Source: Candidatus Geothermarchaeota archaeon
GTDB taxonomy: Archaea; Thermoproteota; Nitrososphaeria; Geothermarchaeales; JDFR-13
Length of the DNA: 44,307 nt
Assembly: GCA_015523725.1 (NCBI GenBank)
Contig: WAJV01000101.1
Location: 1 to 44,307, forward strand
Reading direction: 5' to 3'
Under the pieces are notes generated by a model. That model searched no databases. It saw nothing but the letters and a program-made list of their open reading frames with translations, and was not told the origin of the DNA. Made by a program: the position numbers and the translations under genes. Shown piece by piece: positions 1-44,307 of the stretch (the stretch's first letter is position 1; every line of letters starts with the position of its first letter).

Positions 1-213
1 GGGAATTCCCTTTAACTTGTAATATCCTCCTTTTCCCTTGATTAAGTTATTTAATTCTCTGTGTTCTATGTCTAGGTGTGTCACTTTTGCATATGAATAT
101 CCCTTTAGATGTATGTATATAGTTGGATTATCTAATTCTTTTATTTCTTTATCTCTGTATAAAATGACTTTAGTTTTTTCTATTGCGATTTTTCCTGGTG
201 CGGGGCCCGTCAT
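1..213 (-). CDS. Hypothetical protein, 3' end truncated by window edge (71 codons: MTGPAPGKIAIEKTKVILYRDKEIKELDNPTIYIHLKGYSYAKVTHLDIEHRELNNLIKGKGGYYKLKGIP...)
   Basis: Reverse complement of 213..1 opens with ATG and has no stop to the window edge. The A-rich codon usage matches neighbouring minus-strand genes. It is absent from the ORF track because it lacks a stop. Confidence 0.6.
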   Translation of the reverse strand, partial: MTGPAPGKIAIEKTKVILYRDKEIKELDNPTIYIHLKGYSYAKVTHLDIEHRELNNLIKGKGGYYKLKGIP

Positions 214-241
214 TCCATGTAATAAATAAATTATTATAATT

Positions 242-2002
242 TTATTGTTTTAGATGTTTATTTAGGAAGGTGATTGCTGGATATAATACGTTTATTAGTT
301 GGTCAGTTTTTAGTATTACGTGTCCAATGTCTGGTAGTACATGTAGTTCGAATGTTCTATTCATATCTAGGAGTTTTCTGCAGAATTCTAGGACTGGTTT
401 TAGTGGGGTCCTGGTATCGTTTTGGGGATGTATGATGCAGAGTGGTGCTTTTAGATTTTCTATATAGGTTATTGGTGATCTATCTTTTAATTTATTCATA
501 TTGCCAGCAAATAATATGTTTATAAATTGTCTGAATATTGCATCGCTTAATTTGTAGGATTCTTCCCAGTCGGTTATTCCCGCTCCAGCTACTCCGCATA
601 CCCATAGGTCCGGCTCCTTTGTAGTAGCTAGGAATGTCATGTATCCTCCATAGCTATAGCCCATTATGGCTACCCTTGATGCTAATCCATTATCTACTGC
701 ATATTTCCTTGCATAAATTACATCCATTAGATCTCCTCCACCTGGATCGCCGATATCTAGAAGCCTAAATTCTTCTCCATAGCCTGTTGATCCCCTAAAG
801 TTCGGGGCCACTATATGGAAGCCTGAGGCTACGAGTGAGGTTATGAATGCCCTCCAGTAATCTCCTACGTAGGACCATGGGCCTCCGTGGACGAATATTA
901 TTGTTGGACCTGGTTTTGGGGCATTAGCCTCGAATATAATGCATGGTATCTCTAGTCCATCATAGGATTTATATCTTATTGTCTTTACTTCCCCTAGATT
1001 TACTCTAATTTCTTTGGGTAGATCCTTTCCAATAACTCTCTCCCATTTATCTTTATGTATTCTATAGATTGATTGGGGCTGCTTTAAACTTGAGAAATGC
1101 ATGTATATATAGTCACCGTATACATCTAGTGTACCCGGCGTCCCTTCAGGATGGTTTACTTTGAATCCGTCTATGTAAGCGTATCCCCTGGCCTCCGATA
1201 GTCCTATAAACCATATCTTTTCATCATCGGTTACGCCGAAATCAATGTAATCTGTTATTTTAAGTTTTTTATAGTCGTCTCCTTTTAGATTGGGTTCCTC
1301 GATACTTTCTTTCTTCGGGTCATATAAGTATAGTTTCTTATTGCCCTCGAAGTTTGAGGCGAATAATACCTTATCTTTATACAGTTTTGGCATTTCATTT
1401 ACAGATCCTTCTTTCGGAGTGTATATTATTTCTTCATTGGTTAAGTGGTTGTATATAAATATTTCATATGATTTGGGGTTTCCGTGTAGGTTTCCGAAGC
1501 CAACTGTTATCCGGCTATCTGTATCGGTTACGAAGAGGAATTTATCGGTGCTTAGAAGTTTTGTGGCTTTCTCACCTGGATGGGCTAAATATAGTCCAAT
1601 ATCTTTCTCGGTGCTGCCGGAGTATATGATGAAGTTATCTTTAACTGCTAGTCCAAATATTCTTAGTGGCTCCATATCGAATGCCTGTGTTTCCTTTCCG
1701 TCATCGAGTTCAGTCATGAAAACCCTGTGTTTCTCCCTCCCTTTTGTTACGTCTCTTGTGTAGAAGACTACCTTATCTTCCTTATGGGGTTTGGCGACCT
1801 CGAATACTCCTCCATGGGTTATTCTCCTCTTTTCCCCGCCATCTAGGTTACTTATCCATAGGTCGAGAACCTCTTCTTCATTGGATAGGTATATAAGTTT
1901 TTCCCTAGCTATTCCGACTAGATAATATAGTGGGTGTCTTGCTATAGTCTCTATTGTTTTTAGGGTCTGATATAGATTCTTCATAAAAAAGATATTAGTC
2001 AA
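242..2002 (-). CDS. S9 family prolyl oligopeptidase-like serine peptidase (dipeptidyl aminopeptidase/acylaminoacyl peptidase)
   Basis: 586 aa; N-terminal beta-propeller-like region; C-terminal alpha/beta hydrolase with HGGPW, GYSYGGYM nucleophile motif and catalytic His in DIGHV. Confidence 0.92.
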   Translation of the reverse strand: MTNIFFMKNLYQTLKTIETIARHPLYYLVGIAREKLIYLSNEEEVLDLWISNLDGGEKRRITHGGVFEVAKPHKEDKVVFYTRDVTKGREKHRVFMTELDDGKETQAFDMEPLRIFGLAVKDNFIIYSGSTEKDIGLYLAHPGEKATKLLSTDKFLFVTDTDSRITVGFGNLHGNPKSYEIFIYNHLTNEEIIYTPKEGSVNEMPKLYKDKVLFASNFEGNKKLYLYDPKKESIEEPNLKGDDYKKLKITDYIDFGVTDDEKIWFIGLSEARGYAYIDGFKVNHPEGTPGTLDVYGDYIYMHFSSLKQPQSIYRIHKDKWERVIGKDLPKEIRVNLGEVKTIRYKSYDGLEIPCIIFEANAPKPGPTIIFVHGGPWSYVGDYWRAFITSLVASGFHIVAPNFRGSTGYGEEFRLLDIGDPGGGDLMDVIYARKYAVDNGLASRVAIMGYSYGGYMTFLATTKEPDLWVCGVAGAGITDWEESYKLSDAIFRQFINILFAGNMNKLKDRSPITYIENLKAPLCIIHPQNDTRTPLKPVLEFCRKLLDMNRTFELHVLPDIGHVILKTDQLINVLYPAITFLNKHLKQ

Positions 2003-2113
2003 ATGTTATGTTAAATTTTTATGTTTTTAACTTGTTTTACTCCTTATGTAGCATTACTTGTTAATAATTATGTGTTTTTGCTGGTGTAAATAACTATTTA
2101 TTTCAATTTTTAT

Positions 2114-2926
2114 TTGATTAATTTTGTTATGGAATCCAAGAAAAATTTATATCCGATACTTATTGGGAGTCCGAAGGATATTAGTATTACTGATCCCTCG
2201 ATATTTGTTGAGTATAATTTGGGGAGGCTGGGGGTTGATAGGAGCATTCTTCCCGATAGGTATATATTGACATTCAGGTATACTGATGCTCTCAATGTAT
2301 TACGTAATAATTTTGATTTAACTGTAATTGAGTTGGCCGACTCTCCATTATATGTATTTGATTATAAGGGTGTACGGATTGGGTTTAGATATATGGGAAT
2401 TGGGGCCCCGGCTGCTGGCTTGGTTTTGGAGGGTTCTATAGCTCTTGGAGGAAAATATTTTGTCTTCTTTGGGGGTGTTGGTGTGCTTCTACGGAATATA
2501 AGGAAGTGGGAGTTTATCATACCGAGTAGAGCAATTAGGGATGAAGGAACTTCTTTCCATTATTTGGAACCCAGTTTCTATGCATATCCATCTAAGATGA
2601 TTAATAGGGTGTTGATGAGCGTCTTGTCTAGATATGGTGTTAAGTATCGTGTAGGGGGTGTATGGACAACTGATGCACCATATAGGGAGACATTCTATAA
2701 ACGTGATTTTTTCCTTAAGAGGGGTGCTATATGTGTGGATATGGAGGCTGCAGCATTATTTGCTATTGCAAAGTATAGGGGGGTTAATATCGGAGGGATT
2801 TTTTATGCTGTGGATTTAGTAGGGGATGAGTGGGATCTTAGGGCGGAGGAAGATCATGAGGTTAAGAGGTTCAATGTTGTTGAGAGGCTTATTAGTTACT
2901 CGGTTGAGGCTCTTTCTTCTCTATAA
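2114..2926 (+). CDS. Nucleoside phosphorylase (PNP/uridine phosphorylase family)
   Basis: 270 aa; GxGxPAA-like motif (MGIGAPAAGLVLEG), GAICVDMEAAALFAIAKYRGV typical of the PNP/UDP family. Confidence 0.85.
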   Translation: MINFVMESKKNLYPILIGSPKDISITDPSIFVEYNLGRLGVDRSILPDRYILTFRYTDALNVLRNNFDLTVIELADSPLYVFDYKGVRIGFRYMGIGAPAAGLVLEGSIALGGKYFVFFGGVGVLLRNIRKWEFIIPSRAIRDEGTSFHYLEPSFYAYPSKMINRVLMSVLSRYGVKYRVGGVWTTDAPYRETFYKRDFFLKRGAICVDMEAAALFAIAKYRGVNIGGIFYAVDLVGDEWDLRAEEDHEVKRFNVVERLISYSVEALSSL

Positions 2927-2946
2927 ACCGATATTTATCCCTGTTT

Positions 2947-5100
2947 TCAGATCCTTATTTCATTTTTGCCTGGTTTAATTAACCTTTCTTTACTATATAT
3001 TTCTAGAGATATTGTTTCTTTGCTTTGGTTATCTATGATGGCTATACCAAGTTCTTTATCTATCTCAATATCTAATTGTATCTCTCCCATTTTTAGTCTA
3101 TTTATTTTTAGTTTACTCCATTCAATGGGTAGCTTGGGTGAGAGTTTTATCTTTTTATTTATTGCGTCTAGATTGATGCCTAGCATTCCCTCCAGTAATG
3201 CTTGTATATATAGTGTTATTGACCATGCCTGAAGTATACATGAATATTGGGGTTTCTCTCTATCGCCTCTATATACCTCTGCATACATTCCACCCTCTTT
3301 TATAATTTGTCTAGCCATTAATTCTATGAGTTCGTGCCCCTTTTGTATCCTGCCATACTTATATTCGGCTAATGCGAGCCAACCGGTGACTAGTGGCCAA
3401 ACCATCCCGTTATGATATTTTTCTGGACTGTATTTCCTGTCTCTCGATGATAGTGTTCTCAATCCCCACTCGGTCAACATATCGGGTTGCTCTAGTCTTT
3501 TTAATGATTTGAGGGCCTTCTCCCTAGGTATGGTTAGGTGGATTAGTGCTATTAATGCATTTGGTCTAATAGATTCATCTTTGGACCCATCTTCAGTTAT
3601 CCGATCATAGAAATATTCTGTGTTTGGATTCCAGTAATCATTGATGATATTATTCTTTATTTTTGAACTAATTTCCCTCCATTTTCTAGACAATTCTATT
3701 TTACCGTTTAACTCAGCTAACTCGGCTGCTTTATCTAGGGCAGCCGCCCATAGGGCCTGTATCTCTATGGGTTTTATACCTCTATATATTGTGTCCATCC
3801 ATGTCGTATCTATAAAAAAGTATTTTGCCGGTTCTTCTAGTATATGTTCGATTAATCCATCTCCGTCAATGTCTTTCCTATATCCCCAAGTAATCATGTT
3901 GAGTAGGTTTCTCCACCTCTTCTTTGCATAGGCTTTATCGGCTGTTGCGAATGTATATAAATGTATTAGTATTGGATAGTATAGGGTTGAGTCGGCTGCA
4001 CCATAATAGAATAGTGTCTTATATCCATAGTGCATTAATATTTCTCCTTTTTTTCCACCGAGTATTTCATAATCATCTCTGGCTTGATATTTTAGGAAGG
4101 TGTCAATGTATTTTTTAGCGTATTCGTGATCCCCTATAAGTATTAGGGCTGGTATAATCCAAGCAGCATCTCTACTCCAATATCTGGCGAACCACGGGTA
4201 TCCAGCCACTATCCCTTCTTCTGGCTGTCGTGACCTAAGTGTATATAGGGCTGCCTTGGCTAAAGTAAATGCTTTATTAATGTTTTCTGATGGGGTTTCT
4301 ATATTAATAGTATTGTTTATATACTTCTCATATTCCTCTATATTTCTCCTTAAAATCTCTCCAGATTTTCTCAATCCTTCCTCAGCATAATTTTTTACGG
4401 TCTTGTATCCTTTATCTGAGGATGCTATCGATATTGTAATATTTTTCTTATTTCCTTTTATGGAGTGTATATCCCATGTGAATAGGGTGGGAACTGTTTT
4501 ATTTGGTGCTGCGGTGGGGAGTTTCTTTATTTTTTCGATAATATCTTTTGAAACATCGCCTATTATGTATTTAGTGGGGGGTGGACTGCTTTTACATATT
4601 GTATGCCATTCATCCGTCCTCATTATTAGTGTTTCGTTTTTATATTTTATGTTGATGTTTTCTGGCAATATTCCATCGTATTCTAATGGGCCTCCCCATG
4701 ACTCTATGTATAGATTGATTTCCGTAGATTTATTGTTTCTTATAGGTTGCTGAATGTTTAAGTTGATTATCGCTATAGGTTTTTCTCTTGCAGTATATAT
4801 GGTTGATGTTATTTTAAATCCATTTATTTTGTGGTGTGTTTCGATGTGGCTTCCGTAGTAGATGCTTTTATAGGTGTAGTCGCCTAGTCTCTTAAATTCA
4901 TTTACTGTATATAGAGTTGGGATTATTGGCCCTGTGGCTCTTATTGGGGGTGTATAGAATCCTCCGAAGTCTATTGTTGGACCGTATCTGCTCCATGGAG
5001 TCGATAATTCACCTCCTCTAGATGCTACTATGAAACCTTTTTCTCCACCAAGTATTACTGGATATTTCCAATTACTATTATATACAATTAATGGTTCCAT
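2947..5100 (-). CDS. Glycogen-debranching/amylo-alpha-1,6-glucosidase-type (alpha/alpha)6 glycoside hydrolase
   Basis: 717 aa; GYPWFARYWSRDAAWIIPAL, DIDGDGLIEH, NGMVWPLVTGWLALAEY; distal beta domain. Confidence 0.8.
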   Translation of the reverse strand: MEPLIVYNSNWKYPVILGGEKGFIVASRGGELSTPWSRYGPTIDFGGFYTPPIRATGPIIPTLYTVNEFKRLGDYTYKSIYYGSHIETHHKINGFKITSTIYTAREKPIAIINLNIQQPIRNNKSTEINLYIESWGGPLEYDGILPENINIKYKNETLIMRTDEWHTICKSSPPPTKYIIGDVSKDIIEKIKKLPTAAPNKTVPTLFTWDIHSIKGNKKNITISIASSDKGYKTVKNYAEEGLRKSGEILRRNIEEYEKYINNTINIETPSENINKAFTLAKAALYTLRSRQPEEGIVAGYPWFARYWSRDAAWIIPALILIGDHEYAKKYIDTFLKYQARDDYEILGGKKGEILMHYGYKTLFYYGAADSTLYYPILIHLYTFATADKAYAKKRWRNLLNMITWGYRKDIDGDGLIEHILEEPAKYFFIDTTWMDTIYRGIKPIEIQALWAAALDKAAELAELNGKIELSRKWREISSKIKNNIINDYWNPNTEYFYDRITEDGSKDESIRPNALIALIHLTIPREKALKSLKRLEQPDMLTEWGLRTLSSRDRKYSPEKYHNGMVWPLVTGWLALAEYKYGRIQKGHELIELMARQIIKEGGMYAEVYRGDREKPQYSCILQAWSITLYIQALLEGMLGINLDAINKKIKLSPKLPIEWSKLKINRLKMGEIQLDIEIDKELGIAIIDNQSKETISLEIYSKERLIKPGKNEIRI

Positions 5101-5102
5101 AA

Positions 5103-5552
5103 TTAATCCCTTAATTCATCGGTGAATATGAGGTCCATGGAGGTGTCGAAGCCGATTATCCTTGCATTAAGTATTTTTATTTCATGTTTCCCTCTCTTTA
5201 ACCCTCTTTCTTTAAATACTATGACTTCTATTGATTCGCCTGGAATTAGGGGGAGTGGATTCTCATCTGTCCATTCATTCATCTTTATTAATTCATCGCC
5301 TTTTTTAATCAATGCTTTACTCGGGTTTATTTTCATGTCATCTACAATTATTGTTGGTCTTTTATAGTATGCACTGTAGAGTGGGTTCTTTATCTTGAAG
5401 CTAAAGCTATCTGTTATTCCGTCTCCATCGATATCGAGATTTCTTAGGCTATTTTTCTGGAAAATATTGTCTTTAATCCATTTTTCATATTTAGATAAAT
5501 ATAATAATCTACTTAGTCCGAATTGGGTTATTAGTTTAATGAGTTTGATCAT
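5103..5552 (-). CDS. Small DUF6379-like protein (resembles C-glycoside deglycosidase beta-subunit family)
   Basis: 149 aa; FSFKIKNPLYSAYYKRPTIIVDDMKINP...LIPGESIEVIVFKERGLKRGKHEIKI resembles the 'xxLPYYRGLPLS..DxEVxVDG...LxPGxHEVEV' pattern of DUF6379, recalled from memory; DIDGDG motif; 2-nt gap to downstream glycosidase. Confidence 0.55.
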   Translation of the reverse strand: MIKLIKLITQFGLSRLLYLSKYEKWIKDNIFQKNSLRNLDIDGDGITDSFSFKIKNPLYSAYYKRPTIIVDDMKINPSKALIKKGDELIKMNEWTDENPLPLIPGESIEVIVFKERGLKRGKHEIKILNARIIGFDTSMDLIFTDELRD

Positions 5553-5556
5553 TTGA

Positions 5557-7149
5557 TCACCTCTTATTAAGACTATATTTGCTTAGTAATTCAGGGTTTA
5601 CATAATTTTCTTCGATAATTTGTTTGTATATTTTTACGCTGGGTCTCGGTATTCTCTCTTTAGTCTTTAGGTCTACGTAATATAGGCCGAACTTCATCTT
5701 GAATCCATGGCTCCATTCATAATTATCTGTTAGGGCCCAGTGTAGGTATCCAAAGATTTTTTTGTTTCCGTCTTCTATTATATCGTCGAGTGTTTTTAGG
5801 TGGGTTACTAAGAATTGTGCCCTATATTTATCTTCTGCATCGGCTAATCCATTCTCAGTTATTAAGATTGGTTTATTATATTTGGATGCTATATCAATAA
5901 CTTGTTTTAGTCCCTGTGGATATATTTCCCAGCCTATGTCGGTGACTGGATATCCATCCAGCGACACTTGCTGATTTAGTTCCCCGGCTGTGAAGCCATA
6001 TCCCGGTATTACATAGAAGAAGGCCGGTAAACCTGTGGTTATTTTGGCTAGTAGTTTATTTCCACCTTTTACAACTACTCTGCAGTAATAATTTATGCCG
6101 AGCCAGTCGAGGTGGTTGGCCAGTCTAGGTATATGTTCATCCCTATCCACCTCTCCATTAAAGTTTTTGTCTAGCCAACCCTTTGTTATAGCATCTAATA
6201 TTAATGTGTTGTGTATATGGCTTAGGAATTTCGCTGTCATTATATCTATCTCTTTATCTTTTCTATATGGCTGTATAGGCATCATGTTGTGTATTATGCC
6301 TATGAGTGGCTTCTTATTACTATCTCTCGATACTCTACACCATTTTTTTATCGCTTCATATGCATTTACATGTGCATAAATCATGTTTATTATGGCTTTA
6401 GCGAATGCCGAGTTTCTAAGTCTAGGTGGGAATCCCATGTCTCTATGATAGGGTGGGAATGTCTCCATTTTTAGGTACCCTGCTTCCGCAACTATTATAG
6501 GTTCATTAAGGGTTGCCCACATATCTACTAAGTCTCCGAGTGTATGGGCTATATATGCTGCATATTTTGTGAATTCAATAACTATATTGTTATCTAACCA
6601 GCCTAGTGGCCCATCTCTTAGCTTTGTATCCCTTGCTTTTATTGGGTCGTGTATCCAGAGTGGTAGTGTGAAGTGGTTTAGGCATACTATGATATTAAAC
6701 CCTTTGTTCTTTAGGTCCATGATTATTTTTCTATAGTGTTTGAGAGCTTCTTTATTGGCTATTTTGTCGAGTTCCTGGATATCTTTATCATCTATTTTTA
6801 CCTTATCTACTCTCCCATCTTTATCCCAATCTACATCTACTTCTATTTTATTAGTGGGATTTGGAAATATTCTACTCCACTCGACACCTATTCTAAATGT
6901 ATTTAACCCAATTTCTTTAGCTATTTTATGATCTAATGAGTATTTTGAGAAGTAGTCTATTCCATTTTCAGGTAGGTCTCCACTCACTAATTTATTCCTT
7001 ATATTATAGTCATCGTGGACCCATTTGTACCAATCCGTATTTTGGTCTATGTATTTTCCGTCTGGGTCGCCCATCTCGAACTGGAACCCACTTTCACTAA
7101 CTCCCCACCAAAAATCTTCCGGAAACATATTCCACAGCCCCTTAACCAA
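5557..7149 (-). CDS. GH1 beta-glycosidase, LacS-like
   Basis: 530 aa; acid/base motif TLNEP, nucleophile motif ITENG, FRIGVEWSRIFP, LHWALTDNYEW; close to Sulfolobus LacS by eye. Confidence 0.93.
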   Translation of the reverse strand: MVKGLWNMFPEDFWWGVSESGFQFEMGDPDGKYIDQNTDWYKWVHDDYNIRNKLVSGDLPENGIDYFSKYSLDHKIAKEIGLNTFRIGVEWSRIFPNPTNKIEVDVDWDKDGRVDKVKIDDKDIQELDKIANKEALKHYRKIIMDLKNKGFNIIVCLNHFTLPLWIHDPIKARDTKLRDGPLGWLDNNIVIEFTKYAAYIAHTLGDLVDMWATLNEPIIVAEAGYLKMETFPPYHRDMGFPPRLRNSAFAKAIINMIYAHVNAYEAIKKWCRVSRDSNKKPLIGIIHNMMPIQPYRKDKEIDIMTAKFLSHIHNTLILDAITKGWLDKNFNGEVDRDEHIPRLANHLDWLGINYYCRVVVKGGNKLLAKITTGLPAFFYVIPGYGFTAGELNQQVSLDGYPVTDIGWEIYPQGLKQVIDIASKYNKPILITENGLADAEDKYRAQFLVTHLKTLDDIIEDGNKKIFGYLHWALTDNYEWSHGFKMKFGLYYVDLKTKERIPRPSVKIYKQIIEENYVNPELLSKYSLNKR

Positions 7150-8454
7150 TTAGATTAGTTTATTCTTTAGTTTCTCAAAATATTCTCCTTTTATTGGGTG
7201 TAGTAATAGGGCTATGATCCCGAATATCATCGCTATAGCCGGAACTACACCCATTAAAATCCTTATACCTAGTATTGCTGAGGCGGGTTGAGTTTCTAGG
7301 TTTGGATTATATCCATAAAATCCCAATACACTGCTTATTGTTACTCCCTGTAGAATGGTCGATAATCTTATAACGAATCCGTGTATTCCGAAGTATAGTC
7401 CCTCTCTCCTCTCACCTGTTTTTATCTCGTCTTCGTCTATTACATAAGATATTAGCACATCTGGGGCTACTATTAATCCACCTAGTCCGATTCCGGCGAG
7501 CACTATTGTTATCAATACCAATGTCCAGTCTGGATTTATTAATAGGAAGAGTGGATATGCAAATATTCCCCATATACATGATGCTATGGCTGCTTTTAAG
7601 GGAGTGATTTTAGCTTGCAGTTTGGACCATGGATAGAATACTATTATACTTGTTAGTACTGTTAGGAATAGTATTAGTGATAATTCATTCTCACTCCATC
7701 CAAATACATATTTGTTATAGAATGGTACAACTGCTGTCAGCATGTCGGTTGTGAATTGTGCTGTTAGACTGAATGCTGCAAATGTGATGAATGATTTATT
7801 GATTAGTGAGTATTTGAGTCCCTCTATAAATCCAATACTCTCTCGCTTGGGTTGATATATCTCTTTGCATCCAATTAGTGATATTAGGAAGGTGGTTATG
7901 GTTAGTAATCCAGATACTATGCCCAGGGTGTTCCATCCATAAGTACTATATATTAATGGAGCCGATGCTAATCCCACTATCGTACCAATCATTACGAATA
8001 TGTTTCTTAGAGTGTTTGCCGTTGTTCTTTCCTCTATTGTCTGGAACATTTCTGGAAATAATGCTGTCCAATTTAAAACAACTATTGTGTAGAATGTGTC
8101 GAATAGGACTATAATTATTAGGAAGTAAGCGAATAAAAGGGTTGCTTCTTTAAATGGTGGTGTCCATATTAACCAACTAATTATTCCTAGGGGTGTTGTA
8201 AATATTAATATCCATGGATATCTTCTTCCCCACCTGCTCCTCGTTTTATCTGAGTAGTATCCAAATAATGGATCGTTTATAGCATTCCATATGCTAAATA
8301 ATACTATTCCAATCGTGTAGTATATTAGGGGGAGTTTCATTATATCTATATAGAAGTATGTTATAAAGCCGCTGAATATTACATAGGGTATTGTGGATCC
8401 GAATCCCCCCACGCTCCATATTAGCCTTTTATCGAATATTGGTTTATCCATCAA
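7150..8454 (-). CDS. GPH-family (MelB-like) sugar:cation symporter
   Basis: 434 aa; about 12 TM; NDPLFGYYSDKTRSRWGRRYPWI is the GPH/MelB loop 2-3 motif. Confidence 0.9.
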   Translation of the reverse strand: MMDKPIFDKRLIWSVGGFGSTIPYVIFSGFITYFYIDIMKLPLIYYTIGIVLFSIWNAINDPLFGYYSDKTRSRWGRRYPWILIFTTPLGIISWLIWTPPFKEATLLFAYFLIIIVLFDTFYTIVVLNWTALFPEMFQTIEERTTANTLRNIFVMIGTIVGLASAPLIYSTYGWNTLGIVSGLLTITTFLISLIGCKEIYQPKRESIGFIEGLKYSLINKSFITFAAFSLTAQFTTDMLTAVVPFYNKYVFGWSENELSLILFLTVLTSIIVFYPWSKLQAKITPLKAAIASCIWGIFAYPLFLLINPDWTLVLITIVLAGIGLGGLIVAPDVLISYVIDEDEIKTGERREGLYFGIHGFVIRLSTILQGVTISSVLGFYGYNPNLETQPASAILGIRILMGVVPAIAMIFGIIALLLHPIKGEYFEKLKNKLI

Positions 8455-8499
8455 ATAATATTTTATATGGATACTGTGTATAATTATGTAATTCTATTT

Positions 8500-9726
8500 T
8501 TATCCAATATCGATCTTTCTTCCATACATGATTCTAGGCAGCAGTCTTGCTATTATATATCTTTGGATTTCACTGGTTCCTTCATAGATAGTGGTTATTA
8601 TAGAGTCCCTTAAATATCTCTCTATACCTGTTTCGAAGTCGACTCCCACTCCTCCATGGATTTGTACGGCTTGTCTAGAGCAGTATTCAGCTGTTTCTGT
8701 GGCGAATGCTTTTGCCGCGCTCCCAGCTAGAGCTACTTCTGGGAGGGATTTATCGGGATTTTGTAGTTGTTTCTCGCTTATTTTCGCTGCCCAGTATGTT
8801 AATAGCCTAGCTGCTTGTAGTCTCATGAACATCTCTGATATTTTGAATGAGACTCCCTCTAATTGGTATATCTTTTTGCCGAAGGCCTCCCTATTTATCG
8901 AATATTCAAAGGCCTTTTCGAAGGCTGCTTGGGCTATTCCAACAGCTTGGGCTGCAATATTTATTCTAGTGAAGTTTAATAGGGTCATTGTGTAGTAGTA
9001 TCCCATACCCTCTTCTCCTATTAAATTATCGGAAGGAACCCTGGCATCATTGAAGATTAGTTCATAGGGTCTGTCTCCACGCATACCAAGTACATTTAGT
9101 TTTGAGCCGACTTTTAATCCCGGAGTATCTTTATCTACAATAAATAATGACATTCCTTCATGCATTCTGTTTCTATTAGGTGGTGATGTTCTAGCCAATA
9201 CTATTATATATTTGGCATATTCTACTGTACTAATGAAGATCTTTCTTCCATTTAGAATGTAGTAATCACCTTTTTTCTCTGCATGGGTTTGGATTCCGGC
9301 CACCCAGCTTCCAGCTTGAGGCTCTGTATACGCCCCGGCCGCCGCTTTTCCATTTGCTATACTTGGTAAGTACTTTCTCCTCTGATCTTCAGTTCCCCAT
9401 AGGAGTAAGGCTAGTATTGGAAAGTCTGTTGTGTCGATGATTACCCCTATAGATGGGATTTTTCTACTTATTTCCTCTATTACAATCATTTTTGATATTT
9501 GGTCTCCGCCTTGACCACCATATTTTTCGGGGATTCCTATGCTGAATACCCCCATATTCGCTAGCTCATTGTAAATTTCTTGAGGAAGCTTATCTTTTAT
9601 CTCTATCTCTTTCCATAGTGGAGCCAGTTTTTCCTCTGCATATTTTCTCATTGTTTTCCTTAGGATCTCGTGCTCCGGCGTGATTGAAACATTATATATC
9701 TCTATCGAGTTGAATGGACTTACCAT
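8500..9726 (-). CDS. Acyl-CoA dehydrogenase
   Basis: 408 aa; GAYTEPQAGSW, REAFGKKIYQLEGVSFKISEM, QIHGGVGVDFETGIERYLRD, TIYEGTSEIQR. Confidence 0.95.
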   Translation of the reverse strand: MVSPFNSIEIYNVSITPEHEILRKTMRKYAEEKLAPLWKEIEIKDKLPQEIYNELANMGVFSIGIPEKYGGQGGDQISKMIVIEEISRKIPSIGVIIDTTDFPILALLLWGTEDQRRKYLPSIANGKAAAGAYTEPQAGSWVAGIQTHAEKKGDYYILNGRKIFISTVEYAKYIIVLARTSPPNRNRMHEGMSLFIVDKDTPGLKVGSKLNVLGMRGDRPYELIFNDARVPSDNLIGEEGMGYYYTMTLLNFTRINIAAQAVGIAQAAFEKAFEYSINREAFGKKIYQLEGVSFKISEMFMRLQAARLLTYWAAKISEKQLQNPDKSLPEVALAGSAAKAFATETAEYCSRQAVQIHGGVGVDFETGIERYLRDSIITTIYEGTSEIQRYIIARLLPRIMYGRKIDIG

Positions 9727-9934
9727 ATATTTATCACCTTTAAATTTTATATTCCTCTGTCTATTGAATTAAGGATTTTGCGGTCTTCGGTTTATGGAGA
9801 GCTAAGAAAATTGTTTTTACTTATATCTAACTATTTATATTTTAATTAAAAAATTGGATACTTATTATATATCCAACTTATATATTTCTGCTATCATTTA
9901 TTATCAAGCTGTTTTATGCTGGTGTTGATATGAT

Positions 9935-10411
9935 ATGGCTGATTTTGCAAATATCTTGTTAGGATGGATACATATATTAGCAGTTGCTATTTGGATAGGT
10001 GGATCTATACTTATAGATTATGTGTTGCTCCCAAGTCTCGGGAATGCCTCTCCTGAGGTTAGGGGGAAAGTTTTAATGGGAATTACTAAGAAATTTAATT
10101 TAATTGCATGGGTATCAGTGATTCTTATAGGTGTTTCTGGAGTCGCTAGAGCTGAGTTGTTTGGTTTATTTGACCCAAATATATTGGGTTATACAGCGTT
10201 TGGCTTTGTTCTACAAGCTAAGATAACTCTATATTTTATCATGGTGTTAATAGGGTTGTTTATTACTAGACTGGGTCTTACACTTAAAAGGAATCCATCG
10301 TTCGAGTTGGCTATTAAAATTACTGGTAGAATAAAGAGATTGTCGGAGATCAACATTTTTTTGGGTATATTAGTAATTTTGCTTGCCGTTGCTTTGAGGA
10401 TGAGGATATAG
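9935..10411 (+). CDS. Small integral membrane protein, CopD/DUF2269-like
   Basis: 158 aa; four predicted TM; WIHILAVAIWIGGSI... Confidence 0.55.
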   Translation: MADFANILLGWIHILAVAIWIGGSILIDYVLLPSLGNASPEVRGKVLMGITKKFNLIAWVSVILIGVSGVARAELFGLFDPNILGYTAFGFVLQAKITLYFIMVLIGLFITRLGLTLKRNPSFELAIKITGRIKRLSEINIFLGILVILLAVALRMRI

Positions 10412-10514
10412 TTTCAGTTGTTTAATTCATTGGCGTCCCTATTAATCTTAATGCTATTATGATCTATGCTATATTTGATATGCTTATTTATGGCATAATA
10501 TAGTTATTAGTGAT

Positions 10515-11858
10515 ATGAGGCGAACCATCCTTTTTATCATTGTTCTATCATCTTTTCTTACTCCATATACATTATCATCTGTTAATGTAGCATTGCCCTC
10601 TATAGGTAGGGAGTTTAATGTAGATACAATTGTATTGAATTGGTTCGCGACTGCTTTTCTTCTTTCGACTGCCGTATTCTTAGTTCCTTTTGGAAGGATT
10701 GCTGATATTGTTGGTAGAAAGAGGGTTTATGTGGTTGGTTTATCTGTTTTTGCAGCCGCCTCATTATTATCTGGATTGGCTCCTTCGCCGACTTGGCTTA
10801 TTGTGGCTAGGTTTGTTCAAGGTTTGGGTGGAGCGATGGTTTTCGCTACTGGTATCGCTATATTAACTATAGTTTATCCTATTGAGGAGAGGGGGAAGGT
10901 ATTGGGTATCAACATTGCGTCTGTGTACGCAGGTCTGAGTGTGGGGCCGTTGTTAGGGGGAGTGTTAACTCAGTATTTGGGTTGGAGGAGCGTATTCTTA
11001 TTTACTGTTCCCTTTGGTTTTATTATTGCTTTGATGGCGTGGTTATGGCTGAGGGGGGAGTGGGTTGGTGCTAGGGGTGAATCATTTGATTTTATAGGGT
11101 CTATTCTCTATGCGGTGATGTTAATTGTCTTGCTTCTCGGTTTCTCTGAATTAACTATATATTATCTATTACTTGGAATTATATTGTTTATATTCTTTGT
11201 TTTTTGGGAATTAAGGGTTAACCATCCTCTTATTGATGTTAGGATATTTAGTAGGAGTTTAACCTTTTCATTATCAAATTTGGCATCTCTTTTAAACTAT
11301 ACATCTACCTATTCATCTACGTTTCTTCTTAGTCTTTATTTGCAGTTTATTTATGGTATGTCTCCTCAAGATGCAGGTTTGATTTTGTTATCGAGGCCTG
11401 TCGTGCAGTCTGTTTTTTCGCCTTTTGCGGGATGGTTATCTGATAGAGTGGAGCCTAGGGTTTTGGCCTCAATTGGGATGGGTTTGATTGCGGTAGGTCT
11501 TTATTTATTATCCTTTATTGGGTTAGATACCAGTATTTTTTATATAATTTCAGCGTTGGTGCTTATTGGTTTCGGATTCGCTTTATTTAGTTCGCCCAAT
11601 ACTAATGCGATTATGAGTTCGATTGAGAAGAAGTTTTATGGTGTGGCATCAGCTACTTTAGCGACGATGCGTGTGGTGGGTCAGACTCTTAGTATGGCGG
11701 TTGTTATGCTTATATCTGGAATTTATTTGGGTAGGGAATTATTAACACCCGCTACTTATATCTTGTTTATTAATACTATGGGGTCTTCATTTAAGGTCTT
11801 TGTGATTATTTGTCTGATTGGACTCATTGCTTCATTGTTTCGGGGTAAAATTCGGTAG
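10515..11858 (+). CDS. MFS transporter (DHA2/EmrB-like drug exporter family)
   Basis: 447 aa; NVALPSIGREF, GRIADIVGRKRVY, R-x-QGLGGAM motif. Confidence 0.9.
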   Translation: MRRTILFIIVLSSFLTPYTLSSVNVALPSIGREFNVDTIVLNWFATAFLLSTAVFLVPFGRIADIVGRKRVYVVGLSVFAAASLLSGLAPSPTWLIVARFVQGLGGAMVFATGIAILTIVYPIEERGKVLGINIASVYAGLSVGPLLGGVLTQYLGWRSVFLFTVPFGFIIALMAWLWLRGEWVGARGESFDFIGSILYAVMLIVLLLGFSELTIYYLLLGIILFIFFVFWELRVNHPLIDVRIFSRSLTFSLSNLASLLNYTSTYSSTFLLSLYLQFIYGMSPQDAGLILLSRPVVQSVFSPFAGWLSDRVEPRVLASIGMGLIAVGLYLLSFIGLDTSIFYIISALVLIGFGFALFSSPNTNAIMSSIEKKFYGVASATLATMRVVGQTLSMAVVMLISGIYLGRELLTPATYILFINTMGSSFKVFVIICLIGLIASLFRGKIR

Positions 11859-11869
11859 TATTTATAAGT

Positions 11870-12574
11870 TTATTTATTTATTTTCTTCAATTCTTCTGCT
11901 GGAATTCCTAATCCATTTGCGATTGTTTCTATCGTTATTTCTGGGTGTGTCTTCCTTATTCCTTCTATATATTTTTCTAGATATTCTTCGTAAGTGTATG
12001 CGTATTTGGATTCCCAATATCTCTCGAAGTTTCTTGTGAGTATTCCCGCTAGTGTCTCTGAATATATCTTCACTCCTCTGCGAGTGGGTTTTGTTTCACC
12101 CACTTCTATTGGAAACCCCATTACTATTGATTTTCCATCGGCTACTGTATATCTCAAGTCATAGATCATGAGGTTTTCGTGGAATTTTACTTGGGCTCCG
12201 ACTGATTTGTATCTGTAACCCATATATATCTTGTCTGGAGATTTAGGCATTACTAATCTAATTCTTACCCCATCATCCACTCTATTTTTCATTAGGCTTA
12301 GTAGATTATCTATAAGTGGCATATCTTCTTCCCTTGGCTTTGTTCCAGTTACTGTTGCAATCACCCATCCCTTTGCCTCCCTGTAAATATCGAATACAGC
12401 GTCGAAATATTCTCTTCGGGAGAGTAGGTCTATAGCTATCTTCATTTTATCAAGTAATAATAGTCTCCCCCTATATTCCTCTCTACTCTTGATAATTAGG
12501 TATATTGTGGTCAGTAGTAATATGGCTTCAACTAATAATAATAGGTCTATAATGTATATGCTGTATCCATCCAT
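11870..12574 (-). CDS. Membrane-anchored protein with PLD/TrmB-C-like sensor domain
   Basis: 234 aa; N-terminal TM; IATVTGT..., DGVRIRLVMPKSPD...GAQVKFHENLMIYDLRYTVADGKSIVMGFP resembles TrmB/PLD-like regulatory domains but lacks the wHTH. Confidence 0.5.
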   Translation of the reverse strand: MDGYSIYIIDLLLLVEAILLLTTIYLIIKSREEYRGRLLLLDKMKIAIDLLSRREYFDAVFDIYREAKGWVIATVTGTKPREEDMPLIDNLLSLMKNRVDDGVRIRLVMPKSPDKIYMGYRYKSVGAQVKFHENLMIYDLRYTVADGKSIVMGFPIEVGETKPTRRGVKIYSETLAGILTRNFERYWESKYAYTYEEYLEKYIEGIRKTHPEITIETIANGLGIPAEELKKINK

Positions 12575-12838
12575 ATCAATATAATTAAATCACATGTTTG
12601 TGAATTTAACACTTCGAAAATATTTTGCTTGGAGTGTAGTTAGAGTTTTGAATCTCGTTATTTTTTAGAGATTAGTGTTTTTAGGAGCATTACATATGTA
12701 TTCATGATTAAATGGTGTTATAGCATAAACAAAAATGTATGCTTTTTAACTAAAGTTAATAATGATTGGGAGGGAATGGATAATAATTTGAGTATTAGTT
12801 AATTTTATATTTGGTTTTCCACTCTATTGTTTGGTATA

Positions 12839-13282
12839 GTTATGGAGTGTATTGTGAGGGATGTATCTCCCACGGATCTAAGTTATATAAGTGAGTTAGA
12901 GAGGAATATTTTTGGTTCAGATGCTTATTCAATACATTATTTATATTACTTATATAATAGTTGTATCTTCTTTAAAGTAGCGTTGGTTGAAGATTCTTTA
13001 GTGGGATATATCGCAGCTAAAGCTGAAAATAATAAGCTGCATTTAATAACGATAGCCGTGGCATCCAAGTATCGCCGTAGGGGGATTGGCGGATGTTTAC
13101 TAAAGCTGTTAATAGATTTTGGGAGATTTGGTGGGTTTAACTCAATTTTTCTCGAGGTTTCTGTTAATAGGCCTTATGCAATCAGATTCTATAGGAAGTA
13201 CGGGTTTAAGGTGGTTGGTTATATTAGGCATTACTATTCTGATGGTAGTGATGCATTGATTATGGAATTGCCACTAAAATAG
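12839..13282 (+). CDS. GNAT N-acetyltransferase (RimI-like)
   Basis: VASKYRRRGIGGCLLKLLIDF acetyl-CoA motif, NRPYAIRFYRKYGFKVVGYIRHYYSDGSDALIMELPL; ORF track start 12827, first ATG 12842 or the start codon in frame just before it. Confidence 0.85.
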   Translation, partial: VMECIVRDVSPTDLSYISELERNIFGSDAYSIHYLYYLYNSCIFFKVALVEDSLVGYIAAKAENNKLHLITIAVASKYRRRGIGGCLLKLLIDFGRFGGFNSIFLEVSVNRPYAIRFYRKYGFKVVGYIRHYYSDGSDALIMELPLK

Positions 13283-13387
13283 TTGTCATGTCTTATTACC
13301 ATATTTTCATTATTTTAATTATATGAATTATTCTGTTTATTGGATAAATATGTTCAACTAAATATATGGCTTCAATATTTTTTTGTT

Positions 13388-13702
13388 ATGTCTGAGGAAC
13401 CACGTATTTATAGTAATAGGGATATTGAGTGGATGATATTGGGTATACCCACTGGGCATAAGCATTTAAGATTGGTAATTAAGGTTAGTGATGGTTTAAT
13501 TGTTTTTCATGAGGCGACAATAGCAGCGATGGTTAGGGCATATATCGATATCAAGACACATCCAACTAGGAGAGCCGTGAAATTGGTCGGCGGCTATATA
13601 CCTAATAGGAAGGAGGGTTATGCAGATTACCAGTTGGTTGAGGTTGGAGATGGAGAGGATGAGATAATTAAGGATATTGATGAGATATTGGGTATTAATT
13701 GA
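13388..13702 (+). CDS. Conserved hypothetical protein
   Basis: ORF 13340..13702; internal ATG at 13388 (MSEEPRIYSNRDIEW...) is the likelier start; no recognised domain. Confidence 0.55.
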   Translation: MSEEPRIYSNRDIEWMILGIPTGHKHLRLVIKVSDGLIVFHEATIAAMVRAYIDIKTHPTRRAVKLVGGYIPNRKEGYADYQLVEVGDGEDEIIKDIDEILGIN

Positions 13703-13705
13703 TAT

Positions 13706-14479
13706 CTAAATTATGTTTATCTCGAATCTGCACTTTGAATCACCTAAGCCGATGCACTGAGTCTCCCTGACGACTATTTTTTTATGAAGCATCGTCTCAA
13801 AAAACCCAGCTAATATTCCCCTAACATAGTTACTCTTCGGTTTTTCATCGGATAAATTGGATCCGGATACTTCACACTCCCATAATGAATCCATTGTTAT
13901 AACTACTTGTTTCTTATTTGCATACTCTTTATGGATGTCTGCCCAACCCCCTCCCCTAGCCAGTCCAGATAGTAGGGCTATTGCATCATCGATGGTATTG
14001 AGGTTGTATGGTTTACCATATATGTTATAGATCTCTTTACCGACTCCGTATCCTAGGTGATATAGAAAGGAGCTTCCCATATCAATTCCCATATTCTTTT
14101 TTATTCCGTTTATTATGCCCTTCATGTTTCCTAGGCCGAGTAGTATAGCTCTCATTCCCCCTATATCCTTTATACATAGTTTTGAGGGGAATATTACATC
14201 ATATATGGATGGAGCTATCTCTGCATTCAGTATATAAGTTTTATTCTTCTTCATTTCATCAAGTATATGTTCCGGAGTAACCTCTTTATCCACATCGGTA
14301 AAATCTATGGCTAAGAACAGACTATATACATCGCCTATCAATCTACATGTCTCTATGTATTCAATGTTTAAGCCATATTTCTCAGGTATTGAGGCGACGG
14401 CTTTTAATGCACCCGGCACATTCTTCAAATCAACCTCATAACCAATTAGTCTACGGCCTTTCTTTATTAGGAAGACCAT
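13706..14479 (-). CDS. V4R-domain protein with N-terminal ACT-like domain
   Basis: 257 aa; N-term VDLKNVPGALKAVASIPEKYGLNIEYIETCRL (ACT-like); C-term ...SLWECEVSG...YVRGILAGFFETMLHKKIVVRETQCIGLGDSKCRFEI (V4R). Confidence 0.8.
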   Translation of the reverse strand: MVFLIKKGRRLIGYEVDLKNVPGALKAVASIPEKYGLNIEYIETCRLIGDVYSLFLAIDFTDVDKEVTPEHILDEMKKNKTYILNAEIAPSIYDVIFPSKLCIKDIGGMRAILLGLGNMKGIINGIKKNMGIDMGSSFLYHLGYGVGKEIYNIYGKPYNLNTIDDAIALLSGLARGGGWADIHKEYANKKQVVITMDSLWECEVSGSNLSDEKPKSNYVRGILAGFFETMLHKKIVVRETQCIGLGDSKCRFEINII

Positions 14480-14613
14480 ATGCCATCAAATTAAAATAAT
14501 TTTACAATATTATATTATAAATTAAATATGATGCTTTTTTATATATAATATGCATAAAACTACTGTCCATATTTTTGTCGATAATTATAGCTAGTTATGT
14601 GACATGCCTAAGT

Positions 14614-14910
14614 TTACTCATCGATAACTATTTCATATATGACTCCTCTGGAATTAGCCTCTATGTTGGCGCCTCCTGTTCTTTCATGACCCTGCTTGAA
14701 TTGGGGGCTATCTACCCATTTCCTAAATGCCTCCTCGTTATCCCATAATGTCATAACCATTATCTCGAGATCATCCTTTGATGCCAGTAGCTTAAATCCC
14801 CTAAATCCCCTAAACTTGTCAACCATTCTGCGTCTATTCTTAAACATCTCAAGTATTTTCTCGTAGTTTTCACTATCTTTAGGCTTTATGTGATTTACAA
14901 CAGCTATCAT
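14614..14910 (-). CDS. Antibiotic biosynthesis monooxygenase (ABM)/HmoB-like protein
   Basis: 98 aa; FRGFKLLASKDD...VMTLWDNEEAFRKWVDSPQFKQGH. Confidence 0.8.
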   Translation of the reverse strand: MIAVVNHIKPKDSENYEKILEMFKNRRRMVDKFRGFRGFKLLASKDDLEIMVMTLWDNEEAFRKWVDSPQFKQGHERTGGANIEANSRGVIYEIVIDE

Positions 14911-15062
14911 AAATTAATTAGAATTAACCCTATTGTTATTTAGGAGGCATATATATCTCAGACGTCAAAATGACTCTATATTTATACTTTTTATTTTTCT
15001 TATTAATCGCTTGAAATATATTAATTAATGTTTAAATATAACTCTGTTATACCGGTATATTT

Positions 15063-15236
15063 ATGAATGAAAAAATAACCCTTAAGTTTAGGAAGAATGG
15101 CCCTATCTTAGTGTATCGTGGTAGTGAGTTAGTCGCTGCTCTATGTAGGTGTGGTAATTCTACTAAGAAGCCCTATTGTAGTGGCGCTCATAAGGAAGTT
15201 GGGTTCCAGGCTGATGAACATACCCTTGAGCTCTAG
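15063..15236 (+). CDS. CDGSH-type iron-sulfur protein (57 aa, not in ORF track)
   Basis: Translation MNEKITLKFRKNGPILVYRGSELVAALCRCGNSTKKPYCSGAHKEVGFQADEHTLEL*; C-x-C-x2-S-x3-P-x-C-x-G-x-H ligand set present. Confidence 0.9.
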   Translation: MNEKITLKFRKNGPILVYRGSELVAALCRCGNSTKKPYCSGAHKEVGFQADEHTLEL

Positions 15237-15240
15237 ATTT

Positions 15241-15576
15241 TCACCAAACCATTGTCTTAACTCCATTCTTTATCTTTTTTGATATGTATTCGCCTACATA
15301 GAATACATTTAATCCAACTGATTCCAGTGTCGGAGTTAGCTTCATGCTGTCAGCTACTGCTTTACATGCTCCTATTGTGAGGCCTGTGTCGCTAGATATT
15401 TGCATTATGTCTTTTATTAGGTTTTTATTTTTAGCTATTTCATCTTCGGAGGGGCCGAAGAAGATTACCTCTACATCGTCGAACCATCCTCTTTTTTTGG
15501 CATTGCCTGCGTACATTACGGCTGTCTTTATTTTCTCTGGGTCTCTAGTGGCGATTATTACTAATAGGTTATCCAT
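15241..15576 (-). CDS. DsrE-family protein
   Basis: 111 aa; VIIATRDPEKIKTAVMYAGNAKKRGWFDDVEVIFFGPSE, conserved Cys in IGACKAVAD. Confidence 0.8.
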   Translation of the reverse strand: MDNLLVIIATRDPEKIKTAVMYAGNAKKRGWFDDVEVIFFGPSEDEIAKNKNLIKDIMQISSDTGLTIGACKAVADSMKLTPTLESVGLNVFYVGEYISKKIKNGVKTMVW

Positions 15577-15653
15577 TTAGATCACCTTGAATTAATATAT
15601 TAACATATTATATTTCTTATAATTGTGCTTCAATATATTAAATTGTTATATAT

Positions 15654-17687
15654 TTAATATTCATTTGTTACTATGGTTTTATATGCTTCTTCAACATCAT
15701 TTATGGGTTCTAAACATACCTTATCTTTGCATATATAGTATAATGTCTCCTTCTTTTTCTCAATATATTTTGCGTGTTCTGGTAAGTTTTTATATGCTTC
15801 GTCTTTAATTACTATGATGATGTTTGGAAGATATTCTTGGGATATCCTTTTTATAAACTTATTGGTTGTGTCCGTCTCTAGTCCTGGTGCTATCACGATA
15901 TTTATCCATCTCTTCCATAACATAGTAGCTGATATTGTGTTTACGTAGTAGTGGGGGTATTCTATGGCTTTAGTTAGAATATTTTTTATTAGTCTTGATG
16001 CTATATCCATATATTTATCTATATCGGTTAATTCATGGAGCCTTAATAAGTTCTCTATCATTATGCTTACTCCAGATGGGTATGCTCCATCACTTTCTTC
16101 CGAAAATCTCCCTAATTTACCTTCTTCGTTTAGATATAGTTTACCTTTGTCTTGGTTGTAGAATAGGGCTAGTGCTTCATCGGTTAATTCGATTGAATAA
16201 TCGATGTATTTGGGGTTTAGTGTCGCCATATAAAGGTCAATTGAGGCTCTTATTAGGTATGAATAGTCATCTAATATGGCTTTGGAGGTTATTTCATCAT
16301 CTATTATTGAATGGCCTAAGTATCCTTCCTTAACTTTCTTATCCATTAGGTATGAGTATGTTTTTATTGAGGTCTTTAGCATTTCATCGTTATTAAGAGT
16401 TGTGGATGATTTTGCTAATGCACTTATGATCATTGAGTTCCAATCAACCAATATTTTTTTGTCGTATGGCATCGCCCCCTTATTCTCTATTCTGTATTTG
16501 AGTAGTTTAGGTATATCTTTTTCCTCTATTGCCTTATATGATTCATGGTAGAATCTTAATAATTCTTCATATGATAAGCCTTTAGTGTCTATGTGGAATA
16601 TTATTCTATCGTGTTTCTCTCCGAATTCATCTATGTAGTTTCCCTCTCCAAATTTATATAATTCAGCTAATAATTTTTCGTCCTCAATGGCGTCCCTAAT
16701 TTCGTTTGTCCTCCATAAATATAGCTTCCCTTCTTCCCCATCATATGATTCTGCATTTAGTGAAGAATAGAATCCTTTTTGATTATTATACATTTCTCTC
16801 ATGAGGAAGTTGTAGGTATGTTCTATCGTCCTTTTGAATATTTCTTCCTTAGTTATTTTGTATGCATTTAGCATCGACTCTATTAACCAAGCTTGGTCGT
16901 ATAGCATTTTCTCGAAGTGTGGTGGAGTCCAATTTCTATTTACAGCGTATCTATGGACTCCTCCTCCAATGTGGTCGTAAACGGATGAAAATCTTATTTT
17001 TAGTAGTGTGGTTAGAGCAGCTCCTATAGCTCTTTCATCCCCAAATAGATGCCAATATCTCATTAGGAATATTATATTGTGGTAGACTGGGAACTTTGGC
17101 CTAATTCCAAATCCACCATAAACCTCGTCATAATTGTTTATTAGGCTTGAGTATGCTCTATTAATTGCTCCGTGGCTATCTATAATTGGTTCTGGATGTG
17201 AGTGTTCTTCCGTCTCTTTTACGATTCTAATCAATTCATCGGTATATCTTAGTATATCACGCCTGTTTAGTCTCCACGTCTCGATCACTCTAGTCATTAG
17301 GTTTATGAAATTGTTCCTTGGTAAGTATGTAAATGCATAGAATGGCTTTAAATCGGGTGTTAATATTAGGTTTAGCGGCCATCCTCCAGAACCCATTATT
17401 GCTACCGCATATTTCATGTATATGTTATCTATGTCAGGCCTTTCTTCCCTATCTACTTTTATGCATATGAAGTCTCTGTTTAATATTTCTGCTACTGATT
17501 TATCCATAAATACTTCTTTATTCATTACGTGGCACCAATGGCATGAATAATATCCGATTGATAGTAAGATTGGTTTATCTTCTTCTACGGCCTTCTTTAA
17601 TGCTTCTTCTCCCCATGGATACCAGTTTATTGGGTTGTTTGCATGTAGTTGTAGGTATGGGCTTTTCTCATTCACTAGATTATTCAT
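15654..17687 (-). CDS. DUF255/YyaL-like thioredoxin-domain protein (spermatogenesis-associated protein 20 family)
   Basis: 677 aa; [62 protein letters not shown]. Confidence 0.95.
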
Positions 17688-17709
17688 ACATATATATAAC
17701 AGTGTTATC

Positions 17710-17720
17710 TATATATAAAT
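17710..17720 (-). promoter_or_regulatory. Candidate archaeal TATA box for the DUF255 gene
   Basis: Plus strand tatatataaat (reverse: atttatatata), centred about 28 nt upstream of the ATG at 17687, consistent with a leaderless transcript. Confidence 0.4.
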
Positions 17721-17752
17721 AACTTTACTTAAGGCGGCTAAGCCGATGCTTC

Positions 17753-18307
17753 TCATATGAATTGTTTATTTTCTATGTATATGTTGTGTGTATCTATTAC
17801 CTTTATGTATGTGTCATGTCTGATTAGTTTTATTTTGGTGCATAGATAGTCTTGTTTATCATGTTCATTATATATTATTAATGGTTTATTTAGTGGCGTC
17901 ACTAGGTTTATATTCATTATTATATGATTTATTATTGATTGTGCATAACTCGGTGTTTTTTCATATATGTATTTGAAGGGATTTAGTATCATTATTAAAT
18001 CGTAGTTCTCCTCCTCATTGGGAATTAATTTTATTGCGCTTATTAGGTCTTCATCCCTGAATACTCTCCTTATAAAGATATTTTCTCCATGGTTTAGTGC
18101 ATAGCTTGGTTTTATTGGTATTATGTCGAAGACTTGTCTAAATAATATGTAGATATATGAATTATCTTTTGTTATATTTAGTACTAAGTGGTTTAGTAGT
18201 ATATTTAGTATGGATATGTGTGAATCTATTAAAATTATGTTGTTTCTATGTAAATATTTGTCTATTATCTCGGTGATTTTTTCTAGATTATGATAGTAGG
18301 TGTACAT
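17753..18307 (-). CDS. Hypothetical protein, possibly a degenerate RecA/RadA-like domain
   Basis: 184 aa; alternating beta/alpha pattern with NYDLIMILNPFKYI resembling a Walker B region; no Walker A GxxxxGK[ST]. Confidence 0.4.
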   Translation of the reverse strand: MYTYYHNLEKITEIIDKYLHRNNIILIDSHISILNILLNHLVLNITKDNSYIYILFRQVFDIIPIKPSYALNHGENIFIRRVFRDEDLISAIKLIPNEEENYDLIMILNPFKYIYEKTPSYAQSIINHIIMNINLVTPLNKPLIIYNEHDKQDYLCTKIKLIRHDTYIKVIDTHNIYIENKQFI

Positions 18308-18442
18308 CTCCTGATTAGTAAATATTAAATGTAATAATGTTAAATACTACTGTAGTTGATGAGACCTTATGTTTAGTGAAAGTATTTCTAGAAGAATGAT
18401 TAAGTTATTTTCCTCAACCACCTTTAACTATATTTAAGGTGT

Positions 18443-19807
18443 ATGTCTATGAAGGCTCTATTCCGTGAGATTGACCAGTTTATTTTGGATAGGATGAGTG
18501 AGGGGAGGCTTCCTGGGCTTAGCTTAGCCATTGTTAAGGATGGTGAGGTTATCTATGCTCGGGGATATGGTTTCCGGGATGTTGAGTCCGCTGAGCCGGC
18601 TAGTGAATCGACTTTATATTGTATAGGCTCGATAACCAAGTCCTTTACCGCCTTATCTATCATGAAGCTTGTAGAGATGGGTTTAGTCTCTGTGGATGAT
18701 CCGGTTGATAAATATTTGGATAATATTCCTGTGGTGTTTAAGAGGGGTGTTACTCTTCATCATTTGTTGACCCATTCATCTGGTTTACCGGCTTTGGGAT
18801 ATGCGGAGGCATATATCCGTGGATTAGCTGGTGTTGGTGATAGTTGGCTACCGATTAATCGTCCTGTGGATGTCATGGAGTTTATGGATGGTGCTGAGGA
18901 TTGGGTTGAGTCGAAGCCTGGGGAGAGATTCTTTTATTTGAATGAGGGGTATGTTGCTTTGGGCTTGGTTATTGAGAAGGTTAGTGGATTATCTTATGAG
19001 GAGTTTGTTAAGAAACATATTCTTGATCCTTTAGGTATGAATAGAACGTATCTTGACCCAAGTGATATTCATAGGGATGGAGGTATGGCTAAGCCCTATG
19101 TTGTTAGTGATGAGGGGTTTAGAGAGACTGGTTTTCCTTTTGGAATATATTCGGATGGAGGTATTGTGAGTAATGTGCTTGACTTAGCCAATTATATTAG
19201 GATGTTTATGAATGAGGGTGAGTTTAACGGGGTTAGGATAATTAGGAGGGACCTGATTGATGCTATGGAGAAGCCGTACATAAATCTTCCCTATGAAATA
19301 TTTGGTGGTGAGTCTTATGGATATGGACTCATGATTACTCCTGATTTCTTTGGTTATAAGTTGGTTGGCCACTCTGGTTCAGTATTGGTTCACACTGGAT
19401 ATATTGGATTTATTAGGGATGCGGGAATAGGTGTAGTTTTATTGGCTAATGGCTCTGGATATAGATTATCATTTATTGGTCAATTTATATTGGCTAAACT
19501 TCTCGATGTCAATCCTTGGGATATGCCTTTTCTAAAGAATGAACGTGTCTTGAATAGTCTAGTGGGGGATTATGAGATGTATAGGGGGACTGTCAGGGCT
19601 AAGGTTGTTAAGAATGGGTCGATGCTTTATTTACGTATTAGGGAGGCGTCTGGTTGGGTGGAGTATCCATTATATCCTGAGGTTCTGGGTGAGGAGCACT
19701 CTATCTTTAAGACTATAAATAATTGGAGGGAGTATAGGGTGGAGTTTAAGAAGAAAGGTTCTTCAATTGAGTTTATTTATGAGAGGTATAAGTTTAGGAG
19801 GGTTTAA
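18443..19807 (+). CDS. Serine hydrolase, class C beta-lactamase/penicillin-binding-protein-like
   Basis: 454 aa; SITKSFT (SxxK), YLNEGY (YxN), HSGSV; GLSLAIVKDGEVIYARGYGFRD N-terminus. Confidence 0.93.
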   Translation: MSMKALFREIDQFILDRMSEGRLPGLSLAIVKDGEVIYARGYGFRDVESAEPASESTLYCIGSITKSFTALSIMKLVEMGLVSVDDPVDKYLDNIPVVFKRGVTLHHLLTHSSGLPALGYAEAYIRGLAGVGDSWLPINRPVDVMEFMDGAEDWVESKPGERFFYLNEGYVALGLVIEKVSGLSYEEFVKKHILDPLGMNRTYLDPSDIHRDGGMAKPYVVSDEGFRETGFPFGIYSDGGIVSNVLDLANYIRMFMNEGEFNGVRIIRRDLIDAMEKPYINLPYEIFGGESYGYGLMITPDFFGYKLVGHSGSVLVHTGYIGFIRDAGIGVVLLANGSGYRLSFIGQFILAKLLDVNPWDMPFLKNERVLNSLVGDYEMYRGTVRAKVVKNGSMLYLRIREASGWVEYPLYPEVLGEEHSIFKTINNWREYRVEFKKKGSSIEFIYERYKFRRV

Positions 19808-19843
19808 GTGTCTTTGAGGCGCTATATTTTTTGAGTGGTCTAT

Positions 19844-20686
19844 ATGTGTAGGATGTTGATATCCCTTGGAAGAGTGGGTGCTTTAGCAGATTACCATGAT
19901 TCTCTTGTTACTAGTTTAATTAAGGCGTCGAGATACGATCCATATAACGAGGCTTTATATGGACCTAGGTATACTAGTCATAGGGATGGGTGGGGACGTG
20001 TATTTATAAAGATATTTCACGATGATGTTGAGTCGGTTTGTAGGAAGAGCACTAGACCTATATTTGTTGATATGCCCAGATTTTCATTGGGTGAGGCTGA
20101 TGGTGATGCGTTTTTCGTTGAGATTTTGCATTCTAGGGCAAGTAGTCTTGGTATGTTGATAAATCTGTTTTCAACGCATCCAATTGAGTTATCCACAGAG
20201 TGTGGTTATAAGCTTTATCTTGCTCATAATGGTGAGGTCAATAAAGAGGCTATTATTGGTATGCTTGGGACTGATACTGGAATTATTAATAAAGATATTT
20301 TTAATGATTCATTCTACTTGGCGAAGTATTTTTCGATGAATACTTGTGATCACCTGGATTTTAGTGTTTTACGTGACGTTATCGATATCGTTGAAGAGGC
20401 CTTGAATTTAGGCGTCGTATTGGTTACAGATAGATATGTCGATGTATTGGTCGGTAGTTATTATAGGACTGATAAAAGGGGTGATCGGATGCGGGATTTC
20501 TATAAATTATATAAGGCTGAGTTGAGTGACTTGGTTGTATATGCCTCCTCAACCTTGATTGATTTCGATGAGTATAATCCTGGTCTTCCATTTAATTGGA
20601 CTGAATTGGGGAATGGCTACTACGAGATTTATAGAATTTATCTGGGTGAGAATAGGCTGGTTTATAGAGGATCTTATAACATATGA
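19844..20686 (+). CDS. Class II glutamine amidotransferase-like (Ntn hydrolase) protein
   Basis: Starting at ATG 19844 gives MCRMLISLG... with Cys2 as potential Ntn nucleophile; HRDGWGRV, LHSRASS, LAHNGEVNK; ORF track start is 19835. Confidence 0.8.
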   Translation: MCRMLISLGRVGALADYHDSLVTSLIKASRYDPYNEALYGPRYTSHRDGWGRVFIKIFHDDVESVCRKSTRPIFVDMPRFSLGEADGDAFFVEILHSRASSLGMLINLFSTHPIELSTECGYKLYLAHNGEVNKEAIIGMLGTDTGIINKDIFNDSFYLAKYFSMNTCDHLDFSVLRDVIDIVEEALNLGVVLVTDRYVDVLVGSYYRTDKRGDRMRDFYKLYKAELSDLVVYASSTLIDFDEYNPGLPFNWTELGNGYYEIYRIYLGENRLVYRGSYNI

Positions 20687-20701
20687 TTCTATAGGCTATT
20701 A

Positions 20702-21745
20702 ATGGGTGCGGGAATATTGCCTGAGAGAATTATTTTTAGCTATGGCGAGGGCCTGCGTATAGAGGATTATGAGGTTGGTGAGCTAGGTTCTAATGATGTG
20801 TTGGTTAAGATTGGGTTTGGTGGTTTATGTGCCTCTGATATCCATTATATGGATGGAGAGTTTAGATATGGCTTAGACCCAATTGTACCCGGGCATGAGG
20901 GGAGCGGTGTTGTCGAGGCTGTTGGTGAGGATGTAGATACATTTTCCAGAGGTGATCAGGTAATTATTGATTATGTTAGTGGTTGTGGGTCGTGTTTGGA
21001 GTGTAGATTGGGTAGGGAGAATTGGTGTGAGTCTAGTGAGTATTATGGTTTTGAGAGGGATGGTACTTTCCAGGAATATATGGTTGTTACTCCCAGGAAT
21101 TTGGTGAGGACTCCCCGTAACCTGAGTTTAAAGGAGTCATGTATAGTTGGGTGTGCCGTTGTTACTCCTTATCATGCGATTAGAGGGATTGGCGGTGTCT
21201 GGGATAGGGTTGTTTTGGTTGTTGGATTGGGTGGTGTTGGTCTGCATGCATTATTGTTATCTAGGTTGTTGGGAGCTAGGATTGTTATAGGTGTGGATAT
21301 TGATGGTAGGAAGGAGGATTTGGCCTATAGATTTGGAGCAGATTATTTTATTGATGCTAGTAAGTTTGATCCGGTTGAGGAGGTCTATAGATTGAGTGAT
21401 GGGTCTGGCGTAGATGTCTCTTTTGAGTATGTTGGGTCTGCAGATGCTATTTATACAGCTATTGAATCATTGGGTAATGGGGGTGTAGCCGTATTAGGTG
21501 GTTTGTTTAATAAGCCCGTTCCAATAAATTTTAGTAGCTTAATTTCCGATGAGAAGAGGATATTTGGTTTTGAGGATCATAATCATTATGATCTTGTTAG
21601 TTTGGTCTCATTGATTGAGGATCGACATATTAATTTAAGCTCCTCTATATCACATGTTTATCGATATAGTGAGGTATATGATGCTATCGATATGTTTAGG
21701 TCTAGAAATGATTTGGTGAGTAGGATTGTTATTGATTTTGGTTAG
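20702..21745 (+). CDS. Zn-dependent MDR alcohol dehydrogenase
   Basis: 347 aa; GLCASDIHYMDG, PGHEGSGVV, structural Zn CGSCLECRLGRENWC, Rossmann VVGLGGVGLHAL. Confidence 0.93.
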   Translation: MGAGILPERIIFSYGEGLRIEDYEVGELGSNDVLVKIGFGGLCASDIHYMDGEFRYGLDPIVPGHEGSGVVEAVGEDVDTFSRGDQVIIDYVSGCGSCLECRLGRENWCESSEYYGFERDGTFQEYMVVTPRNLVRTPRNLSLKESCIVGCAVVTPYHAIRGIGGVWDRVVLVVGLGGVGLHALLLSRLLGARIVIGVDIDGRKEDLAYRFGADYFIDASKFDPVEEVYRLSDGSGVDVSFEYVGSADAIYTAIESLGNGGVAVLGGLFNKPVPINFSSLISDEKRIFGFEDHNHYDLVSLVSLIEDRHINLSSSISHVYRYSEVYDAIDMFRSRNDLVSRIVIDFG

Positions 21746-21759
21746 TATTTATTCTTGGT

Positions 21760-22695
21760 CTATAGTTGCTTAAATAGGTTTGTTTTACGTAGCTCTTCAA
21801 TTACTTCATCAGGATTTTTATATATTTTTGGAGGTAGCCAAGCCAATATATCTCCTATATGTATGTCATCCTTCTCGTTTAGGGGGATGACTTTCCACCC
21901 TTCATGTTTAATAATCTCGTCTCTAGTCGCTGGGAACTTCATGTCCCTGAGTAACTCTGTTTTTATTGCTTCTAGTCCATAGGGTGGCTTGTTTTTAGGG
22001 AATTCTTTATAGAGGTGGTAGAATCTTAGTTTCCCTGCATCTGTGTACATCCTGACTCCATGGAAACTTATTAATATTTTCTTTACTGGTGCATTTGTAG
22101 CCTTTGTATAAATTGTCTTCAATTCTTTTTTTGTGAATTGGTATATATTATGTTCTCCTTTGCCGAATATCCTTGTATAATCGATTTCCTTATGTTGGAT
22201 TGCCTCCTCTTTACTTATATCATATACTGGTATAATTTCCTCTCTCTTCTTAATGTATTCTAATGCGTCCTTGGATAAGTGTCCCCTAACCTCCAGAGCT
22301 AAATATTTATCCCCCAAGTTTATCCTATTAAGGAATGTTTCTAGTTTATCTTTGTTTATGATTAGTCGGGGCGGGGTCTCTAAAACTATTATATCGCTCT
22401 TCAGTATATCTGCTAGTTGGTATATATAGTTCATCGCCTTTATAGTTTGGTCATTTGGTTTTAGTAGATTATCATGAGTTACTATTTTCGGTGTTCTTAC
22501 ACTAAATATGAAGTGGGGTGGCGTTTTCTCTCTCCATCTTTCAGCAATGGTTAAAGGTATCTTTTTATAGAAGGTAGCGTTGACCTCAACGAAATTAAAT
22601 ATTTTTGAGTATTCTATTAGGGGATCCCGGCCTGGGGTGATGAAGTATTGCCATCCCCCTGTCCCTATGTAGATTTCTGGGGGCATAGGCATCAT
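21760..22695 (-). CDS. DUF72 family protein (paralog 1)
   Basis: 311 aa; IYIGTGGWQYF..., FVEVNATFYKKIP, HFIFSVRTPKIVTHD, ALEVRG. Confidence 0.88.
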   Translation of the reverse strand: MMPMPPEIYIGTGGWQYFITPGRDPLIEYSKIFNFVEVNATFYKKIPLTIAERWREKTPPHFIFSVRTPKIVTHDNLLKPNDQTIKAMNYIYQLADILKSDIIVLETPPRLIINKDKLETFLNRINLGDKYLALEVRGHLSKDALEYIKKREEIIPVYDISKEEAIQHKEIDYTRIFGKGEHNIYQFTKKELKTIYTKATNAPVKKILISFHGVRMYTDAGKLRFYHLYKEFPKNKPPYGLEAIKTELLRDMKFPATRDEIIKHEGWKVIPLNEKDDIHIGDILAWLPPKIYKNPDEVIEELRKTNLFKQL

Positions 22696-23858
22696 CTCTC
22701 CATATGCTCGAAGCTCCAGTCATCGATATTGAGTAGTATGTCTCTAGTTATTTTTAGGCCTCTCTCCCTCGGTATGCTGGTTAATAGCTTGATTAAATGT
22801 TTACATAGTTTCTTCTCTAGATGTACCCTCTCCCAGTCTCCACAGTTATGAATTATTTTTCTTTCTTGGGTATCTATTATTACATCATATTTCCTTACCT
22901 TCGCAATTATGTGGTATTCGGTGTTATCCACTATCTCTACTTCAGTATTATTTATTCTTAACCCTCTTTCAAGTCTTTTTTCATCTGTTAATAAGCTTAG
23001 TAATTTATTTAGGTCTTTAGTATTTAATATATACTCATCGATTCCAACTAATTTTCTTCTTATATATGGTTTTGAGATCCTCTCCCTAATTCTTTTTAAC
23101 TCTTTTTTGCCCTCTTCATCAAGTAATCCAAACATATCCATAATTTCTAAAGCATTCTCGACCGCATATCCATGGAAATGGTTGTTGAAGTATCCATAGA
23201 TAATTTCGGTATTATTCATCAACTTATTTATTTTAGGTATCCATTCCCTTAGTTCCCTCTCTGTATACCTATAATTATACCATGGTCTCAAACCTCTTCC
23301 ATGCCACCTAATATATGTAAAATCTGTTGTGACAATTGTTTCCGGCGGTAGGAGTGGTTCATCGACTATTACATATGCAACTTCGTGTCTCTCAAGTATT
23401 TTGTATGTATCTGGGTTTAGCCAACTGGGGTCCCTGAATTCTATTGCGTATCTGTAACTATTATCTAGTTTATTTAGGAATGTCTCTAGAAGTTTTTTAT
23501 CATATTTGAATCGTGGTGGTAGTTGTATCAATATTGATGATATAGCTTCTCTTCTTCTTAGTGGGTCTATGTTTTTATAGAATTTTTCTAAAGTTTCTTT
23601 TATCTCTCCCCTCTTACCTATTAATTTGTCATGGGTTATATGTTTGGGCATTTTGAGGCTCATCTTGAATTCTTTAGGTATTGTTTTGGCTATTCCTATT
23701 ATAACTTCTCTATTAGGTATTGTATAGAAAGATGAGTCCATCTCGACTGTTTTGAAGTATCGGCAATATTGGCTTAGCAGTCGATGTGGAGATTTATAGA
23801 ATATCCCTACCCAATCTATGTAACTCCATCCTGAGGTGCCGATATATAATTTTGACAT
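22692..23858 (-). CDS. DUF72 family protein (paralog 2) with C-terminal SWIM-like Zn motif
   Basis: 388 aa; LYIGTSGWSYIDWVGIFY, EMDSSFYTIPN, EFKMSLKMPKHITHD, AIEFRDPSW; C-term HNCGDWERVHLEKKLCKHLIKLL. Confidence 0.88.
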   Translation of the reverse strand: MSKLYIGTSGWSYIDWVGIFYKSPHRLLSQYCRYFKTVEMDSSFYTIPNREVIIGIAKTIPKEFKMSLKMPKHITHDKLIGKRGEIKETLEKFYKNIDPLRRREAISSILIQLPPRFKYDKKLLETFLNKLDNSYRYAIEFRDPSWLNPDTYKILERHEVAYVIVDEPLLPPETIVTTDFTYIRWHGRGLRPWYNYRYTERELREWIPKINKLMNNTEIIYGYFNNHFHGYAVENALEIMDMFGLLDEEGKKELKRIRERISKPYIRRKLVGIDEYILNTKDLNKLLSLLTDEKRLERGLRINNTEVEIVDNTEYHIIAKVRKYDVIIDTQERKIIHNCGDWERVHLEKKLCKHLIKLLTSIPRERGLKITRDILLNIDDWSFEHMER

Positions 23859-23979
23859 AAACTAAATAATATAGTTGGAGGATGGAGGAAATATTTTTTA
23901 ATTGCATCTGGGTAACTCGTCTCTAAATTTAATTTGGTTACTGTTAATGATTATAAAAAGTGGGGGAATCAATTATATA

Positions 23980-25038
23980 TTATGCTGTTGAAACCGCTAA
24001 GTCGGCTCTAACGACTCCATATCCGGACTCACTATCCCAGCCGGGTGCACCTATATCCTCTGCAGTGTTAATTAATGTCTGCCGTATATAGTCGGGTGTA
24101 TATTGCCTGCTTTCAATCAGTAATTTTGATATTACTAAGGCTGCCGTGGCTGATACATGGGGAGTTGCCATGGATGTTCCTGAATATGATTTATATCCTC
24201 CATGGGGAACTGTTGATAATATGTCTACTCCTGGTGCGGCCAACTCTACTTCAGGCCCTTTCGAGCTCCAGCTTGGTACAGAATCGTATTTATCTATAGC
24301 TGCTACAGCTATTACATTCGGTAGTTTCGCTGGATAGGTTACGCCGCTGGCTCCTTCATTACCAGCCGCTGCAACTAAGACGGCTCCGTAGCTGTATGCT
24401 AGGTTTACTGCATTCTCAACTTCTGCGGAGTAGGTGGTGCCTCCTAGACTCATGCTGATCACTTCTGCAGCATCGTCGTCAGGATCTCCGGCTGCTATAC
24501 CATCGCCATCCTTATCTATTATTCCATCGGGTCCCTTAAGAGCCCATATTATTCCTTCAGCTAGGTCTGTCCAGGAACCGTATCCTGAGTCGCTTAGGAC
24601 TTTTATTGCATATATAGAAATATTGTATCCAACTCCGACTACTCCTATTTGGTTGTTTAGTGCTGCTATGGTTCCCGCTACATGGGTTCCATGACCATTC
24701 TTGTCTTTCCAGTCTCTATACTTGGTTGATTCTTTATTACCTACTACACTAATTCCCCATACTACGTTTCCTGATAAATCTGGGTGATCTTTGTCTACTC
24801 CAGTGTCTAGAACCGCTACTTGGACAGATAGTCCAGTTGAGGTTCCCCATGCATCGGGTGCATGTATCCTAGTTACTCCCCATGGAATTGTCTGGGGTGG
24901 CTGGGTTTTTCCATGTTTTTTCCCTTTTCCCGCTAGTATCCATACGTCGGGTTTATTGGCGTATACGATTGTTGTCAATGACTGTGTGGTGATTAAAATG
25001 ATCATTATAATTGATATAATATATAGAGTATTCTTCAT
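23980..25038 (-). CDS. Secreted subtilisin-like serine protease (S8)
   Basis: 352 aa; signal peptide; VLDTGVD, NGHGTHVAG, GTSMATPH catalytic triad; Ca-binding-like IIDKDGDGIAAGDPDDD insert. Confidence 0.95.
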   Translation of the reverse strand: MKNTLYIISIIMIILITTQSLTTIVYANKPDVWILAGKGKKHGKTQPPQTIPWGVTRIHAPDAWGTSTGLSVQVAVLDTGVDKDHPDLSGNVVWGISVVGNKESTKYRDWKDKNGHGTHVAGTIAALNNQIGVVGVGYNISIYAIKVLSDSGYGSWTDLAEGIIWALKGPDGIIDKDGDGIAAGDPDDDAAEVISMSLGGTTYSAEVENAVNLAYSYGAVLVAAAGNEGASGVTYPAKLPNVIAVAAIDKYDSVPSWSSKGPEVELAAPGVDILSTVPHGGYKSYSGTSMATPHVSATAALVISKLLIESRQYTPDYIRQTLINTAEDIGAPGWDSESGYGVVRADLAVSTA

Positions 25039-25249
25039 TCAGACACCTTATAAGCTTCCAATAAATAGAATGGTTAATCTTATTTAAATTGGGGGTAATA
25101 CTTCCTCCATTGTTTTGTATAGATATTTAGTTTATAATTTATAAGGGGGGTCCCATCGTATTTATTCCACCGTATTACTCAATTTCTAGGGTGTTGAATG
25201 CATATATCTATTAATATATTGTTGGAAGGATATCGTGGTATTGGTTAAT

Positions 25250-25879
25250 ATGGATTCTGTTGATTCTCGTGAATCGAGGCGAGGGACTTCAAGCGGCTCA
25301 TCTTTTTGGGATTATGCTTATGAAGTGGGTATTACACCCTGGGATGTGGGGTATCCGCCGACGGAGTTGGTTTCACTTGTTGAGTCGGGGTTTCTAAGGC
25401 CGTGTAGATCTCTGGATGTTGGTTGTGGAACGGGGTCATTGGTTATTTATTTGGCTGAAAAAGGTTTTGATGCATATGGCCTTGACATATCTAGAGTTGC
25501 TATTGATAAGGCTCTTGAGAAGGCTGTGTCTAGAGGGGTATCACCCAATTTTTATGTAGCTGATTTCACGAATGTTGGTGAGGTGATAGGCCTAGACTTA
25601 GGGGAGTTTGAATTAGTTACTGATGTTGGTTGTTTCCATAGTATTAGGCCGGGGTTGGATAGGGTTAAGTATAGGGATTCACTAAACCATGTTTTGAGGG
25701 TTGGTGGTTACTTTCTTCTTTGGTGCTTTGAGAAGGGTAATTATAATTGGGGTCCACCAGGTGTTGGAGCTAATGAGGTTGAGAGTATATTCGGTTCTTC
25801 TTATGATGTAGTGGTGAAGAGATCGTCATCGATATCTAGTAGACGAATGTTTTTCTATATATTGGTTAGGAGTAAGTAA
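25250..25879 (+). CDS. Class I SAM-dependent methyltransferase
   Basis: ORF track 25235..25879; SLDVGCGTGSLVIYLAEKGFDAYGLDIS; internal ATG at 25250. Confidence 0.85.
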   Translation: MDSVDSRESRRGTSSGSSFWDYAYEVGITPWDVGYPPTELVSLVESGFLRPCRSLDVGCGTGSLVIYLAEKGFDAYGLDISRVAIDKALEKAVSRGVSPNFYVADFTNVGEVIGLDLGEFELVTDVGCFHSIRPGLDRVKYRDSLNHVLRVGGYFLLWCFEKGNYNWGPPGVGANEVESIFGSSYDVVVKRSSSISSRRMFFYILVRSK

Positions 25880-25898
25880 CTCTCTAGTTATTTTAGAT

Positions 25899-26774
25899 TC
25901 ATTGATCTCTTTTTTCAGCGACTTTGGCTACTAATCCTTGTTTAAAGATATATCTATCTTTAGTTAGGCCGATTACTATTCCAGAGACTGGTGATTTAAC
26001 CGTCTCTCCATCAACTTCTCCTATTACATCTCCCTTCTGGATCTCTTTTCCCACCTCTACTCTTGGTTCAAGGAACCCGCTTAAGTTTGATCTAACTCTT
26101 ATTAACTTACCATATCTCCTTCTATTGGGTTTTTCGGTTACATTATTTAGTGTTATGAATCCTAGGTTGTGTAGAGTCTGTAATATTGTATGGAATAATG
26201 TATCTCCCGATTGTTTATCGTAATAGCCTCTGCCTCCAGCTGTTTCAATTATTGCGGCTGGGATCCCCTCCTCGGTTGCCTCGGTGAATAATTGTCCCCT
26301 TAGGCCGGATGACATTATCTCTACATCCCAGCTTATATTATCGGTATATTCTTTTATGAATTGGTGTTTATTGTATAGGGATAGGATATATTGGTATGTG
26401 TATCTGCCTGCACAGTGGAGGTCTAGTATGTAGTCCGATGTTTTCGCTATCCCCCATACTTCTTGAATTATTCCCTTGGTTATTATTGATCCATCGCCAT
26501 CTGGGAAGACTCTATTTAGGTCTATGTTGTCGATTGGATTCCTCCTGGTGCTGGCTTGGAATCCAAGTATATTTACGATTGGAATTATATAGATTTTTCC
26601 ATGGATATTATCCTTCCTCTCTAAGTATCTAATTAATTGTAGGTTTGTATATATTCCTGTTAATTCATCTCCATGGATTCCTGATGTTATTAAGATTCTA
26701 GGCCCCCCGGTTCCGAACTCATATATTTTTAGTTTCAGGCCTGTTGATCCATCGACAGTGATTTCCCTCAACAT
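25899..26774 (-). CDS. Succinylglutamate desuccinylase/aspartoacylase family protein (M14 type)
   Basis: 291 aa; GIHGDELTG, DNIDLNRVFPG-like (IDLNRVFPDGDG), DLHCA. Confidence 0.9.
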   Translation of the reverse strand: MLREITVDGSTGLKLKIYEFGTGGPRILITSGIHGDELTGIYTNLQLIRYLERKDNIHGKIYIIPIVNILGFQASTRRNPIDNIDLNRVFPDGDGSIITKGIIQEVWGIAKTSDYILDLHCAGRYTYQYILSLYNKHQFIKEYTDNISWDVEIMSSGLRGQLFTEATEEGIPAAIIETAGGRGYYDKQSGDTLFHTILQTLHNLGFITLNNVTEKPNRRRYGKLIRVRSNLSGFLEPRVEVGKEIQKGDVIGEVDGETVKSPVSGIVIGLTKDRYIFKQGLVAKVAEKRDQ

Positions 26775-26868
26775 ATTACATCTCCCCGTTTGGGTTTAAA
26801 TGTTTGGGGTAGCGTTATCTAAAGTATTGTGGATTAATTGATATAAATTATTTTTTTGTTTTGCCGAT

Positions 26869-27345
26869 TTAGCATTCGCACTTCTCTTTATTATCCATTA
26901 TATTTGTTGCTAATATGGTGATTGCTATTAGTTGTATACCTACCCCTACGATAAATATTATTCTTGAATACGTTATTAGGAGGAGTGCGGTTGAGCCTAT
27001 TATTGCTATTAGGCTTACTATGAAGGGGGCGCAGCAGGCGAAGAGTACTGATGAGCCGGCGGATATAATTATGCCGGTGATGCCTAATTTATTAGCGGCT
27101 CCGGATTTTTTACTGCTTATTCTGGTGTAGGTTGTTAAGCCGATTATTATACCTGTGTTTATGGAGTATGCTGTTAGTTCAAATGGGTATGTTGATAGTA
27201 GCCAACTAATTATATCCAGTATGTTAATCTGGGTGTATGTGAATACGCCGCTGAATAGATATATGAGGAATGCATCTAGTAATATGGTGGATGCTGCCGC
27301 TATTACCCCGTATATGTATGGGATATATATCCTATTTACATTCAT
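26869..27345 (-). CDS. Small four-TM membrane protein with intramembrane CC-x-P-like motif and C-terminal CEC
   Basis: 158 aa; SSVLFACCAPFIVSLIAIIGS, C-term NKEKCEC. Confidence 0.5.
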   Translation of the reverse strand: MNVNRIYIPYIYGVIAAASTILLDAFLIYLFSGVFTYTQINILDIISWLLSTYPFELTAYSINTGIIIGLTTYTRISSKKSGAANKLGITGIIISAGSSVLFACCAPFIVSLIAIIGSTALLLITYSRIIFIVGVGIQLIAITILATNIMDNKEKCEC

Positions 27346-27557
27346 TATTATCTATATTGAATTGGGTATACTCCGATATATTTAATGTATTTATTTGAGG
27401 ATTACAGGTTATATACATGTTCTTCGGAGAGCTATATTCCATATTTTATATCCAATAAATCGTGTCTGTTGGTTATCTACCTTACATGTAAGGGGTTTTG
27501 ATATTTACTGTAGAGTAGAATCTATTTTCTGTATTTCTTCCATAGCTGGTGTGTCTG

Positions 27558-30500
27558 ATGCCGGGTAACAAGGATGTGTCTAGTAGATGGTTTAAGTTTA
27601 GTAACGAGGATCGTGGTTGGGAATGGTTCTATAGAACTAGGTGGAGTTATGACAAGGTTGTTAGGACTAGTCATGGAGTTAATTGTTCGATGTCCTGTAG
27701 TTGGATGGTGTATGTAAAGGATGGATTGGTTGCATGGGAGTTGCAGGCCACTGATTATCCGCAGATTAATCCTGATATCCCTAATTATGAGCCCAGAGGC
27801 TGTCAGAGGGGGATTAGTACCTCTTGGTACTTGTATAGTCCCCTGAGGGTTAAGTATCCATATGTTAGGGGTATTCTTTTGGATATGTATAGGGAGGCTA
27901 GGAGTAGGGGGTTGGACCCAGTTGAGGCTTGGGCTAGTATTGTTGGGGATCCTGAGAAATCTAAAAGGTATAAGGAGGCTAGGGGGAAGGGTGGTTGGAA
28001 AAGGGTTTCTTGGGATGAGGCTGTTGAAATTATTGCTGGTGCATTAATACATACTTTAAAGAAGTATGGTCCGGATAGGATAGCTTCATTTTCTCCGATT
28101 CCAGCCATGTCGATTATTAGTTTTATATCCGGGATGAGGTTTACTAGCTTGATTGGTGGGACTGCACTAAGTTTCTACGATTGGTATAATGATTTGCCCA
28201 CGGCCTCTCCAGAGGTATATGGTGAGCAGACTGATGTACATGAGAGTGCGGATTGGTTTAATGCGACTTACTGGATAATTGCTGGAACCAGTCTACCTAC
28301 CACTAGGACCGCCGATGCCCATTTTATGAGTGAGGCTAAATATAATGGTACTAAGGTTGTGGTTGTTAGCCCTGATTTCTATGATCACGTTAAATTCGCA
28401 GATACTTGGGTTCAGATCAGGGTTGGGACGGACGCTGCGTTCGCCATTGCGATGGCTCATGTGGTTATGAAGGAGTTTCATATAGAGAGGAGGGTTGAGT
28501 CTTTCATAGATTATGTTAAGAGGTATACTAATTTGCCTTTCTTGGTTAAATTGGATAAGGTTGGTGACTATTATATTGCCGGGAGGTTCCTCAGGGCCTC
28601 CGAGGTCGATGGTTATAAGGATGTAGAGAACTCTGATTGGAAGCTTTTGGTTATGGATTCAGCATCAGGTGAGTTGAGGCTCCCTAAGGGCAGCATCGGT
28701 TTTAGATATGATAAGGTGGAGGGTAATTGGAATCTTAAGATGGAGGACCCGGTTACTGGTGAGGCGATTGACCCGAGATTGACATTATTGGGTGGTGAGG
28801 ATGATAGGTTGCCGGTGGCGTTCCCTGTTTATGATAAGACTTATTCGTTGATGCCTAGTGGTGAGGTGGGTGAGCCTTATTATGTAGTTAGGGAGGTCCC
28901 TGTTAAGAAGGTTGATACTTTGGATGGCACGGTTTATGTGACTACTGCTTATGACTTGTTGGCCGCTCATTTAGGTATATCACGTGGTTTGGGTGGAGAT
29001 TATCCAGTGGATTATAATGATCCGAAGCCATATACCCCGGCGTGGCAGGAATCGATTACTGGGGTTAGTAGGGATTTGGTTATTAAGATTGCGAGGGAGT
29101 TCGCTGAGAATGCAGAGAAGACTGGTGGTAGGAGTCTAATTATTATGGGTCCAGGTATTCAACATTGGTTCCATCAAGACCTAAATTATAGGACATATAT
29201 CCTGCTACCTATTCTGTGTGGTTGTGTAGGTAAGAATGGTGGTGGTTGGTGTCACTATGTAGGTACTGAGAAGATTAGGCCCTTGGCATCGGCTTTAGGT
29301 ATAGCATTTGCATTGGATTGGATTAGGCCGCCTAGGCATATGAATACAACTACATATTGGTATATTCATACTGGGCAGTGGAGATATGATGCGATGCTTT
29401 ATGATCCGCAGTTGACTCCGTGGGCGGATAAATTACGTAGATATAGGCATCCGGCTGATATGACTTGTCTTGCGGTTAGACTGGGTTGGCTCCCATTTTA
29501 CCCTAGTTTTAATAAGAATGTCTTTGAGATTATTAGGGAGGCGTTGGAGGCGGGTGCTAAGACGGATGAAGAGATAATAAGGTATGTTGTTGAGTCTTTG
29601 AAGGAGGGGAGGTTGAGGTTCGCCGTCGAAGATCCTGATGATCCATTCAATAGTCCGAAGGTTTTGTTTGTTTGGAGGGGGAATCTGTTAGGCACATCTA
29701 TGAGGGGTAATAATCATGCTTTTAAAACTCTATTAGGCACTCATCATGCGGTTATTGGTGAGGAGAGGGCTAAGGATTTGGTTAAAGAGATAGTGTGGAG
29801 GGATGAGGAGGCAACTGGTAAGCTTGATCTATTGGTAAATCTAGAGTTTAGGATGATTTCGACCGCTAATTATGCTGATATTGTCCTGCCTGCTGCCCAC
29901 TGGTATGAGAAGCATGACTTAACATGTGGTGATTTACATACATTTATTCATCCATTCACACCTGCTACTGATCCATATTGGGAGTGTAAACATGATTATG
30001 ATGCGTTTAAACTTATTGCTAAGAAGTTTTCTGAGTTGGCTGCTAAACACTTCGATGGTCCTGTTAAGGATCTAGTTGTACATCCATTGTTGCATGATTC
30101 TCCGATGGAGATTAGTCAGCCTTGGGGGCATATTAAGGATTGGAAGTATGGTGAGGTTGAGCCGATTCCGGGTAAGACGATGCCGAAGATGGTTATTGTG
30201 GAGAGGGATTATAGTAAAGTTTATGATATGTATGTGCGGCTTGGCCCAAAGTTTAGGGATAGTTTCGGTGCAAAGGGTATTATGTTTGCATTGGGTGAGA
30301 TTTATGATGCATTGAAGGATGATCATATTGTTGGTTCTCTCGATGGTTATCCATCGCTTGAGGATGCTAGGAAGGTGGCTGAGGCTGTCTTGCGTCTAGC
30401 GCCTGAAACTGATGGTGATGTGTCTTATAAGGCTTGGAAGACGCTTGAGAAGCGTACAGGATTAAAGTTGGCTGATTTGATTGAGCATCGGCGGCATGAG

Positions 30501-31274
30501 AAATTTACTTTTGATGATTTGGTGAGTCAGCCTAGGCGGGTTCTTACTTCACCGATGTGGTATGGTATTGAGGCTCCCGGACGGACATATACTCCATATG
30601 CTGTTAATGTGGAGAGGTTGGTGCCTTTTAGGACGCTTAGTGGGAGGCAGGAGATCTATATTGATCACGGAGTCTTTAGAGAGTTGGGTGAGAGTCTACC
30701 GATATATAAGCCGCCTATTGATCAGTTGACTACTGGTGATATGCCTAGTAAACTCCCTAGTGGTGTTAAGTTATTTAGGTATATTACTCCACATGGGAAG
30801 TGGGGTATTCACTCGACTTTCTATGATAATTTGAGGATGCAGCATTTACACAGGGGTGGCCAGAGACTATTCATTAATCCACGTGATGCGGAGGAGATTG
30901 GTGTTGATGATAATGAATGGGTTGAGGTATTTAATGGCCACGGTATTATGGTGTGTAGAGTGGCTACTAGTCATAGGGTGCCGAGGGGGATGGTTATTAT
31001 GTACCACATGTCAGAGAAGCATATCGGTGTCCCCATATCTAAGTTGGCTCAGGAGCTGGGTTGTAGTGATATCTCTGGCGGTAATACTAATGCAGTGACA
31101 AGGATTCTCCAGAATCCTGCATGGATGGTTGGTGGATATGCTCAACTGAGTTATTTCTTGAACTATTGGGGTACATGCCCTTCAGAGCGAGATATAATAG
31201 TTGCGGTTAGAAGGCTTCCACTTGCACCCGGTGAGAAGGTGACCTATGTCTCGCCTTCTAGGTTTAGGAGGTGA
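27558..31274 (+). CDS. narG: Respiratory nitrate reductase alpha subunit (Mo-bisMGD)
   Basis: About 1240 aa; [47 protein letters not shown] (Fe-S His/Cys motif), [27 protein letters not shown]; ORF track start GTG 27549, ATG 27558 preferred. Confidence 0.96.
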   Translation: [1238 protein letters not shown]

Positions 31275-32797
31275 TTGGGTTGAGGGTTGGTGTTCAAATA
31301 GGTGTAGTATTTAATTTAGATAAATGTATTGGTTGTAATACATGTACGGTTGCATGTAAGAATCTATGGACTAATAGAGATGGCTGTGAATATATGTGGT
31401 GGAATAATGTTGAATATAAACCGGGAACAGGGTATCCTAGGCAGTGGGAGAATCAGGATAGGTATAGGGGAGGTTGGGTAAAGAAGAATGGGGATCTAAA
31501 GCTGCGTATAGGTGGAAAGTTAAGTATTCTACTCAATATTTTCTGGAATCCTTATCTACCTAGGATGGAGGATTATATGGGTAAGCATGGTCCATGGACA
31601 TATACATATGAGGATCTTCACACGAATATTCCGATGACACAGACTCCTGTTGCTAGGCCTAAATCGATGATTAGTGGTGAGGAGGATATTGAGTTGGAGT
31701 GGGGTGTTAATTGGGAGGATGAGGGTGCAGGTATTAATAAGACTGCCTTGGAGGATGTGAATTTCCAGAAGTTGTCGCCTGAGGAGAGGGAGGCTTATTT
31801 ACAGTATGAACACGTTTTTTACTTCTTTGTTCCGAGGATATGTAATCACTGTTTAAATCCAGGTTGTGTAGCAGCCTGTCCAGCCGGTGCAATATATAAG
31901 CGTGAGGAGGATGGTATTGTCCTAATTGCACAGGATAAGTGTAGGGGTTGGAGGTTCTGTATATCTGGCTGTCCCTATAAAAAGGTTTATTTTAACTGGA
32001 ATACTGGTAAGTCTGAGAAATGTATATTGTGTTACCCCAAGATTGAGCATGGATTACCTCCCCAGTGTATGCATGCATGTGTAGGGAAGATTAGATATGT
32101 GGGTGTAGTTTTATACGATATGGATCGTGTCTATGAGGCGGCGTCGGCTCCTGATAAGGAGTTGGTTAGGGCTCATAGGGATATAATTCTTGATCCTTTT
32201 GATGAGGAGGTTGTTTCAGCGGCTAGGGCTGCTGGCGTTCCTGAGAGTTGGATTGAGGCGGCTCGGAAGTCGCCTTTCTATTTCTTTGTAAAGAAGTGGG
32301 AGGTGGCTTTGCCATTACATCCTGAATTTAGGACTTTACCGATGGTCTGGTATATACCTCCATTAAGCCCTATGAAGACTGTGGTTAAGGATGGTGTCTT
32401 CGATGTTTCTGGTGAATGGCTACCCGAACTAGATGATTTTAGGATACCCATTAAGTATCTTGCTAATCTATTGGCCGCTGGAAATATAGCTGAGGTTGAG
32501 AAGGCTTTGAGGAGGTTGATTGCCGTTAGAAAGTATAGGAGGAGTGTTAATGTCGATGGTGAGGCCGACGCCTCTATATTGGAGGAGGTTGGTTTGACTG
32601 TGGAGGACGCTGAACATATGTACCGTCTTCTTGCACTCGCGTTCTTTAATGAGAGGTTTGTAATTCCGACTACCCATAGGGAGAAGGTTGTCGAGCCATA
32701 TGTTGAGCAAGGCTTCAGAGGGTTCTATGAGAAGATGGTTAAGAGGATTTGGCATAAGGAGCCGTTGAGGGATTATCCTCCTGATCTGGGGAGGTGA
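31271..32797 (+). CDS. narH: Respiratory nitrate reductase beta subunit
   Basis: 508 aa; four Cys clusters including CRGWRFCISGCPYKKVYFNWNTGKSEKCILCYP; overlaps narG stop; likely start TTG 31280 after SD-like GGAGGTGA. Confidence 0.96.
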   Translation: MIGLRVGVQIGVVFNLDKCIGCNTCTVACKNLWTNRDGCEYMWWNNVEYKPGTGYPRQWENQDRYRGGWVKKNGDLKLRIGGKLSILLNIFWNPYLPRMEDYMGKHGPWTYTYEDLHTNIPMTQTPVARPKSMISGEEDIELEWGVNWEDEGAGINKTALEDVNFQKLSPEEREAYLQYEHVFYFFVPRICNHCLNPGCVAACPAGAIYKREEDGIVLIAQDKCRGWRFCISGCPYKKVYFNWNTGKSEKCILCYPKIEHGLPPQCMHACVGKIRYVGVVLYDMDRVYEAASAPDKELVRAHRDIILDPFDEEVVSAARAAGVPESWIEAARKSPFYFFVKKWEVALPLHPEFRTLPMVWYIPPLSPMKTVVKDGVFDVSGEWLPELDDFRIPIKYLANLLAAGNIAEVEKALRRLIAVRKYRRSVNVDGEADASILEEVGLTVEDAEHMYRLLALAFFNERFVIPTTHREKVVEPYVEQGFRGFYEKMVKRIWHKEPLRDYPPDLGR

Positions 32798-32802
32798 TGG
32801 CC

Positions 32803-33375
32803 ATGTCTCTTGATGTTATTGGTTTAATGTATCGGGCTTTGGCAACTCTATTATTAAATCCAGTCCATGGGGAAGCTGAGTTGAATAAGGTACGAGCCCC
32901 GCTCCTATCTCTTGGTACCGTGGAACTTGATGATGACTTGAGAAGGCTTTGGAGGGAGTTGGTTGATATTCTTCAGCTTGGATATCCTGGAGATGAGGAG
33001 GAATATATTTCCTTATTTGAGTTATCTCCAAAAGTCCCACTATATCTAAGTCACTATTATTCTGATGATCCACAGTCTAAAATATTTTTCATGCTATATC
33101 TGAAGAACCTGTATAGATTCAGTGGACTTATTCAAGTTCATGGGGAGCTCCCTGATTATCTCCCACTTATTCTAGAGTATTTGGGTCTCACTTGGAATCG
33201 AGGGCATAGGGGGATGCGGAGCCACTTTATATCCCATTATTTACTTCCATTGATAACTAATCTGAGGGAGAAGTTGGATGCCTATTCATTAAAATATACT
33301 CGTGTAATAGATCTGGCACTGGGTTTGATGAAGTATGAGTTGAGGTTTTCGGAGGAGGTGGTGCGTAGTGGCTAA
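32803..33375 (+). CDS. narJ: Nitrate reductase assembly chaperone, NarJ/TorD-like
   Basis: ORF 32794..33375; position between narH and narI; SLFELSPKVPLYLSHYYSDDP; ATG 32803 follows GGGAGGTGA. Confidence 0.85.
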   Translation: MSLDVIGLMYRALATLLLNPVHGEAELNKVRAPLLSLGTVELDDDLRRLWRELVDILQLGYPGDEEEYISLFELSPKVPLYLSHYYSDDPQSKIFFMLYLKNLYRFSGLIQVHGELPDYLPLILEYLGLTWNRGHRGMRSHFISHYLLPLITNLREKLDAYSLKYTRVIDLALGLMKYELRFSEEVVRSG

Positions 33376-34030
33376 TCCCTTTGATTTCTTATTATTTGGT
33401 GTTATGCCATATATAATGCTGGTATTGTTTATTGGTGTGCAGGCATATAGGTGGTTGGTTAGTAGGTATTTATGGACGCCTAGATCAAGCGAGGTTCTGG
33501 AGAAGAATGTGATTGGGTTGTCCTCGATCTCTATTCACTATGGTATTATTATTGTGTTTGTGGCTCATTTGTTGGGCTGGTCTACAAACTTCCTTCAAGC
33601 AACAGCATTACTTCCTTATTTCAGGTTATTGGCTACCGCAGGCGCCTTATTACTAATCTATGGTTCATTGGTGGCATTGTATAGACGCTTTACGGTGCCT
33701 TATATACGTAGAAATAGCTCTGCTGAAGATTATATTATATTATTATTCTTGTTAATTATTCCTTCATTAGGTTTGGTTAATGACTATTTACTGGGCCATT
33801 TCGGGATTTTTGTGGTCGTGTCTAAGTGGTTGACTAGTATATTTGTTGGCCAGCCGAATGTTGAGTTGATGAGTACTATTCCGATAATTAATAAGATACA
33901 TATTTTTATTGCATTGCTTTTCCTTTGTTACTGGCCTTTCACCAAGATGGCTGGGATGATTAGTTTCCCAATCACTTATCTCTGGAGGCCTTATCAAGTG
34001 ATAAGGAGGTATAGGAGGGTGTTGAAGTAG
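33368..34030 (+). CDS. narI: Respiratory nitrate reductase gamma subunit (membrane cytochrome b)
   Basis: 220 aa; about 5 TM; SIHYGIIIVFVAHLLG, NKIHIFIALLFLCYWPFTKMAGMISFPITYLWRPYQVIR. Confidence 0.92.
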   Translation: MANPFDFLLFGVMPYIMLVLFIGVQAYRWLVSRYLWTPRSSEVLEKNVIGLSSISIHYGIIIVFVAHLLGWSTNFLQATALLPYFRLLATAGALLLIYGSLVALYRRFTVPYIRRNSSAEDYIILLFLLIIPSLGLVNDYLLGHFGIFVVVSKWLTSIFVGQPNVELMSTIPIINKIHIFIALLFLCYWPFTKMAGMISFPITYLWRPYQVIRRYRRVLK

Positions 34031-34321
34031 ATGGAGATTGATTTTAATGAGGCTAGAACCATCTATAAATTACTGGTTGAGAAGGCTAGTAACGGGGGGT
34101 ATACGGCGAAGAATCTCTTGGCCTTATTGGAGGAACATTTTCCGGGGGATGTGGAGCGTCAAATGACTCTTCTTTATTTTATTTATAAGATTAGGTGGGC
34201 AATGGCGTCTAATGACCGTGGTTTGGTTAATGAATTGATTGGTGAGGCGAAGAAATATGGTGTGTATAAGTCTTTACAGACAATTTTAAACTCTATATCG
34301 TCTTATGAGGGGGTTTTATAG
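34031..34321 (+). CDS. Uncharacterised 96-aa protein inside the nar operon
   Basis: ATG directly abuts narI TAG (34028..34030); its stop lies 1 nt before the likely narK ATG (34323); helical, soluble. Confidence 0.8.
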   Translation: MEIDFNEARTIYKLLVEKASNGGYTAKNLLALLEEHFPGDVERQMTLLYFIYKIRWAMASNDRGLVNELIGEAKKYGVYKSLQTILNSISSYEGVL

Positions 34322-34322
34322 G

Positions 34323-35645
34323 ATGGTGGATAAATCTGAGTTGGTTTTGAAGTATAGGTTGAAGGGGGATCCGAAGACTGGTTTGATCGCCGCGACATTC
34401 GGGTTCTTCGTGGGATTCGCTGCTGTCGCTTTGTATGGACCTACTGCTAAGGTGTTTAAGGAGGTTATGGGTTTATCGGGGTTCCTACTTGGCCTTTTAG
34501 TTGCTGCGCCTCAATTGTCGGGGTCTCTGCTAAGGATTCCTTTTGGTGCATGGGTTGATAAGGTCGGGGGTAAGAAGCCGTTATCGACTCTTTTATTCCT
34601 ATCGATTATTGGGATGGCTGGCTTATCAACTATTCTATTATTGTACTACCCTACTAATTTGAATATTGGGCTTTATCCAGCTATATTAATCTTTGGCATA
34701 TTATCTGGATGCGGCGTTGCAACTTTCTCAGTTGGCATTCCACAGACCTCATATTGGTATCCGCAGCGGAAGCAGGGTTGGGCATTAGGTGTATATGCTG
34801 GTTTGGGTAATACTGCTCCAGGATTCTTTACAATAATACTTCCATTTGCATTGGCTGCACTTGGTTTGACTTATTCTTATGTTGCATGGCTACTCTTTCT
34901 GTTGGTTGGTACAGCTATATACTTGTTAATAGCCCATGATGCATATTATTTCCAACTGAGGGCTAAAGGTGTTCCAAGGGGAGAGAGTATCGAGGTTGCT
35001 AAAGAATTGGGGCAGGAGTTGTTTCCGTCGGGTAAGGTTACTGAGGCTCTAAAGATTTCGGCTAAGATCCCTAGGACATGGGCCCTTGTATTGCTTTACT
35101 TCACTTCTTTCGGCGGCTTCCTGGCATTAACAACATGGTTTCCAACCTATTGGTCGATTTATTATGGTTTTGATTTGAGGAGCGCCGGGATTCTTACAGC
35201 GATATTCTTTTCACTACTAGCTTCTTTCATTAGGGTTTATGGTGGGTCCTTAAGTGATAAGATGGGTGGGGAGAAGACCGCCATACTTAGCTTTGCATTG
35301 GTTATATTGGGTGCTTTCCTACTTATTATTACGGGTGCATTCATACCCAAGATATTTTATTCATCTCTACTGGGCTCTATATTCATTGGTGCTGGTATGG
35401 GTATAGCGAATGCAGCTGTGTTTAAATTAGTCCCTAAGTATGTTCCGGAGGCCGTTGGTGGAGCTTCGGGTTGGGTTGGTGGACTAGGTGCATTCGGCGG
35501 ATTCGCTGTACCACCTATACTTGGATTGTTTGTAGATGTATTTGGCTTGGTAGGCTATTCATTGGGATTCATTGTATATATCCTATTAGCCCTCATGTCG
35601 ATAGCGATATCTATTATACTTATGAAGACTTATGGTCATAGTTGA
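34323..35645 (+). CDS. narK: NarK-like MFS nitrate/nitrite transporter
   Basis: ORF 34305..35645; GLIAATFGFFVGFAAVALYGPTAKVF, RIPFGAWVDKVGGKKP, position in nar operon. Confidence 0.88.
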   Translation: MVDKSELVLKYRLKGDPKTGLIAATFGFFVGFAAVALYGPTAKVFKEVMGLSGFLLGLLVAAPQLSGSLLRIPFGAWVDKVGGKKPLSTLLFLSIIGMAGLSTILLLYYPTNLNIGLYPAILIFGILSGCGVATFSVGIPQTSYWYPQRKQGWALGVYAGLGNTAPGFFTIILPFALAALGLTYSYVAWLLFLLVGTAIYLLIAHDAYYFQLRAKGVPRGESIEVAKELGQELFPSGKVTEALKISAKIPRTWALVLLYFTSFGGFLALTTWFPTYWSIYYGFDLRSAGILTAIFFSLLASFIRVYGGSLSDKMGGEKTAILSFALVILGAFLLIITGAFIPKIFYSSLLGSIFIGAGMGIANAAVFKLVPKYVPEAVGGASGWVGGLGAFGGFAVPPILGLFVDVFGLVGYSLGFIVYILLALMSIAISIILMKTYGHS

Positions 35646-35681
35646 GATATATTTTTAGTAGGGGGTGTTATTCTGTTGAGG

Positions 35682-36182
35682 ATGCGAGGTCTACTGGCCC
35701 TGTTAACTATCATAATATTATTAGCTGCTTTCGCCTCTGTTTACGCCCAACTAAGTGAGACGGAGGCTGAACAGAAGTTTAATCAGTATGGGTGTACGAA
35801 TTGTCACACTGAGGGTGGGGCTGCGGATCCCTGGGATGAGGTTCTGGATGAGATAAGGGCTTGGGCTACTGAATATGGTTCATTGGATGAAGGGGCTAGA
35901 CACGTAGTATACTTTGGGCAATCCGGTAAATTCAATAGTTTCGATGAACTCATTAGTCAAATGGCTTCTAACGTTGGTAAGTCTCCAAGTGATATATCGG
36001 ATCTAGTCCAGTTTTTGAAGAATGAGTTTAATGAGGCTAAGGGTACTGCTGGTGGAAGTCCGTCACCCTCTCCCACGACAGGCGGGGGTGGCGGTGGTTT
36101 ACCTACCGAGTTACTCTATGCCATTATTATCTTCATTATTATCATAGTTATCATAGTTGCCTATGTGATGCGTAGGAGATGA
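35682..36182 (+). CDS. Membrane-anchored monoheme cytochrome c
   Basis: N-terminal signal peptide, single CTNCH heme motif, Gly/Pro/Ser-rich linker (GGSPSPSPTTGGGGGG), C-terminal TM then RRR. Confidence 0.9.
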   Translation: MRGLLALLTIIILLAAFASVYAQLSETEAEQKFNQYGCTNCHTEGGAADPWDEVLDEIRAWATEYGSLDEGARHVVYFGQSGKFNSFDELISQMASNVGKSPSDISDLVQFLKNEFNEAKGTAGGSPSPSPTTGGGGGGLPTELLYAIIIFIIIIVIIVAYVMRRR

Positions 36183-36195
36183 TTCTCTTCCACAT

Positions 36196-36228
36196 CATTT
36201 ATTTATTTTTATATCTTTTTATTATTGG
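36196..36228 (+). terminator. Candidate T-rich archaeal terminator after the nar-cyt c operon
   Basis: Sequence catttatttatttttatatctttttattattg, immediately downstream of cytochrome c stop. Confidence 0.35.
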
Positions 36229-36246
36229 GGTTGTGGGAGGAACCAT

Positions 36247-36846
36247 ATGTATATTATGAGGGTTAGGGTTCCCAGGCAGTGCTGGATAGGGCGTATAACT
36301 ACTAAATATAGAAATGTGAGTCTTAAGGTTTATTCATATGTTAAGATGGGTGATGAGACTTTAATTAATGCATATGTCTATCGATCAGGGTCTGGGGTTA
36401 TTAAGGATTTGGAGGAATTACCTTGTGTTAAAAAATTGACTGTGATTAGTGGTAAAGATGATATTTTCGCTATTAGGGTGGTGTGTAGCTGTCCATTAAG
36501 TGACGTATTTTCCAAGACAATGACTATTCCACCAGTTCCGTTTGAGGTCTCAAATGGAGTTGCTAACTGGGATTTGAGTGATTTCGATAAGGTTAATATT
36601 TTTAATATATTTAGGGATGAGGCTAAGAAGGCCGGTGGATCCATTAGGGTTGTTAAGAAGAAGGTTGATGGGTTGACTGAGAGGCAGAGGGAGGTGTTAA
36701 GGATAGCTATTTCACTAGGGTACTATGACTATCCTAGGAAGATCACATTATCTGAATTAGCGTCTAAGCTTGGTGTATCAAAGGCATCTTTATCCGAGAT
36801 GCTTATGAAGATAGAGAGTAAAGTTATTAAGAAATATTTTGAGTAA
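36247..36846 (+). CDS. HTH_10 (Bat-like) transcriptional regulator
   Basis: 199 aa; C-term LTERQREVLRIAISLGYYDYPRKITLSELASKLGVSKASLSEMLMKIESKVI. Confidence 0.92.
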   Translation: MYIMRVRVPRQCWIGRITTKYRNVSLKVYSYVKMGDETLINAYVYRSGSGVIKDLEELPCVKKLTVISGKDDIFAIRVVCSCPLSDVFSKTMTIPPVPFEVSNGVANWDLSDFDKVNIFNIFRDEAKKAGGSIRVVKKKVDGLTERQREVLRIAISLGYYDYPRKITLSELASKLGVSKASLSEMLMKIESKVIKKYFE

Positions 36847-36856
36847 TTGACTGGGA

Positions 36857-37216
36857 ATGTCTAGAGTAGTTATAAGGCTGAAGAGGGTATATGATCCTGT
36901 GGGTGATGATGGTCTCAGGATCCTTGTTGATAGATTGTGGCCTAGGGGGGTATCTAAAGATAAGGTTGATGTCTGGTTTAGAGATGTGGCGCCTACTCAT
37001 GAGTTGAGGAGATGGTATTCACATGATCCGGATAGATGGATCGAGTTTAAGCAGAGGTATTTAAAGGAATTGGAGAATAATCCTCATGTCTCTGAACTTA
37101 TTGAATTAATTAGGGGAAGGGATGTTGTTACACTGCTTTACGCCTCTAGGGATAAGGCACGGAATAATGCTGTGGTGCTTAAGGAATATTTGGAGAGTAA
37201 ATTAAGTGGTTTGTAG
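36857..37216 (+). CDS. DUF488 family protein
   Basis: 119 aa; [52 protein letters not shown]. Confidence 0.93.
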
Positions 37217-37373
37217 AATATATAATTAATATGTCTTTATAATGACTTAATATGATGGTGTTGCATAATCGAAACGCCTTTTTTGGTATATTTAGTATTA
37301 ATTAATTTATATTGATATTTCTAGTATGTACTATTAATTTTTCATAATAAAATTAATATACTATAATATAAAC

Positions 37374-37886
37374 ATGACTGTTAACAAAGCCGATCAATCA
37401 GCTGGATATGTTGATGTTAGGGGGTTCCCGATTTTTTATAGAGGGAATAGGGTGGCTATTGTTAACTATGATATTCTAAGGATATTGATAGAGGAATCTA
37501 AAAAGGCTCTGGGTGATGAGGCTGCTAGGTCATTGGCTTATCATCTGGGTGTAGTTACTGGTAGGAGGTTCCATGACCTTTTGTCAAATAAATTTTGTGG
37601 AGGCGGTGTTGAGGAGTTTGCTGAGTTCTTTAGTAGATTTATGTTGGAGCATGGTTGGGGGAGGCTTAGTGCCATTGATTTAAAGGGTGAAGATCTTCTT
37701 ATAGAGATTGATGATTTATTTGAGTGTAGTGTTCAAGTTAGTGGTAGGCCAACTTCATCCTTTACCCTTGGTTTTATAGAGGGTTTTATGAATAGGCTGC
37801 TCGGTGTTAGGGTTGTGGTTAAGGAGGTCGACTGTATATCCACTGGTGGTGAACGATGTATATTTAAGGTATATCCACTTAAGTAA
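37374..37886 (+). CDS. V4R-domain protein (stand-alone)
   Basis: 170 aa; LLIEIDDLFECSVQVSGRPTSSFTLGFIEGFMNRLLGVRVVVKEVDCISTGGERCIFKVYPL. Confidence 0.85.
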   Translation: MTVNKADQSAGYVDVRGFPIFYRGNRVAIVNYDILRILIEESKKALGDEAARSLAYHLGVVTGRRFHDLLSNKFCGGGVEEFAEFFSRFMLEHGWGRLSAIDLKGEDLLIEIDDLFECSVQVSGRPTSSFTLGFIEGFMNRLLGVRVVVKEVDCISTGGERCIFKVYPLK

Positions 37887-37907
37887 GGTAGTTTAATAAT
37901 TTTTTCT

Positions 37908-38591
37908 ATGAAGGATTTAGTTAAGTATGTGGCTGAGAAATTAGATAATACTTTATTGAGTATTGATGTTGATAGAGATAAGTTGATTAATTTCGTCGAG
38001 AGGAGTGTTGATTATGGTGTTAGAGCGGTTGTTCTCCATCCATATTTTATTGGTGAGGTGGCTGACATAGTTCGTGGTACCACTCGTTTGTGTTCGGTTG
38101 TGGCTTTCCCATATGGTTTTACTGGTGTAGGTGTTAAGATTAGGGAGGCTGAATATTGTATAGATAAAGGTGTCGATGAATTAGATATCGTCCTCAATAC
38201 TTATTTACTGCGAGCTGGATTGGTGGATAAGTTTAGGGATGAATCCTATTTATTGAGGAAGTATATATCATCTGAGTATGGGGATATTACTTTGAAGTTT
38301 ATTGTTGAGGTGACTTTATTGTCTAGAGAAGAATTAGATACAGCTATTAGTATTATCAATGATGTAGGTCCAGATTTCTTTAAGACGTCGACTGGCCATG
38401 GACCTAGGGGGACTACTGTAGATGACGTTAAGTATATTCGGGGTGCCTTGGATAAGGGTATCGGGTTGAAGGCTGCTGGTGGTATCAGGGAGTTGAGGCA
38501 GTTCTTGGCTTTGGTGGAGGCTGGGGCCGATATAATTGGTGCTAGTAGGGGGTTTGATATAATTAGGGAGGCTGTTGAGTCTTCTAAATAA
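37908..38591 (+). CDS. deoC: Deoxyribose-phosphate aldolase
   Basis: 227 aa; LKFIVEVTLL, DFFKTSTGHGPRGTTVDDVKYIR (Schiff-base Lys), GLKAAGGIR. Confidence 0.95.
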   Translation: MKDLVKYVAEKLDNTLLSIDVDRDKLINFVERSVDYGVRAVVLHPYFIGEVADIVRGTTRLCSVVAFPYGFTGVGVKIREAEYCIDKGVDELDIVLNTYLLRAGLVDKFRDESYLLRKYISSEYGDITLKFIVEVTLLSREELDTAISIINDVGPDFFKTSTGHGPRGTTVDDVKYIRGALDKGIGLKAAGGIRELRQFLALVEAGADIIGASRGFDIIREAVESSK

Positions 38592-38694
38592 TATTTGCTG
38601 AATTCTTTTAATATTGTTATGTATGTTATTTGGCGGGTTTCTATGTAGTTTATTTAATTTATATTTTCTTATGCTATTTAGTGTGATTTTGTGA

Positions 38695-39537
38695 TTGGGT
38701 ATGTGGATCGATATAGCTATACCGTCATCATTTACATCTAACTATGATTCTATGATTCAGAGGACTTATGCTGTGGCGTATGTGGCTAGATTCTGTAGTA
38801 TCTATAGAGTTAGGACTATTTTTATTTATAGAGATCCTTTGAATCCTTCTCATGATGTATCTAGGCAGGTTATTAAGTTATTTAGATATTTTATTACTCC
38901 GCCTTATTTACGGAAGCTTCTTTTTCCTTTGGATAGGGATCTTTCTTATGTCGGTATAGCTCCTCCAATTAATTTGGAGTTGTTTAAGGATCGGAGGCCT
39001 ATTAAGGAGCTTGAGTTGCCTGATATTAGGTTGGGGACGCCGATTAAGTATGTCTCTGGATCGACTGTGTTGGATGTCGGTTTGGATAAGCCTGCATTGG
39101 TTGATGGTAAGTTATTGAGTGGGAGGGTGTATCCGATAAGGATTAATAAGGTTACTTCGAGGTATTTGAGGGGGGAGCTTATTACACATGGTGTATATTT
39201 TGGTTATAGAGTTGTTAGGGTTAGAGAGAAGCTTCCCTCTTTCTTAGAGTCTAGGAGATGCCTTAGGATAGGTACTTCTCGTTTTGGTGATTTATACTTC
39301 GATGTTAGGGATGCATTAATTAGGGATTTAGCTGCTTCTGATGATGTGTTGATTGTTTTTGGTAGCCATGGATATGGGTTGGTTGATATTTTGGATCATT
39401 GGGGGGTTAAGCCCATGGATGTATTTGATTATTTTCTTAATTTGGTTGGTGGACAGGGGACTGTTACAATCAGGGTTGAGGAGGCGGTTCCGATTGCATT
39501 GGCTGTTGTGAGGGCTGTTATAGAATTGTTTAAATAG
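38695..39537 (+). CDS. Putative SPOUT RNA methyltransferase (archaeal, rpl3-linked family)
   Basis: 280 aa; MWIDIAIPSSFTSNYDSMIQRTYAVAYVARFCSIYRVRTIFIYRDP; upstream of rpl3. Confidence 0.85.
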   Translation: MGMWIDIAIPSSFTSNYDSMIQRTYAVAYVARFCSIYRVRTIFIYRDPLNPSHDVSRQVIKLFRYFITPPYLRKLLFPLDRDLSYVGIAPPINLELFKDRRPIKELELPDIRLGTPIKYVSGSTVLDVGLDKPALVDGKLLSGRVYPIRINKVTSRYLRGELITHGVYFGYRVVRVREKLPSFLESRRCLRIGTSRFGDLYFDVRDALIRDLAASDDVLIVFGSHGYGLVDILDHWGVKPMDVFDYFLNLVGGQGTVTIRVEEAVPIALAVVRAVIELFK

Positions 39538-39647
39538 GTGTGTATATTATCTCAATATAGATATTTAATTAACTTAATTGGTGTTAAGAGTTATATACTA
39601 CCATTAAGTAGTTTTATGAGAGTGTAGATGTCTGGAGGGAGTAGTGT

Positions 39648-40655
39648 ATGGGTGCTAGGAAGAAGAGCGCTCCAAAGCGTGGATCATTGGCTTTTAGCCC
39701 TAGAAAGAGAGCTAGGTCTCTAAACCCGACTATTAAATATTGGCCAAATATTACTAGTGCTGAGGTTAAGCCTTTAGGCTTCGCTGGTTATAAGGCTGGT
39801 ATGGCTCACATATATTATGTTGAGGAGTATAAATATAGTCCTTATGTGGGGCAGGAGGTGTTTGCCCCTGTAACTGTTGTGGAGACTCCGCCCTTATTCG
39901 TTATTGGTTTGAATGTTTATGAGATTGATTTCGTTGGTAATAGGCTTAGATTGTTTAAGACTGCTTTTTCCGAGGAGATTCCTGATATAGTTAAGAGAAG
40001 GATAGTTACGATATCAACTGCAACTGGGAAGATGAATCTCGAGGAGATTGAGAAGAATTTGGATAAGGTATCTGTTGTGAGGCTGCTTGTCTCGACTCAG
40101 CCGACTAAGGCTGGTATACATAAGAAGACGCCTGAGGTTTTTGAGATTCAGGTTGGTGGGGGTAGTAGTGTTAAAGAGAGGTTTGAGTATGCTGTCGATA
40201 AATTGGGTAAGGAACTGGATGTGACTGAGGTTTTTAATCCAGGTGATGTGATAGATGTTATCGCGGTTACTAAGGGGAAGGGCTTCCAAGGGCCTGTTAA
40301 GAGGTGGGGGATTAAGTTATTATCCCATAAGGCTAGGAAGTCTAGGAGGAAGCCTGGGGCATTAGGGCCTTGGAAACCAACTGCAACTAGGTATACTGTT
40401 CCATTGGCCGGTCAGACTGGCTTCCATAGGAGGACTATTTACCATATTAAGATTATGGATATTAGGGATTCTTCAGAGGAGGAGATGTGGCCTTTCAGGA
40501 GATATGGTGTATTGCGCTCTAAATATGTTTTGTTGAAGGGTTCGGTGCCGGGTCCTGCTAAGAGACTTATTAAGATGAGGTTTACTGCTAGGCCTGTGGA
40601 TGCTGAGATGACTAAGCCTGTTAATATTACCTATATATATAGGCCTCCACATTAA
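39648..40655 (+). CDS. rpl3: 50S ribosomal protein L3
   Basis: 335 aa; KRGSLAFSPRKRARSLNPTI, GKGFQGPVKRWGI, GQTGFHRRTIYH. Confidence 0.98.
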   Translation: MGARKKSAPKRGSLAFSPRKRARSLNPTIKYWPNITSAEVKPLGFAGYKAGMAHIYYVEEYKYSPYVGQEVFAPVTVVETPPLFVIGLNVYEIDFVGNRLRLFKTAFSEEIPDIVKRRIVTISTATGKMNLEEIEKNLDKVSVVRLLVSTQPTKAGIHKKTPEVFEIQVGGGSSVKERFEYAVDKLGKELDVTEVFNPGDVIDVIAVTKGKGFQGPVKRWGIKLLSHKARKSRRKPGALGPWKPTATRYTVPLAGQTGFHRRTIYHIKIMDIRDSSEEEMWPFRRYGVLRSKYVLLKGSVPGPAKRLIKMRFTARPVDAEMTKPVNITYIYRPPH

Positions 40656-40668
40656 AAGGGTGGTTCAT

Positions 40669-41484
40669 ATGGTTGATAAGGTTCCTGTATTTGATTTAGC
40701 GGGTGCTGTGGTTAAGGAGATTGATGCCCCAAGTATTTTTGGGGTTTGGGTTAGGGAGGACCTTATTCACAGGGTCTTCTTCCTACAATTTACCCATAGG
40801 CTTCAGCCTAAGGGTAGGTATCCCCTTGCTGGTAGGGATAAGTCGGCTGAGTTCTTTGGTGTGGGTCTTGGGATGTCTAGGGTTCCCAGGATTAAACATG
40901 GTCAACTTAGGGGCACTGCTGCTATCGTTAATATGGCTAGGGGTGGAAGGAGGCCTCATGTAACTACTCCAGAGAAGAGGATTTATAAGAGGGTTAATAA
41001 GCGTGAGTTGAGGATTGCGACGGCTTATGCTGTGGCTGCCACTGGTGTGCGTGATTTGGTGGCTAAGAGGGGGCATGTAATAGATGATGTTCTTAATATT
41101 CCTCTCATAGTTACTGATGAGTTAGAGAGTATAGGTAGGACAAGTGTTTTAATGGAGACGCTTAGGATACTGGGTTTGGAGCCTGATATAAATAGGGTTA
41201 AGGAGAGTGTTAAGAGGAGGGGTGGTAAGTCTTCTTGGAGAGGTAGAGGAAAGAGGGTTAGAAAGGGTCCATTGATCGTCTATAGTGTGGATAAGGGTAT
41301 ATTTAAGGCGGCTAGAAATATTATTGGTGTTGATGTGGTTAGTGCTGATGATGTGTCTGTGATGCATTTGGCTCCCGGTGGTGTGCCTGGTAGATTAACT
41401 GTATGGACTGAATCGGCTTTGAATAAGGTTATTAATCGATTGTATCCTTATGTGAAGGTTTTGAGGGTGATGGAGGTTGGCTAG
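40669..41484 (+). CDS. rpl4: 50S ribosomal protein L4 (L4e/L1e)
   Basis: ORF 40660..41484; RYPLAGRDKSAEFFGVGLGMSRVPRIK, GGRRPHVTTPEKR; ATG 40669 preferred. Confidence 0.97.
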   Translation: MVDKVPVFDLAGAVVKEIDAPSIFGVWVREDLIHRVFFLQFTHRLQPKGRYPLAGRDKSAEFFGVGLGMSRVPRIKHGQLRGTAAIVNMARGGRRPHVTTPEKRIYKRVNKRELRIATAYAVAATGVRDLVAKRGHVIDDVLNIPLIVTDELESIGRTSVLMETLRILGLEPDINRVKESVKRRGGKSSWRGRGKRVRKGPLIVYSVDKGIFKAARNIIGVDVVSADDVSVMHLAPGGVPGRLTVWTESALNKVINRLYPYVKVLRVMEVG

Positions 41485-41749
41485 GGTAGAGGAGTTTTAT
41501 CGGTTTGTTAAGTATCCCCTTATTACTGAGAAGAGTGTATTGATGGTTGAGAGGGAGAATAAGATTACTCTTATCGTTGATAATAAGGCTACCAAACCTA
41601 TTTTGAAGAAGATTATATCCGATTATTTTGGGGTTAGGGTTAAGAAAGTAAATATTATGAATACCCATAAGGGGGAGAAGAAGGCCATTGTAACGTTTTA
41701 TACTTCTGATGATGCGTTGAAGGTGGCTACTGCATTGGGTGTATTATGA
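41477..41749 (+). CDS. rpl23: 50S ribosomal protein L23
   Basis: 90 aa; YPLITEKSVLMVERENKITLIVD, VKKVNIMNTHKGEKKAIVTF; overlaps rpl4 end. Confidence 0.95.
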   Translation: MARVEEFYRFVKYPLITEKSVLMVERENKITLIVDNKATKPILKKIISDYFGVRVKKVNIMNTHKGEKKAIVTFYTSDDALKVATALGVL

Positions 41750-41760
41750 GGTGGTGATGG

Positions 41761-42471
41761 ATGGGTAAGAGGATTCTGGCGCAGCGGAAGGGTCGGTCTC
41801 CTTTGTTTAGGTCTATTGGTAAGGGTGTTGCTCCAGCATATATTCCTGAGTTTGATGGACCTACTAAGGCTGTGGTTGTTGATATTTTTCATAATCCTGG
41901 TAGGGGGACTCCCTTGGCTATGTTGAAGACTAGAGAAGGCCTTGTTTTCTATATTAATGCTGTTGAGGGTATGTATGTGGGTCAGGAGATTAGTATATAT
42001 GGTGAGGGTGAGGTTAGGCCGGGAGATATTAGGAGGATTAAGGATATCCCTCCCGGGACGATAATCTCTCATGTTGAGAAGAGGCCTGGTGATGGTGGAA
42101 AGTTCGCTAGGGCTTCTGGAACCTATGCTCAGATTATTGGACCCTCGGGGGATGGTGTTGAGATACTTTTGCCTTCTGGTAAGAGTATAGTGGTTAATCC
42201 TGATGCAAGGGCTGTGGTTGGTAATGTGGCTGCTGGAGGTAGGGTTGATAAGCCTTTCTTAAAGGCTGGTAAGAAGTACCATTGGTTGAAGGCTAAGGCT
42301 CCTAAGAGATTCCCGAGGGTTAGGGGTGTAGCTATGAATCCTGTGGATCATCCTTTTGGAGGCGGTTCTCACCAACATGTGGGTAAGCCTAAGACGGTCT
42401 CTAAGAATGCCCCTCCTGGAGCTAAGGTAGGTAGTTTTGGTGCTAGGAGGACTGGTAAGAGGAAGAAGTAA
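41761..42471 (+). CDS. rpl2: 50S ribosomal protein L2
   Basis: 236 aa; RGVAMNPVDHPFGGGSHQHVGKP. Confidence 0.98.
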   Translation: MGKRILAQRKGRSPLFRSIGKGVAPAYIPEFDGPTKAVVVDIFHNPGRGTPLAMLKTREGLVFYINAVEGMYVGQEISIYGEGEVRPGDIRRIKDIPPGTIISHVEKRPGDGGKFARASGTYAQIIGPSGDGVEILLPSGKSIVVNPDARAVVGNVAAGGRVDKPFLKAGKKYHWLKAKAPKRFPRVRGVAMNPVDHPFGGGSHQHVGKPKTVSKNAPPGAKVGSFGARRTGKRKK

Positions 42472-42513
42472 ATTTATATAGGATTTATCTAGTAGTATAT
42501 GTAGGGGTTGGTG

Positions 42514-42915
42514 ATGGTTAGGAAAGAGTTTACTTATAGGGGATATACAATTGATGAATTGAAGAAGATGAGTATAGAGTCTTTTGCTAGATTGGTTCCC
42601 GCTAAGGAGAGGAGGTATTTATTGCGTCGTAATTTTGGGCCCGAGGGTAAACGCCTTCTTGAGAAGGTTAAATTGGCGGTTGAAGGGAAGTATAATAAGC
42701 CCATTAGGACGCATGTGCGTGAGATGGTTATCTTACCAATCATGGTGGGCTTGACTCTACATGTATATAATGGTAAGGAGTATGTACCTATTGAGATTAA
42801 GCCTGAGATGGTCGGTAGGAGACTGGGTGAGTTCGCTATTACTATTAAAGAGGTTAGGCATGGACAGCCTGGTGTCGGGGCTACGAGGTCGAGTGCATAC
42901 ATACCTACTAAGTAA
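42514..42915 (+). CDS. rps19: 30S ribosomal protein S19
   Basis: ORF 42508..42915; [51 protein letters not shown] 42514 preferred. Confidence 0.96.
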
Positions 42916-42988
42916 TGCTTAGTTATTTATAATTATTCGTGAAAATATAGGTTATTAAGTAATAGTCTCTAATGCAATATATTTGGTT

Positions 42989-44188
42989 ATGACTGTAGAT
43001 AGGATAATATTTTTTACGGGGAAGGGTGGCACCGGCAAGTCTGTTATATCTGCCGCCACTTCCTTGTTATTATCTGAGTTGGGTTATGAGACTCTCATCA
43101 TCTCTTCTGATCCAGCCCATTCACTGAGTGATGCTTTTGGAGTTAATATTGATAGGGAGATCACTAGGGTTAGAGATGGATTATATGCAATTAATATTGA
43201 TCCTGTTAAGGAAGCGGCTCAACATTACGGTGTTTTAATGGATTATATTGCATCGATATTTCGGAGTAGAGGGATCGATGAGATAATTGCCTATGAATTG
43301 GCTGCTATGCCCGGTATGACTGGGGTAGCTACTATCCTGAAGCTCGATGAAATTATGCAGAAGTATTCATTTGACTCTATTGTGGTTGATATGGTGCCTA
43401 GTGGTGAAGCCCTCCGCTTTCTATATATTCCTTCTTTGATGGGTAAGATTAGTAGACGTTTTCTTAAGCTGGTCTCTCCAATTGCTGGTGTAAGTAAATT
43501 ATTGGAGCCTGTAGTCGGTGTTCCCGCGCCTGATAAAGAGAGTATAGACAAGGGTCTTGAGATTGTCGATAGGATTGAAAGAATAAAAAATTATTTGCTT
43601 GACCATGATGTGACAAGTATTAGGTTGGTGTCTAATCCAGATACTTTTAGTGTTAATAATACTAGGAGGACTTATATACAGGCTGTCTTATATGGTCTAA
43701 ACCCTGATCTAATCATTGTTAATAAAGTTCTTCCGAAGGCCTTAGAAGGTACATATTTGTCTGAATGGGTTGCTAGTCAGGTTAAATTAATTGGTGAGGT
43801 TGAGAATACTTTCCATCCAATCCCTATTCGTAGGCTAAAGTTATTTGATAGGGAGCTTAGGGGGATGGATCTATTATTGGAGGCTGCTAAGGAGATATAT
43901 GGTGAGGACGATCCGGCTAAGGTATTTTATAAAGGTTCGGGTATAGAGGTTAGGCACGGAGACGGTTTTCTTGAGATTATTTATCCAGTGAGGCATGTGA
44001 GTCGGGAGAATATGGAGTTGGAGAGGATTGGGGACGAGCTTTTAGTTACTCTATATACTGATATGGGGCCGACTACTTTAGTTATTCCACTACCCGCTAT
44101 TACATATAAAATGAGGCTTAAAAGGGCTAAGTTGATTAATAATAGTCTTCATTTAATATTTATTGAGGAGGGGTCTGTCGATGGTTGA
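42989..44188 (+). CDS. ArsA/Get3-family ATPase with C-terminal HSP20-like domain
   Basis: Deviant Walker A GKGGTGKS, SSDPAHSLSDAFG; C-term beta-rich VRHGDGFLEIIYPV...DELLVTLYTDMGPTTLVIPLP resembles ArsA_HSP20; ORF track start 42983, ATG 42989. Confidence 0.9.
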   Translation: MTVDRIIFFTGKGGTGKSVISAATSLLLSELGYETLIISSDPAHSLSDAFGVNIDREITRVRDGLYAINIDPVKEAAQHYGVLMDYIASIFRSRGIDEIIAYELAAMPGMTGVATILKLDEIMQKYSFDSIVVDMVPSGEALRFLYIPSLMGKISRRFLKLVSPIAGVSKLLEPVVGVPAPDKESIDKGLEIVDRIERIKNYLLDHDVTSIRLVSNPDTFSVNNTRRTYIQAVLYGLNPDLIIVNKVLPKALEGTYLSEWVASQVKLIGEVENTFHPIPIRRLKLFDRELRGMDLLLEAAKEIYGEDDPAKVFYKGSGIEVRHGDGFLEIIYPVRHVSRENMELERIGDELLVTLYTDMGPTTLVIPLPAITYKMRLKRAKLINNSLHLIFIEEGSVDG

Positions 44189-44307
44189 TGAGGATGAGAT
44201 TAGTAGTTTAGTTAAATTGGTCTCTGATTTTGAGGATAAGTTACTGAGGTTGGCTCCAAAGAAGTATAAGCCTGTTTTTAGGCATTTTATTAGGGCTAGG
44301 ATTGAGT
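44181..44307 (+). CDS. Hypothetical protein, 5' portion only (truncated at window end)
   Basis: ATG 44181 overlapping the ArsA stop by 8 nt: MVDEDEISSLVKLVSDFEDKLLRLAPKKYKPVFRHFIRARIE... Confidence 0.6.
   Translation, partial: MVDEDEISSLVKLVSDFEDKLLRLAPKKYKPVFRHFIRARIE

Follow-up and report, generated by a model that had tools for sequence, protein, structure and literature searches.

In E. coli, the proximal heme (bP) of the nitrate reductase membrane subunit NarI is held by two ligands, His56 and His205 (PMC5338063). The locus considered here, from an uncultured archaeon, encodes a NarI in which the second of these is missing, and this raises the question of what becomes of the proximal heme, and of the electrons that would cross it on their way to nitrate. 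The locus lies in the window, meaning the whole stretch of 44,307 nucleotides that was analysed, and its features are collected in Table 1.

Table 1. Genes of the nar cluster and the codons of NarI residues discussed in the text (window coordinates).
Feature	Position	Strand	Evidence
narG, catalytic subunit, without Tat signal, with FS0 and Mo ligand motifs	27549..31274	+	TIGR01580, 1537.6 bits (cut-off 1084.15)
narH, Fe-S subunit, CRGWRFC ([3Fe-4S] FS4) intact	31271..32797	+	TIGR01660, 695.2 bits (cut-off 524.05)
narJ, assembly chaperone	32794..33375	+	PF02613, 31.8 bits
narI, respiratory nitrate reductase gamma subunit, 220 aa	33368..34030	+	PF02665, TIGR00351, AF2/Foldseek
Ser40-Ser41 (E. 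coli Ser39-Ser40), bP/FS4 hydrogen-bond network, retained	33485..33490	+	Alignment; role, PMC5338063
His57 (E. coli His56), remaining heme bP ligand, retained	33536..33538	+	Alignment
His67 (E. coli His66), heme bD ligand, retained	33566..33568	+	Alignment
Arg107 (E. coli Arg112), bP/FS4 hydrogen-bond network, retained	33686..33688	+	Alignment; role, PMC5338063
His178 (E. coli His187), heme bD ligand, retained	33899..33901	+	Alignment
Lys193 (conservative replacement of E. coli Arg202) and Met194, possible substitute ligands	33944..33949	+	Alignment
Gly196, codon GGG (E. coli His205, heme bP ligand, helix V)	33953..33955	+	HMM and multiple alignments
Met197, directly after the lost ligand	33956..33958	+	Alignment
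96-aa ORF directly 3' of narI, no family match	34031..34321	+	No Pfam/NCBIfam match
NarK-like nitrate/nitrite MFS transporter	34305..35645	+	PF07690, 129.6 bits
Monoheme cytochrome c (CTNCH) with membrane anchor, possible redox partner	35676..36182	+	Sequence; same-genus paralogues

The gene is the narI of a narGHJI-narK cluster, and its boundaries had been placed exactly by the first-pass annotation of this DNA. Its product scores 156.6 bits against Pfam PF02665 (Nitrate_red_gam), above the curated cut-off of 22.9, and 105.4 bits against the NCBIfam equivalog TIGR00351, falling 0.15 bits short of the cut-off of 105.55. The only PDB entries matched by phmmer are E. coli NarI chains (3egw_C and 1q16_C). 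The AF2 model (mean pLDDT 81.4) has a five-helix membrane fold, and its top Foldseek matches are all chain C of NarGHI, with 3egw_C at a TM of 0.79 and an E of 4.9e-9. The genes narG, narH, narJ and narI are contiguous on the same strand. In NarG, both a His/Cys FS0 motif and the WYNDLP...GEQTD residues around the Mo ligand can be read from the sequence, and the subunit is taken to be cytoplasmic because there is no twin-arginine signal and an in-frame stop is found just upstream of the gene. The ORF that follows narI has no counterpart in 13 other nar clusters. The NarK-like protein is 45-51% identical to NarK-like proteins adjoining other narGHI; its best NCBIfam match is the NarK family TIGR00886 (167.9 bits, below the cut-off). 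Adjoining the cluster at 36247-36846 is a transcriptional regulator of the HTH_10 family (PF04967), which is a candidate for the regulation of the nar genes. Within the order, the family of the monoheme cytochrome c is found only in this genus, with copies at G000:C8, C53 and C25, at G410:C73 and at G409:C115; the G000:C53 copy is directly upstream of a COX1 (heme-copper oxidase) gene, and other copies adjoin thioredoxin/CcdA-like genes.

What sets this NarI apart lies in helix V. The phmmer alignment is ungapped there, with PFTKMAGMISFP in the archaeal NarI facing PFSRLIHIWSVP in E. coli NarI, and Gly196 stands opposite His205. The first-pass annotation had reported this loss from an alignment to a single E. 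coli segment, and it holds in the HMM and multiple alignments, in which helix V has no gaps and no other His falls at the bP ligand site; that the lost residue is a bP ligand follows by homology (ligand table, PMC5338063). A replacement His elsewhere in NarI was considered and rejected, as the sole remaining one (His144) is in the outer loop joining helices IV and V. As had been claimed, the bD pair is intact: His67 and His178 align to E. coli His66 and His187, and a full set of ligands is thus present for bD and not for bP, which keeps only His57. In E. coli, a hydrogen-bond network made of Ser39, Ser40, Arg112 and Arg202 joins bP, FS4, and NarG (PMC5338063). The archaeal protein resembles E. 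coli NarI (1Q16 chain C) in its fold (TM 0.79), its helix order, its equivalents of His56, His66, His187, Ser39, Ser40, and Arg112, and its partners NarG, NarH, and NarJ. It differs in the replacement of His205 by Gly and of Arg202 by Lys, in an outer loop between helices II and III that is about nine residues shorter, and in an overall identity of 25%.

The loss is rare. A MAFFT alignment was made of 91 NarI, comprising the archaeal query, E. coli, nine Thermoproteota, and 80 sequences taken from species in GTDB, for the most part Bacillota and Actinomycetota. His56, His66, and His187 are each found in all 91, and His205 in 90, the exception being the protein studied here; four more NarI of the same class all have His205. 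The first-pass annotation had allowed that Gly might be standard in archaeal NarI, and this is ruled out, since His205 is present in all 13 other full-length archaeal NarI examined and Gly in none. The NarI of other Thermoproteota (L005-L012) and of the same class (L115-L118) belong to the same family and are also linked to narGHJ and mostly to narK. They share 25-36% identity with the Gly196 protein but all keep His205, whereas the latter forms a separate long branch. The comparison was widened to 155 other PF02665 proteins, including 40 added DsrM- or HdrE-like ones from the phylum. All 155 keep His205; 80 of them come from a motif-pattern search that accepted H or G at this position, which rare variants elsewhere could escape, and nearly all the remainder from searches of the phylum with whole profiles or whole proteins. 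The other ligands vary, with Phe or Thr at position 66 in 10 proteins, Asn or Tyr at 187 in four, and Leu or Tyr at 56 in four. Because members that lack a heme ligand always keep His205 and have mostly dropped the distal pair, the proximal heme looks like the indispensable one in PF02665, or so these sequences suggest. The ligand gone here is the sole one given up by no other PF02665 protein examined. Judged from its sequence, the Gly196 NarI is a real, rare, and well-defined variant of an otherwise ordinary nitrate reductase.

The explanation we favour, and to which we give about an even chance, is that heme bP is present, is bound to the protein by His57 alone, and still passes electrons on to NarH. 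NarI would then be a functional nitrate reductase membrane subunit with two b hemes, in which Gly196 would leave a His-sized gap at the helix-V face of the bP iron. We infer that this iron would be five-coordinate (probably high-spin), or would carry water or another weak ligand, within an active complex. Electrons would pass from quinol to bD (His67/His178), then to bP and the NarH [3Fe-4S] cluster, and finally to the NarG Mo site in the cytoplasm. We judge heme bP most likely to be present and conducting, since its partner ligand and its pocket have been conserved, NarG, NarH, NarJ, and NarK are all intact, the predicted fold is that of NarI, and no other family member examined has given up the proximal ligand. 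Its retention is favoured by the equivalents of Ser39, Ser40, and Arg112 and by the mild change of Arg202 to Lys; we lean towards a bound heme on account of these pocket residues, which would nevertheless prove little if the change to Gly were recent, and without a close relative the change cannot be dated. Without bP, the jump from bD to NarH would be too long for useful tunnelling. Against a retained bP, substitutions of the NarI heme ligands in E. coli are reported, by Magalon in 1997 and in later work, to lead to heme loss. There is also a slim chance that the open-site proximal heme, while relaying electrons, binds a small molecule such as nitric oxide, which would let the products of denitrification influence the flow of electrons to nitrate.

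A rather unlikely reading is that bP has been lost altogether and that NarI serves as a monoheme anchor, with NarGH poorly coupled to quinol or fed by another electron route, or with the subunit at the start of its decay. A heme ligand is indeed gone, and the absence of bP is structurally tolerated in E. coli assembly intermediates (PMC10609526); however, the protein retains His57 and the residues of the bP pocket, and none of the 155 other PF02665 proteins does without His205. As for decay, NarI is the most diverged subunit, with an average identity of 30% where other pairs of similar NarG identity reach 40%, and many otherwise conserved residues are changed (e.g., G65A). In trees, though, the window is a long branch for NarG, NarH, and NarI alike, which tells against a strong decay confined to NarI. 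The ratio of window-to-others over others is 1.65 for NarG, 1.56 for NarH, and 1.78 for NarI; this last value is only slightly above the other two, thus giving no clear sign of decay, and accelerated decay of NarI was set aside. Another electron route might be sought in the membrane-anchored cytochrome c encoded nearby, since in Thermus the dihaem NarC makes contact with NarI as a fourth subunit of Nar (PMC7694296). The Thermus NarCGHJI cluster similarly combines narGHJI with a membrane-anchored c-type cytochrome and NarK. Its NarC, however, is encoded first and its NarI is described as biheme (PMC7694296), whereas the archaeal cytochrome has a single CxxCH, is encoded last, and resembles paralogues from its own lineage. 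Electrons from an outside cytochrome c would still have to find a path through the membrane, so that the distance problem returns, and the link between this cytochrome and NarI is only a lead.

It is distinctly unlikely that bP stays six-coordinate by taking Met194, Met197, or Lys193 as a substitute ligand, with helix V locally shifted or unwound. These residues are no more than three positions from Gly196, and the AF2 model breaks the helix at residue 192, with low confidence there (block mean of 63 around Gly196). The AF2 model of a canonical NarI (L007), made as a control, breaks the helix there too and loses confidence in the same region, however, and AF2 was dropped as a test of the heme site. 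The flanking Met residues singled out by the first-pass annotation are present, but they are not special evidence: of the 155 relatives, all of which have His205, 55 have Lys at 202, 30 have Met at 203, and 12 have Met at 206. Because the same residues accompany an intact His205, the K-M-A-G-M context is no mark of compensation. A precedent exists in the HdrE of Ca. Methanotowutia and Ca. Methanoinsularis, which are likewise PF02665 b-type cytochromes with one helix-5 His missing, and in which helix 5 carries a His and a Met that are proposed as ligands (PMC9478090). These HdrE belong to heterodisulfide reductase, whereas here it is a nitrate reductase that has Gly, with Met only at -2 and +1 and neither Met at the ligand position itself.

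Highly improbable is an assembly or binning artefact leaving the sequence chimeric or wrong at the Gly196 site: the variant comes from one MAG of 113 contigs and no second genome with it was found, but GGG differs from the His codons CAT and CAC at all three bases, the frame is open through Gly196 with motifs in register on both sides, and the ribosomal protein L2 of the contig is 93% identical to that of a same-genus genome, so that the binning is sound. The downstream SFPITYLWRPY is close to the TFPITYLWRPY of L011, and this in-register C-terminal motif, together with the three-base difference and the open frame, rules out a one-base error or a frameshift. The contig also encodes rpL3 and rpL4 besides rpL2, and its gene order matches the same-genus genome from 37338 onwards; L2 and this synteny exclude a contaminant contig. 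The genomes compared are incomplete, and among them the nar cluster is absent at the equivalent place in the same-genus genome and no other genome of the order yielded a NarI. The Gly196 NarI is a singleton, with no second natural example to support it. No second NarI was found in the source MAG, which is 72.7% complete; its two other PF02665 matches are proteins of 666 and 421 aa with Fe-S cysteine motifs. The class is that of the ammonia-oxidising archaea, and AmoA is found in family f2, with none in the source genome at this completeness. In non-ammonia-oxidising Nitrososphaeria, narGHI is described as patchy and horizontally acquired, in passages on nar that do not discuss the NarI ligands (PMC10833072).

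If the enzyme works, electrons can enter NarH without bis-histidine ligation of the proximal heme, and nature has supplied the equivalent of a mutant made in the laboratory by ligand removal. If the enzyme is inactive, the operon is that of a respiratory complex caught during its uncoupling from the quinone pool. In either case the enzyme offers a clean comparison of how the ligation of a heme determines potential and rate at the point where electrons leave the membrane part of nitrate reductase.

Other departures from the usual ligand set were seen among the relatives. Three PF02665 proteins of Thermoproteota (L193, L194, and L211) have Phe at 66 and Asn at 187 with His at 56 and 205, and are apparently single-heme cytochromes that would keep the proximal heme, the reverse of the Gly196 pattern. 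L002 (G000:C6:10440-10817) and L034 (G406:C44) are two more cases, each a fusion of cytochrome b with an HdrD-like Fe-S protein. In L034 the helix-II ligand positions align to Phe and Thr, and those of L002 look alike by eye; going by these residues in L034, heme ligation would have to differ in the HdrD-like fusion. Finally, the PF02665 gene L029 (G376:C5:116454-116957) is shortened by an apparent frameshift just 5' of the His205 motif, which runs on in another frame.
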